Below, piece after piece: positions 1 through 64,000 of a DNA stretch of 64,000 nucleotides. The position numbers and the translations under genes were made by a program. Within the stretch, counting starts at the first letter, position 1. Each line of letters begins with the position of its first letter. This DNA comes from Kyrpidia spormannii (GTDB taxonomy: Bacteria; Bacillota; Bacilli; Kyrpidiales; Kyrpidiaceae). The stretch covers positions 2,356,001 to 2,420,000 of the forward strand of contig NZ_CP024955.1 in the NCBI RefSeq assembly GCF_002804065.1, in the 5' to 3' direction. The notes under the pieces are model-generated. The model saw only the letters and a list, made by a program, of their open reading frames with translations, made no database searches and was not told where the DNA came from.

Positions 1-46
1 CGACAAACAGGAGACACCTACTGTACAGCAAGCACAGACATCAAAA

Positions 47-80
47 GACCGCGAGGTTTAATCCTTCGCGGCCTTTTTTT
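47..80 (+). terminator. Intrinsic terminator of an upstream gene
   Basis: A GC-rich stem (arms at 47-56 and 63-73, loop TTTAAT) is followed by seven T residues at 74-80. It is oriented to stop plus-strand transcription entering from outside the window. Only four A residues lie on the far side, so it is a weak terminator at best for queF. Confidence 0.8.
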
Positions 81-101
81 GTTCAACTCCGCCCTGTTGC
101 A

Positions 102-527
102 TCAACCACTGCGCCGCCGGGGCCAAGCAGGGGCAGCCAGGCTCTGGGCGACAGAGGGATCCGGCGTCCACCCTGGATCTTGGTAAACTGCCCTCACGGT
201 GGTGTAGATTCCCCCCCGGACATTGAACTCACCGATAACCTCCAACCAACGCGGCTGGGCCGCCGCAACAAAATCCTTCAGAATCCGGTTGGTCACGTCT
301 TCGTGAAAATGCCCTTCATCGCGAAAACTCCAGAGGTACAGTTTTAAAGATTTCAGCTCGACGATCGACGGCCCCGGAATATAGCGAAAATAGATCACGG
401 CAAAATCGGGTTGTCCGGTTTTCGGACACAGGGCTGTAAACTCCGGACACTCGATCCGGACTTCATAGTCCCGATCCGGGTGCGGGTTCGGTACGACTTC
501 CAGTTCTTTCGACGGTGTTGTCGACAA
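102..527 (-). CDS. queF: NADPH-dependent 7-cyano-7-deazaguanine reductase (preQ0 reductase)
   Basis: QueF reduces the nitrile preQ0 to the amine preQ1, a cytosolic step of queuosine tRNA modification. The 141-residue length fits the short YkvM-type unimodular QueF. The catalytic cysteine lies in the ALCPKTGQPDFA segment near residue 34, and the later SLKLYLWSFRDEG and HE stretch matches the family's substrate-binding region. The start is a TTG at 527 with an AAGGGGAAG SD about 5 bases before it. It lies 24 bases after pyrE, so gdh-pyrE-queF is probably one transcript. No other queuosine genes are in view. Confidence 0.93.
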   Translation of the reverse strand: MSTTPSKELEVVPNPHPDRDYEVRIECPEFTALCPKTGQPDFAVIYFRYIPGPSIVELKSLKLYLWSFRDEGHFHEDVTNRILKDFVAAAQPRWLEVIGEFNVRGGIYTTVRAVYQDPGWTPDPSVAQSLAAPAWPRRRSG

Positions 528-551
528 CGTTCTTCCCCTTCCCGTTTGGTC

Positions 552-1211
552 TCAGGAAAACTGTGGAGGGCGAGAGGGAGGCCAATGGTGTGGGTCTGAC
601 CTAAATTCCTCTAAAATCCTTCGCTGATCCTCGGTGACAAATCCACGCTCCGTGGCCAGCTCAATCAACGTGGAGTAATCGGTCAACGCAAACCACGGCA
701 CCCCGGCCCGGGCAAAGGCTTCCTTGGCTTCACGAAACTCATAGGTAACCACCGCCGCCACCCCCATGGGAACATAACCGACCTCCCGAAGGGCAGACAC
801 GGTACTGAGTGCGCTGCCTCCAGTGGAAATCAAATCTTCCACCACCACCGTTTTGGACCCCGCAGCAAGGCGTCCTTCAACCCGGTTGACGGTACCGTGT
901 CCCTTCGCTTTATCCCGGACGTATACCATGGGGAGACGAAGGCGATCGGCCACCCAGGCTGCATGGGGGATCCCCGCCGTGGCCGTGCCGGCCACTCCCT
1001 GCGCCTCCGGCCAGCGCCGGCGAATTTCTTCCACCATGGCGTCGGCAACAGCCTCCCGCACCCGGGGATACGAGATGATCAGACGGTTATCGCAATAAAT
1101 CGGCGAGCGGATCCCCGATGTCCAGACAAAAGGCTCCTCCGGGCGCAAGAATACAGCACCGATATCCAACAGATGCCCGGCGATCAACCGAGCCACCGAT
1201 TCCACGCCCAT
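552..1211 (-). CDS. pyrE: Orotate phosphoribosyltransferase
   Basis: PyrE joins orotate to PRPP to make OMP in de novo pyrimidine synthesis. The PRPP-binding loop VVVEDLISTGGSA is intact at about residue 125, and the flexible catalytic loop region (RDKAKGHG) is present. Two starts are possible: a GTG at 1223 overlapping gdh by 10 bases, or the ATG at 1211 just after the gdh stop, preceded by GGGTGGG. I prefer the ATG (219 residues). The gene sits apart from any pyr operon, behind glutamate dehydrogenase, so it is unlikely to share classical PyrR control here. Confidence 0.93.
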   Translation of the reverse strand: MGVESVARLIAGHLLDIGAVFLRPEEPFVWTSGIRSPIYCDNRLIISYPRVREAVADAMVEEIRRRWPEAQGVAGTATAGIPHAAWVADRLRLPMVYVRDKAKGHGTVNRVEGRLAAGSKTVVVEDLISTGGSALSTVSALREVGYVPMGVAAVVTYEFREAKEAFARAGVPWFALTDYSTLIELATERGFVTEDQRRILEEFRSDPHHWPPSRPPQFS

Positions 1212-1213
1212 CG

Positions 1214-2500
1214 TCAAACCCACCCGCGCAGTTGTACCGCTTCCGCCAACCGCCGAATCCCGACCATGTAGGCCGCCAACCGGGTATCAACCTGATGACT
1301 TTTCGCCATGCCCAACACTTTATGTACGGCTGCCACCATCATCTGGGCCAACCGCCGGTTCACTTCCTCCTCGGTCCAATAAAACCCCTGGTTGTTCTGC
1401 ACCCATTCAAAATACGAAACAGTTACCCCCCCGGCATTGGCCAAGATATCAGGAATCACGAGAATCCCTCGCCGGTCGAGAATGCGGGTCGCTTCCAGAG
1501 TCGTCGGGCCGTTCGCCGCTTCCACCACGATCCGGGCCCGAATCTGGTCGGCATTGTCTTCCCGGATCTGATTTTCAATCGCCGCGGGAATCAAGATATC
1601 GCATTCCTTTGTCAGCAATTCCTCGTTCGGGATGCGTTCATTCTTGAATAAGTTCGTCACCATGCCGAAAGAATCCCGGCGATCGAGCAAATGGGGAATA
1701 TCGAGGCCGTCGGGCTTATACAGCGCGCCCCCGGCGTCACTGATCCCCACCACCTTTGCCCCTTCTGCGTGCAAGATCTCTGCGACATGGCTACCCACAT
1801 TCCCGAATCCTTGGACGATCACCCGGGATCCAGCAAGTTCCATCCCGAGAGTCTTCGCCGCTTCCCGGGTTGCGATGACCACACCGAGAGCCGTGGCTTT
1901 CTCCCGCCCCCTCGAACCCCCGAGTACGATCGGTTTACCGCTGATAAAGGATGGAGAATCATATTCCCGGATCCGGCTGTATTCGTCGTACATCCAAGCC
2001 ATCACTTGGGCATTGGTGTACACATCCGGCGCCGGGATGTCCTTCGCGGGCCCGACAATCTGGCTCACCGCCCGGACATATCCCCGGGATAAACGTTCCA
2101 GTTCTCCCAAGGACATGGTCCGTGGATCACACACGATGCCACCTTTTCCCCCGCCGAAAGGCAGTTCAAAAATGCCTGCTTTCAGGGACATCCATAATGC
2201 CAGGGCCTTCACTTCCTCCTCGGTCACATCGGGGTGAAAGCGAATTCCCCCCTTGGTCGGGCCAACCGCATCATTATGTTGAACACGGTAACCGGTGAAC
2301 ACTTTCACTGAACCGTCATCCATGCGAACCGGGATGCGGACGGTTAAAACCCGCAGGGGTTCCCGAAGCAGCTCGTATGTGGCATCTGAATATCCGAGTT
2401 TCTTTAACGCTTGTTGAATGACCTCCTGAGTCGCCTCAAACAAACTGCGCGACACAGAGGGCATGCTGGCGCCTTGAATCAGTCGTTTTTGGGCCTTCAC
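1214..2500 (-). CDS. Glutamate dehydrogenase (GudB/RocG type)
   Basis: This 428-residue enzyme interconverts glutamate and 2-oxoglutarate plus ammonia. The substrate-lysine motif PFGGGKGGI, the GPAKDIPAPDVYT segment and the dinucleotide-binding VQGFGNVGSH of the Rossmann domain are all present, so it should be active. Length and sequence match the hexameric NAD-type enzymes of Bacillales. The start is a GTG at 2500 with a strong GGGGAGGGG SD. It is the first gene of a gdh-pyrE-queF run. RocG and GudB cannot be told apart from sequence alone, so no symbol is given. Confidence 0.95.
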   Translation of the reverse strand: MKAQKRLIQGASMPSVSRSLFEATQEVIQQALKKLGYSDATYELLREPLRVLTVRIPVRMDDGSVKVFTGYRVQHNDAVGPTKGGIRFHPDVTEEEVKALALWMSLKAGIFELPFGGGKGGIVCDPRTMSLGELERLSRGYVRAVSQIVGPAKDIPAPDVYTNAQVMAWMYDEYSRIREYDSPSFISGKPIVLGGSRGREKATALGVVIATREAAKTLGMELAGSRVIVQGFGNVGSHVAEILHAEGAKVVGISDAGGALYKPDGLDIPHLLDRRDSFGMVTNLFKNERIPNEELLTKECDILIPAAIENQIREDNADQIRARIVVEAANGPTTLEATRILDRRGILVIPDILANAGGVTVSYFEWVQNNQGFYWTEEEVNRRLAQMMVAAVHKVLGMAKSHQVDTRLAAYMVGIRRLAEAVQLRGWV

Positions 2501-2609
2501 GATGTCCCCTCCCCACGCCGCTCTCCTCTTGATGCGAGAGGCCGCCCCTCTCGTTTCCCATTATAATCGAAAAAAGCGAAAGGACGCGAGAGAGCGCCGG
2601 GGGCGGGGG

Positions 2610-2822
2610 TCAAAAGCGCCCCCTCCGCAGCTCCAACCCATCCCCTGTAATGGACCATTCTACCGGATCGCCGGGTTCAATTCCGAGGGCCTTCATCACC
2701 GGCTCAGGCAGATGCACCGCCCCCTCCTCGTCCACGCCCAGAATCCACCCTTCCAGCTCTTCACGAGGTTCATTTTTCATCGTTCTCACCGCCCGCGCGT
2801 TCAAATGGTCGTCCATCGTCAT
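2610..2822 (-). CDS. AbrB/SpoVT-like DNA-binding domain small protein
   Basis: A 70-residue protein. Residues about 26-67 look like the swapped-hairpin AbrB/MazE fold: a beta strand (WILGVDEEGAVHLP), then the helix PVMKALGIEPGDPVEW and a closing strand GDGLELRR. Such proteins are transcription regulators or antitoxins. No toxin gene follows, so I favour a regulator. The start ATG at 2822 has GAGGA close upstream; an internal ATG at 2780 is an alternative. The target is unknown. Confidence 0.65.
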   Translation of the reverse strand: MTMDDHLNARAVRTMKNEPREELEGWILGVDEEGAVHLPEPVMKALGIEPGDPVEWSITGDGLELRRGRF

Positions 2823-2916
2823 TTATATCCTCGGGGTTTGTTCCTCATACAAGTTTGGTCTGAGCCGCGCGGGTTGGAAACCCGCCCAGGTGGCATGATA
2901 TAGATACGCGACCCCA

Positions 2917-3111
2917 CTACGGCCTGCCCGAGCGGGGCGAGTCGTCGGAGAAGGGGGAATCGGGATTCGCCTTCGCACTTTGTCGCAACTCCGGGCGGGG
3001 GCAAAGAAGACCCTCTTGTTTCCAATCCCTTTGCCAACGAAACGGGCGAACCGGACAGTCGGGATGCGTGAACCAATGAATGGGACAGTCGTAGCGGTCA
3101 ATACAAGACAT
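2917..3111 (-). CDS. Possible small cysteine-containing protein
   Basis: A 64-codon frame begins at ATG 3111 with a textbook GAGGAGG SD nine bases upstream. That is the main argument that it is real. The N-terminal half carries four cysteines (C3, C9, C19, C37) with several aromatic residues, and the C-terminal half is Ser/Pro-rich and may be disordered. I do not recognise a family. It points away from codY, so the two would share the 3112-3347 intergenic region. Overlapping frames at the same place have no comparable SD. Confidence 0.4.
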   Translation of the reverse strand: MSCIDRYDCPIHWFTHPDCPVRPFRWQRDWKQEGLLCPRPELRQSAKANPDSPFSDDSPRSGRP

Positions 3112-3226
3112 CGGCCTCAACCTCCTCGCAGGTTCCTCGTCATGAGATCCTTAGGACAATTTGATGTCATCGTATAGCGGCGCAGAAAATTGTACACAAT
3201 ATATTCAAATTCATTTTGTCGATTTG

Positions 3227-3235
3227 TGTTATAAT
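3227..3235 (+). promoter_or_regulatory. Extended -10 promoter of codY
   Basis: TGT-TATAAT is an exact extended -10 element (TGnTATAAT) at 3227-3235, about 110 bases before the codY start. The surrounding region is AT-rich, unlike the rest of the window. No convincing -35 is present at 16-18 bases, as is common for extended -10 promoters. Confidence 0.6.
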
Positions 3236-3347
3236 ACTGTATGAAATCGTTGGCGCGAAGTCTTCAAGACTTTCGATAGATCGGGCTTGTATCTCCCCCG
3301 ACACTTCGCCGAAAAGAAAATGAGATTTTATAAAGGAGTGGATCACA

Positions 3348-4130
3348 GTGGGTAGCATGTTGGAAAAGGTTCATCGAATGAACGTGCTGTTGCAGAAATC
3401 GGCAGCCGAGTCCATTGATTTTAAAGAGATGTCGGAACTCCTGAGTGAAACCTTGCGGGCCAACGTCTACGTGGTCAGCAAAAGCGGCAAGATTCTGGGT
3501 TACGGCATGGCCGAGTACGCCCTGACTGCGGAATGGGAACGCATCATGAATGTCGACGGGCGGTTCCCCGGCGCATTCAACGACACATTGCTCAGCTTCA
3601 GCGAAACGGCGGTCAACCTTCAGAACAAAGAGAAGCTATATGTGTTTTCCGAAGAAGAAAACGAGACGTTCCGTCAGAAGAACATCATGATCGTTCCGGT
3701 GGTCGGCGGGGGAGAACGCCTGGGAACGATGTTGCTTGCCCGACTGGATCGAAAGTTTACCGACGAAGACATTATCTTGGCGGAATACGCCGCAACCATC
3801 GTGGCCATGGAGATTCTTCGCGCGAAACAGATTCAGCGGCAGGAGGAAGCCCGCAAGCGCATGATGGCGCAACTCGCTTTCGATAACCTGTCGTATTCCG
3901 AAGTGCAGGCGGTCATGTCGATCATGAACGCGCTCAAGGGCGACGACGGCGTGATCGTAGCCAGCCGAGTGGCCGACGAAGGCGGGATCACCCGCTCCGT
4001 AGTGGTCAACGCCGTGCGCAAACTTCAAAGCGCCGGTTTGGTGGACAGTCGGTCCCTCGGGATGAAGGGGACCTATCTGCGCATCCTCAATCCCTTTTTG
4101 CGGGACGTGCTGAGAAAAGCTGTGGTCTGA
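3348..4130 (+). CDS. codY: GTP-sensing global transcription repressor CodY
   Basis: CodY represses stationary-phase, amino-acid and nutrient-uptake genes when GTP and branched-chain amino acids are abundant. The 260-residue length is typical. The N-terminal GAF sensor covers about residues 1-155. The C-terminal winged helix has the near-invariant DNA-recognition stretch ASRVADEGGITRSVVVNA followed by KLQSAG and SRSLGMKGTYL. The start is a GTG at 3348 with AAAGGAG nine bases upstream; ATG 3357 is less well placed. In many Bacillales codY closes a xerC-clpQ-clpY operon; here it stands alone with its own promoter. The nearby leuCD pair is a plausible target. Confidence 0.97.
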   Translation: MGSMLEKVHRMNVLLQKSAAESIDFKEMSELLSETLRANVYVVSKSGKILGYGMAEYALTAEWERIMNVDGRFPGAFNDTLLSFSETAVNLQNKEKLYVFSEEENETFRQKNIMIVPVVGGGERLGTMLLARLDRKFTDEDIILAEYAATIVAMEILRAKQIQRQEEARKRMMAQLAFDNLSYSEVQAVMSIMNALKGDDGVIVASRVADEGGITRSVVVNAVRKLQSAGLVDSRSLGMKGTYLRILNPFLRDVLRKAVV

Positions 4131-4284
4131 ACCGACCCGCAAAAAACTCCATCTCTATCCTATGAGCGGGGCGCCGGGATCATCCCAGCGTCCCGCCTAT
4201 TTAAAGCCGGAAACCCCGCAGCAGACCGGTGCGCCGAGGCTTGACATGCGCAGGGACAGCCCGCCGATCCTGCCCGCGGGGAGA

Positions 4285-5895
4285 TCAAGAACCTCGACTC
4301 ACCCGGAAAACCACATAGTCCCCATCCCCCACCTGGGTTCCTGGAGAAGGCATTTGGTCGATGACCGTGCCTTTTGGCCGATCCGAGGATACGATTTCAT
4401 ACCGATAGTGGATGCCGAGGGTAAGCAATTGAGATTGCGCCTGATCCAACGTGAGACCGGTAAGATCCGGCACCGTTTTGGCACCCGGACCAGGTGTGGC
4501 CCCGGGAGACGCCGATCCACCTGGCGTTGTCGTCCCAGTCGAACCGGAGGTGGACGCGCCCGACCCTTGTGTTGAATTGCCGGACTCCGGACTGGAGGCC
4601 GGTCCTGCCGCCGCTGAGCCGGGAGAGTTCGGGGGGACCGCCACCTGAAGATGAACCACCCGGTCGGGTTTGACAGCTTTTCCGGCATACGGGTCTTGAC
4701 CGATCACCGTCCCGGGAGGCTGGGTGCTGGCCTGGGGCTCTTTCACCACCTTCGAAGGATCAAGCCCGGCCTGGACCAGGGCTCCCAAGGCGTCATCGTA
4801 GGACTTCCCCACGACAAAAGGCATCGTCGCATCCCCCGGCCCCCGCATAAACACCGAGTAGGCCAGACTCGCTCCGCCCACAACGGCCAGGATGGCGACC
4901 ATCAGCACCATGGCTGCCCGGGACCAGTGAAACCGGTGCATCCACCCGGCCACTCCCGGACGGGGCACCGCCCGGGCAGCGCCGGCAATACGAGTTTCGC
5001 CCCGGCCTGTGCCTCTTTTTGTCGAGAACGGTCTGCCCCGCCCAAACGCCATCGCCCGCACTTGAGCCCAGGGGTTGGGAGTGCCGCCGCTAGGGCGAAT
5101 TCCCTTCCCGGCCGGGCGGTTTGAAGCTTCCCCGACACCGGCTTTTTTCGGGGAAAACGTAGGGGCCGAAACCATCGCGGACGACGAGCCGTCGAGAAGC
5201 TCCGAAGGTGCTTCGCGAAAAACATCTTTAAGCCCGCGCACGCAGGTTTCGAGGTCGGAAAACTGCAAGGCCGGGTCCTGGGAGACTGCCCGCAACCACC
5301 AATGGCCAAAGGCCTGAATCCACAGTGGCGGGATTTGGCCATTTAAGCTTTCCTCAAGCACTTCCCACTGCAAAGGGGCATCCGGGTTTCCGGTCGCCAG
5401 CCGCACAGCCGTATGGGCCAGCTCCCGGGGGAGATAGTTGTTCCCCGCCCCCAGTCCGTAAAACACAACCCCTCCTTCCGGCCGAAGCCAAATCCAGCGG
5501 GGGTCCAGGGACACGCCCCGAAGGCCGGCCCGATTCCACTCTACAGCCGCCTCTCCGAGTTGCGCCAATCTCGACAACCACGTTTCGGTACTCCCCGACG
5601 CAGACTTCCACGCCCGCCAAAAGGGTTGTCCCGCCACGCGCCCGTACACCACGTACACCGTCCCGGCGTCTAGACCCACATCATAGATATCCGGCCGGGA
5701 AGGCCAACTCCCGCCTGCGGCCGCGCGAATATCCCGCAGCAGATTCTCCCGGTCTTCGTCGGGCATTCCGGGAAACACCGCCAGAGCCACCGGGCGGTGA
5801 AGCGAACGATCCCACCCCAGGTGCAATTGCCCTTTTTGCGTCGATCCGACCATCTCCTGAGATTCGTATCGCTCGCCCCAGACAAGATTCACCAT
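4285..5895 (-). CDS. Membrane pseudokinase with two extracellular PASTA domains
   Basis: The architecture is that of a PrkC-like Ser/Thr kinase. Residues about 5-225 form a kinase-like intracellular domain, followed by a basic linker, one membrane helix (about 327-349), PASTA 1 (about 357-420), a Ser/Gly/Thr/Pro-rich spacer and PASTA 2 (about 474-533). PASTA domains bind peptidoglycan fragments. The catalytic residues are gone: the VAIK lysine is alanine (VALAVF), the HRD-loop Asp aligns with Ser and its Asn with Trp (LRGVSLDPRWIW), and the DFG Asp aligns with Gly (FYGLG). I therefore call a pseudokinase, perhaps a wall-sensing scaffold. Start ATG 5895 is preferred, with GGGAGGGGG six bases upstream, over ATG 5919. 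No phosphatase gene is adjacent. Confidence 0.8.
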   Translation of the reverse strand: MVNLVWGERYESQEMVGSTQKGQLHLGWDRSLHRPVALAVFPGMPDEDRENLLRDIRAAAGGSWPSRPDIYDVGLDAGTVYVVYGRVAGQPFWRAWKSASGSTETWLSRLAQLGEAAVEWNRAGLRGVSLDPRWIWLRPEGGVVFYGLGAGNNYLPRELAHTAVRLATGNPDAPLQWEVLEESLNGQIPPLWIQAFGHWWLRAVSQDPALQFSDLETCVRGLKDVFREAPSELLDGSSSAMVSAPTFSPKKAGVGEASNRPAGKGIRPSGGTPNPWAQVRAMAFGRGRPFSTKRGTGRGETRIAGAARAVPRPGVAGWMHRFHWSRAAMVLMVAILAVVGGASLAYSVFMRGPGDATMPFVVGKSYDDALGALVQAGLDPSKVVKEPQASTQPPGTVIGQDPYAGKAVKPDRVVHLQVAVPPNSPGSAAAGPASSPESGNSTQGSGASTSGSTGTTTPGGSASPGATPGPGAKTVPDLTGLTLDQAQSQLLTLGIHYRYEIVSSDRPKGTVIDQMPSPGTQVGDGDYVVFRVSRGS

Positions 5896-6074
5896 GGGGT
5901 TCCCCCTCCCACTGATCATCCATCCCTATCCTACTGGTATTCGAAGGTCGAGGTTATTTTCGGGCCGTCCAGCCGCCGGTCACCCACCCACCTATTCCTT
6001 TTCTTCGACAAACGGTGAAAATCGTGATACACATAATAGTATAGTCCCAACCGGGCTCAAGGAGGGTGCGACCA

Positions 6075-7475
6075 TTGCCAAAAACGCTGTTCGACAAAAT
6101 TTGGGAACGCCACGTGGTGGACGCGGAACCGGGGAAACCGGCTCTCTTGTACATTGACCTGCACCTCGTCCACGAGGTGACATCCCCCCAGGCTTTTGAA
6201 GGACTCCGTCTCGCCGGGCGGCGGGTTCGACGGCCGGATTTGACTTTCGCTGTGGTGGATCACAACGTGCCGACCACCGATCGAAGCCTGCCCATCGCCG
6301 ACCCCATCGCCGCCGAGCAGATCCGGACCCTCGAAAAGAATTGCCAGGAATTTGGCATTCGCCTGTGGAATCTGCACGATGCCGAGCAAGGCATCGTCCA
6401 TGTAATCGGACCTGAACTCGGCTTGACGCTGCCCGGGAAGACGATCGTTTGCGGAGACAGCCACACTTCCACTCACGGGGCTTTCGGAGCCCTGGCCTTC
6501 GGAATCGGGACCAGCGAAGTGGAGCACGTCCTGGCCACAGGGTGTCTGCCCCAAAACAAACCCCGCACCACCGAGGTGCGGTTGGTGGGCCGCCGTCAGC
6601 GAGGGGTATCCGCCAAAGACGTTATCCTCGCCCTCATCGCCAAGTACGGCACCGATTTTGCCACCGGTACCGTGATCGAGTATCGGGGCGAGGCGATCCG
6701 AGACATGTCTATGGAAGAGCGAATGACGATATGCAACATGTCGATCGAAGCCGGCGCCCGGGCAGGACTGATCGCCCCGGATGAAACCACGTTCAATTAT
6801 ATCCGTGGCCGCCGATTCGCTCCCCGGGGTGAGGCGTGGGACGCCGCCCTGCGGGATTGGAGGGAATTGTACACGGACCCCGGAGCGTCCTTTGATCAAT
6901 CGGTGGAGCTGGATGTCTCGTCCTTAGCCCCCCAAGTCACGTGGGGTACGAATCCCGGAATGGGAACGGACGTGACCGGGGTCGTTCCGAGCCCGGAAGA
7001 CTTTGAAGATGAAAGCCGCCGCCGGGCGGTGGAGCGGGCCTTGGAGTACATGGATTTGAAACCGGGAACCCCCATCACATCCATCCAAATCGACCGGGTG
7101 TTTATCGGCTCGTGCACGAACAGCCGGATTGAGGATTTGCGGGCGGCCGCCCGGATCGTGAAGGGGCACAAAGTGGCCCCCCATGTGAAAGCCATGGTGG
7201 TCCCGGGCTCAGGCCTCGTCAAGCGGCAAGCGGAAAAGGAAGGTTTGGACGTCATTTTCAAAGAAGCGGGCTTTGAATGGCGAGAGGCGGGTTGCAGCAT
7301 GTGCCTCGGCATGAATCCGGATATTTTACAGCCCGGAGAACGGTGCGCGTCCACGTCCAACCGGAATTTTGAAGGACGTCAAGGCCGAGGCGGCCGAACT
7401 CACCTGGTCGGTCCGGAGATGGCAGCGGCCGCGGCTGTGGCCGGCCATTTTGTCGATGTGCGGAATTGGTTATAA
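6075..7475 (+). CDS. leuC: 3-isopropylmalate dehydratase, large subunit
   Basis: LeuC and LeuD form isopropylmalate isomerase of leucine synthesis. This aconitase-family subunit carries the 4Fe-4S cluster. The ligands are in IGSCTNSR and the CSMCLGMN pair near the C-terminus, and HTSTHGAFG is also intact. The start is a TTG at 6075 ([10 protein letters not shown], the usual LeuC beginning), with AAGGAGG nine bases upstream; an in-frame GTG at 6066 overlaps that SD and is unlikely. It is followed by leuD after 35 bases. leuA and leuB are not in the window. Confidence 0.96.
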
Positions 7476-7510
7476 TTCCAATCTGAAACCAAAAGGGAAG
7501 GCGGGAGAAT

Positions 7511-8125
7511 ATGGAGCCGTTTGTTCGCCATGAGGGCCTGGTCCTGCCCTTGGACCGGGTGAACGTGGACACCGACCAGATCATTCCCAAACAGTTTCTG
7601 AAACGCATCCAGAGGACGGGATTCGGTCAATTCCTGTTTTACGACTGGCGGTTCCGGGAGGATGGATCCCCGGACCCGGAGTTCATCCTCAATCAGCCGC
7701 AGTATCGGGAGGCGTCGATCCTTTTGGCCCGGGACAATTTTGGCTGCGGGTCTTCCCGGGAGCACGCCCCTTGGGCGCTGAAGGATTACGGGTTTCGGGT
7801 GATTATCGCCCCTTCCTTCGCCGATATTTTTTATAATAATTGCTTCAAAAATGGTCTGTTGCCGCTGGTTCTTCCCGGTGAGGCCGTGAACCACCTGTTT
7901 GACGAGGCGGGGCGGATGCCGGGCGGCTATCGGTTGACGGTGGATCTGGAATCCCAGGAGGTGCGGGACGACCGGGGGTGGCGGATGAGGTTCGAAATCG
8001 ATCCCTTCCGGCGGGAATCGCTGCTCAAGGGGTTGGACGACATCGGTATGACTTTGGAGAAAGAGGATCGAATCGCCGGGTATGAGCGAGGGATGCCCGG
8101 GTATTTGATTCCGCGGGAAGCCTGA
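7511..8125 (+). CDS. leuD: 3-isopropylmalate dehydratase, small subunit
   Basis: The 204-residue swivel-domain partner of LeuC completes the active site of isopropylmalate isomerase. Conserved family features are the [11 protein letters not shown] start region, the [15 protein letters not shown] signature and the [17 protein letters not shown] segment. The start ATG at 7511 follows a GGGAAGGCGGGAG SD. It is cotranscribed with leuC, and the operon ends at the hairpin at 8143-8165. Confidence 0.96.
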
Positions 8126-8134
8126 CTGGCGGCA

Positions 8135-8167
8135 CAAAAAGGCCCGGGGAGCCATTGCTCCCGGGTT
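8135..8167. terminator. Shared terminator between leuD and the coat protein gene
   Basis: The arms CCCGGGGAGC and GCTCCCGGG (8143-8152 and 8157-8165) enclose a four-base loop. On the minus strand the stem runs into five T residues (plus-strand A at 8136-8140), a good terminator for the coat gene. On the plus strand only TTT follows, so it is weaker for leuCD. Confidence 0.75.
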
Positions 8168-8199
8168 TCGGCGCCCCGGCACCTCGTTTGTGCCCCAGC

Positions 8200-8775
8200 T
8201 TATTGGTAGGCGGGTTGTACCGGGCCCGCCTGCTGGCCGATCGGCTGGTAGGTGTGCAACAAAGTTTGGGCGGTCTTGTCCAGCAGGGTGGGCACTTGGT
8301 ACCACCCTTTTTGATTCATGAACAAGAAGGTTTCGTACGCTTGTTGGGCACAGGTGACCGCTCCGTTCACCATCATCTGGCGCAAGTTGGGGTCGGCGCA
8401 CTCCAGGGCGGCCTGCATATGATTGCGGGCGGAGTTTTTGTGGGCGGACAGCACCGCACCGGCAATCTGCTGATCATTGAAAGACGTCACCCCGGTCTGG
8501 GGAGATACCGGAGAGGGCTGACGAAGCCCGTAGGCGATTTGCTGGGGCTGCGCCAGGCGCATATCCGGCTGATGGGGTGTTGCCGCCTTATAGGTATGCG
8601 TATAGTTGACCATTTCATTGTAGGCCGCCACCGCCGATTGGATGTGGCGCTCGATCATTTGCCTCAGACTCTGATCCTGGCACTGACGGGCATAAAAAGA
8701 AAAATGTTCAATCTGCGACCGGGTTTCATTGAGGATTTCATGGGTCTCCATAGCTTCGTGGGCACCGTAGGGCAT
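8200..8775 (-). CDS. CotF-family spore coat protein
   Basis: A 191-residue protein with two helical coat-F repeats. The first (about residues 5-75) contains HEILNETRSQIEHFSFYARQ and ends in VAAYNEMVNY. The second (about 105-175) contains AGAVLSAHKNSARNHMQAALE, then RQMMVNGAVTCAQQAYE. These are typical ferritin-like-helix coat-F signatures of Bacillales spore coats. A Gln/Pro-rich segment links the halves. Start ATG 8775 has AAGGAGGAATCCAC before it; upstream in-frame codons lack an SD. It is monocistronic with its own terminator, so mother-cell sigma factor control is likely but not visible. Confidence 0.85.
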   Translation of the reverse strand: MPYGAHEAMETHEILNETRSQIEHFSFYARQCQDQSLRQMIERHIQSAVAAYNEMVNYTHTYKAATPHQPDMRLAQPQQIAYGLRQPSPVSPQTGVTSFNDQQIAGAVLSAHKNSARNHMQAALECADPNLRQMMVNGAVTCAQQAYETFLFMNQKGWYQVPTLLDKTAQTLLHTYQPIGQQAGPVQPAYQ

Positions 8776-8884
8776 GTGGATTCCTCCTTGGCTGAGATCT
8801 TGTTCCTCCCGTAGCATGGCATGGAAAGGAAGCCTTTATGCACCCCATGTCGGACTCGCCCCCCGGTGCCCGAAACCGCCTGCC

Positions 8885-9976
8885 TCACCGCACCGCTTCC
8901 TCGGTCTCTTCGTCAAACAAGTGAATCTTTGACAGGTCCGGTGCCACCTTCAGCCGCTGCCCCGGCTCCGCTTTCAACGAAGGATCCACCCGCACCGTCA
9001 AAGCCTGATCCCCGTGGCTCACGTAAAGATAGGTTTCCGCACCGGTGGGCTCCACCACTTCCACGTTGACCTCAAATCCCGCATCGTCTTCGGAAGTGGC
9101 GGGATGCAAATGTTCCGGCCGAACCCCCAGAACCACCCGGGGGCCAACCCCCTTCCGTTTCACCGCATCCGCCAAGGGGCCGGGCAGGGCAATCCGGATG
9201 TCTCCGGCCATAAAAACAACGTGGCCGTCCTCTTCACCCCATCGACCGGATACCATATTCATCGCGGGTGAACCGATAAAGCCGGCCACAAACAAATTCG
9301 CTGGGGAGTGATAAATCTTCTCCGGCGAGTCCACCTGCTGGACCACGCCATCTTTCATCACGGCGATCCGGTCCCCCATGGTCATCGCTTCCGTTTGGTC
9401 GTGGGTCACGTAAATCGTCGTGGTCTCGAGACGGCGGTGCAGACGGCTGATCTCCGCCCGCATGTGAACCCGCAGCTTAGCGTCGAGATTGGAAAGCGGC
9501 TCGTCCATCAAAAAGACCTGGGGATTGCGGACAATGGCTCTTCCCAGTGCAACCCGCTGCCGCTGCCCCCCGGACAGGGCCTTGGGTTTCCGGTCCAGGA
9601 GGTGATCGATACCCAAGGTTTTCGCCGCTTCCCGAACCCGTTGATCGATCTCGGCTTTCGGAACCTTTCTCAATTTCAATCCGAAGGCCATGTTGTCAAA
9701 AACCGTCATGTGCGGGTACAGGGCATAATTCTGAAACACCATGGCAATATCCCGATCTTTCGGCGGCACGTCATTGACCAGGCGGTCCCCGATATACAGC
9801 TCGCCGGAGCTGACTTCCTCCAACCCCGCGACCATGCGCAGGGTAGTGGATTTCCCACAACCAGACGGCCCCACCAGCACCATGAACTCCCCATCGGGAA
9901 TCTCTAAATTCAGCTCATGCACCACCACATGCTGACCGAAAGATTTGATAACATTTTTAAACGTCACACCCGCCAC
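8885..9976 (-). CDS. Multipurpose sugar ABC transporter ATPase (MsmX/UgpC type)
   Basis: This cytoplasmic ATPase energises carbohydrate ABC importers. In Bacillales one MsmX-type ATPase often serves several permeases. Walker A GPSGCGKST, signature LSGGQRQRVALGRAI, Walker B VFLMDEPLSNLD and the switch histidine in YVTHDQTEA are intact. A C-terminal TOBE/MalK-like domain occupies about residues 235-363. I start at GTG 9976 (VAGVTFKNV, as in relatives) with GAAGGGG nine bases upstream; ATG 10051 would add 25 unconserved residues without an SD. No permease genes are adjacent. It lies directly behind a PucR/CdaR-like regulator. Confidence 0.9.
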   Translation of the reverse strand: MAGVTFKNVIKSFGQHVVVHELNLEIPDGEFMVLVGPSGCGKSTTLRMVAGLEEVSSGELYIGDRLVNDVPPKDRDIAMVFQNYALYPHMTVFDNMAFGLKLRKVPKAEIDQRVREAAKTLGIDHLLDRKPKALSGGQRQRVALGRAIVRNPQVFLMDEPLSNLDAKLRVHMRAEISRLHRRLETTTIYVTHDQTEAMTMGDRIAVMKDGVVQQVDSPEKIYHSPANLFVAGFIGSPAMNMVSGRWGEEDGHVVFMAGDIRIALPGPLADAVKRKGVGPRVVLGVRPEHLHPATSEDDAGFEVNVEVVEPTGAETYLYVSHGDQALTVRVDPSLKAEPGQRLKVAPDLSKIHLFDEETEEAVR

Positions 9977-10075
9977 GCCTTCTCGCCCCTTCCCATCGAT
10001 TTTCGCATCAGGATGAGCATACCGGGCGACCGGCGAGCCATCATCGTCCATCTTTCACGAAATTCTTCGGCATGA

Positions 10076-10822
10076 TCAAAGAGGCGATTGGGCAACCTGC
10101 CCGAATCGATGGAGAACCAGCGCCGTGTACAATTGCAGAGCCCCGTCGAAACGCCGGGGATCCAGTCCCGTGCACTCTTGAATGCGGTCCAGTCGATACA
10201 TCAAGGTGTTGCGATGGACGAACAGGGCTCTGGCAGCCTCACTGATGTTTAAGTGGTGTTCAACCATGGCCCGTACCGTTTCTTCTATAAAGGCGTATTG
10301 CTGCAACGCGTCCTTCAATACGCCCCGGCTATAGCGCAAGGCTTCGGTCCGGGGAAGAGCAGCCAGAAACCGCTCCCAGGCCAGGTCCTCATACCGGTAG
10401 ACGCGCCGACCCGGGTGCAGGACCCGGCCCAGCCCCAGAGCTTCTTCGGCCTCCCGGCGCCGGAGCGGCCAATCGAGCCATCCCTCGGTGAGCCGTCCCA
10501 CCCCCACCGAGAACGGGACCAAAAGTTCGGCTTCTAAGTTATCCACCCACTCCAACCACGGCTGAATGGCCCGCCCGCGCTGGTCTTTATCTTCGTTCCC
10601 GCGGCTGCCGATTTCCGTTTTTCGGGCCGCCCAGACCCTCGCTCCCTCCACCGCCGCCCAGGCGCCCCGCCGGCCATCCGCCATGGCCAGGACCACCTGG
10701 GACCAACCTTCCGGTGGAACGCCATGGCATTCGATGAGCCCGATTTCCCAACCCCGGCCTTCGGGATCATCCCCGCCTTGAAGCAGCGTTCTCACCCAAT
10801 CGCCGGCTCCCCGAATCGGCAA
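10076..10822 (-). CDS. PucR/CdaR-family transcription regulator
   Basis: A 248-residue protein. The last 60 residues are the PucR-type helix-turn-helix: VRAMVEHHLNISEAARALFVHRNTLMYRLDRI and a typical GLDPR. The middle (about 95-150) resembles the degenerate GGDEF-like domain of CdaR proteins (SVGVGRLTEGW). The N-terminus is short and has no recognisable sugar-diacid sensor. The start is TTG 10822 with AAGGGGGG eight bases before. It precedes the MsmX-type ATPase gene by about 100 bases, so it probably regulates that gene, and the two may be cotranscribed. The ligand is unknown. Confidence 0.8.
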   Translation of the reverse strand: MPIRGAGDWVRTLLQGGDDPEGRGWEIGLIECHGVPPEGWSQVVLAMADGRRGAWAAVEGARVWAARKTEIGSRGNEDKDQRGRAIQPWLEWVDNLEAELLVPFSVGVGRLTEGWLDWPLRRREAEEALGLGRVLHPGRRVYRYEDLAWERFLAALPRTEALRYSRGVLKDALQQYAFIEETVRAMVEHHLNISEAARALFVHRNTLMYRLDRIQECTGLDPRRFDGALQLYTALVLHRFGQVAQSPL

Positions 10823-10846
10823 CCCTCGCGCCCCCCTTGTGAAATG

Positions 10847-11596
10847 TCATGCCGGAGGCCCCATCTGCAACAGGAGACTGTGAGTCCCCCAGGAGGCCAC
10901 GGCCAGAAACGCCGCGAGTCCAAAATAGAGAACGCCATAACCGATCCGCGAGGAGACCGGGATCCAGATGTCGGGCTGATTGCGCATGCGCCAAAACTCC
11001 AAAAAGCCAAAGATCAGGATGAGAAACAAGATCAGATTCGGCCTCGTCACTGCGATCGCCGCCGCCACCGCCAGTCCTGCGCCCCACAACTTGCGATGAA
11101 CCGCCCGGACCACCCTCCCGCCGTCCAGGGGATAGACAGGTAAAAGGTTGAACAAGTTGACGAAGAATCCCACGTAGGACAAAAAGAGCATCAAGATTGA
11201 ACCCGTCCACCCATACCAAAGCCAGCAGATCGCCGCCCCCACGGTGCCCGCGATCGGCCCAGCGATCCCGACAAAAGCGTCCTCCCGGGGATCGGCGAAT
11301 TGCGTACGCAGGCGGATAAATGCCCCCAAAAACGGAATGAAATAAGGGAGGGAAGCCTCGCCTCCCTTTATGCGGATCGCCACCACGTGACCCATCTCGT
11401 GCACAAACAGCAACAATACGAATCCAATCGCAAAAGGCCACCCCAGAAATACAGCGTAGGCAACGATGGTCAAGAGCATCGTTAAAACCGGCCCCTTGGC
11501 CAGAGCCAACAGTTTAACGAGCGCCCATAATTTCGCCCCGAATTTCCCAAGAATCAGAGCGATGGCCGCAAATATGCCGGCCGTTCGCCGTTTCAT
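10847..11596 (-). CDS. M50-family membrane zinc metalloprotease (site-2 protease type)
   Basis: An integral membrane protease of 249 residues with five or six hydrophobic segments. The zinc site HEMGH sits in FVHEMGHVVA in an early helix, and the third ligand is in LLPVYPLDGGR, the NPDG-like motif of S2P enzymes. There is no PDZ domain, as in the SpoIVFB/YwhC-like class. Start ATG 11596 has AAAGGATGAG about 10 bases before; ATG 11608 would sit on that SD. It lies 24 bases upstream of the CdaR-like gene on the same strand, possibly in one transcript. The substrate is unknown. Confidence 0.87.
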   Translation of the reverse strand: MKRRTAGIFAAIALILGKFGAKLWALVKLLALAKGPVLTMLLTIVAYAVFLGWPFAIGFVLLLFVHEMGHVVAIRIKGGEASLPYFIPFLGAFIRLRTQFADPREDAFVGIAGPIAGTVGAAICWLWYGWTGSILMLFLSYVGFFVNLFNLLPVYPLDGGRVVRAVHRKLWGAGLAVAAAIAVTRPNLILFLILIFGFLEFWRMRNQPDIWIPVSSRIGYGVLYFGLAAFLAVASWGTHSLLLQMGPPA

Positions 11597-11661
11597 GAAC
11601 AGACTCATCCTTTCCGCGGGCGCGAACCACCCACGCTACCAGTATACCATCCCCTTTCGTG

Positions 11662-12255
11662 TCACGGCAGTCTGCCCTCTTGAATCAACTTTCGCTGGCG
11701 ATCGAGTAAGAAGCGGAGGAGGATGTCAAGATGCCGCTCGTCCACGTGCAAAAACGTGCAGGCAATCCGGCTTCTAGAAGCCAGCAGCGGCTCCACCCGC
11801 ACCACCCTCGCTCGAACCGGCAGCTGCAAAGCGGGCAACTCCAGAGTCAGTTCCAACTCATCTCCTGGCTTGAGGTTCGCCTGGGCAATGAACAAGCAGC
11901 CGTTGCCACTGAGATTCACACATCGCCCCTTGTGATCGTCCCATGTTACGGGCACATCCACCGGGACCCGAAAATACTGCCGACGCCGCTCTCGCTCCCA
12001 GCGCTGGGGCATCTCCAACTCCAATAGCTCGGCTTTCCCGTGAACCCGGCCGGTGACCCGGGTCGTGGCCACATAACAGTCCCCCTTCCGGGGAAAAATT
12101 CGCACCCGGATCTCCGTCTGGTTCTTCAATCCAGCCACATTGGGCCACAGGACCCAAAATTTATTGTCCTGGATATCGTACACCACCGATTCGAACTGCA
12201 CCGTCTCTTCGCCTGCCTGGTATTCCCCGTGAACTTTAAACCCTGGTTTGATCAA
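11662..12255 (-). CDS. PilZ-domain c-di-GMP receptor (YcgR/DgrA family)
   Basis: A YcgR-N-like beta domain occupies residues about 1-85 and a PilZ domain about 88-195. The c-di-GMP site is complete: the arginine motif RRRQYFRVP and the second motif NLSGNG ([DN]xSxxG). In Bacillales such proteins (YpfA/DgrA) act as flagellar brakes. No flagellar gene is nearby, so the target here is open. Start TTG 12255 has GGGAGGAA seven bases upstream; the ATG at 12300 would add 15 unconserved residues. Confidence 0.87.
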   Translation of the reverse strand: MIKPGFKVHGEYQAGEETVQFESVVYDIQDNKFWVLWPNVAGLKNQTEIRVRIFPRKGDCYVATTRVTGRVHGKAELLELEMPQRWERERRRQYFRVPVDVPVTWDDHKGRCVNLSGNGCLFIAQANLKPGDELELTLELPALQLPVRARVVRVEPLLASRSRIACTFLHVDERHLDILLRFLLDRQRKLIQEGRLP

Positions 12256-12373
12256 GAAAAATTCCTCCCGCAGTGCCCCCCTGGCTCGTTGATCCATCAT
12301 TCTTTGATTGAACTATTCATCAACGAAGCCGGGAATTCCTCTCGGGCTTCGCCAAAAATTCCCCCATCAAAGC

Positions 12374-12400
12374 AAAAAGCCGAGCGCCTCGCCCGGCTTC
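12374..12400 (-). terminator. Terminator of the aco operon
   Basis: Read on the minus strand, the AAGCCGGGCG and CGCTCGGCTT arms form a hairpin followed by a T run (plus-strand A at 12374-12378). It lies about 100 bases beyond the E2 stop codon and closes the operon. Confidence 0.7.
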
Positions 12401-12498
12401 CTGCCAACCGTTCGGTCTGATTTCGCACTGCCGGCCCCCAGAACGGGGCCGAACAGGCACTCGACAAAGTTAAACCTCCTCCGGCCCGGCGGGCGAAT

Positions 12499-13737
12499 TC
12501 AAGCCACTAGCCGTTCCGGTTGCCCGAGAGCCTCACATACGGCGCTCAGAAATTGTGCCGCTGGACCGCCATCCACCGCCCGATGGTCGAAGGTCAGGCT
12601 CAGGGGCAGTCTTTGCCTCTGTACAATCCCCTGATCGCTCAAGACAAGATACGGCTCCGCCCGCCCCACACCAAGCAGACCCACCTCTGGCGGGTTGAGA
12701 ATTGGTGTGAAGAACTGTACCCCGTAAGTCCCCAGATTGGACACCGTAAAGGTTCCCCCGGTCATCTCTTGGTGCGTTAATCTCCCGGCCCGGGCCTTTT
12801 CTGCCAGACGGGCGGCTTCCCGGTGAAGCTCCTCTAAAGTGAGCCGATCGGCGTCGACGATCACCGGCACCAGCAGTCCCTGGTCAGTGTCCACAGCAAC
12901 CCCGAGATTGACCCGGGACTGGCGCGTCGGGCCGTCTTCTGTCCAGTGCGCGTTGATATCCGGGTGATCCCGAAGCGCCAGTACCACCGCTCTTAGCACC
13001 CAATCGTTGAGCGACGCCTCCGGCGCCCACCGCTTTCGCCACTCCATGAGCCGGGTGATGTCCGCCCAGGCCATCTCCGTCAATTGGGCGGAACCCTGGA
13101 GACTTTCCATCATCCTTCGGGCGATGGTCCGCCTCACCCCCCACCCCGGGCCCTGAGCCAGCCGGGACGAAGATGAGGCCGCCTCCCCAATTGCAACCTG
13201 ACGCTCCTGCACCCCTTCGGCATCGGCCATCGTCGGCGCCCGATGGCCGGTATCCGGGGCCCCGTCCGGCACCTCTTCACGCCCCACCGCAGCGGCCCGG
13301 CGGACATCGTCTTCCGTGGGGCGGCCACCGGGCCCAGTTCCTGCAATGGCAGCCAAATCCACCCCCAGTTCCCGGGCCAATCGACGAACACGGGGCGAAG
13401 CGGGCACGAAGCGCGGCTCCGGCTTTTCCTGCACCTTCTCCGGGGGCACCGGCGCTTCGGCCATCCCCGAAAACGAAGGGGCCATACCGGTCTCGCCCGC
13501 CGATGCCGCCTCGTCGACCACTGCCAGCACTTCCCCCACGGCCACCGTCTCGCCCCGCTGTTTAAGAATCTTAGTCACCACCCCGTCCACCGGGGCGGTT
13601 ACTTCACTCACGGCTTTCTCGGTCTGGACTTCCACCAGGACATCCCCGGCTTTGACAGAGGCTCCTTCTTGAACGTGCCAAAACACCACCACACTGTCGT
13701 ATCCTTCCTCGCTGGTTTTCGGCATTCGTACTTCCAT
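12499..13737 (-). CDS. acoC: Dihydrolipoamide acetyltransferase E2 (acetoin dehydrogenase-like complex)
   Basis: The E2 core of a 2-oxo acid/acetoin dehydrogenase complex moves the acetyl group from lipoyl to CoA. The domains are in order: lipoyl domain (residues about 1-78, lysine in EVQTEKAVSEV), an Ala/Pro-rich linker, peripheral-subunit-binding domain (about 112-148, SPRVRRLARELGVDL), a second linker and the acyltransferase catalytic domain ending in DHRAVDGG. Start ATG 13737 has GGGAGG upstream. It is the last gene of acoABC. No E3 dihydrolipoamide dehydrogenase follows, so E3 must come from elsewhere. Acetoin is assigned mainly because of the AcoR-type regulator; pyruvate or a branched-chain acid is the alternative. 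Confidence 0.82.
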   Translation of the reverse strand: MEVRMPKTSEEGYDSVVVFWHVQEGASVKAGDVLVEVQTEKAVSEVTAPVDGVVTKILKQRGETVAVGEVLAVVDEAASAGETGMAPSFSGMAEAPVPPEKVQEKPEPRFVPASPRVRRLARELGVDLAAIAGTGPGGRPTEDDVRRAAAVGREEVPDGAPDTGHRAPTMADAEGVQERQVAIGEAASSSSRLAQGPGWGVRRTIARRMMESLQGSAQLTEMAWADITRLMEWRKRWAPEASLNDWVLRAVVLALRDHPDINAHWTEDGPTRQSRVNLGVAVDTDQGLLVPVIVDADRLTLEELHREAARLAEKARAGRLTHQEMTGGTFTVSNLGTYGVQFFTPILNPPEVGLLGVGRAEPYLVLSDQGIVQRQRLPLSLTFDHRAVDGGPAAQFLSAVCEALGQPERLVA

Positions 13738-13768
13738 GTCTAGTCCTCCCAATGAGGTGATGAATCGG

Positions 13769-14791
13769 CTACGCCTCCCGAATCAATTCCCGGGCCGCCC
13801 GCTCAATGGCGTCAACCCCGGGGAGCACGAAATCCTCTAAGGGGTCACTGTAAGGAATGGGGACATCCGGGATCGCCAATCGCCGAACGGGGGCCTCCAG
13901 TTCGTACAATGCCCGCTCAGCCACCGTCGCCGCCACTTCTGCCGTCATCCCATACGACAGGTAGTCTTCGTCCACGACGAGCAGGCGGTGGGTTTTCTTG
14001 ACCGATTGCACCAAGGTGTCCCGGTCCAAGGGGGCAAGAGAACGCAGATCCACGACCTCCGCCTCGATTCCGTCGGCCGCCAGCCGCCCGGCCGCCCGAA
14101 CGGCGTAATGGGTCATCATTTGAACACCCACGATGGTCAGATCTCGGCCCTCCCGCACCACCTTCGCCTTCCCCAAAGGCACTGTGTAGGGTTCGGCGGG
14201 CACTTCGCCTTCCGATTCTGGAATGGGGTCCATCCACCCCAGCCCCTGCAAGGATTTGTGAAACATGAACAGCACCGGATTGTCGTCCCGGATGGCCGAG
14301 ATCATCATTCCTTTGATATCATAGGGCGTCGACGGGGCCACTACTTTCAAGCCCGGAAGGTGCGCAAAAGTCGCGTATAACGTTTGGGAATGTTGGGCAG
14401 CGTCGTTATAACCGCCCCCCACCGCCGTCATCAACACCATCGGAACTTTAACATTCCCGCCTGACATGTAGTGGATCTTGGCCATATGGTTATAGATCTG
14501 GTCCATGCACACCCCGAAAAAGTCCACGAACATCAGCTCGGCGATGGGCCGCATCCCCTCTACCGCGGCACCGATAGCCGCCCCGATGAAGCCAGTCTCA
14601 GAAATGGGCGTGTCCCTCACTCGATCCGGGCCAAAGCGGGTGAACAGCCCTTCCGTGGACCCGAAGATCCCCCCGTATTTCCCAACATCTTCCCCCATGA
14701 CGAACACCCGGGAATCCCGCTCCATTTCCTGAGCGATGGCCTCCGCCAACGCCTTTGACCCCGTCAACCTTCTGCCAGTCGTGGCCGTCAA
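13769..14791 (-). CDS. acoB: Thiamine-diphosphate-dependent dehydrogenase E1 beta (AcoB-like)
   Basis: The beta subunit of the E1 component binds TPP with E1 alpha. The usual E1-beta blocks are present: FVMGEDVGKYGG, RVRDTPISETGFIGAAIGAA, ELMFVDF, and the C-terminal transketolase domain with VDLRSLAPLD and VDED. The 340-residue length is typical. Start TTG 14791 is preferred, with GAGGAGGG seven bases upstream. It follows E1 alpha after 86 bases and precedes E2 by 31 bases in one operon. Confidence 0.85.
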   Translation of the reverse strand: MTATTGRRLTGSKALAEAIAQEMERDSRVFVMGEDVGKYGGIFGSTEGLFTRFGPDRVRDTPISETGFIGAAIGAAVEGMRPIAELMFVDFFGVCMDQIYNHMAKIHYMSGGNVKVPMVLMTAVGGGYNDAAQHSQTLYATFAHLPGLKVVAPSTPYDIKGMMISAIRDDNPVLFMFHKSLQGLGWMDPIPESEGEVPAEPYTVPLGKAKVVREGRDLTIVGVQMMTHYAVRAAGRLAADGIEAEVVDLRSLAPLDRDTLVQSVKKTHRLLVVDEDYLSYGMTAEVAATVAERALYELEAPVRRLAIPDVPIPYSDPLEDFVLPGVDAIERAARELIREA

Positions 14792-14877
14792 CTTCGATCC
14801 CTCCTCATTCTTTCTCAACCCGTCGCGCCAAACAACAAGTACCCATCATCTCCGGGGGCAGACCGATCCTCGACCTT

Positions 14878-15879
14878 TTAGCCTTCCGAGGTCTTCGCGA
14901 ATACGTCTTCGAGAGCCTCTTCCCCCCGGGGCCAGGCGCTGTCCCGGGCAAAGGTGTAGGCCTCGTCCACTTCCCGCTTCGCCTGGGCCTCCCACCCGGC
15001 CAACTCTTCTTCCCCGGCGACCCCCTGCTCGACCATGTACCGTCTTAACCGCTCAATGGGGTCTTTTTGCCTCAAGTGACTCACTTCGTCCTTTTCCCGG
15101 TACACTTCCGGATCGCCCTGAAAATGACCGAGATACCGATACGTTTCGATCTCGATGAGGGTAGGGCCCTCCCCGCGCCGCGCCCGGGCCACCGCTTCTT
15201 CCGAGACCCGGTACATTTCTAAGGGATCATTGTCTTTGACCAGGGCCCCGGGTATCCCATAGGCGGCGGCACGAACGGCATTATTGGCCACAGCCGTCGA
15301 TTTCGATTTTGGCACTGAGATGCCGTAGGCATTGTCTTCGATCACCACAATCACCGGCAACTTCCAAAGAGCCGCGAGATTTAACGACTCATGAAAAGCC
15401 CCAGAATTCGCCGCTCCCTCCCCGGCAAAAGCCACCGCCACCCAGTCGGTGTTGTTCATTTTGTTGCTGAGGGCCGCCCCCACCGCCTGGGGCATCCCCG
15501 CCCCCACGATCCCGCTGCAGGAAAATTTCACCGTGGGATCGAACAAATGCATGTGCCCGCCCTTTCCTTTCCCAAGCCCGGTCTCCCGCCCGAACATCTC
15601 CGCGGTCATGCGCTTCAGATCGACCCCTTTGGCAATGGCGTGGTGATGAGGCCGATGCGGGGCGGTCACCGTGTCGTCCTTACGCAGGTGCGCACAGATC
15701 CCCACGGCTGCCGGTTCTTGACCCGCCGCCAGATGCATTTCTCCGGGCACCGTCCCGGCTCCGATGTTAAACACGGGCATCTTGCCTTCGGTGTACACCT
15801 TCACCATCGTTTCCTCAAAATACCGGATTTTGACCATCGTCTCGTACATCCACGTCAGCTTGTCCGCAGGAATGGCCAC
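14878..15879 (-). CDS. acoA: Thiamine-diphosphate-dependent dehydrogenase E1 alpha (AcoA-like)
   Basis: The alpha subunit of E1 oxidises the substrate with TPP and hands the acetaldehyde unit to lipoyl-E2. The TPP/Mg motif begins at FAGEGAANSGAFHESLN and ends at IEDNAYGIS, and the HRPHHHAIAKG and GKGGHMHL loops are intact. Start GTG 15879 has a GGGGGGAG SD five to six bases upstream. The upstream in-frame ATG at 15936 lies inside the sigma-54 promoter and cannot be used from it. First gene of acoABC, directly downstream of acoR. Confidence 0.87.
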   Translation of the reverse strand: MAIPADKLTWMYETMVKIRYFEETMVKVYTEGKMPVFNIGAGTVPGEMHLAAGQEPAAVGICAHLRKDDTVTAPHRPHHHAIAKGVDLKRMTAEMFGRETGLGKGKGGHMHLFDPTVKFSCSGIVGAGMPQAVGAALSNKMNNTDWVAVAFAGEGAANSGAFHESLNLAALWKLPVIVVIEDNAYGISVPKSKSTAVANNAVRAAAYGIPGALVKDNDPLEMYRVSEEAVARARRGEGPTLIEIETYRYLGHFQGDPEVYREKDEVSHLRQKDPIERLRRYMVEQGVAGEEELAGWEAQAKREVDEAYTFARDSAWPRGEEALEDVFAKTSEG

Positions 15880-15923
15880 CCGGGCTCCCCCCTTGTGGAA
15901 AGAATCAACACCTTCCTCAACAT

Positions 15924-15941
15924 ATGCAAAAAACATGCCGG
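15924..15941 (-). promoter_or_regulatory. Sigma-54 (-24/-12) promoter of acoABC
   Basis: The minus strand reads CCGGCATGTTTTTTGCAT. It matches YTGGCACGN4TTGCW with the essential GG and GC exactly ten bases apart and only two mismatches. Transcription would start near 15914, giving a leader of about 35 bases before the acoA GTG. The sigma-54 activator gene acoR lies immediately upstream. Confidence 0.75.
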
Positions 15942-15965
15942 CCTATGCACCGGCTGACCAATCGT

Positions 15966-15996
15966 CAAAATTCGCCTGAGATCCCCCGGAATTTTG
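15966..15996. promoter_or_regulatory. Inverted repeat, candidate AcoR enhancer site
   Basis: CAAAATTC (15966-15973) and GAATTTTG (15989-15996) form a perfect 8-bp inverted repeat with a 15-base spacer. Its centre is about 67 bases upstream of the predicted acoA transcription start, between acoR and acoA. It could be an activator-binding site; a hairpin in the acoR 3' end is the alternative. Confidence 0.4.
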
Positions 15997-16046
15997 CCCG
16001 TAAAACCTTCTGTCTGACCGCTTCCGGGAATGGCCCATGCAACGTC

Positions 16047-17618
16047 TCACCTGTCCCATCCTGTTCCGCCTTGTTTCAACCACCGGTACAGGGTGCTTCG
16101 GGAAACCCCCAGCCGCCGAGCGGCGGCGGACACATTTCCGCGGGTGTTCTGAAGGGCATCTACCACTGCCTCTTTGCGACTGGGGATATTCCTTCCGGGC
16201 ATGGCCCCGGTTATATTTTCAGCGTCCAAAAATGAAGTCAACCCCTCGGGGCCGATGATCCGCGAATCATCAAAAACTGATGCACAAACCATAACATTTC
16301 GTAGTTCACGTATATTTCCTCGCCACGGGTAGTCCTGGAGCAGGCGCAATGCTGCGGGATTCAACTTTTTGCCCGTACCGGTCGTATCCAGCAAATATTG
16401 CGCTAAATCAGGGATGTCCTCCTTCCGCTCCCGCAGCGGCGGAACGTGAATCGGAAGGACATGAAGGCGGTGAAACAAATCTTCCCGAAACGCCCCCTGG
16501 CGAACGAGTAACCCAAGATCCCGGTGTGTAGCAGAAACCAGCCGGACATTCACCCGGATCTCCTCCCGGCCGCCAATCGGTCGAACCGCCTTTTCTTCAA
16601 GGACTCGAAGCAGGGCGAGCTGCATTTGTGGAGGCATCTCCCCAACCTCGTCTAGGAACAAAGTTCCTCCTTCAGCAAGCCGAAAAGCCCCGGGATATCC
16701 CCCTTTTTTGGCACCGGTGAAAGCCCCCTCCTCGTGGCCAAACAATTCACTTTCCAGGAGATGTTCAGGCATCGCCCCGCAGTTGAGGGCCACAAAAGGG
16801 CCACCTCTTCGGCCGCTTCTCCGGTGGATCCACCGCGCAAGGAGTTCTTTTCCCGTCCCCGTCTCTCCCAAGAGGCACACCGGATAATCCACCCGGGCCG
16901 CCCGTTCCGCCAAGTCGATACACCTACGGAAGGATGCGCTTTTGCCGATCATCCCCTCAAAATCAACTCCTCCTTCCTGGGTCTCCACCGTTTCGCCCCC
17001 CTGTTGGGGCATCCGAGCGATGACGTCCTCCACGTGGGCTCCCATGGTCGCCACGACGCCGAGGAGATAGGGGTGGGCCGATTCCAGCGGGCCAGATAAA
17101 TTCAACACACCAAAAACGTTCCCCTTCGGGTCGCGGAGAGGCACGGCGGCACAACACCAGGGGTGTGTCGCCACCACGTAATGCTCGTACCCCGCCACGT
17201 AGACAGCGTTTCCGACCTCCAGCGCCGTTCCGATCGCATTGGTGCCCACCGCCGCCTCCGACCAGTCAGCCCCCGGAACAAACTGGATCTCCCGTGCCCT
17301 TCGAAGGGTGTCCGGATGCCCGATCTCGCTCAGGATTCGTCCATCCGCATCACAGAATAAAGCGACCATCCGCTGCTCCATCAATAAACCATGAATTTTA
17401 TGTACCAAGGATTCAACTTCTCGAATCACGTCAGCGTACTTGTGACGCTGCAACTCTAAATCCTCCGGCTCCAGCACAATGTCTCCGCGGTCCCGGTATG
17501 GATCCACCCCGTAGCGCCGACTCCGCACCCACGATTCGGACACGTCCCTGGATACGCGGTGGGCATCCAGCGTCCCCTCCCGCACAAACCTTTTCCAGGT
17601 CCGATACAACAAGGGCAT
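16047..17618 (-). CDS. acoR: Sigma-54-dependent activator, AcoR type
   Basis: An enhancer-binding protein of about 523 residues. The N-terminal region has a GAF sensor (about 65-200; HGLLMEQRMVALFCDADGRIL and WSEAAVGTNAIGTAL, as in AcoR). The AAA+ domain (about 225-450) has Walker A GETGTGKE, the sigma-54-contacting loop GAFTGA and Walker B GGTLFLDEVGEM. A Fis-type HTH (NVSAAARRLGVSRSTLYRWLK) closes the protein. I start at ATG 17618 with GGGGAGG six bases upstream; ATG 17624 is possible, while the open frame further up (to 18011) looks non-coding. It is upstream of and codirectional with acoABC, whose promoter has the matching -24/-12 form. Confidence 0.88.
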   Translation of the reverse strand: MPLLYRTWKRFVREGTLDAHRVSRDVSESWVRSRRYGVDPYRDRGDIVLEPEDLELQRHKYADVIREVESLVHKIHGLLMEQRMVALFCDADGRILSEIGHPDTLRRAREIQFVPGADWSEAAVGTNAIGTALEVGNAVYVAGYEHYVVATHPWCCAAVPLRDPKGNVFGVLNLSGPLESAHPYLLGVVATMGAHVEDVIARMPQQGGETVETQEGGVDFEGMIGKSASFRRCIDLAERAARVDYPVCLLGETGTGKELLARWIHRRSGRRGGPFVALNCGAMPEHLLESELFGHEEGAFTGAKKGGYPGAFRLAEGGTLFLDEVGEMPPQMQLALLRVLEEKAVRPIGGREEIRVNVRLVSATHRDLGLLVRQGAFREDLFHRLHVLPIHVPPLRERKEDIPDLAQYLLDTTGTGKKLNPAALRLLQDYPWRGNIRELRNVMVCASVFDDSRIIGPEGLTSFLDAENITGAMPGRNIPSRKEAVVDALQNTRGNVSAAARRLGVSRSTLYRWLKQGGTGWDR

Positions 17619-17922
17619 CTCCATCCTCCCCGTCCCCCCGTTCCGTTCCACCGGACTCATCCCCGGCACAATTGCTCGGCCGCCAAGAACAAAAAATCCT
17701 CCGGATGCCTTTTGGCGGCCCCGGCACCGGACGACCACGTCCGCCGTCCGACGGGCCAACCCGGCATCCCGGAGGCCATTGATGAGGCGATACTGAAACC
17801 GAACCAACAAGATCGACGCTGAGCCATCGGAAGTTGACATCGTGGGCAAATGGTGGTCAACACACAGGATAAGCATAGGGAGAGAAATCGCGCCCGTAGC
17901 AAAGGGCACGCACAAGCCTGCA
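17619..17922 (-). other. Intergenic region upstream of acoR with an inverted repeat
   Basis: About 300 bases without a supported gene. It holds a perfect 9-bp inverted repeat (GGCCGCCAA at 17678-17686, TTGGCGGCC at 17712-17720). Inside it, on the minus strand, lies a small ATCC-GGA-GGAT hairpin followed by six T residues. This could end the DUF3055 transcript or attenuate acoR. A TTGACC on the minus strand near 17855 has no good -10 partner. Confidence 0.45.
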
Positions 17923-18216
17923 TCAGAATTGCTCGCCTCGTGGCGGATAGGACAAAACGCTCGTGAGGTAATGGCCCAATTCGGTGGCCGTTTCGCCGTC
18001 GTCAATTCCAAAATGCTGGGCCACCCGCTGCGGATCTTCGGCGTCGTGGGCGTCCATGATGCTCGCCCGCCCGGTTTGTAGGCACATCACAATGCTCTTG
18101 CCCATAAAATGTTGGGAATACGTCACTGCCAGATCGAATCGCGTGCCGGCCACATCCAACGTGGCAAAATGAGTTCGGGTATCTTCCGTTTCTGAAAACA
18201 AAACGTGCTCACCCAT
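17923..18216 (-). CDS. DUF3055 (SAV0927-like) protein
   Basis: A 97-residue acidic soluble protein. The pattern ETEDTRTHFATLD, TRFDLAVTYSQHFMGKSIVMCLQTGR and the later acidic helix HFGIDDGETATELGHYL match the DUF3055/SAV0927 family of Bacillales, whose function is not established. Start ATG 18216 has AAGGGGGG eight bases upstream. It is the first well-supported gene behind the c-di-AMP riboswitch and its terminator (18375-18585), so its expression is probably controlled by c-di-AMP. The family call is from memory of the consensus. Confidence 0.7.
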   Translation of the reverse strand: MGEHVLFSETEDTRTHFATLDVAGTRFDLAVTYSQHFMGKSIVMCLQTGRASIMDAHDAEDPQRVAQHFGIDDGETATELGHYLTSVLSYPPRGEQF

Positions 18217-18374
18217 TCCTCGATCCCCCCTTGTCAATGTCTGATGCGCGGAAGGTACCCGACGTTTTGCACGCCTTTGACTTTGCCATAGCGTGTGGCA
18301 ATCCGGCGCGCCTCATACACGGTACTGCTTCGCGAACGGAGACGCCACGGGGTGGTGGGGAGCCGCAGGGACAC

Positions 18375-18412
18375 AAAAACCCCGCCTATGAGAAGTCCTT
18401 GGCCAGGCGGGG
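18375..18412 (-). terminator. Terminator (expression platform) of the c-di-AMP riboswitch
   Basis: CCCCGCCT and AGGCGGGG (18405-18412 and 18380-18387) form a perfect 8-bp stem. On the minus strand it is followed by five T residues (plus-strand A at 18375-18379). It sits about 20 bases after the aptamer, the usual position for an OFF-switch terminator. Confidence 0.85.
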
Positions 18413-18430
18413 CTTTCGCCACCGCTCCCT

Positions 18431-18585
18431 CCAACGCTTGCGAAGTTAGCTGACGGGTTCGGGTGGAGAGCTCACCCTACCGAGCGGATGAAACATTCTC
18501 AAATCTTCTGAGAACAGCCCGCCCGGATTCACCCCACACATGGGTCCTCCGCTTCCACTGGACATGGAACTCAGCGTCTCCGTTT
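18431..18585 (-). promoter_or_regulatory. Cyclic di-AMP riboswitch (ydaO-yuaA type)
   Basis: Read on the minus strand, the aptamer landmarks come in the right order. GGAGGACCCA (about 18541-18550) and GGGGTGAATCC (18525-18535) come first, then a variable hairpin with ATTTGAGAATG. Next are TAGGGTGAGCTCTCCACCCGAA and the hallmark CCGTCAGCTAACTTCGCAAGCGT (both between 18434 and 18480). ACGCT near 18575 can pair with AGCGT at 18434-18438 to close P1. In known members, ligand binding favours termination. No cell-wall hydrolase or potassium transporter, the usual targets, follows; the next supported gene is DUF3055. Confidence 0.9.
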
Positions 18586-18629
18586 TAACCATCATACATG
18601 AAAAAGGGAATTTTGGCAATGAGCGATTC

Positions 18630-18647
18630 GTTCACAATACGTTCACA
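18630..18647 (+). repeat. Direct repeat upstream of the small membrane protein gene
   Basis: GTTCACA occurs twice, at 18630-18636 and 18641-18647, with an 11-base period (one helical turn), just before the SD of the 59-residue protein gene. It may be a regulator site; no regulator is indicated. Confidence 0.35.
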
Positions 18648-18662
18648 CAAGGGGGAAGCGTC

Positions 18663-18842
18663 ATGCATCCGATACCCGCAGTCCTTCTCTCACTGGCCGT
18701 CGCCCTCGGGGCAGGCTGGTTCCTCGGAGTGCCCTTATGGATTGCCCTTATGATCGGCGCAGGTTCCATTGCCGGGGCCGCCGTCCTTCGCTCCGTCTAC
18801 CACGGAGTCGAACGCCGCTTCCGGAGCCTCAACCGGCGGTGA
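18663..18842 (+). CDS. Small two-helix membrane protein
   Basis: A 59-residue protein beginning MHPIPAVLLS. Two hydrophobic segments (about residues 4-24 and 26-45) are followed by an Arg-rich cytoplasmic tail (HGVERRFRSLNRR). The AAGGGGG SD lies eight bases before ATG 18663, and the frame upstream of this ATG runs through the riboswitch region and is not coding. I do not recognise the family. It is transcribed away from the riboswitch, so a divergent promoter must lie near 18590-18650. Confidence 0.65.
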   Translation: MHPIPAVLLSLAVALGAGWFLGVPLWIALMIGAGSIAGAAVLRSVYHGVERRFRSLNRR

Positions 18843-18875
18843 TTGCCAGGAGCCGGCCAGGCCGGCTCCCCGCCC

Positions 18876-19346
18876 TCAGCCGTTGCTCAAATGGCGGACA
18901 TCCTCCAATACCTGCTCCATGTGTCCCTCCACCTTCACCCGAGGATAGATCTTGCGGATCACCCCGTCGCCGTCGATGAGGAAGGTGGTTCGTTCGATCC
19001 CCATGGATTTCTTCCCGTAGCGGGTTTTCTCCTTGTACACGCCGTAGGCCGTAGAAACTGCTGCGTCCTCGTCGGACAACAGCGGGAAGGGAAGCTGATA
19101 TTTCTCCGCAAACTTTTTGTGAGAACTCGGGGAATCGGTGCTCACCCCGAGGATGACGGCGCCAACTTCGGAAAAGGCCTCGTGAAGATCGCGAAATCCA
19201 CAGGCCTCTTTCGTACACCCCGGCGTATTGTCCCGGGGATAAAAGTACAGTACCACCGGTTTTCCGCGAAAATCCGCCAGGCTCATCGTCTCGCCCGTCC
19301 CGGTGGGAAGTGTAAAATCCGGTGCCTTCTGACCTTCCTCCACCAT
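18876..19346 (-). CDS. bcp: Thioredoxin-dependent peroxiredoxin, BCP type
   Basis: A 156-residue AhpC/TSA-fold peroxidase that reduces hydroperoxides with thioredoxin. The peroxidatic cysteine is in PRDNTPGCTKEACGFRD, with the resolving cysteine five residues later (CxxxxC), the classic atypical 2-Cys BCP arrangement. Start ATG 19346 (MVEEGQKAPDFTLP) has GGAGGGG six bases upstream; ATG 19361 is closer to its SD and less likely. Monocistronic. Confidence 0.93.
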   Translation of the reverse strand: MVEEGQKAPDFTLPTGTGETMSLADFRGKPVVLYFYPRDNTPGCTKEACGFRDLHEAFSEVGAVILGVSTDSPSSHKKFAEKYQLPFPLLSDEDAAVSTAYGVYKEKTRYGKKSMGIERTTFLIDGDGVIRKIYPRVKVEGHMEQVLEDVRHLSNG

Positions 19347-19569
19347 CTGGATCCCCTCCATCTCCCCTCCCCGCACTCCTGAGCCCATCCGTTCTGGGCC
19401 CGGGCGGGGATGACATCTCACTCGCACCCGCAACTCGGTGTCCACACCTTTTCATTGCCAGAATACCATAATTCCCATTCCGATACACGCCGCTCCCTTG
19501 CCCCGCGGCCCCGAGTCTCCTACAATGGGGACGAACCCAATGATGCTGATTGATTAAGGAGAGTGCATC

Positions 19570-20892
19570 ATGCCTTCAATCCTTGTCCCATGGATGTTTT
19601 TCCAGGGGTTGTCCGACGACCCAGCCGTCGCGGCAGCCGAAGACTGGATAGAAACCAAAAACCCCGAGGTTGCAGCGCCCTGGTTCCGCGCTCTCCTCCG
19701 CTTTGCCGCGGAAGAAGATCCTATCCCCCTCCCCGCCACCGTCTCCCTATGGCAATCGTACCTCCTTCACCGGCTGTTCTTTTCGACCTTCCCGTCTCCG
19801 GATGAGGGGAAAGAATGGCGTCGGGCGCTTCAAGGTGGCCTCGCGGCAGATCTGAGGCGAGTGCGCCCTTTATACCATTTGGATCCCGCTCCGCTCCTCG
19901 AATCTTTAGGCCTTGGGCCAGAGGTCTTGTCTCCGGACTTTACTTCGGCTGCCTCGACCGCCCGGGGGGACACCTTGTTAAATCAGTGGCTCAGCGACCA
20001 GTTGACCGAGGTGGCCCGGTCTCTGGAGACGACGGAAGACTGGGCGGACCTCGCCGATCTGTTCACCCGGGCATTCCGAAGCATGGGCAGCGGTCCGGCC
20101 GCTCGGCACTGGGTATTTAAATGGGAAGGGCCAAGCCGGAGGCTGGTCCCCGTCATCGAGCCCGATCCCATCACCCTGGCAGATCTGGTCGGATATGAGC
20201 GGCAACGCAAACAGGTGCTGCAGAACACCGAACAATTCGTCCTGGGACTTCCGGCGAACAATGTGCTTCTTTACGGAGACCGGGGAACGGGAAAATCTTC
20301 CCTGGTCAAAGCGCTGGTTCATGAATTTGGCGCTCGGGGATTGCGGCTCGTGGAAGTGGCCCGGCGGGATCTGGGAGATTTCCCGCTCATCGTCCGCCTG
20401 TTGCGCCGCCGGCCACAAAAATTTATCCTATTTTTTGACGACTTATCCTTCGGCGAAGGAGAGACCTTTTACAAAGACCTCAAGACGCTCCTGGAGGGAG
20501 GTGTGGAACGGCGTCCGAACAATGTACTGCTCTTCGCCACGTCCAATCGACGACACTTGGTGAATGAACGGTTCAGCGACCGGGGATGGCCAACCCGGGG
20601 GGACGAAGAGGACGATCTGCACCTGGAGGACACGGTCCAGGAAAAATTATCCTTGGCCGACCGCTTCGGGTTGACGGTGTCCTTCCTGTCCCCGGACCAG
20701 GAACTGTTCCTGGAGATGGTGGGCCACATGGCCAAACGGGCAGGTCTCGAAATCGAAGAAGATTCCCTCCGACGTTTGGCCCTCCAGTGGGAACGTCGGC
20801 ACAACGGCCGTTCCGGGCGCAGCGCCCGACAGTTCGTGGACCATCTGGCCGGTGAACTAGCCTTGGAAAAGAAAAAGGTGGACCAGAGGTGA
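19570..20892 (+). CDS. DUF815-family AAA+ ATPase
   Basis: A 440-residue soluble protein. The N-terminal half (1-195) is a helical region of unknown role. The C-terminal half is the DUF815 ATPase: Walker A GDRGTGKS (236-243), Walker B FILFFDDLSF (about 285), a TSNRRHL sensor-1 segment and a C-terminal helical lid with RSGRSARQF. The family is widespread and uncharacterised. The start ATG 19570 has AAGGAG nine to ten bases upstream. A stable hairpin without a T run follows the stop. Confidence 0.88.
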   Translation: MPSILVPWMFFQGLSDDPAVAAAEDWIETKNPEVAAPWFRALLRFAAEEDPIPLPATVSLWQSYLLHRLFFSTFPSPDEGKEWRRALQGGLAADLRRVRPLYHLDPAPLLESLGLGPEVLSPDFTSAASTARGDTLLNQWLSDQLTEVARSLETTEDWADLADLFTRAFRSMGSGPAARHWVFKWEGPSRRLVPVIEPDPITLADLVGYERQRKQVLQNTEQFVLGLPANNVLLYGDRGTGKSSLVKALVHEFGARGLRLVEVARRDLGDFPLIVRLLRRRPQKFILFFDDLSFGEGETFYKDLKTLLEGGVERRPNNVLLFATSNRRHLVNERFSDRGWPTRGDEEDDLHLEDTVQEKLSLADRFGLTVSFLSPDQELFLEMVGHMAKRAGLEIEEDSLRRLALQWERRHNGRSGRSARQFVDHLAGELALEKKKVDQR

Positions 20893-20893
20893 C

Positions 20894-20922
20894 GAGGGGC
20901 GCGGCGTTACACCGCGCCCTCT
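20894..20922. repeat. GC-rich hairpin after the DUF815 gene
   Basis: GAGGGGCGCGG and CCGCGCCCTCTC form a nearly perfect stem with a 7-base loop immediately after the stop codon. No T run follows on either strand, so it may stabilise the 3' end rather than terminate by itself. Confidence 0.5.
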
Positions 20923-20994
20923 CCGGATACCACAGCAGTTTCTACACACTATGGCTTGGCGGGGTTTCCCGCTTCACCCAAGCCCGTTCGGGAC

Positions 20995-21273
20995 TCAGGC
21001 ACTCTTGACGGCCTCTTTCAGGGTTTTGCCCGGCCGGAACACCGGCGTCTTGCCACCGGCGATCTCGATCGTCTCCCCGGTTTGTGGATTACGGCCGGTG
21101 CGGGCTGAACGCTCCCGAACCTCGAAACTGCCAAATCCGGTCAGCCCCACACTCTCCCCCGCCTGCAGCGCTTCCTGAATCGTATCCAAGACGGCATCCA
21201 CCGCCGCCGACGCCGCTTTTTTGGTCAACCCCGATTTTTCCGCCACCTTGGCGATCAAATCCTGCTTGGTCAC
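20995..21273 (-). CDS. hup: HU-type nucleoid protein
   Basis: A 92-residue histone-like protein that bends and compacts DNA. The signature [21 protein letters not shown] and the arm residues [14 protein letters not shown] are intact, with the [19 protein letters not shown] helix at the start. The start is GTG 21273 with GGAGGTGG just upstream. It is single here, not next to the genes that flank hbs in Bacillus. Confidence 0.96.
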
Positions 21274-21414
21274 TGGCCCACCTCCTTCCCGAAAACCCGG
21301 CCGGGACCGACTTTTCCGGCCGATTCGTCCCTAGTTTCGCCGGATTTCTCACCGGTCAAACCTGCGCGAATAGCCCCGGGGGATGGATTTCGGAAAGATT
21401 CGACCCATGACCCA

Positions 21415-22980
21415 TCATGGTTGGCTGTCCCGAAGGGCCCGCCGCAAGATCTTGCCCACTGAACTTTTCGGTAGCTCTTCCCGAAATTCTACTTCCGTCG
21501 GAGCCTTATAGTGAGCCATACGCTCCCGGCAAAACGCGATGACCTCATCGCGGGTCAACGTCACCCCGGGCTTGCACACGACGTAGGCTTTGACTGTCTC
21601 CCCGCGGTACGGATCCGGCACCCCCACCACAGCCGCCTCCTGGATGCCCGGGTGGGTGTAGAGGACCTCTTCCACCTCACGGGGATAGACGTTGAAGCCG
21701 CTGGCGATGATCATGTCTTTCTTCCGATCGACAATGTAATAGTACCCGTCGTCATCCCGGGTGGCGATATCCCCGGTGTGGAGCCAGCCGTCCCGAAGGA
21801 CCTGGGCCGTTTCCTCCGGCCGGTTCCAATATCCTTTCATGACCTGGGGACCGCGCACCACCAATTCGCCGGGCTCCCCGGGCGGAAGTTCCTGTAGACC
21901 GGTGGCTATATCCACTATCCGCGCCTCGGTTCCCGCTACCGGCAGGCCGATACTCCCGACTTTCCGCACACCATGATACGGATTGGTGTGCGTCACCGGA
22001 CTCGCCTCAGTCAAGCCGTAACCCTCGAGAATCTTCCCCCCGGTTTTCTCTTCAAAAGCCCGAAGGACCTCCACCGGCAGCGGTGCGGACCCGCTGTTGC
22101 AGATGCGAATCGAGTCGATTCCGTATTCCCGGGCCTTGGGATGGCTGTTGACCGCCACATACATCGTGGGAACACCGGGAAACATTGTGGGCTTTGCCGT
22201 CTTGATCGCGTCCAGGACCTCGTCGAGCTGAAAACGGGGCAACATCACCAGATTCGCCCCCACAGCGATGCCCAAATTCATCCCCACGGTCATGCCGTAC
22301 ACGTGAAACAGAGGCAGAACGAGCAGAATCACTTCTTCCCCGTCCCGCAAACCGTCACGAAAATCCGCCAATGATTGGTAAACGTTGGCGACCAGGTTGC
22401 GATGGGTCAACATCGCCCCCTTGGAATAGCCTGTTGTTCCCCCGGTGTACTGCAAAACGGCCGTGTCCTCGGGAGAAATGGCCACCGACGGCGGGTCGCC
22501 TTGGGCCCCGAGAAGGGCCTCCACGGGTTGAACCCGTTCGGTCGCCGGGGTTTGCACCGGGCCGGGAAACTGAACGAGGTACGCCCGCTCGAGGTGGGTT
22601 TTCTCCCAAACCGCTTCGACCTTCCCCCACAGCGGTTCATAAGCCACGATCACCTTTGGGTCGGCGTCCGCCAGCAGGTGTTCCAACTCAGCCCCGGTGT
22701 ACATCGGGTTGACCTGGACCACAATACCTCCGGCAGCTAAAACGGCGTAGTACGCAATCACATAATGAGGGCAGTTGGGCAACATGATCGCCACGCGATC
22801 CCCTTTACGAACCCCAGCCGCAGCGAGACCCACCGCGGCCCGCTGGACCATCCACCACACTTGCTCATAGGTCAGGGTGACATGGTAAAAAGAAATCGCC
22901 GGCCGCCCGGAGAAACGCTCCGCACTATCGCGGAGCATTTCCGGTAACGAGATCTGAGGAAATGAAAACGTTCCGCCCAT
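21415..22980 (-). CDS. Long-chain fatty acid-CoA ligase (AMP-forming)
   Basis: A 521-residue acyl-adenylate-forming enzyme that activates fatty acids with ATP and CoA. The P-loop-like YTGGTTGYSKGAMLTH, the A5 motif EGYGLTEASP, the A7 motif WLHTGD and the A10 lysine in PKSSVGKILRR are all present. It resembles LcfA/FadD enzymes. The start ATG 22980 follows GAGGTGACACA. No beta-oxidation genes are adjacent, so the exact chain-length preference is open. Confidence 0.92.
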   Translation of the reverse strand: MGGTFSFPQISLPEMLRDSAERFSGRPAISFYHVTLTYEQVWWMVQRAAVGLAAAGVRKGDRVAIMLPNCPHYVIAYYAVLAAGGIVVQVNPMYTGAELEHLLADADPKVIVAYEPLWGKVEAVWEKTHLERAYLVQFPGPVQTPATERVQPVEALLGAQGDPPSVAISPEDTAVLQYTGGTTGYSKGAMLTHRNLVANVYQSLADFRDGLRDGEEVILLVLPLFHVYGMTVGMNLGIAVGANLVMLPRFQLDEVLDAIKTAKPTMFPGVPTMYVAVNSHPKAREYGIDSIRICNSGSAPLPVEVLRAFEEKTGGKILEGYGLTEASPVTHTNPYHGVRKVGSIGLPVAGTEARIVDIATGLQELPPGEPGELVVRGPQVMKGYWNRPEETAQVLRDGWLHTGDIATRDDDGYYYIVDRKKDMIIASGFNVYPREVEEVLYTHPGIQEAAVVGVPDPYRGETVKAYVVCKPGVTLTRDEVIAFCRERMAHYKAPTEVEFREELPKSSVGKILRRALRDSQP

Positions 22981-23084
22981 TGTGTCACCTCAATCCCTTG
23001 ATCAGGAATCCAGTCGGCACATCCCCTTGGGGATCCCTACCAACCGGTCATTCGGACCTCGGCGCGCCGGGCCGGGGAGTTCCG

Positions 23085-23477
23085 TCACGACACCCGCACC
23101 AATTCCCTTCCCCGGAACCGCAACTCTCCGCCCCCTTGCAAGGTGAGAATCAAAAGGCGAAATTCCGGGCGAAACTCGGCACCCACCACGAGCCCGGGGT
23201 GAAACTCCAGCCGCCCTTCCACTTGGTTTCCGGGGACTCCCGGGTCGACCACCAAGTACTCCGTCCCGCACAGATCTTCCGCACCGGTCCCCCGGTGCAC
23301 CGGAAGGATCCCCCGTACCGAACCGGGTCCGCAGGGAATGGAGAAACCCACCTCGGCGGCCTGAAATGCCTGGATGAAGGCATTGACCGCCTCGGGAATC
23401 CGACCGCCTTCCAACAATTCGCGGACCTGCTGAACATCTTCCTTTTTCATCTCCACCAATGCGTGGCGTACGGGCAC
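23085..23477 (-). CDS. Conserved-looking protein of unknown function
   Basis: About 130 residues. The N-terminal third is helical (KKEDVQQVRELLEGGRIPEAVNAFIQAFQAAE). The rest is predicted beta-rich with GPGSVRGILPVHRGT, EYLVVDPG and RLLILTLQGGGELRFRG. I recognise no domain. Start GTG 23477 is chosen because GGGGAGG lies nine bases upstream; ATG 23486 almost touches that SD and ATG 23513 has none. It lies about 100 bases behind the acyl-CoA ligase start, on the same strand. Confidence 0.55.
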   Translation of the reverse strand: MPVRHALVEMKKEDVQQVRELLEGGRIPEAVNAFIQAFQAAEVGFSIPCGPGSVRGILPVHRGTGAEDLCGTEYLVVDPGVPGNQVEGRLEFHPGLVVGAEFRPEFRLLILTLQGGGELRFRGRELVRVS

Positions 23478-23565
23478 GCTTTTCATCCTCCCCGCCGCTT
23501 TGATCCTGATCATCTCATTCGCCGTCTGACCTTCACTTTCCTGCCGAACATTCTGCCGGACCCCG

Positions 23566-23595
23566 TTGCGCCGTAAGATCCCTTTTCAGTATACT
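23566..23595 (+). promoter_or_regulatory. Probable sigma-A promoter of the pseudouridine synthase gene
   Basis: TTGCGC (23566-23571) and TATACT (23590-23595) are 18 bases apart. The predicted start near 23602 gives a leader of about 54 bases. Right at and after the start point the sequence ATCAATCTGAA is repeated (23600-23610 and 23619-23629). Confidence 0.55.
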
Positions 23596-23599
23596 ACAT

Positions 23600-23629
23600 A
23601 TCAATCTGAACCTGCCGAATCAATCTGAA
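23600..23629 (+). repeat. 11-bp direct repeat in the leader
   Basis: ATCAATCTGAA occurs twice exactly with a 19-base period, between the promoter and the SD of the pseudouridine synthase gene. The role is unknown. Confidence 0.6.
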
Positions 23630-23655
23630 AGAGCGATGTCCGAAAGGAGATCAAG

Positions 23656-24408
23656 GTGGCTAAACAACGATTAGACCGCATTCTGGCGGAAATGGGCGTG
23701 GGATCCCGCCGAGACATCAAAAAAATGGCAAGGTCTGGGTTGATCGAGGTGGACGGGCGAGTCGTCCGGGATCCTTCCTTACACATTGACCCCGGACAAC
23801 AGGTACTCTGTGTCGCGGGGCAGCCCATTCACTATCAGCGCCTTCACTATTGGATGATGAACAAGCCCCCCGGGGTCGTCTCCGCGGTCATAGACTCCAG
23901 GCACCGCACCGTAATCGACCTGCTCGATGAATCAGACCGCACTCCGCATCTTTTTCCCGCCGGCCGTCTGGACATCGACACCGAGGGGTTTGTGCTGATC
24001 ACCGATGACGGGCAGCTGGCCCACGCCATCCTCTCGCCCAAACGCCATGTTTCAAAAACGTACCGCGCTACAGTGCAAGGCCGGGTCAGCGACGCAGACA
24101 TCGCCGCTTTCGCCCAGGGCCTGATCCTCCGCGACGGCTACCGCGCCTTTCCCGCCCATCTTCAAATCCTCAACGCGGGAGAGCGATCCGAGGTCGAGAT
24201 CGTCCTTCGAGAAGGCAAATTCCATCAGATCAAGCGCATGTTCGCCGCCCTCGGAAAGCCCGTCCTGTATCTCAAACGCGTCGCCATCGGAGGCGTGCAA
24301 TTGGACCCCTCTCTACCTCCGGGAGGCTACCGCGCCCTCGCCGATGACGAAGTCGCCCGTCTCCGGGAGACGGATCCGCGACTTCCCCCGCGCCCCGCTG
24401 AATCATAG
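23656..24408 (+). CDS. rsuA: RsuA-family 16S rRNA pseudouridine synthase
   Basis: A 250-residue enzyme that isomerises a uridine in rRNA. An S4 RNA-binding domain (about 1-60; RLDRILAEMGVGSRRDIKKM) precedes the catalytic domain, whose aspartate is in AGRLDIDTEGFVLIT. The motif HYWMMNKPPGVVSA and the C-terminal EGKFHQIKRMFAALG are also typical. Relatives RluB and RluE differ little; the short length and the Met-Asn-Lys-Pro motif favour RsuA. The start is GTG 23656 with AAAGGAG seven to eight bases upstream. Confidence 0.85.
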   Translation: MAKQRLDRILAEMGVGSRRDIKKMARSGLIEVDGRVVRDPSLHIDPGQQVLCVAGQPIHYQRLHYWMMNKPPGVVSAVIDSRHRTVIDLLDESDRTPHLFPAGRLDIDTEGFVLITDDGQLAHAILSPKRHVSKTYRATVQGRVSDADIAAFAQGLILRDGYRAFPAHLQILNAGERSEVEIVLREGKFHQIKRMFAALGKPVLYLKRVAIGGVQLDPSLPPGGYRALADDEVARLRETDPRLPPRPAES

Positions 24409-24486
24409 ACCCTGGCCCTGCGCCCATCTTTCACCGAAGCTCTGAGGCTCCTGGGAGCTCATCCCAGCGGACCCCAACCTCCGAGT

Positions 24487-25590
24487 TCAGCGCGGCATGG
24501 GACCGGTATAAACCGACTGGGGACGGATCAACCGATTGTCTGCCGCCTGCTCCAGAACGTGGGCCGTCCAGCCCGCCATCCGGGAGAGAGTAAAGGTCGG
24601 GGTGTAGAGTTCCTTGGGGAGCCCCACCGCCCGGAGCACGGCGGCCGCGTAGAATTCCACGTTCGTGTACAGCCGGCGGCCGGGTTTGTACTCTTCCAAC
24701 AGCCGAATGGCCACATTTTCCACGTGAACGGCCAGATCCAACCACGGGTCATCCCCGGCCACCCGTTTAGCGACGATGGAGAGAGCCTCGGCCCGGGGAT
24801 CCCGGGTTTTATACACCCGATGTCCGAATCCCATCAAACGCTCCCCGCGCTCCAAAAGGCTGCGCAAGTACGGCTCAGCGTTTTCCTTGGTGCCGATGGC
24901 CGCCAATGTCTCGTCCACTTCCGATGGCGCACCTCCGTGAAGTGGACCCTTCATGGTCCCGATTGCCGTGGTCACGGCTGAAGCCATGTCCGAACGGGTT
25001 GAAGTGGTCACCCGGGCCGAAAAGGTCGAGGCATTCATGCCATGCTCCGCCGTCAGCACAAGGTAGGCGTCGAGGGCTGCAACGTGTGCCGGGTGGGGCT
25101 CCTTGCCGAAGAGCATGTACAGGTAATTGGCCGTGTGGCTGAGATCCTTCCGGGGCTCTGCAGGCTGCCGACCGTTTAGACGGCTATAGCGGTAGGTGAT
25201 GATCGTGGGGACTTTGGCTGTCAATTCCATCGCCTGCTCGACTGTCGGCGGCCATCCGTAGGACTCATTTCCCACCGCGGAAACGGCCGTGCGAAGCACG
25301 CTCATCATGTCCACTCCGGCGGGGATGGCGTCGATGATCGTCTTCAGATAATCGGGCAAAATCCGATATTGCGCCATTTTCGCGTGAAAATCCGCCAGCT
25401 CCGCTTCCGTCGGCAATTTTCCAAACCAAAGCAAGTACGCAACATGTTCATAGGTGTATTGAAGAGCCAGATCCTTGGCCCAATAGCCCCGGTACACCAG
25501 ATGTCCCCGTTCTCCGTCGACCAGGGCCAGTTCGGTGTCGGTCACCGTCACTCCCTCAAGCCCTTTGTGGATCGTCAACCCCTGGGTCAT
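24487..25590 (-). CDS. Citrate synthase (or 2-methylcitrate synthase)
   Basis: A 367-residue type-II-fold small citrate synthase that condenses acetyl-CoA (or propionyl-CoA) with oxaloacetate. The active-site histidines lie in LTAEHGMNAS and MGFGHRVYKT, the latter followed by the conserved arginine, and the aspartate is in the C-terminal NVEFYAAAVLRAVG region. Start ATG 25590 has GGAGA nine bases upstream. It stands alone, 29 kb from icd and mdh, whereas in Bacillus citZ-icd-mdh are adjacent. The substrate cannot be settled from sequence, so no symbol is given. Confidence 0.9.
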   Translation of the reverse strand: MTQGLTIHKGLEGVTVTDTELALVDGERGHLVYRGYWAKDLALQYTYEHVAYLLWFGKLPTEAELADFHAKMAQYRILPDYLKTIIDAIPAGVDMMSVLRTAVSAVGNESYGWPPTVEQAMELTAKVPTIITYRYSRLNGRQPAEPRKDLSHTANYLYMLFGKEPHPAHVAALDAYLVLTAEHGMNASTFSARVTTSTRSDMASAVTTAIGTMKGPLHGGAPSEVDETLAAIGTKENAEPYLRSLLERGERLMGFGHRVYKTRDPRAEALSIVAKRVAGDDPWLDLAVHVENVAIRLLEEYKPGRRLYTNVEFYAAAVLRAVGLPKELYTPTFTLSRMAGWTAHVLEQAADNRLIRPQSVYTGPMPR

Positions 25591-25772
25591 GATGATCACT
25601 CTCCTTTTTCAAAAAAACACAAGATGTTCATTGATGTATAACACAAGTATAACAGGTTTTACGTCTGGCTCCAATACAGTAAGGACAAGCGCGCTGACCT
25701 CATGTTACAGCTCGGGCCGAAGATATAAGACACTTGGTGCGACATGAAAAATTTCTACCAGGGGAGATGTCC

Positions 25773-25802
25773 TTGTCTCGTGTCAGCATTGCCAGGTATA
25801 AT
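25773..25802 (+). promoter_or_regulatory. Sigma-A-like promoter of the pspA gene
   Basis: TTGTCT (25773-25778) and TATAAT (25797-25802) are separated by 18 bases. Transcription would begin near 25809, 63 bases before the pspA ATG. No sigma-54 or ECF-type promoter is evident here. Confidence 0.7.
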
Positions 25803-25871
25803 AATAGAAGTACGGGGCGGCGGTTTTCGCCAGTTTCCGACAATCTCCACAGAGGAGGAGAACAGCCGTTT

Positions 25872-26543
25872 ATGGGCCTGTTCAAACGATTGCGGGATAT
25901 CAGTCTCGCCAACATTAACGCGATGCTCGATCGAGTGGAAGACCCGGTGAAATTGCTGGATCAGTACCTGCGAGATATGGAAGAAGATCTGCAGGATGCT
26001 GAAGAAGCGGTGGCCAAGGCCATCGCGGTGGAAAAGAAACTGAAGGCCCAATTCGAAGAAGCCCAGAGCCTCGCAGAAAAGCGGGCGAAACAGGCGGAAG
26101 AGGCGGTACTGGCTGGAAACGACGATTTGGCCCGGCGGGCCCTGGCGGATAAACGGGAACAAGAAGCAAAGGCAAGGGACTTTCAGAACCAGTATCAGAC
26201 GGCGAAAGCAAACGCAGACGCCCTCAGGGAAAAACTCGCCGAGATGAAAGAAGAGATTGGCAAGATGCGGAACAAACGGGACACCCTGGTGGCCCGGGCC
26301 CAAGCCGCAAAAGCTCAGAAAGAGATCAGCCAGGCGATGTCCGGCATCGGCAGTGACAGTGCGATGCGCGGTTTCCAGAGGATGGAGGACAAGGTTCTGC
26401 AACTGGAGGCCGAGGCGGAAGCCTCCGGGGAAGTGTATAAAAAAGAGCGCTCCCTGGACGATGAGTTCAATGAGTTGCGCCGTAATGCCGATGTCGAGGA
26501 CGAGTTGGCAGCTCTGAAAGCGAAGTTAAACAAAGCGGAGTGA
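25872..26543 (+). CDS. pspA: PspA/IM30-family envelope-stress protein
   Basis: A 223-residue, almost wholly coiled-coil protein of the PspA/LiaH/Vipp1 (ESCRT-III-like) family that coats and repairs stressed membranes. The amphipathic N-terminal helix MGLFKRLRDISLANINAMLD, the conserved EDPVKLLDQYLRDMEEDL and the acidic/basic coiled coil are all present. ATG 25872 is the family start, with GGAGG about 12 bases upstream. It heads the gene group with DUF350, DUF4178 and DUF4247, known companions of PspA. A strong terminator follows, so it may be made in excess over the others. Confidence 0.93.
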   Translation: MGLFKRLRDISLANINAMLDRVEDPVKLLDQYLRDMEEDLQDAEEAVAKAIAVEKKLKAQFEEAQSLAEKRAKQAEEAVLAGNDDLARRALADKREQEAKARDFQNQYQTAKANADALREKLAEMKEEIGKMRNKRDTLVARAQAAKAQKEISQAMSGIGSDSAMRGFQRMEDKVLQLEAEAEASGEVYKKERSLDDEFNELRRNADVEDELAALKAKLNKAE

Positions 26544-26582
26544 CCGTCCGCGGGGCGTAAGGCTACCCGGACCAGTGTCAGA

Positions 26583-26614
26583 AAAACGGGGAGATGGTCA
26601 TCTCCCCGTTTTCT
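26583..26614 (+). terminator. Terminator between pspA and the DUF350 gene
   Basis: A perfect 14-bp stem (26583-26596 and 26599-26612) with a two-base gap and a terminal TTTTCTT. It lies inside the island, 20 bases before the DUF350 start, and probably lets only part of the transcripts continue. Confidence 0.8.
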
Positions 26615-26633
26615 TAAGGAGGGAATTGTCCCG

Positions 26634-27044
26634 TTGACGCTGACTATCCACCAGTTGTTGACGATGGGATTCTGGTTTGCGCTTTTCATTCTTCTCCTCG
26701 TTATCCTTATGGCGGTCGATGTGGCCCTGACGCAATACAACGATTTTGAATTGATCCGGCGGGGGCATACCGCCGTCGCTTTGCGCTTCGTGTTAAAACT
26801 TCTCGCCCACGCGCTGATCATTTCCCGGTCCATGATGATCAGCCAGGTCGTATGGGATGCGGTGGTGATCTCCGCCTACGCTTTCGTGCTGCTCTTGATC
26901 GTCCAGTGGCTATTTGATCTGGTGATGAAACGGGCCGCCGGGATCGACATGAGCAAAAACATTGCGGAGAACCACATGCCCAGCGCCTTACTGTCCGGAT
27001 CCCTGCACGTCGTTGGCGCCGTGATCCTGATGGGATCCATGTAA
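26634..27044 (+). CDS. DUF350 membrane protein
   Basis: A 136-residue protein with four predicted membrane helices in two DUF350-like repeats (about residues 10-32 and 45-70, then 78-100 and 112-135), as in YjfL-type proteins. Such proteins occur with PspA, DUF4178 and membrane spermidine-synthase-like proteins; their activity is not known. The start is TTG 26634 with AAGGAGGG ten bases upstream. The DUF4178 gene follows after 13 bases. Confidence 0.8.
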   Translation: MTLTIHQLLTMGFWFALFILLLVILMAVDVALTQYNDFELIRRGHTAVALRFVLKLLAHALIISRSMMISQVVWDAVVISAYAFVLLLIVQWLFDLVMKRAAGIDMSKNIAENHMPSALLSGSLHVVGAVILMGSM

Positions 27045-27057
27045 AGGAGGAACGCCT

Positions 27058-27570
27058 ATGTCCGTGTGGAAAAGGGTGACCGATCTGATTCGCGCCCGGG
27101 ACCCTCATCCTCCGGTGGTGCAAAAAACGTGGTTCACTTTAAGGCCCGGGGACGTTGTTCAGGTGGAACTGACCGAGTACATCGTCGAAGCCGCCGCCGC
27201 CTTCAACGCCATCCAGAGCATGCATTATGTACTCCGGGACGGGCGCACGTACCGCCATTTGGTGATCGACCGCGGGGAAGGACTGGTTTTCCGCCTGTAT
27301 GAAACCTTGGATGGCAGGCTGGACGACATCGGAGAGATCCCCGAGACGGTACATTTGGACGGAGTGGATTACCATCTCGAATCCCAGCAGGAATCCCCGG
27401 CCTGGGTGGATGGCCCCATGCATCTGGTGCACGGGGACACCGTATATATTTGGAATCATCAAAGCGACGATCGTCGCCTGTTCCGGGTGGAATGGCAGAA
27501 CGGAAAATATTGGTTTGGGCTGGGGCGGTTTACCGAAGAATTTGACGCCAGGATCATTGCCGGCACATGA
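27058..27570 (+). CDS. DUF4178 protein
   Basis: A 170-residue soluble beta-rich protein containing a single DUF4178 domain: TLRPGDVVQVELTEYIVEAA, then HLVIDRGEGLVFRLYETL, and WQNGKYWFGLGRFTEEF at the end. Function is unknown; the family is linked to PspA and polyamine-like enzymes by gene neighbourhood. The ATG start at 27058 has AAGGAGG eight bases upstream. It overlaps the DUF4247 gene by the ATGA arrangement (27567-27570), so the two are translationally coupled. Confidence 0.82.
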   Translation: MSVWKRVTDLIRARDPHPPVVQKTWFTLRPGDVVQVELTEYIVEAAAAFNAIQSMHYVLRDGRTYRHLVIDRGEGLVFRLYETLDGRLDDIGEIPETVHLDGVDYHLESQQESPAWVDGPMHLVHGDTVYIWNHQSDDRRLFRVEWQNGKYWFGLGRFTEEFDARIIAGT

Positions 27571-28328
27571 ACGGACGAACGGTAAAGCGTCGATCTCTTC
27601 GTCTGCTCGCCCTTTTGGCCCTGGCTTTTTCCGTTCTTCTGGCCGGTTGCGGCCTCGACTCGTACGTTTCGAAAAACTATCAGTTTCAGTCGGCGGCGGA
27701 CCAAGGACAGGCATTACAAAAAGTCTATCGCGCGGCGAACAAATCGGTTCCCGAGGTAGCCAAGGAACTGGAGGCACAAGAAAAGCCCCAGGACGTCTCC
27801 CCGGAATCCACGAAAGAGATGTTTTTGGTCTATCCGGATCACCTGGTTCATCTCCAGCAGGACCCGGCCAAGCCTCAAGACACGATCATCGAAATCGATG
27901 ACAAGCAATTTGTCAAAGACAATTATGATCCCTCGTTTTTACAAGGATTTTTGCTTGCGTCGACCTTGGATCGGATTTTCGGCGGCGGCTGGCAGTTCGG
28001 AGGCGGGCATTTCGGCCACTACCGGGGGTATCAGCGCACCCCGAATTATACGCCAAACCCGCCGACGGGGCCCCCGGCCGCAAAGAAGTCCTCTTTGGAA
28101 ATTCCGAAAACGGTGGGCGGGGTGGGAGTATTCACCCGGCGGTCAGATCAGCCGCCGACTCCCAGTCCTTCAGTCAATCCCAGGACCCGACCGTCGTCGG
28201 GATCCTCGGGTAAATCTTGGAGCGGATCCGGCTCGGGCGTGATCTCATCTGGATCCAAGCCATCGAACGGGTTTTCTTCTCCGCCCAAGGTTCGGTTGGG
28301 GGGTGGATCCTTTACACGAAGAAGATAG
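27567..28328 (+). CDS. DUF4247 lipoprotein
   Basis: A 253-residue exported protein. The signal peptide ends in a lipobox, LLAGCG, at about residue 27, predicting a lipid-anchored extracellular protein. The DUF4247 domain (about 35-145) includes YVSKNYQFQSAADQGQA and DNYDPSFLQGFLLAS. The rest is a low-complexity Gly/Pro/Ser/Arg tail containing GGGWQFGGGHFG. The last gene of the PspA island; a hairpin follows at 28333-28367. Confidence 0.82.
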   Translation: MNGRTVKRRSLRLLALLALAFSVLLAGCGLDSYVSKNYQFQSAADQGQALQKVYRAANKSVPEVAKELEAQEKPQDVSPESTKEMFLVYPDHLVHLQQDPAKPQDTIIEIDDKQFVKDNYDPSFLQGFLLASTLDRIFGGGWQFGGGHFGHYRGYQRTPNYTPNPPTGPPAAKKSSLEIPKTVGGVGVFTRRSDQPPTPSPSVNPRTRPSSGSSGKSWSGSGSGVISSGSKPSNGFSSPPKVRLGGGSFTRRR

Positions 28329-28332
28329 ATTT

Positions 28333-28372
28333 GGCCGGCGCCGGGGTGAATCCCTTTGGCGCCGGCCCTTTG
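28333..28372 (+). terminator. Terminator of the PspA island
   Basis: GGCCGGCGCC (28333-28342) and GGCGCCGGCC (28358-28367) form a perfect 10-bp stem followed by CTTTGTT. The T run is short but the stem is very stable and starts a few bases after the DUF4247 stop. Confidence 0.65.
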
Positions 28373-28386
28373 TTCATGGGCCGAGA

Positions 28387-29088
28387 TCAGCGGTCCTCGA
28401 CTAGTAAAGCGTAAACCCGGCCCGGGCCATGAACACCCACGGTCAACTCCATCTCGATGTCCGCCGTTCGACTGGGACCCGTGATAAAATTCAAAGACGC
28501 CGACAATCCGCGCAAAGCCGTCTCCCGCATAATGGCTGTCAAACCCGGAACCACTCGGGATGCCGGGACCAAGGCGAGATGGGCGGGGGGCAGAAGGCTC
28601 ACGGCCCTGGGCGTATCCCCACCTGAGAGCAGCGCCAAGCTCCCCGGTTCCGCCGCCACCCAGTAAACCGTGGTCACTCCGAGATCCGCCCGGTCCACCT
28701 CCCGGATCGCTTCATCCCGGTTCGCCCCCGCCCTCCACACATAAACGGAAATTCCCGCCGCCTGCAACGCGGGATCCAGTCCCAATTCATCAAGCAAGGG
28801 GTCGTTCCACCGCACAACCCGGCCCACTCCCCACTCCCGGGCGATCTCCGCCACCCGTCCCGCCGCCTCCCGGGCCCTCACCACATCGGCCTCGCCACCG
28901 ACAGCCCGCCAATTGGCGAGAAACTGCTCCAGAGAATTCCCGGCTGCCTCTGGTGTGGGAAGCCCCCTCACCCCTCGCACAGGTTGTTCCGGCGGAGAGG
29001 TCTCCACCTCCCGCCCCAGGGCATTCGCAACCCGGGCTAAAAACCGCAGTTCTTCTTCGGTCCGGCCGAAGGATCTCTCCTCACTCAT
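28387..29088 (-). CDS. lutC: Lactate utilisation protein LutC
   Basis: A 233-residue member of the LUD/YkgG fold, a subunit of the L-lactate oxidation complex LutABC. Family landmarks include VRWNDPLLDELGL, the AEPGSLALLS segment (usual pattern AETGT.V), SLLPPAHLALV and NFITGPSRTADIEMELTVGVHGP. The ATG overlaps the lutB stop region by 8 bases, consistent with translational coupling. Last gene of lutABC. Confidence 0.92.
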   Translation of the reverse strand: MSEERSFGRTEEELRFLARVANALGREVETSPPEQPVRGVRGLPTPEAAGNSLEQFLANWRAVGGEADVVRAREAAGRVAEIAREWGVGRVVRWNDPLLDELGLDPALQAAGISVYVWRAGANRDEAIREVDRADLGVTTVYWVAAEPGSLALLSGGDTPRAVSLLPPAHLALVPASRVVPGLTAIMRETALRGLSASLNFITGPSRTADIEMELTVGVHGPGRVYALLVEDR

Positions 29089-30523
29089 GGTCGGCCCCTC
29101 CCATCTGCCGGGCCTCAGCCGCCAGTCCCGGCCACAGATCCCGAAACCGCTTCGGGGCCGCGGCGGGAAAATCCCGACCCGCCGTCCATCCCGCCAGCCC
29201 CGGAAGCCGGGCGGAAAGATGCCGGTCTTTCACAAGTGGCCGCTGGAAGGTAACCGCCGTTTTAAATGCCAGACGATAGCGCCGGGGACTTGTGAAGGCC
29301 CGTTTATATAGGCGGAAGGCCATTCGTTCCGCCGGCGGGGTCTTCCCAGCGGCCACATAACGAACCCGGTGGCGCACCAACATATCGTGAAGCGGAATCT
29401 TGACCGGACAAGCCTCGGCACAGGCCGCACACAAAGAGGATGCATAAGGCAAGTCCCCCCACCGATCCAGATCATCGGTCAAAAGCGGCGTAATCACGGC
29501 CCCGATGGGCCCCGGATACACCCACCCGTAGGCGTGCCCGCCGATTTGCCGGTACACCGGGCAGACGTTCAAACAGGCGCCGCATCGAATACATTGAAGT
29601 GCTTCGCGAAACTCCGGATCCCGGAGGATGCGGCTGCGCCCGTTGTCGACGATGACCAGGTGGAACTCCTCTGGTCCGTCCACCTCTCCCTCCCGCCGGG
29701 GACCAGTGATCACCGTCACGTAACTGGTCAACTTTTGCCCGGTGCCGCTGCGAGGCAGCAAATTCATCATCACTTCGAGGTCTTCAAAAGTCGGCACCAC
29801 CCGTTCCATCCCCATCACCACCACGTGAACCGGCGGCAGGGTGGTCACCATCCGTCCGTTGCCCTCGTTCGTAAACAAGGCGACAGAGCCGGTCTCCGCC
29901 ACGGCAAAATTACATCCCGTTATGCCGATATCCCCGGTCAAAAACTCCTCCCTCAACTTTTGACGGGCAAAATTGGTCAGCGTATCGGTATCATCCTTGA
30001 TCGGCTTCCCGGCCACCTGGCTGAACAGTTCCGCGACATCTTTCTTGGTCTTATGTATGGCCGGTGCAATAATGTGAGATGGCGTTTCGTGGGCCAGTTG
30101 AATGATGTACTCCCCCAGATCTGTCTCCACCGCCCGTACCCCGATTGCTTCCAAGGCCTTGTTGAGCTGGATTTCTTCGGTCACCATCGACTTCGACTTA
30201 ATCACCGACCGGGCATTCCGGGCCCGGGCGATATCGACAATGACCTGAACCGCGTCCTCGGCCGTTTCGCACAGGTGAACTTTGCCTCCCCGGCTTTTCA
30301 CCTGGTCGATCAATTGGCCGAGATAATAGTCGAGATGAGCCAGCACATGAGCGCGGATGGCCCGGCCCCGCTCCCTCCAGGCCTCCCAATCTCCGAGTGA
30401 TCGCTGAGCCAAAGCTTTCCCGGCAAAAAACTTATCCGTGGTGATTTTGACCGCTTCACGGAGAAAATCATTATGCAGAGCTTCCGCCGCCCGCTCCTTC
30501 ATGGTCGCCGGATGCACCGTCAT
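29081..30523 (-). CDS. lutB: Iron-sulfur lactate utilisation protein LutB
   Basis: A 480-residue protein with an N-terminal LUD domain (about 40-300, including SKSMVTEEIQLN and GCNFAVAETGSVAL) and a ferredoxin-like region with two 4Fe-4S clusters (CIRCGACLNVCP at about 312 and CAACAEACP at about 363). It passes electrons from lactate oxidation. The ATG overlaps the lutA stop (ATGA), with GAGGGAG upstream. Confidence 0.94.
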   Translation of the reverse strand: MTVHPATMKERAAEALHNDFLREAVKITTDKFFAGKALAQRSLGDWEAWRERGRAIRAHVLAHLDYYLGQLIDQVKSRGGKVHLCETAEDAVQVIVDIARARNARSVIKSKSMVTEEIQLNKALEAIGVRAVETDLGEYIIQLAHETPSHIIAPAIHKTKKDVAELFSQVAGKPIKDDTDTLTNFARQKLREEFLTGDIGITGCNFAVAETGSVALFTNEGNGRMVTTLPPVHVVVMGMERVVPTFEDLEVMMNLLPRSGTGQKLTSYVTVITGPRREGEVDGPEEFHLVIVDNGRSRILRDPEFREALQCIRCGACLNVCPVYRQIGGHAYGWVYPGPIGAVITPLLTDDLDRWGDLPYASSLCAACAEACPVKIPLHDMLVRHRVRYVAAGKTPPAERMAFRLYKRAFTSPRRYRLAFKTAVTFQRPLVKDRHLSARLPGLAGWTAGRDFPAAAPKRFRDLWPGLAAEARQMGGADHE

Positions 30524-31245
30524 TGCACTCCCTCCTCTAACAGTTGTGCCAAATGCATGACCCGCACCGGGGACCCGATTCGGCGGAGGCGGCCCTCGAT
30601 GTTCATGAGACAGCCCATATCTGTACCCACTACGAGATCAGCTCCGGTTTCTTGAATATGCCGGATCTTGTCCGAAACGATGGCCGTGGAAACATCCCCC
30701 ATCTTGACCGAAAAAGTCCCCCCAAAGCCGCAGCACTCTTCGGCAAAAGGGAGCTCCACAAATTCGAGGTCTTTAACGCGGCGCAACAGGCGCACCGGGG
30801 CGTCGCCAACCCCCATGAGTCGGGTGGCGTGACAAGAGGGATGGTACGTGACCCTGGCCGGATACCGGGCACCCACGTCCTCCAGCCCCAGGACCTCGAC
30901 GATGAACTGGCTCAGTTCATAGACTTTTCCGCGGACCTCCCGGGCCTGGGCGAGCCGGGTTGGATCATCGGCAAATAACTCTTCGTATCCGTGAACCACC
31001 ATGCCCCCGCAGGAGCCGGAGGGACTCACAATATGATCGCTGGATGAAAACGCGTCTAACCAGCCTTCGGCCACGGCCCGGGCCTCGGGATGGTAACCGG
31101 CGTTAAAAGCGGGCTGCCCGCAACAGATTTGATTCTCCGGAAAATCCACCTCCGCCCCGAGCCGGCGCAACAGCCGGACGGTGCTCACACCGACCTCCGG
31201 AAACAAACTGTCTACTAAGCAGGTGACAAATAATGACACCCGCAC
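30520..31245 (-). CDS. lutA: Lactate utilisation protein LutA
   Basis: A 241-residue CCG-domain protein, related to glycolate-oxidase and heterodisulfide-reductase subunits, with two cysteine-rich repeats: NQICCGQPAFNAGY and, after SCHATRLM, AEECCGFGGTFSVK. With LutB and LutC it oxidises L-lactate to pyruvate. Start GTG 31245 (MRVSLFVTCLVD) matches known LutA N-termini; GTG 31254 is further upstream with a weaker fit. No LutR regulator or lactate permease gene is adjacent. Confidence 0.93.
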   Translation of the reverse strand: MRVSLFVTCLVDSLFPEVGVSTVRLLRRLGAEVDFPENQICCGQPAFNAGYHPEARAVAEGWLDAFSSSDHIVSPSGSCGGMVVHGYEELFADDPTRLAQAREVRGKVYELSQFIVEVLGLEDVGARYPARVTYHPSCHATRLMGVGDAPVRLLRRVKDLEFVELPFAEECCGFGGTFSVKMGDVSTAIVSDKIRHIQETGADLVVGTDMGCLMNIEGRLRRIGSPVRVMHLAQLLEEGVQ

Positions 31246-31357
31246 ATCCCCCACCCCCTGTCATTGACAAGGGTATTGTACCACAGTGGCCCAGTCAGAC
31301 GGTGGGAGTCGGCCAACCCGGGAAACCCTCCATCACCGCAGCCATAAGAAGGATTTC

Positions 31358-32203
31358 CTATCCCTGGGCCCCCATCCCCAGAGACCGCCGCCACCCCACC
31401 CTTCGTCCGGACACCAGAGACACCAGACCGTAGATGAAAGCCGCCGCGAGAACGATGGACGCCCCGGAAGCGACATTCAGATAGTAGGAGGCATAGAGCC
31501 CGACCAGGGCGCTGACCAACGCCACCGCCACGGCAATGGCGGTCATCTGCACCATACTGCGGGCCACCTGCCAGGCCGTGGCCGCCGGGATGACCAGAAG
31601 GGCCGTGACTAGGATCACCCCCACCGTCTGCATGGCAGCCACCACTCCAATGCCGATCAGAGCTAAGAATGCGTTGTTCAGCCAGGTGGTCGGCAGTCCT
31701 GTCGCCTGGGCCCCCTCGGGGTCGAAGGATAAAAACACCATCCGCCGGTAAAACAGCAACATAAACCCCGCCACCAGGAACAAAACCACCACGACGGCCA
31801 CTAAATCTTGGGTGCGGAGGGCGAGGACATCGCCGAACAGATAGGCGGAAAGATCTGTCGTATACCATTTGATCGTGCTGATCAACAGTACCCCCAAGGC
31901 GAGCGACCCGGAAAAAACGATGCCTACCGCCGTATCCATCCGCGTGCGCCGACGCCGGCCGATCCAAGCGATCAACAGGGCCAAGCCGACGGTGTACACA
32001 CTGCCAAACGCATACAGATTCCACCCCAAGGCGTAGGCCAGGGCGAGGCCGCCCAGGGATCCATGAGCAAGACCTTCCCCGATAAAAGACATTCCCCGGA
32101 GCACCACGAACACCCCGAGCAAGGCGGCTAACACGCCCACGGCCACAGACCCGATTAAGGCCCGCCACATAAAATCAAACTGAAAGGGCGCCAGAAGGAA
32201 CAT
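31358..32203 (-). CDS. znuB: Zinc ABC transporter permease ZnuB
   Basis: An ABC-3 family permease of 281 residues with eight or nine membrane helices, the membrane part of a zinc/manganese importer. It has the family's GMSFIGEGLAHGSLGG coupling region and VGVILVTALLVIPAATA. Start ATG 32203 has AAGGAAGGGGG about nine bases upstream and overlaps the end of znuC by 29 bases. Zinc is favoured over manganese by the Zur-like sites upstream of znuA. Confidence 0.9.
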   Translation of the reverse strand: MFLLAPFQFDFMWRALIGSVAVGVLAALLGVFVVLRGMSFIGEGLAHGSLGGLALAYALGWNLYAFGSVYTVGLALLIAWIGRRRRTRMDTAVGIVFSGSLALGVLLISTIKWYTTDLSAYLFGDVLALRTQDLVAVVVVLFLVAGFMLLFYRRMVFLSFDPEGAQATGLPTTWLNNAFLALIGIGVVAAMQTVGVILVTALLVIPAATAWQVARSMVQMTAIAVAVALVSALVGLYASYYLNVASGASIVLAAAFIYGLVSLVSGRRVGWRRSLGMGAQG

Positions 32204-32960
32204 CGGCGCCGCCCCCTTCCTTGCCCTCGGGCCGTTTCCCGACGGGAACGCCGAAGGTATCCGCCAAGATCCCCCGCTTTTGCACCTCATCAAAACTGCC
32301 TCTGCCGACCAACCGCCGGTTGATGCACCACACCTGGTCAAACTGCCTGAGTCGGGCGGGTTCCAGATCATGAGTCACTTGAATGATGGCAACCCCGTCC
32401 GTGCGAAGGCCGTCGATCAGGTGCTCGATGACCTCTTGGGTCGGAGCATCCAAACCGGTCACGGGCTCATCCAGCAGCCACACCGGCGCATTCCGAATGA
32501 GGGCCCGGGCGATGAGCACCCTCTGGCGTTGCCCACCGGACAGATTCCCGAACAACTCTTCTCGCCATTCCAGCATGTCTACAGCCACAAGGGCCCGTGC
32601 CACCTCCGCTCTCTCTTTCGGGCCGGGTTTTTTGGGCCAAAATCCCCGGCGCAGGAGCCCCATTGCCGCCACATCCCAGACGGTGACGGGCATATCCAAC
32701 CCCATGACCTGGGACTGCGGGACATAGGCGGCACCGCTCGGTGGATGTCCGGGTGTCACCGACTGGCCGGCGACTTCCACATGGCCGATCACATGGGGAA
32801 CCAAACCCAACAAAACCTTCAACAGCGTACTCTTTCCGGCGCCATTCGGCCCCACTACAGCAACGCGTTCCCCGGCCGCCGCCTCCGCCGCAACGTCCGT
32901 CAAGATGGGTTCCTGGCCGTACGCGGCATGTACATTCTCCAGCCGGACGATGGCACTCAT
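32175..32960 (-). CDS. znuC: Zinc ABC transporter ATPase ZnuC
   Basis: A 261-residue ATPase with Walker A GPNGAGKST, signature NLSGGQRQRVLIARAL, Walker B PVWLLDEPVTGLD and HDL switch. It powers import through ZnuB. Start ATG 32960 (MSAIVRLENVHAAYG) follows a G-rich SD. It lies 14 bases after znuA and overlaps znuB. Confidence 0.92.
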   Translation of the reverse strand: MSAIVRLENVHAAYGQEPILTDVAAEAAAGERVAVVGPNGAGKSTLLKVLLGLVPHVIGHVEVAGQSVTPGHPPSGAAYVPQSQVMGLDMPVTVWDVAAMGLLRRGFWPKKPGPKERAEVARALVAVDMLEWREELFGNLSGGQRQRVLIARALIRNAPVWLLDEPVTGLDAPTQEVIEHLIDGLRTDGVAIIQVTHDLEPARLRQFDQVWCINRRLVGRGSFDEVQKRGILADTFGVPVGKRPEGKEGGGADVPSGALSV

Positions 32961-32974
32961 CCCGCCGCCCCCTT

Positions 32975-33913
32975 TCACGAAGTCCCTTTCAAAGCGCTGA
33001 CGATCGTCTGGACATCAAATTTCATCATATCGATATACGTGGCCGATCCCGGGCCGCCCACCGTATCATCCAACAAATTATCCACAAACCGTACGCCCGT
33101 ATCCTCCGCAAGCCGGGAGATCAGTTTGGGATTAAAGCCAGCTTCCCCGAACACCGCCGGCACGTGGCGGTCCCTGACCGTTTGAACAATCTTCGCATAA
33201 TCCCGTGGAGAAGGTTCCGCCCCGGATGAACCAGCCAGGTACACCTGTTCCAACCCGTATTCTTTACAGAAATACGGCCACGCATCGTGGAACACGACCA
33301 TCGTTCGCCTGTCTGCCGGGATCTGCGCGATCTCGGAGCGGATCCACTTGTCGAGATCCTGAAGTTGACCGATGTAAGTTTGGGCCCGGCTCCGGTATTC
33401 CGCAGCCCCCGCCGGATCCACCTCAATCAGCGCGTCCCGGATCTTCTCGGTATATTTGACGGCATAGTTCGGATCGAGCCACATATGCGGATTCCCGGTC
33501 CCTCCTTCTCCCTGGCCCAAAACCGGCAATCCGTTGGACAATGTGATGATTTTCAAATCCGACCGCCCACTGCTTTGAATCAGCTTCTGAATGTAAGTCT
33601 CCGCTCCGAGGCCGTTTGCCACAAACAACTTCGCCTGGGATACCGTCCGCACGTCAGCAGGGGTCGGGGAGTAATCGTGGGGATCGGCTCCCGGCGGCAC
33701 CAATGCCGTCGCGTGAACCCGGTCGCCGCCTACCTGCCGGATCATGTCCGCGATGGGCGTAATGCTCGTGACCACCTCCAACGCCCCAGACGAAGCAGGC
33801 TCGCCCGCACCCCCGGTCTGTCCGGATGGGGATGGCCCTTGTCCGCATGCCGCGAGGAAAAGAGACAAAAAAACGATAGCGAAAACCGAAATTCGTCGAA
33901 TGCGTCCGCCCAT
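32975..33913 (-). CDS. znuA: Zinc-binding lipoprotein ZnuA
   Basis: A cluster-9 (A-1) solute-binding protein of 312 residues, lipid-anchored by a signal peptide ending LAACG. The metal ligands are the histidines in ADPHDYSP, GNPHMWLD and VVFHDAWP, with an acidic residue in FGEAGFNPK. The His-rich loop of some ZnuA proteins is missing, so manganese is not excluded by the protein alone. Start ATG 33913 has AGGAGGG upstream. First gene of znuACB, behind a sigma-A-like promoter overlapped by Zur-like sites. Confidence 0.9.
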   Translation of the reverse strand: MGGRIRRISVFAIVFLSLFLAACGQGPSPSGQTGGAGEPASSGALEVVTSITPIADMIRQVGGDRVHATALVPPGADPHDYSPTPADVRTVSQAKLFVANGLGAETYIQKLIQSSGRSDLKIITLSNGLPVLGQGEGGTGNPHMWLDPNYAVKYTEKIRDALIEVDPAGAAEYRSRAQTYIGQLQDLDKWIRSEIAQIPADRRTMVVFHDAWPYFCKEYGLEQVYLAGSSGAEPSPRDYAKIVQTVRDRHVPAVFGEAGFNPKLISRLAEDTGVRFVDNLLDDTVGGPGSATYIDMMKFDVQTIVSALKGTS

Positions 33914-33929
33914 AGTGCGCCCTCCTATT

Positions 33930-33944
33930 CCGTAATCATTTCGA
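33930..33944. promoter_or_regulatory. Zur-box-like operator 1
   Basis: CCGTAATCATTTCGA matches the Bacillus-type Zur core TCGTAATnATTACGA at all but two positions. It lies just inside the znuA transcript (about +9 to +23) and overlaps the weak -35 of the zur promoter, so one bound repressor could block both directions. Confidence 0.6.
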
Positions 33945-33968
33945 TTATCGCCGTACACCGAGTATAAT
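33939..33968 (+). promoter_or_regulatory. Probable zur promoter
   Basis: TATAAT at 33963-33968 with a poor -35 (TTTCGA at 33939-33944), spacer 18. The leader to zur would be about 150 bases. Confidence 0.4.
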
Positions 33969-33990
33969 ATGGATGGGGAAAGACGGTCAA
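33961..33990 (-). promoter_or_regulatory. Sigma-A-like promoter of znuACB
   Basis: On the minus strand TTGACC (33990-33985) and TATACT (33966-33961) are 18 bases apart. The predicted start is near 33953, 40 bases before the znuA ATG. Confidence 0.65.
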
Positions 33991-34009
33991 AAACCCGGAG
34001 AGTCGTTTT

Positions 34010-34024
34010 TCGTAATCATTCCGA
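34010..34024. promoter_or_regulatory. Zur-box-like operator 2
   Basis: TCGTAATCATTCCGA differs from the Zur core TCGTAATnATTACGA at one position only. It lies about 20 bases upstream of the znuA -35 and about 35 bases inside the predicted zur transcript. Confidence 0.65.
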
Positions 34025-34123
34025 TCTTGAGGCTGCATACAATCATTTTTTGACCGCATACGGCATCGGACGTCTCTCAACGGCCGGCAGCGTGGACAAC
34101 AGAGGGAAAGGACGGGATCGGCC

Positions 34124-34546
34124 GTGCAAAGCCAAAGTTATTTGGACCAACTGCGAAAACAGGGATTGAAGTTGACCGGTCAACGCAAGATGATCCTGCA
34201 TATCCTTTTGACCGAAAACCGGTACATGTCGGCGAAAGAACTGATCGACCAAGTGCAGGAACAGTATCCCCATATCAGCTACGACACCATTTATCGCAAC
34301 CTGAGAATGCTCCGGGACGAGCACATTATTGAAGAATCGATGTTTGAAGACGGAAGTGCCAGGTTTCGAATCCGGTGCGCCGATCCCCATCATCACCATT
34401 TTATCTGCACCCGATGCGGAGCCACGATTCCCATCGAAGCCTGTCCCATGGAGTTGACTGTGCCCGCTCCGGAAGGCTTTCTCGTACAAAGTCACCGATT
34501 CGAAGTTTTTGGTGTGTGTGGCCAATGCCGAGATGTAACGAAATAA
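34124..34546 (+). CDS. zur: Fur-family regulator, probably Zur
   Basis: A 140-residue Fur-family metalloregulator. The winged helix is in residues about 10-80 (KLTGQRKMILHILL, SYDTIYRNLRML). The dimerisation part has the HHHHFICTRCG segment and the two CxxC pairs (CTRC and CGQC) that hold structural zinc. The neighbouring zinc transporter and Zur-type boxes argue for Zur rather than Fur or PerR. The start is GTG 34124, with an SD-like AAAGGACGGG further upstream. It diverges from znuACB. Confidence 0.85.
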   Translation: MQSQSYLDQLRKQGLKLTGQRKMILHILLTENRYMSAKELIDQVQEQYPHISYDTIYRNLRMLRDEHIIEESMFEDGSARFRIRCADPHHHHFICTRCGATIPIEACPMELTVPAPEGFLVQSHRFEVFGVCGQCRDVTK

Positions 34547-34600
34547 AGGGTTGCTCCGTCTATTGTTTAGAAAAATCTTCTGTGAAGAGGCGGGAAGCGC

Positions 34601-35419
34601 ATGCGGCTATTGTGGCGCAGCCAACGGCAACGAGGCATCCTGGTTGCGATGGCCGTAGCTTTTATGGCAGGACTAGCGGGATGCGGCCCCACATCGTCGA
34701 CGGTCGATCCCCCCGTACCGGCCGCCGATCCCATCCAGGCGGAAAACGCCCGCCTGAAACAACAAGTGGCCGAACTGCAAAAAAGGCTTTCGGCCCTTGA
34801 ACCCGATACGCCCGTTACACGGCCTCTTTCAGACATCGATCGTGAAGTCGAGATTTTCACCGCCACCCACCCCATCACCCCCGTCGATCAAGTCCTGCGC
34901 CGAGGAGCACGGTTGCCCTTTGACGCGGTGGTGACAAACACGCAGTGGCGGCGACCGGGGTATTCCGGAGTTTGGCACAGCACCTATTTCGGTGGAAAAT
35001 ACAGCGGAGTGGAGAAGCTGGTGGAACTGGCGGCCCATCGCGCTTTTGTGTACACCGGTGGGTTGGCGGCCTCCCAACAGTTGCTCTACGGGCTGGGAAT
35101 CGTCACGACTCCTGAAAGCGACGCAACCCGGGGGAAAAACCTTCCCCTTCAAGATACCCGGGGAGACCACATCAGCCTTCTGATTCTCTACGGACAGGTT
35201 CAAAGCGTGACGCGGTTGGACAAGCAGGTGGTGGTCAAGGTAAAACCCACCGAGGCAGGCTTTCAGGAAGTGCGGCTGAATACCGTGGACGTCCTGGGAA
35301 AGACGGGAACTTCAGGGGGGGACTCGGGAACATCGACCGTGTTGTTCGAGTTCGTGACGCCGGAAGGCGATCCTTTAGATGCCTATACGGCGGACTTGAC
35401 GGGGTTAAGGAAAGGGTGA
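34601..35419 (+). CDS. Lipoprotein of unknown function
   Basis: A 272-residue exported lipoprotein. The signal peptide ends in the lipobox LAGCG (about residue 28). A short coiled coil follows (AENARLKQQVAELQKRLSAL, about 46-65), then a beta-rich domain with GYSGVWHSTYFGG and ISLLILYGQVQSVTRLDKQVVVKVKP. No family is recognised. The start ATG 34601 has GAGGCGGG upstream. It follows zur by 54 bases; the absence of zinc-ligand motifs means I do not assign it to zinc uptake. Confidence 0.7.
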   Translation: MRLLWRSQRQRGILVAMAVAFMAGLAGCGPTSSTVDPPVPAADPIQAENARLKQQVAELQKRLSALEPDTPVTRPLSDIDREVEIFTATHPITPVDQVLRRGARLPFDAVVTNTQWRRPGYSGVWHSTYFGGKYSGVEKLVELAAHRAFVYTGGLAASQQLLYGLGIVTTPESDATRGKNLPLQDTRGDHISLLILYGQVQSVTRLDKQVVVKVKPTEAGFQEVRLNTVDVLGKTGTSGGDSGTSTVLFEFVTPEGDPLDAYTADLTGLRKG

Positions 35420-35457
35420 GAAAAACGGGTTTGCCCATGAACGCTCCGTCCAACAAA

Positions 35458-35490
35458 CAACCTCCCCGCCCGGCCCGGCGAGGAGGTTAA
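35458..35490 (-). terminator. Terminator behind the zinc-ribbon gene
   Basis: AACCTCC-C-CGCC pairs with GGCG-A-GGAGGTT around one mismatch. On the minus strand it is followed by a T-rich stretch (TTGTTTGTT). It may also slow plus-strand transcription from the lipoprotein gene. Confidence 0.6.
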
Positions 35491-35615
35491 CTTCGATCCT
35501 GACTGCGCCCCTCATCGTCATCCAATCGGCGATGACAGTCAGGGCAGATGTTGAACTCCCTTTCTACTTCGTCTCCTTCATAAAATTGGCCGCATTCCAA
35601 GCAAATGTACTGCAC
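35487..35615 (-). CDS. 42-residue zinc-ribbon protein
   Basis: A tiny protein beginning with GTG 35615 behind a near-perfect SD (AGGAGGTGATCCC). Two CxxC knuckles, CLEC and CPDC, 19 residues apart, predict one zinc ribbon, followed by an acidic tail (RRLDDDEGRSQD). It has its own good promoter at 35685-35713 and a terminator, which supports a real gene. Function is unknown; the nearest neighbour is sodA. Confidence 0.75.
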   Translation of the reverse strand: MQYICLECGQFYEGDEVEREFNICPDCHRRLDDDEGRSQDRS

Positions 35616-35684
35616 GGGATCACCTCCTGCTCTGTGCGTTCGTGTGGCCTTCGAAACGAACGAGCTTGAATTATTCTTATGCGT

Positions 35685-35713
35685 ATTATACCGCGGTTGT
35701 GCTTGACTGGCAA
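35685..35713 (-). promoter_or_regulatory. Sigma-A promoter of the zinc-ribbon gene
   Basis: On the minus strand TTGCCA (35713-35708) and TATAAT (35690-35685) are exactly 17 bases apart. The -35 starts right next to the T run of the sodA terminator. The leader is about 63 bases. Confidence 0.8.
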
Positions 35714-35754
35714 GAAAAAGCCGGGCTCGGCCCTGTGCAGAACCGTTGCCCGGC
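35714..35754 (-). terminator. Terminator of sodA
   Basis: GCCGGGC and GCCCGGC arms (35748-35754 and 35720-35726) enclose a 21-base loop and are followed on the minus strand by five T residues (35719-35715). Confidence 0.75.
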
Positions 35755-35775
35755 AATGAGATCCGGTGATCGGGG

Positions 35776-36390
35776 TCAGGCTTTGGCCTCCGCGAACCGC
35801 TTTGCCACAGCGTCCCAATTCACCACATTCCACCAAGCGGCGATGTATTCGGGCCGTTTGTTCTGATACTTGAGATAGTAGGCGTGCTCCCATACGTCCA
35901 GTCCCAAGATCGGATAATCTCCGTCCATGTACGGGCTGTCCTGGTTCGGGGTGCTAGTGATCTCCAGCTTCCCGCCCGGTTTCATGACGAGCCAAGCCCA
36001 ACCGCTGCCAAAACGGCCTGCCGCCGCTTTAGAAAACTGATCCTTGAAGGAATCGAAACTTCCAAAGGTGCTGTTGATCGCGTCCGCCAGGGCTCCGGTC
36101 GGCTGGCCGCCACCGCCTGGTTTCATGATCTCCCAAAACATGCTATGATTCGCATGTCCGCCTCCGTTGTTCCGGACAGCGGTACGAATGTTTTCGGGAA
36201 CACTGTTGATCCCGCGAAGCAGGTCCTCGATGCTCTTGGCTTCCAGGTCTGCGTGACCTTCCAACGCTGCGTTGAGGTTATTCACGTAGGTGCCATGGTG
36301 GCGATCGTGGTGGATCTCCATGGTGAGGGCATCGATGTACGGCTCCAGGGCGTTGAAAGCATATGGCAGAGGCGGTAATTGATGTGCCAT
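35776..36390 (-). CDS. sodA: Superoxide dismutase (Mn/Fe)
   Basis: A 204-residue enzyme that dismutates superoxide. The metal ligands are His27, His82, Asp165 and His169 (DVWEHAYY). The [10 protein letters not shown] segment and the [20 protein letters not shown] block favour the manganese type. The ATG start 36390 follows AGGAGGGATTCC. Single gene with its own terminator. Confidence 0.96.
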
Positions 36391-36598
36391 TGGAATCCCT
36401 CCTATGTAAGCAGAATGAGTGGTACATCTTTATCCTACACGATTTGCCGAAACAATGCCAAACCTCTCTGCTGCCGACAAAAAGCCTAGAGAGCCGATCG
36501 GCTCCCCACAGCGCCCGGTCCGATTCCCGGACGCCCTGTTCAATGATACAATCAATATTAAATAAGACATATTTGAAGTGGAGGATCCACGAAAATCG

Positions 36599-38149
36599 AT
36601 GAAGCCACATCCCTGGTTGTATGCCTTCGTGTTCGTCACCGGAGCCGCGGTCATGACTTTGGAGATGGCCGCTTCCCGTTTTGCCGCGCCATTTTTTGGC
36701 ACATCCCAAATTGTATGGGCGAACATTATCGGTTTGATTATGATCGCACTGTCCCTGGGGTATTGGTTGGGTGGCCGGCTGGCAGACCGCTATCCTCGGT
36801 GGCACTTGTTATTTGCCGCCGTAGGAATGGCGGGACTCCTGGCCTGTGCCATCCCCTGGACGGGCCCGTGGGTATTCCATCAACTCCAGGCTGGGATTAC
36901 AGGAACGCCCATTCACATTATTGTTTTTTCGTTTTTCGGCATCTTGATCATGTTTGCACCCCCGGTGTTTCTCCTGGCTACGGTCAGTCCCTTTGTGCTG
37001 CGACTTTCGGGCAGAGATGTGAGCGACCTGGGCAAGGTGGCCGGGGCTCTTTACGCATGGTCCACGGTGGGGAGTATCGCCGGAACTTTTGTCACCGCTT
37101 TCGTGTTGATCCCCCGCCTCGGTACTCACATGACCATTGTGCTCACCTCTGGCGCCCTGATCGTCTCCGCCGCGATGGGGCTCACCGCCGTGTCCCCCCG
37201 CCGCTGGTGGTGGTCGTGGTTATTGTTACTCGTTCCCTTGGTGACCGCCTTGGGAGGTCCCCGGGCGGTCAAACCGGTTCAGGGACTTTTATTCGAAACA
37301 GAGACGGAGTATCAGTACGTCCAAGTGGCGGCTCTCCCAGACGGATCGACGGCGCTCATTTATAACGAGGGCGGAGGGGTCCAGTCCTTGCGGCGTCCGG
37401 GAGATGCCCTTGTGCCCCGGGATTACTACAGTTATATGACCCTCCTTCCGTACTTGTCCGGAAATCCTTCTTCCGACCGCATGGAGGGGGTGGTCATCGG
37501 TGCAGCGGGCGGGACCATTCTGCATCTCATCGACCACTACGACCAGGGATCGTTCCCAGGGCTCCGTCTGGAAGGGGTGGAGATCGACCCGGTGGTGGCG
37601 AAGCTCGGGCCGCGGTATTTTGGCCTGAACCCCGCGCGAACGCCCATCCGGGTGGCGGATGGCCGGGCTTTTGTCACGGCTTCTCAGCACACTTGGGACT
37701 TTGCCGTGGTGGACGCGTACAGCCAGCAGATCTACATTCCGTTTCACCTGGCAACCAAGGAGTTTTTTTCCACCCTGGCCGATCACCTAACCACCCGGGG
37801 CGTGATGGCCTTTAATGTAAACGCAGTCAGCCCAGATTCTCCCCTTCTTCTGTCTCTGCTGAAGACCGTTCAAGAGGTCTTTCCCCATTTTGTGGTGATT
37901 CGGGTGCCGGACAGTTACAATTACCTTGTGATAGCGGGGCGCAGCCCTCTCCCCACCGAGGCCCTTCGGGCCCTCGGGATGGGGCGGTCTCCGGTGTCGT
38001 CCATCGCCCGGGAAGCCTTGGCGCACCTGTGGAGACCCACTCCGGAACAACTGAAGCGGGGAATGGTACTGACAGACGACCGGGCACCAGTGGAATATTT
38101 GACCGACTCGATGATTTGGGATGTGGCTGGCCGGGGGATCAGTCCGTAA
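36599..38149 (+). CDS. Membrane-fused spermidine-synthase-like protein
   Basis: A 516-residue fusion. The first 215 residues form about seven membrane helices (beginning KPHPWLYAFVFVTGAAVMTLEMAASR, a family signature). The C-terminal part (about 225-510) has the aminopropyltransferase/methyltransferase fold: VIGAAGGT, EGVEIDP, RVADGRAF and DFAVVDAYS. The usual polyamine-site residues are changed (YYSYMTLLP instead of the YHE type), so the substrate may not be putrescine. Start ATG 36599 has GGAGG about 14 bases upstream; GTG 36578 lacks an SD. Such proteins are known PspA/DUF350/DUF4178 companions. Confidence 0.82.
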   Translation: MKPHPWLYAFVFVTGAAVMTLEMAASRFAAPFFGTSQIVWANIIGLIMIALSLGYWLGGRLADRYPRWHLLFAAVGMAGLLACAIPWTGPWVFHQLQAGITGTPIHIIVFSFFGILIMFAPPVFLLATVSPFVLRLSGRDVSDLGKVAGALYAWSTVGSIAGTFVTAFVLIPRLGTHMTIVLTSGALIVSAAMGLTAVSPRRWWWSWLLLLVPLVTALGGPRAVKPVQGLLFETETEYQYVQVAALPDGSTALIYNEGGGVQSLRRPGDALVPRDYYSYMTLLPYLSGNPSSDRMEGVVIGAAGGTILHLIDHYDQGSFPGLRLEGVEIDPVVAKLGPRYFGLNPARTPIRVADGRAFVTASQHTWDFAVVDAYSQQIYIPFHLATKEFFSTLADHLTTRGVMAFNVNAVSPDSPLLLSLLKTVQEVFPHFVVIRVPDSYNYLVIAGRSPLPTEALRALGMGRSPVSSIAREALAHLWRPTPEQLKRGMVLTDDRAPVEYLTDSMIWDVAGRGISP

Positions 38150-38216
38150 TAAACCCTCGATGATGTAATGGTGGATCGATAAGTGGAAGGCAGCTTGTTC
38201 GGGGAGATGATCGGAA

Positions 38217-39734
38217 ATGAAGCAGACCAATCGGAAATGGGTCACCGTATGCCTGATGGCCGCGATGTTTCTGTCCGCGATGGAGGCCACCATCGTGGCC
38301 ACGGCTATGCCCACCATCGTTGGAAAGCTGGGCGGGTTTTCTCAATTCACTTGGGTTTTCTCGATTTTCTTACTCACCCAGGCCGCATCGATTCCGATTT
38401 ACGGAAAGCTCGCCGACCTTTACGGGAGAAAACCGGTATTTGCCGTCGGGACGGGGTTATTCGTCATTGGCTCGGCGCTGTGCGGTTTGGCGGACTCCAT
38501 GCCGACACTTATCGCCTTTCGAGCTCTGCAGGGATTGGGGGCAGGTGCCGTACAGCCCATAGCAACGACGATTATCGGAGATCTGTACCCTGGGCCGGAA
38601 CGGGCGAAGGTTCAGGGGCTTTTGAGCAGCATGTGGGCCATCGCAGCTATTGTGGGCCCGGCGCTGGGAGGTCTGTTGGTCCAGACTGTCGGATGGCCGT
38701 GGATTTTTGAACTCAACGTCCCCCTCGGGATTCTGACGATCATCGGGATCGCTCTGTTTCTGCACGAGAAGGTCGAGCGCCGGGGCCATCAGATCGATTA
38801 TCTTGGGGCAATGACCCTGCTGATCGGCGTCAGCGCCCTGCTGACGGCGCTGCTCCAAGGGGGTGTAGCCTGGCCTTGGACTTCTGGCAAGGTCCTGGGA
38901 TTGTTCGCCGTCTCCGCCCTGTGTCTGGCTTTGTTCATTTGGATTGAGACCAAAGCCCAAGAACCGATGCTGCCGCTGTCTTTGTTGCGCCGCCCGGTCA
39001 TCGCCGCAGGCAACATCGCCGCGGTGATCACCGGTGGCATCACCCTGGGCGCTTCGTCCTTTTTGCCGACCTTCGCCCAAGGGGTACTTGGCACCTCGGC
39101 CATCATCGCCGGGGGAACAATCGTGACGGTGTCCATTGGCTGGCCGTTGGCCTCGACGCTGTCCGGAAAACTGATCTGGCGCTGGGGATACCGGGCCTTG
39201 GAAGTGGCGGGCCTGTTGTTCTGCACCTTAGGGGCAATTTTGTATCTGACCATCTCGCCATCGACTCCCCCGTGGCACATGGCCGCCTTTAGCCTCGTTC
39301 TCGGGGTCGGGTTAGGCCTCGCTTCCACGACCCAAATTGTGGCCATTCAGACCAGTGTGCCCTGGCAGCAACGGGGGATTGCCACGGGGGCCAACATGTT
39401 CGCGCGAATTCTCGGCAGCACCTTGGGGGTCGCGGTGATGGGAACCGTGGTGAACGCCGGTCTGAGCCGAGCGTTGTCGGCCACGCCCATCGCCCGGAAA
39501 TACGAAACGGCGGACCCGATTTCGGTAACCAATCTTTTGCTCGACCCCGTGCGCCGGGCAGGGTTACCCCCCGGTGATTTGCGGGTTCTGAGCGACGCCC
39601 TGGCCCACAGCATCCACTCGACCTTTTGGGTGCTCCTCGTCGCGGGGATTCTGGGGACTCTCGTCGCCTTCGGCATGCCGGGCGGGGTGCCTCAGTCCGA
39701 GAAGTCCAGGGAACAGCCGGAGACCGGCCGATAA
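38217..39734 (+). CDS. DHA2-family (EmrB/QacA) drug:H+ antiporter
   Basis: A 505-residue major facilitator with about 14 predicted helices. It has the motif A variant GKLADLYGRKPVF between helices 2 and 3, the motif D1-like FLSAMEATIVATAMPTI in helix 1 and the antiporter motif C-like SMWAIAAIVGPALGG. Efflux of hydrophobic or cationic compounds is likely; the substrate is unknown. The ATG start at 38217 has GGGGAG about 10 bases upstream. No TetR or MarR regulator gene lies next to it. Confidence 0.9.
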   Translation: MKQTNRKWVTVCLMAAMFLSAMEATIVATAMPTIVGKLGGFSQFTWVFSIFLLTQAASIPIYGKLADLYGRKPVFAVGTGLFVIGSALCGLADSMPTLIAFRALQGLGAGAVQPIATTIIGDLYPGPERAKVQGLLSSMWAIAAIVGPALGGLLVQTVGWPWIFELNVPLGILTIIGIALFLHEKVERRGHQIDYLGAMTLLIGVSALLTALLQGGVAWPWTSGKVLGLFAVSALCLALFIWIETKAQEPMLPLSLLRRPVIAAGNIAAVITGGITLGASSFLPTFAQGVLGTSAIIAGGTIVTVSIGWPLASTLSGKLIWRWGYRALEVAGLLFCTLGAILYLTISPSTPPWHMAAFSLVLGVGLGLASTTQIVAIQTSVPWQQRGIATGANMFARILGSTLGVAVMGTVVNAGLSRALSATPIARKYETADPISVTNLLLDPVRRAGLPPGDLRVLSDALAHSIHSTFWVLLVAGILGTLVAFGMPGGVPQSEKSREQPETGR

Positions 39735-39873
39735 TCAGGATGAAGCGGCGGCCATCAGGCCTGTTTCCTAACATTCCCATTCTCTACGTGCGAAACGCAA
39801 TTTATTATGCTATCATGAGGAAGGTATTGAGACTCGCAGGACATTCGTTGCGGTAAAGTGGGGTCGATGGCCC

Positions 39874-40458
39874 GTGCACGTATGGAACCGGTTGTTTGGA
39901 TCCCACGATGACGAGCGGCAAGTTTTCGAGGAACTGTGGGACAAGATGTACCGCCACGCATACATGGTCGTTCGGGACACTCATCTCGCCCAAGACGTGG
40001 TTCAAGAAGCGTGGATTAAGATCTGGCGTCAGATCAAAACCCTTCGGGAACCGGACCGTTTAGGCGCGTGGGCCACAAAAATTGTTCATCACACGGCAAT
40101 CGACCTGGTGCGCCGCCGACAACGATGGAACGAAATCTCATCGGAAAACGTCTATGAAGTAGAGGGAACAGAAGAGAGTACGAGAACAGATGGACCTGAG
40201 GAAGTTTTCTTCCAGAGAGCGGACGCTGATGAGTTAATTCGGGCGCTGAACCAGCTCTCGGACGATCATCGCGTCGTACTGGTGCTGCGCTTTTATTACG
40301 ATTACAAGTACGATGAAATGGCGGATATGCTCCAAGTTCCCGTCGGCGTTGTGAAATCCCGGTTGCATCGGGCCAAGAACGCCTTAAAGCAGATTTTGGA
40401 ACATGACCGGTCGTCGTTGTCGGTGCGGGAGGTGAGTGTGACTGATGAACGACTTTGA
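39874..40458 (+). CDS. ECF-type RNA polymerase sigma factor
   Basis: A 194-residue group IV sigma factor. Region 2 (about 15-85) has RDTHLAQDVVQEAWIKIWRQ and the -10-contacting WATKIVHHTAIDLVRRRQR. Region 4 (about 118-175) has LSDDHRVVLVLRFYYDYKYDEMADML and VPVGVVKSRLHRAKNAL. Start GTG 39874. The next gene overlaps by 14 bases and encodes a single-pass membrane protein, the usual place for an anti-sigma factor. Confidence 0.92.
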   Translation: MHVWNRLFGSHDDERQVFEELWDKMYRHAYMVVRDTHLAQDVVQEAWIKIWRQIKTLREPDRLGAWATKIVHHTAIDLVRRRQRWNEISSENVYEVEGTEESTRTDGPEEVFFQRADADELIRALNQLSDDHRVVLVLRFYYDYKYDEMADMLQVPVGVVKSRLHRAKNALKQILEHDRSSLSVREVSVTDERL

Positions 40459-41437
40459 AAAGGAGATCCGCCGCGCCTTCGATCGCATGTTCAACGAGAT
40501 TGAGGTTCCCCCCGCCGAGCCCATCGTTGGGCGAATCGAGCGCAAGCAACAACAACGAAGGACAAAACGGTACATCGTCACCGGCATCTCCGCTGCCGCG
40601 GCGGCCGGCCTCATCGCGATGGTGTCAGTGCCCCACTTGGACGGGACATTTCGGAACCCTTCGGTGGCCTTCAATGCACCGCCGGGGAATACACGCGCGC
40701 CGGTCACACCGAACCCAACAAAACCGGGGAGTACACAGGCAACTCCGGGCCTTGGAACGCAATCCCCGGAAAAGGCGGGGGTTTCTCAACAAGGAGCGGG
40801 AGATGCCCCCGGTGGGTCCCCGGAACACCGTGTGGGGGACAGTGGTTCGGCTAGCAAGGGAGCTTTAGCCATGGGAGGTGCCCGGGGGTCTTTATCAACT
40901 GACAATCCAGGCGCTTCGGGGTCTCCGTCAAAAGGAGGCCAGCCATCTGCCACGAATGAGGCACAGGCCCCTTCTGCACAAGGAAAGCCCTCAGAGACTA
41001 GTTCGGGTTCGGTGGTCGGACTCAATCAGCAAGACAAAAGCCAGATTGTCCTTCCGAGCGCCCGGGCCATCCGGTGGACGCCCTATCAACCGTCGTTCAT
41101 CCCGGCGGGGTATGTACCGGTCGTGGAATTTGCATCAGCTACGGCCGCTCCGAATGGAGGGAAACCTCCGGTGGGCGTGCGGTGGACTTATCAGGGGCCG
41201 GACGATGCCATTCTAATCATCGCGCAACAGCCTCTAGAGCCGAACGCCGCTTCGCCGTTGCCGGTCTCGCCGTATCCCCAGGAGCAGACGACGGTACATG
41301 GACAAGCAGCGGTCTTCCAGCGGGGGAGCGATAACCTGCTACATCTCATCTGGGTGGAGAACGGGATCCGGTTTGACATTGCGACCAACACCGACAAGCA
41401 AACATTGCTTCAAGTTGCGACAGGATTAGCGCCATAG
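40445..41437 (+). CDS. Putative membrane anti-sigma/sensor protein with DUF4367-like domain
   Basis: A 330-residue protein: a 40-residue cytoplasmic N-terminus (FEKEIRRAFDRMF and a basic QQQRRTKR end), one membrane helix (about 42-62), a 140-residue Gly/Ser/Pro/Thr-rich linker that may span the wall, and an extracellular C-terminal domain (about 205-330) resembling DUF4367 (FIPAGYVPV and LIWVENGIRFDIATN). There is no HxxxCxxC zinc anti-sigma motif. Overlap with the ECF gene and the SD GGGAGGTGAG show coupling. I infer an anti-sigma role from position. Confidence 0.7.
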   Translation: MNDFEKEIRRAFDRMFNEIEVPPAEPIVGRIERKQQQRRTKRYIVTGISAAAAAGLIAMVSVPHLDGTFRNPSVAFNAPPGNTRAPVTPNPTKPGSTQATPGLGTQSPEKAGVSQQGAGDAPGGSPEHRVGDSGSASKGALAMGGARGSLSTDNPGASGSPSKGGQPSATNEAQAPSAQGKPSETSSGSVVGLNQQDKSQIVLPSARAIRWTPYQPSFIPAGYVPVVEFASATAAPNGGKPPVGVRWTYQGPDDAILIIAQQPLEPNAASPLPVSPYPQEQTTVHGQAAVFQRGSDNLLHLIWVENGIRFDIATNTDKQTLLQVATGLAP

Positions 41438-41460
41438 ACGCTCCACTGCATCTCAACTAG

Positions 41461-41533
41461 GTGCAAAACGGGACCCCATTTGACACTGGACTTGCTTCAA
41501 GTGACAACAGGATTGGCGCCAATAAACGCACCA
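41461..41533 (+). pseudogene. Degenerate copy of the 3' end of the preceding gene
   Basis: The stretch repeats, with about 75-80 percent identity by eye and one gap, the sequence around 41356-41445 that encodes the end of the DUF4367-like protein. Blocks such as AACGGGA, TTTGACA, TTGCTTCAAGT and ACAGGATTGGCGCC are shared, and the common part continues beyond the stop codon. It contains no start or SD. Confidence 0.6.
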
Positions 41534-41563
41534 CAGAAAGCCATGACGAATGTGACGATCAAG

Positions 41564-41592
41564 AACCGTGCGGAGTAACGTGCGGTTTTTTT
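41564..41592 (+). terminator. Terminator after the ECF operon
   Basis: AACCGTGCG and CGTGCGGTT pair over nine bases including two G-T pairs, with a six-base loop, and run into seven T residues. Confidence 0.75.
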
Positions 41593-41698
41593 ACTTTTTT
41601 GTGTTAGTTTCCATAACATAACCCCTTGTCCCAGATGGCTGTCCCGCATAGAATGTGAAATATGATACAGCGTAGACGCAGGGTGAGGGGGAGTGACT

Positions 41699-43105
41699 AT
41701 GTGGAAAAAAAGCCGTCGGGCACAAAAAGAAAACCTCGACCCGGACCGTTCGGAAAAGCTTCAGAGCTTCGTGTACGCGTCCCGGGTGGCAGCTGACCGC
41801 CTGGCCGCCGTAGTTAGACAAGTAGACGCCTGCACGGACGATTTGCATCGAATCGCCGAAAACACTTTGCGCCTACAGGCTGCTATGTATTCTCAAGGCC
41901 AACACGCTTTGGCGGAACTTCAGGAAACGGCGGCATCGACCCGGGAGGTATCCGCAGCTGCAGATTCCATCACCACCTCTGTCGACCATATTCGCCAGCA
42001 GAGTGACACCGCCCACCAGCTCCTACAGGAAGTGGTCTCTTCTTTGTCCCTGACCGAACGAGCGATGGAAGATGTCAAAGCAAAAGTGCGAGAGATTCGC
42101 GCCCATGTCCAAGACTTTGTCCGCCAGTCCGAACAGATACAAGAAATCCACCATATCATTCAGAAAACTGTCTCCCAAACGACGCTTTTAGCATTGAACG
42201 CCGGCATCGAGGCTGCCCGGGCAGCTGACCAGGGAAAAGGATTTGCTGTGGTGGCCGCTGAAATCAGGAAACTCGCTGAGCAAGGCCGGACAGCCGTCGC
42301 CCGCTCGTCAGACATTCTCGATCAATTGAGAAAGGACATGCAGGCCATGCTCCAGGCTGCGAACTCCGGGGAAACCGCGGTCAACAACGGGGTCGATCAA
42401 GTCACCGCAGTCATCAAACGCATCGGCGCCCTGGCGGATCCTTTCTCCCAGGTGAACCACTGGGCCGTCGCCACCTCCGAAGCGAGCCGCCGCCAGTCCG
42501 CACTGACAACCCAAACTGACCATAAAACCGCCCAGGCGGCCTCGGCCATCGAAGCGGTAATTGCAGACGTGGGCTCCGTTCTTAAAGATATGAACCAACA
42601 GGGGCGACACATTGAGGCACTGCGCACCCTGGGCAATCACCTGCAGGAGACCTCTGAAAACTTGATCCGGGCTTTTGACGCCATTGCCGGGTGGATGCAA
42701 AACGATCCCTTAACCATTGATACGCACCGGCTCAATGCCTGCCGAGAATTGTTGATCAACCTGAGCCAGGAACCGGAAATCAAAGGAATGAGACCGGAGT
42801 CTCACCGGCGCCGCTTACAAACCTTTCTCCGGCAACAACCTGATTTTGAGGCGATTTGGTCGAACAGCCCGGATGGATCGTTTGTGTTCTCCGAACCTCC
42901 GGCCGGCCTCGTCAACGCCAAGGAGAGGCAGTGGTGGATCCAGGCCATGGGCGGCAACGTCTATATATCAGAACCATATGTATCCGCCATTAGCCATCGG
43001 CCTACCATTACCATCGCCGTCCCCATCTACGGGGAATTGGGGAACATCGTCGGATGCTTGGGGGCTGACCTGGATCTGAGGGGAAAACCGGCCACTCGAC
43101 AATAA
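41699..43105 (+). CDS. Soluble methyl-accepting chemoreceptor with C-terminal Cache-like sensor
   Basis: A 468-residue protein with no membrane helix or signal peptide. The chemoreceptor signalling hairpin comes first, with the tip at about residues 159-195 ([36 protein letters not shown]). The C-terminal 140 residues resemble the membrane-distal part of a Cache/PDC sensor: [37 protein letters not shown] and [24 protein letters not shown]. Start ATG 41699 has GAGGGGG seven bases upstream. Sensor-after-signal order in the cytoplasm is unusual. No che genes are nearby. Confidence 0.85.
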
Positions 43106-43109
43106 CCCC

Positions 43110-44060
43110 TCAGCTCGGCGCCTCGCGGGCTTCTGTGAAAGATTGCCAAGCGAGCTTCGCCGCTCCCAGGATGCCGGCATCCTCCCCCAAAAAAGCTGGA
43201 GATAATCGGCAATATCTCGCCACCCGAGGCAGCACCCAACTCCGAAAGGCTTCATCAAGAGGTACAAACCACAGATCTCCAGCCTTGGCCACCCCTCCTC
43301 CCACCACAATCACATCGGGGCTCAACAAATCGGCGGCAGCAGCCAGCCCTCTCCCCAACCAGAAGGTGGCTTCTCGGATCACCTCCGAGGCCCGCTCATC
43401 CCCTTGTCGAACCAGGACAAAGATATCCTCCACCGTCAGGGAGCCCGACGGGCCGATCAAACCCCGACGCCGGCTTTCGCGAACCAGTGCAGTGGCCGAA
43501 GCCAGGGTCTCCAAGCATCCCCGACTTCCGCAGGTACACGGCTCGCCGTCCGGTTTCATAGGCAGATGGCCAATTTCACCGGCCATGGCCAGGGCCCCTC
43601 GGTAAACCCTCCCCTCCCACACGATACCGCCCCCGATCCCTGTGCCAACCGTCACGCACAGGACCGAGGCAGCCCCTTTCCCAGCCCCGATCCACGTCTC
43701 TCCCAAGGCCGCGGCGTTGCCGTCATTGTCCAGGACGACCGGTTTGCCCAGTTCCCGTTCCATCAAATCCCGAATCGGAACGTTTTTCCAGTGCAAATTC
43801 ACCGCTTCTTCCATCCATCCGCTCTCTAAATCGAGAAAAGCCGGCCAAGCTGCGCCAACGCCGACCACATCCCTCCATTCCACCCCCGCCTGCACCGCCA
43901 GGGCCCTCACTTCTCTTCCCAACCTCCGCATCACCCACTCAGGCCCCCGCCTGGCCTCCGTTGGCCACTGCCCACGAGCCACAACCGTCCCATCCCAGAA
44001 CACGAGCCCCGCCTTGATTCGGGTCCCGCCCACATCGATCCCCGCAACGAGCCCTTCCAC
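43110..44060 (-). CDS. glcK: ROK-family glucokinase
   Basis: A 316-residue sugar kinase phosphorylating glucose with ATP. The ATP-binding DVGGTRIKAGL, the catalytic aspartate in VLDNDGNAAALGE, the GTGIGGGI phosphate loop and the ROK zinc site (GH...CTCGSRGCLE) are all present. Start GTG 44060 has GAGGGGAGGG upstream. There is no DNA-binding extension, so it is an enzyme, not a ROK repressor. It lies 60 bases behind the UbiD gene. Confidence 0.9.
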   Translation of the reverse strand: MEGLVAGIDVGGTRIKAGLVFWDGTVVARGQWPTEARRGPEWVMRRLGREVRALAVQAGVEWRDVVGVGAAWPAFLDLESGWMEEAVNLHWKNVPIRDLMERELGKPVVLDNDGNAAALGETWIGAGKGAASVLCVTVGTGIGGGIVWEGRVYRGALAMAGEIGHLPMKPDGEPCTCGSRGCLETLASATALVRESRRRGLIGPSGSLTVEDIFVLVRQGDERASEVIREATFWLGRGLAAAADLLSPDVIVVGGGVAKAGDLWFVPLDEAFRSWVLPRVARYCRLSPAFLGEDAGILGAAKLAWQSFTEAREAPS

Positions 44061-44119
44061 CGCCGGCTCCCTCCCCTCTTTCGTTCACAATGCCCCCGGC
44101 TTGATCTCAACTGACTGCC

Positions 44120-45880
44120 CTACCGCCGAACCGCCGCCGCCACTACCCGTCCCCATTCTCGGTCGACCTTTTGGGCCACCCCGGGATCCGGTTCCACCTG
44201 GCCCGGGTAGCCCGGCTTCATTCGGGCATCGATGACCAGGGGAAACTGGTACGCCGGCCGGTGTCTTCCCGGTCGCGTTCGGGCATACAAGTCCCGGGCC
44301 GGGTCAAACCGGGTGAACCACGTCCATAACCCCGTCGTCCCATCCCGTATTTCTTTGACGTCGTCCACCAGAACCACCACCGGCCAATCGGCCAGCTCTT
44401 TCTCCAGTGCCACCTTGCTCCCGAGAGTCGGACTTTGTTCGAAGGATTCCACTTCAATGAATATTACACCAGGTAGAAAGACCTTTACATCTCCGAGATA
44501 TGAAGGCAGAGTGCCACGGAGGGAACCGGGCAGAACTCTGCGAGGTTTTCCCGTGCCAATCCAGAGAGATTTACTGCCGTGATTCAGGCGCCCCCCGGTA
44601 TAATCCAAGGTATCCATCGGCGTATCTGGAATTACGTAAAGATCTTTGGCCGGATCCATCCTCTCCAGCACCGCCTGAAATACTTGGCGATAATCCCGGA
44701 CATCCACCGCCTGATCGGTCAAAAACAAGCATTTTGTCAACGAGAGTTGTCCCTCGCCGAGAATCCGGAAACCGTGGACCAATGCTTCTCCCTCGTAACT
44801 ATCCCGCACAACAGCGGCACACAAGGGGTGAAATCCCGTCTCCGCGAAAGTCCAGAGATCCTTTACACCTGGCATCGCCAGCGGAAACAAAGGAGCCAAC
44901 AGCCGCTGCAAAAACTCGCCGAGAAAATAATCTTCTTGTTTAGGTTTTCCCACCACTGTCCCCGGAAACAAGGCGTCCCGGCGGTGCAAAACCGCCTCGA
45001 CCTGAAACACCGGGAAAGGATGAGCCAAGGAATAATATCCATAATGATCGCCAAAAGGCCCCTCCAACCGCCGAACCCCGGTAGGTACCCGGCCAATCAT
45101 GGCAAACTCCGCCTCGGCGATCAACGGGTGGCCCCACCCCGCCCATCGCCCCAGGGGGATCTTGTCCCCGAGAATCAACGAGGCCAGCAACAATTCGGGC
45201 ACAACCTCGGGTAGAGGGGCCACCGCAGCAGCCGTCAGGGCCGGAGGGCCTCCCAGGAATACCGTCACAGGCAAAGCCTCACCCCGGGACTCGGCGACAT
45301 GGTAATGAAAGCCCCCACCTTTGTGAATCTGCCAGTGCATACCTGCCGTGTCATCATCGAAAATCTGAACCCGGTACATCCCCAGATTGTGCCGCCCGGT
45401 ATCCGGGTGCTCCGTATACACCAACGGTTGAGTGAGAAAGGGGCCACCGTCCTCGGGCCAACAGGTCAGGGCCGGTAACTTCGTGAGCCCGGGCGGGGAC
45501 TCCACCACTTGGGCCACGGGAAGGTCCCGGGATCGCCTGACTCCTGCCCGGGCCACCTCCTTCAGAAGCCCCCGGCGCCCCCACAATGCGCTCCACCGCG
45601 GGGGGAGCAGTTCTTCCGCCGCCGAGGCCATCTCGCGAACGAGCCGCTCCGGCCGGCTACCAAAGGCAAGTTCCACCCTCCGGGCTGTCCCGAAAAGGTT
45701 CGTTACCAGAGGAAAGGGACTGCCTTTGACGCGATGAAAATACAATGCTCGCCCTCCCTGGGCGATCACTTGGCGGTGGATCTCCGCCGCTTCCAGGTAG
45801 GGATCCACCGGCTCCTCAATCTCAAGCAGTTCGCCCTCCCGGCGAAGAACTTCTAGAAACTCCCGCACATTCCGGTGCAC
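44120..45880 (-). CDS. UbiD-family prenylated-FMN decarboxylase
   Basis: A 586-residue aromatic-acid decarboxylase of the UbiD family, using prenylated FMN. Landmarks are the EGPFGDHYGYY block with the catalytic Glu, the metal/prFMN region GMHWQIHKGGG, and LPVTVFLGGPPAL. The length fits the longer UbiD proteins proposed to decarboxylate futalosine-pathway menaquinone precursors (MqnL-like). Without neighbouring mqn, ubiA or ubiX genes this assignment is inference. Start GTG 45880 has TTGGAGGGGG about eight bases upstream; GTG 45913 has no SD. Confidence 0.85.
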   Translation of the reverse strand: MHRNVREFLEVLRREGELLEIEEPVDPYLEAAEIHRQVIAQGGRALYFHRVKGSPFPLVTNLFGTARRVELAFGSRPERLVREMASAAEELLPPRWSALWGRRGLLKEVARAGVRRSRDLPVAQVVESPPGLTKLPALTCWPEDGGPFLTQPLVYTEHPDTGRHNLGMYRVQIFDDDTAGMHWQIHKGGGFHYHVAESRGEALPVTVFLGGPPALTAAAVAPLPEVVPELLLASLILGDKIPLGRWAGWGHPLIAEAEFAMIGRVPTGVRRLEGPFGDHYGYYSLAHPFPVFQVEAVLHRRDALFPGTVVGKPKQEDYFLGEFLQRLLAPLFPLAMPGVKDLWTFAETGFHPLCAAVVRDSYEGEALVHGFRILGEGQLSLTKCLFLTDQAVDVRDYRQVFQAVLERMDPAKDLYVIPDTPMDTLDYTGGRLNHGSKSLWIGTGKPRRVLPGSLRGTLPSYLGDVKVFLPGVIFIEVESFEQSPTLGSKVALEKELADWPVVVLVDDVKEIRDGTTGLWTWFTRFDPARDLYARTRPGRHRPAYQFPLVIDARMKPGYPGQVEPDPGVAQKVDREWGRVVAAAVRR

Positions 45881-45927
45881 CCCGGAACCCCCTCCAACTT
45901 TCGACTCGGCCACAGCGACCGGTGACG

Positions 45928-46494
45928 TCAGTAAATCTCTTTATACCGGTCAAACATGAAAAACACGCGCTGCACAAAATGTCTCGTTTCTCCCACCGGG
46001 ATCCGATCCGCCCCGTCCAAGGTACCGTCCCATTTACCCGCCTGAAGCCATTCCTGAACCCGGTTTGGTCCCGCATTGTAAGCCGCCACCGCCGCAACTT
46101 CATTCCCTTGAAAGCGGTGGATCAGGTAGTTTAAATACCACGTCCCCATAGCCAGACTCACTTTCGGGTTTTTCAGATCATCCGGGGAAACCCGGGGAGC
46201 CCCTGGCTGTTGGACGATCCATCTGGCCGTGTCGGGCATCAGTTGCATCAGCCCGACCGCGCCAACCTTCGACACCCGATCTTCAGCAAAAGAACTTTCG
46301 ACCCGGACCACGGCAGCCACCAACAGCGGGTCGAGATCATATTGGCCGGCCTCGGCACGGATGTCGTCATAGTAATACAAAGGGTACATCCACCGGGCCA
46401 CCCACTTGGTTTGCATGATCGCAAAAACAGCTATGAGCAGCACCAGCAAAAGCACCATCCACCATCGGCGACGCCCGGAAAAAGCTCCCTTCAT
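45928..46494 (-). CDS. Membrane-anchored lytic transglycosylase
   Basis: A 188-residue SLT-type murein lyase. A signal-anchor helix (about residues 12-30, WWMVLLLVLLIAVFAIM) is followed by the lysozyme-like domain: VESSFAEDRVSKVGAVGLMQLMPDTA with the catalytic Glu in RVESSF, and AVAAYNAGPNRVQEWL. It acts on peptidoglycan outside the membrane. The ATG overlaps the coaE stop (ATGA), so the two are translationally coupled, as in Bacillus, where coaE and ytcJ/ytaF-type genes cluster. Confidence 0.9.
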   Translation of the reverse strand: MKGAFSGRRRWWMVLLLVLLIAVFAIMQTKWVARWMYPLYYYDDIRAEAGQYDLDPLLVAAVVRVESSFAEDRVSKVGAVGLMQLMPDTARWIVQQPGAPRVSPDDLKNPKVSLAMGTWYLNYLIHRFQGNEVAAVAAYNAGPNRVQEWLQAGKWDGTLDGADRIPVGETRHFVQRVFFMFDRYKEIY

Positions 46495-47099
46495 GCGCCC
46501 GTCCGCCGATCGCACAACGCCTGCCACACCCTTTCTACCTGCTGCCTCGTCCAATCCAAGTCACCGCTATTGTCGATCACGTAATCGGCATACCGTCGTT
46601 TCTCGTCCAAAGGCATCTGAGAGCGAATCCGTGCCATCGCTTCTTCCGCGGAAAGCCCATTCCGAGACATGAGACGGCGTAACTGGACCTTTTCGGGAAC
46701 CCATACCAAGATGCACACATCCACCCGTTCAACCAACCCGCCCTCAATAAGCAGTGGCACGTCCCATAACACCACCGCCCTGGGGTCGCCCTCCAAGATT
46801 TCCCGAGTCAATTCCGCCATCCGGGCCCGCACCCGGGGATGGACGATGGCATTCAGCTTCGCCAATTGATCCGGCCGCCCAAACACCCGGGCTCCGAGCT
46901 TCTTCCGATCCAATTGGCCATCAGCCTGGAGAATATCCTTTCCAAAGACAGCCGTCAACTCTTCCAGACCTTCGGTTCCCGGTTCCACCACCTCCCGGGC
47001 CACCTGATCCGCATCCACCAGGCGCGCTCCCAGCGCCACAAACATTCTCGACACTGTACTTTTGCCACTGGCGATCCCGCCCGTCAAGCCCGCAATCAC
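46491..47099 (-). CDS. coaE: Dephospho-CoA kinase
   Basis: A 202-residue P-loop kinase catalysing the last step of coenzyme A synthesis. GLTGGIASGKSTVS is the Walker A, DADQVAREVVEPG the CoA-binding part, and HPRVRARM and WDVPLLIEGG are conserved. It lies 27 bases behind mutM, the order found in Bacillus (polA-mutM-coaE). Confidence 0.95.
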   Translation of the reverse strand: MIAGLTGGIASGKSTVSRMFVALGARLVDADQVAREVVEPGTEGLEELTAVFGKDILQADGQLDRKKLGARVFGRPDQLAKLNAIVHPRVRARMAELTREILEGDPRAVVLWDVPLLIEGGLVERVDVCILVWVPEKVQLRRLMSRNGLSAEEAMARIRSQMPLDEKRRYADYVIDNSGDLDWTRQQVERVWQALCDRRTGA

Positions 47100-47126
47100 G
47101 CGCCCATCCCCCTTGGTGCCGGTTTA

Positions 47127-47999
47127 TCACCACCCCGGGCCTCCTACCTCCCGTCCCGTCCCATCCGCTTCAATCCCGCCCTCAGGCTGGCAGACGGGGC
47201 AAATATGCGTGCCCCGCCCGGCCACCACCCTCCGCTCAATGGAATGGCCGCATACCCGGCAGGGCTGCCCGGTCCGCCCGTACACGAACAGGTGCTCCTG
47301 CATCAACCCCGGCCTGCCGTCGCTGCGCACATAGGAGCGCACCGTTGCCCCGCCCGCCGCCAGGGCCTCCTGAAGCAAAGCGCGCATCTGGGCGAGCAAT
47401 CTTTCGGCCTCGTCCGGGGTCAAAGACCGTCCCGGGCGTTCCGGGTGAATACCCGTCCGAAACAACACTTCGTCCACATAGATATTGCCGAGCCCCGCGA
47501 TCACTCTCTGGTTGAGCAAAAGCCCCTTGATGCGCCCCTTTCCGGACAAGCGCCGGCGCAAAACCTCCGGAGTCAGCTGCGGATCGAAGGGTTCGGGACC
47601 CAGGGAAGCAATGGGTGGAAACACTTCCCACTGCCGGTGCTCCACCGCGTCCATCGTCCCGAATTTGCGAACATCCCGGTAGCGAAGATCCCTGCCGTCC
47701 TCCAGATGAAAAATGACCCGGGTGTACTCATCCACCGGCGTTTTCGCCTCCACCAGTCGATACCGCCCCTCCATCCGAAGGTGCGAAATCAGCGTCCATC
47801 TCAGCCCATGAAACAATAAATACTTTCCCCGCCGGCCGATTTCCTGCCAGGTCTCTCCGGCGAGGCGGGCGGCAAATTCCTCCGGATCCGCCGGTGTTCG
47901 GATCGTGCGTTCGCACAACACCGTCACGCCGGCGATTCGACGCCCTTCCAAAACAGCCAGTTCCCGCCGAATCTGCTCCACCTCGGGCCATTCCGGCAT
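47127..47999 (-). CDS. mutM: Formamidopyrimidine-DNA glycosylase
   Basis: A 290-residue base-excision glycosylase/AP lyase removing 8-oxoguanine. It starts MPEWPEVE (canonical form PELPEVE), giving the catalytic N-terminal proline and Glu after Met removal. The H2TH region (LLLNQRVIAGLGNIYVDEVLF) and the C-terminal zinc finger (CRVCG and CPVCQ, with ERRVVAGRGTHICP) are intact. ATG 47999 has AGGAGGG about nine bases upstream. Confidence 0.95.
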   Translation of the reverse strand: MPEWPEVEQIRRELAVLEGRRIAGVTVLCERTIRTPADPEEFAARLAGETWQEIGRRGKYLLFHGLRWTLISHLRMEGRYRLVEAKTPVDEYTRVIFHLEDGRDLRYRDVRKFGTMDAVEHRQWEVFPPIASLGPEPFDPQLTPEVLRRRLSGKGRIKGLLLNQRVIAGLGNIYVDEVLFRTGIHPERPGRSLTPDEAERLLAQMRALLQEALAAGGATVRSYVRSDGRPGLMQEHLFVYGRTGQPCRVCGHSIERRVVAGRGTHICPVCQPEGGIEADGTGREVGGPGW

Positions 48000-48143
48000 C
48001 CAGTTTGCCCTCCTGTTCACAAAACTGTACCAAAACCGTCATGTCCCATTCCTCCGTACTTTGCGGATCCGTTGTACCATCAAAAGAGGGACTTTAAACG
48101 GCAGTCCGATATCGCCGTATCCTTCGGCAAGGAGTGAGACGTT

Positions 48144-48689
48144 TTGGAGAAAAACGATCAGAAACACATGGCGACGCCCGAAGGGAAAAACGAACTTACC
48201 CGCCGCCAATTCTTGAGTTACGCCCTCGGCGGCACCGGGGCGTTTATGGCCGCCGCCATCGGTGCGCCGTTGTTGACTTTCGGTCTGGCGCCCCTCAAGA
48301 CCTCCGGTTCTTCCAACATGGTAGGCACCGGGCACAAGGTCAACGAATTTAACGGCCAAGACCCCAAACTTATCTCTTTTAAGCTCCACGTCAACGACGG
48401 GTGGAACTCCAAGGACGTCCAAAAGCAAGCGTACGTGATTCAACAAGGCGACAAGCTGCTGGTGATGTCTCCGATTTGTACCCATCTGGGCTGTCTGGTC
48501 AGCAAGGCGACTCCCCAATGGAGCCAGGGCGGCAAGTGGTATTTTCACTGCCCGTGCCACAACAGCTTGTTCGACAAGTACGGCGTCCAGAGCCCGGACT
48601 CTCCGGCGACCCGGCCCCTGGACCTCTACACGTATGACGTCCGCAACGGCGAACTGTTCGTGTCCGGCCAGATGATTAAACGAGGTTAA
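48144..48689 (+). CDS. qcrA: Rieske 2Fe-2S protein with Tat signal
   Basis: A 181-residue menaquinol-oxidase type Rieske protein. The N-terminal twin-arginine signal TRRQFLSYALGG and the following hydrophobic segment act as a membrane anchor. The cluster ligands are Cys112/His114 (CTHLGC) and Cys136/His139 (CPCHNS), with Cys117 and Cys138 forming the disulfide. The start is TTG 48144 behind AAGGAGTGAG. The usual cytochrome b and c partners (qcrBC) are not adjacent, and a terminator follows directly, so the symbol is tentative. Confidence 0.85.
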   Translation: MEKNDQKHMATPEGKNELTRRQFLSYALGGTGAFMAAAIGAPLLTFGLAPLKTSGSSNMVGTGHKVNEFNGQDPKLISFKLHVNDGWNSKDVQKQAYVIQQGDKLLVMSPICTHLGCLVSKATPQWSQGGKWYFHCPCHNSLFDKYGVQSPDSPATRPLDLYTYDVRNGELFVSGQMIKRG

Positions 48690-48691
48690 GA

Positions 48692-48722
48692 TCCCGGGGC
48701 CGCAAGGTCCCGGGTTTTTTTT
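48692..48722 (+). terminator. Terminator of the Rieske gene
   Basis: CCCGGGGCC and GGTCCCGGG pair over nine bases around a GCAA tetraloop, followed by eight T residues. Confidence 0.92.
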
Positions 48723-48761
48723 GGGCCTGTCCGATATCTGTCCAGGCGTTCTTCGCCGCGG

Positions 48762-51443
48762 TCACTTTGCCTCATACCAGTTGTCTCCCGCGTGAATGTC
48801 CACCTTGAGGGGGACATCCAGCGACACGGCCGATTCCATCGCTCGTTTCACCATATCCTGGAGGGCCTCAACCTCCTCCGGAGGCACTTCAAACACGAGC
48901 TCATCATGGACTTGCAACAACATCTTCGCGCGAAAATCCCCTTCGGTCAGCCGCCGATCCACCTCCACCATCGCCCGCTTGATGATGTCCGCGGCACTGC
49001 CCTGGATCGGGGTGTTCATCGCCGTTCGTTCGGCAAAGCTTCGCAGGTTATAGTTCGAGGAGTGGATATCCGGCAGGTACCTGCGGCGCCCCAGCAAGGT
49101 CGTCACAAAACCGTTCCTCCGGGCGGCGGCCACCGTTTCTTCCATGTAGGATTTCACCCGGGGAAACTTGGCAAAATACCGGGCGATGAATTCCGCCGCT
49201 TCTTTTCGAGGGATGCCTAAATTCTGGGACAACCCGTAGTCACTGATCCCATACACGATTCCAAAATTCACCGCCTTCGCCTGGCGGCGCATCCCGGGGG
49301 TGACCTGTTCCTGAGGCACTTCGAAGACCTCGGCGGCCGTCCGGGCGTGGATGTCCAAATCATCCCGGAAAGCCTGGACGAGGGCCGGATCCTTCGAAAA
49401 GTGAGCCAACACCCTCAACTCGATCTGAGAGTAATCAGCAGATAAAATTTTCCATCCCGGCTCGGAGGGTATGAAGGCCTGGCGTAAACGCCTTCCCTCC
49501 TCGACGCGAACGGGGATGTTCTGAAGGTTTGGATCGGTGCTGGACAGCCGCCCGGTGGCGGTTACCGCCTGTTGAAAGCAGGTGTGGATCTTGCCGGTCT
49601 CCGGTCGGATGACTTTGAGCAGGCCTTCGATATAAGTGGACTGCAGCTTGATCAACTGGCGCCAATCCAAGATCCTCTGGACAATTTCGTGATACGGGGC
49701 GAGCTTTTCGAGGACATCCGCCCCGGTGGAATACCCCGTTTTCGTCTTTTTTTGTGGAGGGAGGCCGAGTTTATCAAAAAGGATCTCCGCCAGTTGTTTC
49801 GGGCTGTTCAAGTTGAAGGACGTCCCGGCCAGTTTGTAAATCTCCTCTTCTAACCGGGCGATCTCGGCGGAAAAGGTCTCACCCAGACTCCGCAGCCGAT
49901 CCGCGTCCACCCGTACGCCGGTTCGCTCCATCTTGGCGAGAACAAAACTGAGCGGCATTTCCAGATCGTGATATAGCGGCCACAATCCCCGGATCTCTAG
50001 GTCCCGTTTCAACGCTGGGTAGACCCCGGCCAAAGCGGCCGCGTAAAGGGCGCACCATCTTTGTCGCTCTTCTCCTTGGGGAGCTCCCCGGCCGTCCAGG
50101 AGGGGAACCGACACGCCGAGATATCGTCCGAACACTTCGGTTAAGTCCGGGTGACCGTCTTGGGGGTTGATGAGGTAAGCCGCCAAAAGCACATCGAAGG
50201 CGTCCCCGGGCAAAGTGAAGCCCAGCCGGTCAGCCAGCACTTTCCACGACTTGATATCGTAAAGGACGGTCAGCCCCGGCTCCCTGAGCATCTGGGTCAA
50301 TCCCTCGGCCCAGCCACTGTCCTCTCCACAAAGCAGGTATCGAACCCGCTCCCCCTCCGCCACTCCGATCCCCCGGGGGGTGCCGAATTGGTACCCGCCT
50401 TCCAGATCAAGAAACAGCCCCCGGACACCCACCTGCCCAGTTATGGGAGAGTCCCCCCACTCTTCAATCTGAACCCGCCCGGGGTCCAAGGTTCCGCCCA
50501 CACCCACCCCGGTTCCGGAGGCGTGGTCTGGCGTCCCTTCTGTCCCGTCCGCGTCCTCTGGGAACACTTCGCCGATTCGCTCCAGAAGAGATCGAAACCC
50601 CAGCTTTTGAAAGGCCGTCCGCACCTCCCGGGCCGGGGCGGGTACCCAGCGCAGATCCTCCCACCGGCGCTCCAGGGGCACCTCCCGATGAATCCGGGCC
50701 AAGCGCTTGGACAAAAACGCTTGATCCCGATGTTCGGCCAAACGCCCCTGTAACTTCCCGGAAACCTCGTTCAGGTGTTGGTAGACACCCTCCACATTCC
50801 CGTAGGCCTGTAACAGTTTCGCCGCCGTCCGCTCACCGACGCCTGGCACCCCCGGGATATTGTCCGAAGTATCCCCCATCAGACCCTTCAGGTCGACGAT
50901 CTGCTCCGGGCGAAGTCCGAACCGCTTCTCCACATCGGCGGGGTGGTAACGCTCCACCTCTCGGATCCCTCGACGGGTTAAAACGGCAGTGACGTGGGAA
51001 GAGACCAGTTGCAGCAGATCTTTGTCCCCGGTGAGGACCACCACCTGGACCCCGTCCGCCTCCGCCTCCCGGCTCATCGTTCCGATCAGGTCGTCCGCTT
51101 CGTACCCTTCCGCCTCAAGTACGGGAATACCCATGGCCCCGAGCATCTCCCGGGCCATGGGAAACTGCTCGGACAACTCATCCGGGGTCTTCTCCCGGGT
51201 GCCTTTGTAATCCGCGTAGAACTCGTGCCGGAATGTCTCCTTGCCGACGTCGAAAGCCACCGCCACGTGGGTGGGCCGCTCTTCCTGCAACAGCCGGAGT
51301 AACATCATCACAAAACCGTACACGGCGTTGGTATGTTTCCCTTCGGCGTTGGAAAGGAGAGGGAGGGCAAAAAAAGCTCGGTACAAAACGCTGTTCCCGT
51401 CGATCAGTAAAAGTTTCACACCAGATTCCGGCAACGGGGTCAC
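48762..51443 (-). CDS. polA: DNA polymerase I
   Basis: An 893-residue repair and Okazaki-fragment polymerase. The 5'-nuclease domain (1-about 290) has LLIDGNSVLYRAFFA and the DNIPGVPGVGERTA helix-hairpin. The 3'-exonuclease-like domain (about 310-480) looks inactive, with DIKSW where the NxKxD motif should be. The polymerase domain has motif A SADYSQIELR, motif B RQAKAVNFGIVYG and motif C QVHDELVFEV. The start is uncertain: GTG 51443 has a weak SD, while TTG 51434 lies five bases after GAGGTGA. Confidence 0.96.
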   Translation of the reverse strand: MTPLPESGVKLLLIDGNSVLYRAFFALPLLSNAEGKHTNAVYGFVMMLLRLLQEERPTHVAVAFDVGKETFRHEFYADYKGTREKTPDELSEQFPMAREMLGAMGIPVLEAEGYEADDLIGTMSREAEADGVQVVVLTGDKDLLQLVSSHVTAVLTRRGIREVERYHPADVEKRFGLRPEQIVDLKGLMGDTSDNIPGVPGVGERTAAKLLQAYGNVEGVYQHLNEVSGKLQGRLAEHRDQAFLSKRLARIHREVPLERRWEDLRWVPAPAREVRTAFQKLGFRSLLERIGEVFPEDADGTEGTPDHASGTGVGVGGTLDPGRVQIEEWGDSPITGQVGVRGLFLDLEGGYQFGTPRGIGVAEGERVRYLLCGEDSGWAEGLTQMLREPGLTVLYDIKSWKVLADRLGFTLPGDAFDVLLAAYLINPQDGHPDLTEVFGRYLGVSVPLLDGRGAPQGEERQRWCALYAAALAGVYPALKRDLEIRGLWPLYHDLEMPLSFVLAKMERTGVRVDADRLRSLGETFSAEIARLEEEIYKLAGTSFNLNSPKQLAEILFDKLGLPPQKKTKTGYSTGADVLEKLAPYHEIVQRILDWRQLIKLQSTYIEGLLKVIRPETGKIHTCFQQAVTATGRLSSTDPNLQNIPVRVEEGRRLRQAFIPSEPGWKILSADYSQIELRVLAHFSKDPALVQAFRDDLDIHARTAAEVFEVPQEQVTPGMRRQAKAVNFGIVYGISDYGLSQNLGIPRKEAAEFIARYFAKFPRVKSYMEETVAAARRNGFVTTLLGRRRYLPDIHSSNYNLRSFAERTAMNTPIQGSAADIIKRAMVEVDRRLTEGDFRAKMLLQVHDELVFEVPPEEVEALQDMVKRAMESAVSLDVPLKVDIHAGDNWYEAK

Positions 51444-51518
51444 CTCATTCCGATCTTGACGAACCTATTCTACCACATCGAAACGGCGTTCGCCCCGGGT
51501 CCTGGGCTCCTCGCCGGG

Positions 51519-53192
51519 TTATGGACGCTTTTCCACATAGGCTCCTTTCAGATCCCAGTCCAGCCCCACCGAGGGATACACGATATGTTTCACAAAAGGT
51601 TTTTGCAACCACACCCGTTCGCGAAAAAAGAGCGGGGCTACGGGCATGTCCTGGAACAGAATCCGCTCGGCCTGTTCCAGCTCCCCGGCCCGGCCTGCGG
51701 GATCTGTCGAGGCCTCAGCCGCGGCGATAAGACGGTCATAATCCGGGTTGTGATAATGAACGAGATTATCCGGGAAATCACTTACCCAAAGTTTGAGAAA
51801 TGCCGAAGCGTCGTTATAATCCGCCCCCCAACCGGCCACGGCGACTTGATAGTCCCCGGTTCTCTGTCGATGCAACCGCTCGGCCGCAGGCACTTCATCA
51901 ATCCGAACATCAATCCCCAGCTTTGTCTTCCACTGGTCCTGCAACCACTTGGCCGCCGCCACCGAGGGCGCAGAGTTGTCGGAGAGAAAGGTAAGCGGGG
52001 GCAGAGCGTTCAGATGCAACTCCTGAAGACCGTTGCGAAGCAACGCCCGGGCCGCATCCGGACGATTGTCCACAAAAAGGTCGCCGTTTTCCTGCCGGAA
52101 AGATTTTGTACGTCCGGGAATCGACGGGGGAACCAGGCCGTAGGCCGGCTCTGCCGCTCCGCTCCACAAGCGACGCACGTAATCCCTGCGGTCCAGGGCG
52201 TAGGACAACGCCAACCGGATGTTTTTGTTGGCAAAAGACGGGTATCGCTCCGGATTGAAAACCAGGAAAAATACACTGTCCTCGGGTACCGCCACCGGGT
52301 CCGGCTTCCCTTTCCACTGGTCGAGCCACGATCCCGCCACTCCGGTTTGATCGAGTCCCCCGGTTTCGTACAGAGAGATTCGCTGTCCGAGTTCTTTCAC
52401 GATCTTAAAGGTCACTGAGGTCAAGTGGACATGCCGGGCATCCCAGTACGTCGGATTGTTGGCCAGTGTGACCTGGCGGTCGCGCTCCCAGGAAGAGATC
52501 CGGAACGGTCCGATGAACACCATCTTCCCGGGGCCTGTCCCGAACTCCTTTCCGTATTTTTCTACAACGTCTTTCCGCACGGGATAGAGGGCGGGTTCTG
52601 CCGTCAAGGAAGGAAAATAGGGTGTCGGCCGGGTGGTTTTCACCTCCAGGATACGGTCACCCAAGGCTTTTACCGCCACCTGCCCGGCCGGGCCCTTTCC
52701 CTCGGCGTAGGCTTTGGCCCCTTGGACAGGATACAACAGTCTGGCCCAGGGCGAATGGGTCGCCGGGTCCAAAACCCGCAACCAAGCGTAGCGAAAATCT
52801 TCGGCCCGAAGGGGCACACCGTCGCTCCACGCAGCGAGCCGCAGGTGAAACACAAACCGCGTGTGATCCGGCGAAACCTCCACCCGCTCCGCCAGCCCGG
52901 GGTCGAGAGTGGCCCCTTTCCCCTGACGCATGAGTCCTTCTTCCACTGCCCCCAACAAATCCATCGCCCACTGGTCGCCGGTGGACCCGGGATCCAGGGG
53001 CGCCGGCTCGTCCCCCAGCCACATCACGAGCTTCTGATCCGGATCGGGTGGTGTTCCCAAGTGCCAGCTCCATAGCCCGGCTCCGGCCCCCCCAATTGCG
53101 GCCAGACCCGCCAAGGTGACGAGCCATCTTTTTCGCCACCTGTGAACCCCTATCGACCACCATCGCCACAGATTCGGCCAAAGGTTTCTCAT
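51519..53192 (-). CDS. Oligopeptide-binding protein with signal anchor
   Basis: A 557-residue SBP family 5 (OppA/DppE) protein. Typical parts are VFHLRLAAWSDGVPLRAEDFRYAWLRVLDP, the FRISSWERDRQVTLANNPTYWD block and LALSYALDRRDYVRRL. Instead of a lipobox it has a hydrophobic segment (about residues 20-38) without cysteine, suggesting a transmembrane anchor. Start ATG 53192 has GGGGGGTGG upstream. No opp permease genes flank it. It starts after the mdh terminator, so it has its own promoter. Confidence 0.85.
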   Translation of the reverse strand: MRNLWPNLWRWWSIGVHRWRKRWLVTLAGLAAIGGAGAGLWSWHLGTPPDPDQKLVMWLGDEPAPLDPGSTGDQWAMDLLGAVEEGLMRQGKGATLDPGLAERVEVSPDHTRFVFHLRLAAWSDGVPLRAEDFRYAWLRVLDPATHSPWARLLYPVQGAKAYAEGKGPAGQVAVKALGDRILEVKTTRPTPYFPSLTAEPALYPVRKDVVEKYGKEFGTGPGKMVFIGPFRISSWERDRQVTLANNPTYWDARHVHLTSVTFKIVKELGQRISLYETGGLDQTGVAGSWLDQWKGKPDPVAVPEDSVFFLVFNPERYPSFANKNIRLALSYALDRRDYVRRLWSGAAEPAYGLVPPSIPGRTKSFRQENGDLFVDNRPDAARALLRNGLQELHLNALPPLTFLSDNSAPSVAAAKWLQDQWKTKLGIDVRIDEVPAAERLHRQRTGDYQVAVAGWGADYNDASAFLKLWVSDFPDNLVHYHNPDYDRLIAAAEASTDPAGRAGELEQAERILFQDMPVAPLFFRERVWLQKPFVKHIVYPSVGLDWDLKGAYVEKRP

Positions 53193-53262
53193 AACTGCCA
53201 CCCCCCGTGGACAAGATTCCTTGTCCCATATGTATGACGGGGGGAGACGAGCCATGAGCCAT

Positions 53263-53288
53263 AAAAAAACCGCCGGAATCCCGGCGGC
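53263..53288 (-). terminator. Terminator of icd-mdh
   Basis: CCGCCGG and CCGGCGG arms around a short AATC-type loop, then seven T residues on the minus strand (plus-strand A at 53263-53269), 40 bases after the mdh stop. Confidence 0.9.
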
Positions 53289-53326
53289 GACACAATCGTG
53301 CAAACAACGTGACATCAGAAAGCCGT

Positions 53327-55589
<2,263 letters not shown>

Positions 55590-55644
55590 GCAGCAATCCC
55601 TCCCTCGACAACTGACTCCCCTGCGTCCTCCAGCCGTGTTGACG

Positions 55645-55670
55645 GCAAAAAAGCCGGCGCAAGGCCGGAC
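55645..55670 (-). terminator. Intrinsic terminator in the icd leader / behind pyk
   Basis: On the minus strand CCGGC-CTTGC-GCCGG is followed by C and six T residues. It lies 56 bases before the icd ATG and downstream of the promoter at 55699-55728, so it can end pyk read-through and may also attenuate icd. Confidence 0.65.
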
Positions 55671-55698
55671 GACAGCGCGGAAGCACAAAACCATTCTC

Positions 55699-55728
55699 AT
55701 GATAGCACAGGGAGAATCGCTGCAACAA
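55699..55728 (-). promoter_or_regulatory. Probable promoter of icd-mdh
   Basis: On the minus strand TTGTTG (55728-55723) and TATCAT (55704-55699) are 18 bases apart. The expected start near 55692 gives a leader of about 100 bases containing the terminator. Confidence 0.5.
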
Positions 55729-55783
55729 CTTTTCTTCTCATCTATTGAACCTCGGTTTCATAGAACGAAACAAAACTTCGGAC

Positions 55784-57526
55784 TTACAAAACTCTCGCCC
55801 GGCCGCGATAGATCAAACCGAGTTCGGCATCCACCGTCACCACTTCGCCATCCCGGAACGTTTCGGTCGCTCGCTCCACCCCCACCACCACCGGGATACC
55901 CAAGGACAACCCCACCACTGCGGCGTGAGAAGTCAGACCCCCTTCCTCCGCAATGACGGCCGCCGCCCTCTCCAAGGCGCTCATGAGGTCCGCATCGGTG
56001 GCCACCGTCACCACCACATCTCCGGCCCTCACCCGGGCGGCATCCTCCACCCGCCGCACCACCACCGCCCGTCCGGTGACCGCTCCTCGGCCAATCCCCT
56101 GCCCACGGGCTGCCACGTCACCGATGGTATGTACTTTTAGCAGATTGGTGGTTCCTGGCTGACCCACGGGGACGCCAGCGGTGATCACCACGAGATCCCC
56201 GTGTTTCACAATTCCCGTTTCCAGGGCGGCATCAATGGCTACTTCCAACATTTCGTCGGTACTTTTCGTCGTCCGGGCCACCGTAGGGTATACGCCCCAG
56301 CACAGTGCCAGGCGCCGGGCGACGTCCTCCCGGGGAGTCACCGCTACGATCGGACACCGGGGACGGTATTTCGATACCCGGCGGGCCGTGAGTCCCGACT
56401 GGGTGGATGTCAGGACTGCCGCCGCCTTGAGGTCGTCCGCCAACGCGGCAACGGCATAACTAATGGCATCGGTAACCGTTCCCTGGGGTTTGTGGACTTC
56501 GGTCCTTCGAAACGCCCACAACGCCTCTTCGGCCCGCTCGGCGATTCGGGCCATGGTCTTCACCGATTCCACTGGATATTTGCCCGCGGCGGTCTCGCCG
56601 GAGAGCATAATCGCATCGGTGCCGTCAAAAATGGCGTTGGCGACGTCGCTGGCTTCAGCCCGGGTGGGCCGGGGATTGCGCTGCATCGAATCCAGCATCT
56701 GAGTGGCCGTGATCACAGGCTTGCCCGCCCGGTTACACAATTCAATCATCCGCTTTTGCCACAAGGGCACCTCTTCCGTGGCGATTTCCACCCCCAAGTC
56801 CCCCCGGGCCACCATAAGGCCGTCCGAGACCCCCAGGATCTCTTCCAGGGCGTCGAGGGCTTCCTGGGCCTCGATTTTTGCAATGATGTCCATGTGAACC
56901 CCGGCTTCTTCCAGCAGACGGCGGATCTCCAATACATCCCCGGCTTTTCGCACGAAAGAGGCCGCGATCATGTCCACCCCCTGGGCGATACCGAAACGGA
57001 TATCTGCCACATCTTTCTCGGTCACCCCTGGCAGCCGAAGTTTCACCCCTGGGGCGTTAATCCCTTTATGATCTCGGAGAATCCCGCCGTTGGTCACCCG
57101 GCAGCGTATCTCTCCGCCATGCACTTCGATCACTTTCAACCCGATCAGCCCATCGTCGATGCGAATGATCGACCCCGGGAAAACGTCCTCGGGGAGGCCG
57201 GTATAGCTGACAGAAATCCGCTCGGCCGTCCCCTCCACCGGTTCGGTGGTGAGGATCAGCTCGGCCCCGTCCTTGAGCTCCACTTGTCCCCCCCGTACGC
57301 GACCGGTGCGGATTTTGGGGCCTTTGATGTCCAACATCAGGGCAACGCGTTTACCGACTTTGGCCGATGCCTCCCGGATGCGGGCAATCCTCAAGGCGTG
57401 TTCTTCGTGGGTGCCATGAGAAAAATTCAGCCGGGCCACATCGAGGCCCGCCTGGATCAAAGCCTCGAGCACTTCGGGCGACTCACTGGCTGGGCCGACA
57501 GTGCAAACGATCTTTGTGCGGCGCAC
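55784..57526 (-). CDS. pyk: Pyruvate kinase with C-terminal PEP-utiliser domain
   Basis: A 580-residue enzyme making pyruvate and ATP from PEP. The catalytic part includes [10 protein letters not shown], the lysine in [10 protein letters not shown] and [10 protein letters not shown]. The extra C-terminal domain (about 475-580) has [21 protein letters not shown], the phosphohistidine-type motif of PEP synthase and PTS enzyme I; it is found in Bacillus-type pyruvate kinases. Start GTG 57526 has AAGGAGG eight bases upstream. It follows pfkA by 12 bases. Confidence 0.97.
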
Positions 57527-57538
57527 AGAAAACCCTCC

Positions 57539-58522
<984 letters not shown>

Positions 58523-58585
58523 TTAGGTGTCCCACATGGACATTTTTCGTCCCAACCAGACCCGGAAGAAGAGGAGGGATGTCCC

Positions 58586-59542
58586 TCATCCTTCCTCGAA
58601 TCTCCCCATCGCCCGGAACCGGTCATATCGCCGACGGACCAACTCGTCCCCGGGCACGTCGGTCAACTCGTTCAAGCCCCGGATGATGGCGGCCTTGACC
58701 CGTTCCACCATCATAGGAGGATCTTTGTGCGCTCCCCCCAAGGGCTCTTCAATCACGTCGTCGATCACGCCGAGCCGCAGTAAATCCTGGGCTGTAATGC
58801 GCATGGACTCGGCGGCCCTCGGCGCCTGACCGGCATCTTTCCACAACAGAGCCGCCGCCCCTTCCACAGAGATCACCGAGTAGACGGCGTGTTCCAACAT
58901 GTACACCCGGTCCCCCATGCCCAGAGCCAAGGCGCCGCCGCTCCCTCCTTCCCCGGTGACCACGCACAAAAGCGGAGTAGAAAGGGTTGCCATCTCAATC
59001 AAGTTATCCGCGATGGCCATCCCGATCCCCCGCTCCTCAGAGGTGATCCCGGGATAAGCCCCGCTGGTGTCAATAAAACACAGGACGGGCCGATGAAACC
59101 GCTCGGCTTCTTTCATCAGGCGCAGAGCCTTCCGAAAGCCTTCGGGATGGGGCATGCCGAAATTTCTCGCGAGATTCTCCTTGGTGTCCCGCCCCCGCTG
59201 GTGCCCCACCACCGTCACCGGCCGCCCTTGCAATAACCCGATTCCGCCCACTATCGCCTGATCATCCCCGAACAGCCGATCGCCATGTAATTCCAAAAAC
59301 GCGTCAAGACAACCGTGGATATAATCCAGGGTTGTCGGTCGATCCGGGTGGCGGGCGATCTGGACCTTCTGATACGGTGTCAGATGACCGTAGATCTCCT
59401 CGGCCAGTTGCTTCGCCCGTTCCTCAAGCCGGGTGACTTCCTCGCCCAAATCGATCTGCTGAGTTTCGGTGAAACGCTTGAGCTCTTCGATCTTTCGCTC
59501 CAACTCCAACAGGGGCTTCTCAAAGGGCAACTCGCCCGCCAT
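58586..59542 (-). CDS. accA: Acetyl-CoA carboxylase carboxyltransferase subunit alpha
   Basis: A 318-residue subunit that, with AccD, transfers carboxyl from biotin to acetyl-CoA for fatty acid synthesis. An N-terminal coiled coil ([18 protein letters not shown]) precedes the crotonase-fold domain with [23 protein letters not shown] and [15 protein letters not shown]. It overlaps accD by 23 bases, so translation is coupled. Confidence 0.97.
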
Positions 59543-60410
59543 GGCGCGCCCCCTCCCCGTGAATGCGAAGGATCAACGAGAGCTCCGCACGTAGATCTTT
59601 CCGATGGACAATGCGGTCGATCATGCCATGCTTCAAAAGAAATTCCGCCGTCTGAAAATCATCTGGAAGTTTCTGGTGAATCGTCTGTTCAATAATACGC
59701 CGCCCCGCGAAACCGATCAGCGCTCCGGGTTCAGCGAGAATGATGTCTCCCTGACTGGCAAAACTCGCCGTCACCCCGCCCGTGGTGGGATGGGTCATCA
59801 CCGATATGTACAAGACCCCGGCCTCCCGAAGCCGGGCAAAGGCGGCGGAAGTTTTGGCCATCTGCATGAGCGACAAAATCCCCTCTTGCATCCGGGCGCC
59901 CCCCGATGCCGCAAACAAAACCACCGGCCGGCGAGCCTCCCTGGCCCGTTCGGCGGCCCGGGTGATCTTCTCCCCCACCACCGAACCCATGCTCCCCATC
60001 ATGAACCGAGAGTCCATCACCACCAGTGCCACCGGCATCCCGTCGATCGTTCCCTCCCCCGTCACCACCGCCTCCCGCAATCCGGTGGCCTCCCGGGCTT
60101 TTGCGATCTTCTCGGGATAGCCGGGAAATCCGAGGGGATCCACCGTGGCCAGATCGGCGTCATACTCAAAAAAACGGCCCTCGTCGAGGGTGATCTCAAT
60201 CCGCTCGGCAGCCGAGAGCGGAAAATGATAACCGCACCGGGGGCATGTCTTGACATGCTTTTCCAATTCCTTGGCCAACAATATATCGCCACAACCCTTG
60301 CACTTGTTCATCAGCCCCTCGGGAATCGCCTCCCGGCGCTCCTCCGGAGCCGTGACCGGAGGGGTGAGGGTCGCGTACCGCGTTTTTTTCTGAAACCAGT
60401 CCTTTAGCAC
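59520..60410 (-). CDS. accD: Acetyl-CoA carboxylase carboxyltransferase subunit beta
   Basis: A 296-residue subunit with an N-terminal zinc ribbon (CKGCGDI and CPRCGYH) followed by the carboxyltransferase domain: [33 protein letters not shown], the [10 protein letters not shown] oxyanion region and [16 protein letters not shown]. It forms the alpha2beta2 transferase with AccA. ATG 60410 follows a GTGAC region. Confidence 0.97.
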
Positions 60411-60428
60411 AATGTCACCCCTGGCCCC

Positions 60429-60626
60429 CTATGGGTGAGAAGAGTGGAGGATGTCGCTCAGCACATCCCGCACCTCGTCAAGTTCACTCTCCGGCACCAG
60501 AATCTCGTACTGTTGTTTGGAGACGCTGGTGGGCCGCACCTTAGCCAAAAACCCTTCGGTCTCCAGCCTCGATCGGATCGATTCCGCCACCCTCTCGCTC
60601 GGTGCGATATAGATGACCGTCCACAT
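60429..60626 (-). CDS. Small DUF2007-like protein
   Basis: A 65-residue protein with a ferredoxin-like pattern (MWTVIYIAPSERVAESIRSRLETEGF, then KQQYEILVPESELDEVRDVLSDIL). It resembles short DUF2007-type putative signal-transducing proteins. ATG 60626 follows GAAGGGG. It lies 18 bases before accD and is probably cotranscribed with it. No function is known. Confidence 0.7.
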   Translation of the reverse strand: MWTVIYIAPSERVAESIRSRLETEGFLAKVRPTSVSKQQYEILVPESELDEVRDVLSDILHSSHP

Positions 60627-60733
60627 GACGATACCCCTTCCCGCCATCGGGAATACAATCCAAGTTTGAGGTCATGATACCACAGGCCCCCCGGGCCTGC
60701 AACCGCTGTCAGCCCCCAGGAGCCCAGGACCTA

Positions 60734-61963
60734 TCAAGGAATTCCGGCCATTCGCCGGGTTCGCTCGGCGATCTCTTCTGGATCCCGGGACAGACCCGCT
60801 ACCCCGGTCTCAATGGCCGCTTTAGCCACCGCTTTGGCCACCGCTGGTGCTACCCGCGGGTCAAAGGGCCGGGGGATCACAGAACGGGGCCCGAGTTCAT
60901 CGTCGCTCACCAATTCGGCGATGGCATCGGCCGCCGCTTGTTTCATCGCCTCGTTGATCTCCCTCGCCCGGACATCCAGGGCACCGCGGAACACGCCGGG
61001 AAACGCCAGGACATTGTTGACCTGGTTCGGAAAATCCGACCGCCCGGTCCCCACCACCGCCGCCCCAGCCGCGTAGGCATCCTCCGGCCAGATTTCCGGA
61101 TTCGGGTTCGCCATGGCCAAAATAATGGGATCTTTCGCCATCGTCCGCACCATCTCCGGAGTCAGCGCCCCCTCGGTGGATACGCCGATAAACACATCCG
61201 CCCCTCGTACCGCTTCAGCCAAATCTCCCCGAATCCCGGAAGGGTTGGTGATCTTCGCAATCTCTTCTTTGGCCGCATTCATCCGCTCCCGGCGCCCAGG
61301 ATAAATGGCGCCAATGCGGTCACACAGGACCACTTCTTGGACGCCCCTGGACCGCAACAGCTTGACGATCGCCACCCCAGCCGCTCCTGCGCCGTTGACC
61401 ACCACCCGGATCTGGTGAATGTCTTTCCCCACCACTCGAAGGGCATTGAGCACCGCCGCCAAGGTCACAATCGCGGTCCCGTGTTGGTCGTCATGAAAAA
61501 TCGGAATATTAACCTCTTGCCGCAATCGTTCTTCGATGGCGAAACACTCCGGCGCCGCGATGTCTTCCAGGTTTACCCCGCCGAAAGAGGGCGTCAGCCG
61601 TTTCACCGTCTCCACGACCTCGTCCACGTCCGATGTATCCAGACAGATCGGCACGGCGTCCACCCCGGCGAAGGTCTTGAACAATACCGCCTTTCCCTCC
61701 ATCACCGGCAACGCCGCAAGGGGACCGATGTCCCCGAGGCCCAGCACAGCTGTCCCGTTGCTCACTACCGCCACCAGGTTTCCCCGGTTGGTGTACTCGT
61801 ATACAGCCTCGGGCCGCACCTGGATCTCCTTGCACGGTTCCGCGACGCCCGGAGAATACGCCAGACTCAGATCCCGGGTCGTCTTTAACGCCACCTTCGA
61901 AACCACCGCCAGCTTCCCATGATGATCCCGGTGCAGTTTTAGCGCGTCCTCTCGCAGCGCCAT
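60734..61963 (-). CDS. Malic enzyme (malate dehydrogenase, oxaloacetate-decarboxylating)
   Basis: A 409-residue enzyme turning malate into pyruvate and CO2 with NAD(P) reduction. SLAYSPGVAEPCKEI, the tyrosine in YEYTNRGNLVAVVSNGTAVLGLGDIG, the metal site in FHDDQHGTAIV and the Rossmann VVVNGAGAAGVA are all typical. It corresponds by position to ytsJ of Bacillus, next to dnaE and accDA. Cofactor choice is not settled. The promoter is at 62015-62043. Confidence 0.94.
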   Translation of the reverse strand: MALREDALKLHRDHHGKLAVVSKVALKTTRDLSLAYSPGVAEPCKEIQVRPEAVYEYTNRGNLVAVVSNGTAVLGLGDIGPLAALPVMEGKAVLFKTFAGVDAVPICLDTSDVDEVVETVKRLTPSFGGVNLEDIAAPECFAIEERLRQEVNIPIFHDDQHGTAIVTLAAVLNALRVVGKDIHQIRVVVNGAGAAGVAIVKLLRSRGVQEVVLCDRIGAIYPGRRERMNAAKEEIAKITNPSGIRGDLAEAVRGADVFIGVSTEGALTPEMVRTMAKDPIILAMANPNPEIWPEDAYAAGAAVVGTGRSDFPNQVNNVLAFPGVFRGALDVRAREINEAMKQAAADAIAELVSDDELGPRSVIPRPFDPRVAPAVAKAVAKAAIETGVAGLSRDPEEIAERTRRMAGIP

Positions 61964-62014
61964 CCGTAGTCCTCCCTTTCTTAGCCGCTATCGGAAAAAT
62001 AGCTTATTGTTCGC

Positions 62015-62043
62015 ATTATACCAAATTGAAATCATCCGGTCAT
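62015..62043 (-). promoter_or_regulatory. Promoter of the malic enzyme gene
   Basis: On the minus strand TGGTATAAT is an extended -10 (TATAAT at 62020-62015), and ATGACC (62043-62038) is 17 bases upstream. Confidence 0.7.
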
Positions 62044-62078
62044 GCATTTTTTGTGAAGATCGGGTGAAGCAATGCCGT

Positions 62079-62573
62079 TTATTGGACCGACCCGGATTCC
62101 CAATAATCCGCCGGAGCCTTATCGTGGGCGATTCGCGCCGAGGCCGCCGCCGCCAGGCCGGCCACCAGATCATCGAGAAACGTATGAATCGCCGGGCCCT
62201 TTTCGTTTAATTTCGCCAGAATGCCCGTTTTCTCTTTATCAAGGTACCCGAAGCTGGTCAATCCGATCGACCCGTAAACGTTGGTAATGGCTAATGCCAT
62301 AATCTCATCCACGCCGTACAGGGGCTCATCTCTTTCCATAATCGACTGCAAAGGCTCTGGCAGCAGCTTCTTCTCCGCCAATTCGTCCAAAGCAATTCCC
62401 GTGTAAAGGGCGTGCTGCACCTCCCGCTTCTCCAACACCGTGAGCACACTTTCCACGCACTCTTCCAAAGTCAACTTCGGGTGAAACGGTTTTTGAAGCA
62501 TGAGCACGATCTCGGCGATATCTTGGATTTGTACCCCCCGCCGAGCCAACAATTCCACCATTGAAGGCGCCAT
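62079..62573 (-). CDS. Phosphatidylglycerophosphatase A-family protein (YutG-like)
   Basis: A 164-residue PgpA-fold protein, proposed to remove the phosphate from phosphatidylglycerol phosphate. Conserved parts are VELLARRGVQIQDIAEIV, ALYTGIALDELAE, DEPLYGVDEIMALAITNVYGSIGLT and HTFLDDLVAGLAAAASARIAH. It is shorter than E. coli PgpA and lacks its membrane helices, as YutG does. ATG 62573 has GGGAGGAGGGG upstream. It starts 18 bases after the dnaE stop and is translated from the same transcript. Confidence 0.85.
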   Translation of the reverse strand: MAPSMVELLARRGVQIQDIAEIVLMLQKPFHPKLTLEECVESVLTVLEKREVQHALYTGIALDELAEKKLLPEPLQSIMERDEPLYGVDEIMALAITNVYGSIGLTSFGYLDKEKTGILAKLNEKGPAIHTFLDDLVAGLAAAASARIAHDKAPADYWESGSVQ

Positions 62574-62591
62574 AAACGCCCCTCCTCCCAA

Positions 62592-64000
62592 CTAGGTCAA
62601 ATGATACACGATGGAACTCTCTCCCAGCAACGCTTCCACATCCGATGTCAGTCCGGGACCGGGTTGCACCCGCCACCTGTCTCCGAGTTCCCGGACGTCC
62701 CGGCTGGAACGAACCAGGCGAACCCGCCAGCTCCCGGGATGCCGGGCCAACACCTGCCCCAGTTGCTTCAGCGTCTCCGGCCCACCCCGCTTCACTCGGA
62801 TGTAGACCCGGGCTCCGGTGAACGTCAGCCCCATCAACTCTTTTTCATGCCGAATTTTCTCCTGTTCATTCTCCGAACTCGCCCGGCGTCCGGGGCTCTC
62901 CTCGCCAAAAAACGTCAACTGGGCACCGCCCCCGCCCCAGTGACTCTCCCGCTCTAAGCGGCCGAGCAATTCATCCCGGTTCTCACCCAGTTCATCGAAA
63001 GCACCGGCTCGAATCAGCGCCTCCACCGTCCGTCGATGGCACGCCCGGTGATCCACCCGGGACAGAAAATCCTCGAAAGAGTGAAACGGCCCCGCCCTCC
63101 GGGCGCCAAGCACCGCCTGGACCGCAGCTTGGCCCACATGTTTAATCGCTCCCAAGGCGAAACGGATCTTGCCATCTTCCCTCACCGTAAACCCCGCCCC
63201 GCTGGTTTGCACCGAAGGGGGCAATACCTCGATGCCCCGCTGAAAAGCCTCTTCCACGTATTGGGCCACCTTATCGGCCGAAGCCATGGCAGCGGACAGC
63301 AGGGAAGCGAAAAACTCCGCGGGGTAGTGCGCCTTGAGATACGCGGTACGCCAGGATAACACAGCGTATGCAACCGCGTGGGAGCGGTTGAACCCATAAT
63401 CGGCAAAGCGCACGATGAGGTCGTACAGTTCCTCGGCCAAATCCCTGGGATGTCCCTGCCTAAGGCATCCGGCCACAAAGGCCGCGCGCTGTTGTTCTAA
63501 AACCTCTCTTTTCTTCTTGCCCACCGCCCGGCGGAGAACATCGGCCTGGCCGAGCGTGAATCCCGCCATCCGCGAGGCGATCTGCATGATCTGCTCCTGA
63601 TACACCACAATTCCGTAGGTATCTCGGAGAATCGGTTCCAAATCCGGGTGGGGATAGTGGATCGGCACCCGACCGTGCTTGGCGTCGATGTATCGGCTGA
63701 TATTCTCCATCGGCCCCGGGCGGTACAAGGAGATCACCGCCACGATGTCTTCAAAACAGTTCGGCTGCAAGTCCCGCAAAACATGTTTTACCCCGGAAGA
63801 CTCGAGCTGAAAACACCCGTCCGTATCGCCCCGGCCCAGAAGTTCATAGGTTTTCGGATCGGTGTACTCCTCGTCGATTTCCACAGCATGCCCCAGGCGC
63901 TCCCCCGCCAACTCCCGGGTGTGCTCAATGATCGAAAGGGTGCGCAACCCCAGGAAATCCATTTTCAATAACCCCACGGCTTCAAGGGAAGCCATGTCGT
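62592..64000 (-). CDS. dnaE: DNA polymerase III alpha subunit DnaE (C-terminal part, cut by the window)
   Basis: The visible 469 or so codons start inside the polymerase domain: LLKMDFLGLRTLSII, YRPGPMENISRYI, AGFTLGQADVLRRAVGKKK and RFADYGFNRSHAVAYAVLS. A helix-hairpin-helix region follows (AIKHVGQAAVQAVL). The N-terminal PHP and catalytic parts lie beyond the right edge. After HEKELMG the sequence goes directly to TGARVYIRV and the small C-terminal domain ending DRWRVQPGP; the 150-200-residue OB-fold region expected between them is not visible. Confidence 0.93.
   Translation of the reverse strand, partial: DMASLEAVGLLKMDFLGLRTLSIIEHTRELAGERLGHAVEIDEEYTDPKTYELLGRGDTDGCFQLESSGVKHVLRDLQPNCFEDIVAVISLYRPGPMENISRYIDAKHGRVPIHYPHPDLEPILRDTYGIVVYQEQIMQIASRMAGFTLGQADVLRRAVGKKKREVLEQQRAAFVAGCLRQGHPRDLAEELYDLIVRFADYGFNRSHAVAYAVLSWRTAYLKAHYPAEFFASLLSAAMASADKVAQYVEEAFQRGIEVLPPSVQTSGAGFTVREDGKIRFALGAIKHVGQAAVQAVLGARRAGPFHSFEDFLSRVDHRACHRRTVEALIRAGAFDELGENRDELLGRLERESHWGGGGAQLTFFGEESPGRRASSENEQEKIRHEKELMGLTFTGARVYIRVKRGGPETLKQLGQVLARHPGSWRVRLVRSSRDVRELGDRWRVQPGPGLTSDVEALLGESSIVYHLT

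Follow-up and report, generated by a model that had tools for sequence, protein, structure and literature searches.

The genome of Kyrpidia spormannii carries a four-gene island that we interpret, with a probability of roughly 0.6, as encoding a trans-envelope module of four components centred on PspA, in a branch from which the membrane-fused aminopropyltransferase of its relatives has been lost. What is new here is that the C-terminus of the DUF4247 lipoprotein changes with the presence or absence of this membrane enzyme. The window, by which we mean the whole stretch of DNA that was analysed, spans 64,000 nucleotides of contig NZ_CP024955.1 (assembly GCF_002804065.1, contig positions 2,356,001 to 2,420,000); coordinates below are positions within the window, and the features given with coordinates lie on the forward strand.

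Gene content and signals of the island

The initial annotation assigned the four genes to PspA, DUF350, DUF4178 and DUF4247, and a Pfam search of the island placed all four matches far above the cut-offs. The first gene, pspA (25872 to 26543), encodes a PspA/IM30 family protein of 223 aa (PF04012, E 2.5e-50) and is followed by a TTG-start gene (26634 to 27044) for a DUF350 membrane protein of the YjfL family (PF03994, E 3.9e-24) with four hydrophobic segments in its hydropathy profile. The third gene (27058 to 27570) encodes DUF4178, a predicted cytoplasmic all-beta protein (PF13785, E 1.3e-19), and its reading frame overlaps by 4 bases that of the DUF4247 lipoprotein (27567 to 28328; PF14042, E 1.8e-24), which scores 87 bits against a gathering cut-off of 27. 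This lipoprotein has the lipobox LLAGC, a core domain and a disordered, basic tail of 113 residues (27987 to 28325) that contains two G-x-F-T-R-R motifs and ends in GSFTRRR; a simple pattern recognised no lipobox in 9 of the 51 DUF4247 proteins of our first set. The island pspA is the only PspA match in the 3.35-Mb genome, and its product reaches 140 of 380 bits against the NCBIfam LiaH equivalog and 134 of 243 bits against the PspA equivalog, both far below the cut-off.

The island was initially described as having its own promoter and terminators and no regulator gene, and both statements agree with what we find. A sigma-A-type promoter-like site, TTGTCT-18-TATAAT, lies upstream of pspA (25773 to 25802); its count taken alone is at chance level (2 found, 1.5 expected), but two congeners (L044 and L045), one of them diverged, have conserved hexamers. 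A hairpin plus T-run 3' of pspA (about 26588 to 26613) is shared with the three nearest relatives (L044, L045 and L046), and several more distant relatives have, by eye, different hairpins at the same position. It is probably a partial terminator favouring PspA over the downstream genes, so that PspA would be made in excess of the other three proteins. The island ends in a GC-rich, intrinsic terminator-like hairpin with a 14-pair stem followed by CTTTGTT (28333 to 28367). No regulator is found among the four genes, and the flanks are unrelated, with a divergent citrate synthase upstream and convergent LUD/lactate-utilisation genes downstream.

The AlphaFold model of DUF4178 is all-beta (pLDDT 90.6), and a fold search of it against the PDB gave no clear match. 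That of DUF4247 has a confident core and a disordered tail, and the core matches SciW (Z 6.2, 3.4 A, 89 aligned), DcrB (Z 5.8), EagT6 (Z 5.7) and Mog1 (Z 4.8), all below Z 8, with a best Foldseek E of 0.08. The modelled core may bear a weak resemblance, below the trustworthy level, to the DcrB/Eag/Mog1-like (DcrB/Mog1/PsbP-like) folds.

Linkage, layouts and the membrane-fused aminopropyltransferase

Among 300 genomes of the window's class, DUF4247 occurs in 67, DUF4178 in 80 and both in 66, so that DUF4178 is present in 66 of the 67 DUF4247 genomes versus 14 of the 233 in which DUF4247 is absent (Fisher 4e-51, with relatedness ignored). The 41 DUF4247 neighbourhoods examined in the class, the window included, contain DUF4178 in 40 cases, PspA in 37 and DUF350 in 35, a linkage far beyond chance that bears out the recurrent association with PspA proposed initially. 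The four-gene set is not indivisible, since PspA is missing from 4 and DUF350 from 6 of these 41 loci. In one family of the class, tandem DUF4247 genes adjoin DUF4178 without PspA or DUF350 (L066 and L068).

The proposed layout of a membrane part, a soluble factor and an external lipoprotein is supported by fusion proteins found elsewhere. Proteins of ~380 residues in Lachnospiraceae and other lineages (L108, L117, L123, L129, L142, L143, L146, L148 and L156) consist of DUF4178, a transmembrane segment, a DUF4247-like domain and a Gly-Lys tail of the form GGG...GK. Their DUF4178 part is recognised by Pfam, and a profile comparison of their outer part with DUF4247, tails removed, gave 75% (E 2.5e-5), rising to 96% (E 2e-9) when two bridging sequences were added. 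As far as sequence can tell, the fusion supports a physical partnership between DUF4178 on the inside and DUF4247 on the outside.

The gene order of the window, PspA-DUF350-DUF4178-DUF4247, is here called layout A. Layout B has the order DUF4178-PspA-DUF4247-DUF350 with a ~520-codon gene after it, and some of these loci also contain a K+-channel gene. The ~520-codon gene encodes a spermine-synthase domain (PF01564) behind a membrane domain and scores 577 bits (cut-off 472) against NF002956, "polyamine aminopropyltransferase"; this membrane-fused aminopropyltransferase (NF002956/PRK03612) is thus encoded in the layout-B sister island and is absent from the genome of the window. A full-length membrane synthase was found in all 8 of the layout-B genomes tested and in none of the 29 layout-A genomes, that of the window included, and 14 of the 300 genomes from the class encode one. 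The layout-A genomes nearly all have only short synthase-domain matches, mostly soluble SpeE-type. A genome-wide search of the window's genome likewise found no full-length membrane-fused synthase, within the island or beyond it, and did find SpeD and two SpeE-type genes, far from the island. We considered whether a fused MFS/spermidine-synthase protein encoded ~8 kb downstream of the island (36578 to 38149) could be the missing enzyme and rejected it: it belongs to the subfamily NF037959 (182 bits) and scores 45 bits against NF002956, whose cut-off is 472.

Across 100 sequences, the membrane part of the synthase has seven hydrophobic segments. Lys plus Arg per sequence amount to 2.5, 2.4, 3.7 and 3.4 on the N-terminus and the even loops and to 0.5, 0.3 and 1.0 on the odd loops, a distribution that predicts an N-terminus inside and a catalytic domain outside, near the Gly-Lys tails. 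We found no description of an outside placement of this domain in the searchable literature, which excludes most subscription papers. The aminopropyltransferase motifs are near-invariant across the membrane synthases, and the synthase domain can be aligned with structurally characterised thermospermine and spermidine synthases. In the family alignment, TM1, TM3, TM4 and TM5 each contain about one acidic residue; such residues would suit the passage of a cation, e.g., decarboxylated SAM or a polyamine.

The DUF4247 C-terminus and Gly-Lys tails on other proteins

The C-termini of 84 DUF4247 proteins divide according to whether the enzyme is nearby. All 53 enzyme-adjacent proteins end in Gly-Lys, typically RGGGPxxGK, and none of the 31 without the enzyme nearby does, nearly all of these having KRR, RRR or a comparable end. 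Where the enzyme is lacking, the tails have a median length of 117 residues and a median net charge of +15 (versus 48 residues and +5 with it), and most of them contain between two and four G-x-[IF]-x-[KR]-R motifs. The odd C-terminus of L053 (...EQSA) has the look of an ordinary basic tail that was frameshifted. Of the two DUF4247 genes in Paenibacillus sedimenti, the one beside the enzyme ends in ...RGGGISAGK and the one beside DUF4178 only in ...RSGSFKRRK. A second Gly-Lys-tailed DUF4247 at L181 (G372, contig 26) stands with DUF350 and without an adjacent synthase, which is encoded elsewhere in that genome.

In a tree of the core domain, from which the tail was left out, the enzyme label maps as one change with a branch support of 36, and the enzyme-free clade is nested inside enzyme-bearing diversity, a position from which we take the enzyme to have been lost in the branch of the window. 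On this tree, the tail switch within DUF4247 was probably one event; Fisher p-values for the association of tail and enzyme within DUF4247 are therefore overstated, and with a support of 36 the correlation within this family is, taken alone, phylogenetically weak. Of 20 genomes with the enzyme, 17 gave the DUF4247 locus in a genome-wide search for the DNA pattern GGGxxxGK-stop, against scattered matches, some without a real stop, in 5 of 20 other genomes, and we rejected chance as the source of the Gly-Lys tails.

We examined a further 80 enzyme loci from many phyla, a few of which repeat genomes of the first set (e.g., L096 and L090). A strict Gly-rich ...GK C-terminus was found in 51 of 2,772 nearby same-strand frames versus 0 of 7,539 other frames, and on looser inspection Lys-terminal tails (FGGK, YGK and GGGHK among them) were noted at 11 more loci. 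No such tail was found at 18 of the 80 loci, some of which are cut by contig ends. Gly-Lys tails beside the enzyme occur in Bacillota, Chloroflexota, Nitrospirota and Bacteroidota, carried by DUF4247 lipoproteins, by DUF4178 proteins and, in the latter three phyla, by short single-TM proteins; a neighbour with a Gly-rich, Lys-terminal end stands at 5 of 8 enzyme loci in Actinomycetota. Three more distant actinobacterial membrane synthases, perhaps of another subfamily, have no DUF350, DUF4247 or Gly-Lys tail nearby (L196, L197 and L198).

Short synthase-adjacent proteins or frames ending in GK or GGK were noted at L099, L113, L128, L135, L152, L154, L157, L159, L166, L172 and L174. Most are about 60 to 90 residues long, a size at which annotation may miss them, and several have one predicted TM helix. 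Before the end, some carry the motif S-x-R-x-N-P-G-x-Y and others S-x-R-x-G-S.

The literature open to searching, outside which most subscription papers fall, gave us no account of the Gly-Lys tail, of its correlation with the enzyme or of the different tail that replaces it in the branch without the synthase.

Relation to known systems and possible roles of the tail

Operons that combine PspA, DUF350 and DUF4178 with a 7TM-fused spermine synthase and a lipoprotein have already been described (Ravi 2024, mSystems, PMC11237479). The initial annotation stands in its families, linkage and component layout, of which the PspA-DUF350-DUF4178 association is not new. As in these operons, the island encodes an external lipoprotein next to PspA, a YjfL-type DUF350 and DUF4178. 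It differs in lacking the 7TM spermine synthase and the CesT/Tir-like chaperone gene beside pspA, its neighbours being citrate synthase and LUD genes, and in having a DUF4247 lipoprotein instead of the Ctha_1186 type, with a basic instead of a Gly-Lys tail, a feature on which the text of that study is silent. Judged by its sequence, the island is a variant of the published system in which the defining part, the synthase, is absent and the tail is switched. The yjfIJKLMC-type operons of E. coli, which comprise the PspA-like YjfJ, the DUF350 protein YjfL, a DUF1190 lipoprotein and an ATP-grasp ligase (Ravi 2024, PMC11237479), likewise join a PspA-like protein to DUF350 and a lipoprotein, but they use the ligase, DUF2491 and DUF1190, none of which is in the island. 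A PspA/LiaH-type protein is also common to LiaIHGFSR and PspFABC, whereas a search limited to the island found no LiaF, LiaS, LiaR, LiaI or LiaG and no PspB, PspC or PspF gene, in keeping with the earlier proposal that the system is distinct from the LiaFSR and PspBC types.

In the trans-envelope module that we favour, PspA would polymerise on the inner leaflet, and its coupling to the lipid-anchored DUF4247 outside would run through a cytoplasmic DUF4178 and the membrane-embedded DUF350. The charge of the DUF4247 tail suggests that it may contact anionic envelope polymers or lipids, and through this contact the module could sense or buttress damaged membrane. In the relatives, the predicted extracytoplasmic catalytic domain most likely has the Gly-Lys tail as its target or recognises it. 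We tentatively propose, at somewhat below even odds, that the membrane-fused synthases are extracytoplasmic protein aminopropyltransferases that extend the C-terminal Lys in the Gly-rich tails (S-x-R-x-x-S...GGG-xxx-GK-COOH) of lipoproteins and small membrane proteins encoded nearby, so that these would display a surface tail decorated with polyamine. The branch of the window would have lost the enzyme and would encode the positive charge in the gene itself, as a polycationic RRR/KRR tail replacing the ...RGGG-xxx-GK end.

Alternatively, the Gly-Lys end may be an unmodified docking, sorting or activating tag that the membrane synthase reads, e.g., as a product sensor or allosteric partner, while the enzyme makes free surface polyamine and the branch of the window lost both; we hold this possible, if rather doubtful. 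The association of tail and enzyme is what any recognition tag would give, and the general aminopropyltransferase motifs, being kept, still leave room for a free amine as acceptor. Against this, the invariant terminal Lys after Gly puts a primary amine at the end of a flexible stem and looks more like an acceptor than a docking motif, and the fusion is reported not to have taken the place of spermidine synthase in E. coli. With reference to Li et al. 2019 (Biochem J), Ravi 2024 (PMC11237479) proposed polyamine monitoring or aminopropylation of other substrates, the latter also speaking against a mere tag. It is very improbable that the tail is recognised by DUF350, PspA or DUF4178 and not by the enzyme. 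These genes are usually present beside Gly-Lys-tailed proteins too, but all three also accompany RRR/KRR-tailed DUF4247, and L100, L150 and L181 keep the Gly-Lys end without an adjacent PspA or DUF4178, so that we rejected each of them as the tail reader and consider the idea largely refuted by the gene distributions.

We regard as unlikely the simpler reading of the island as an ordinary PspA-type membrane-repair operon, in which the three DUFs are accessory anchors that have nothing to do with polyamines and the tails differ through lineage drift. In its favour, no part is better understood than PspA, which acts under membrane stress in other systems, a single event can account for the switch within DUF4247, and the synthases of the window's genome are solely of the soluble SpeE type, encoded like SpeD at a distance from the island. 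Lineage drift is harder to reconcile with a Gly-Lys tail that recurs on different enzyme-adjacent proteins in several phyla (51/2,772 frames against 0/7,539), Actinomycetota among them, or with the co-existence of both tail kinds in the genome of P. sedimenti. DUF350, PspA and DUF4178, found with either tail, do not explain the tail type.

Three families to which no function is assigned, DUF350, DUF4178 and DUF4247, are thereby tied with PspA into what would be one trans-envelope unit, for which the fusion protein provides physical support. The enzyme link and the tail switch are the most informative features of the island: since enzyme and Gly-Lys tail are missing together, the synthase-less branch of the window is a natural control, and the tail becomes a specific candidate acceptor for a widespread orphan membrane-fused aminopropyltransferase. 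We know of no bacterial protein modification in which a C-terminal Lys is aminopropylated, and if this is what the enzyme does, it would be a new kind of bacterial protein modification.
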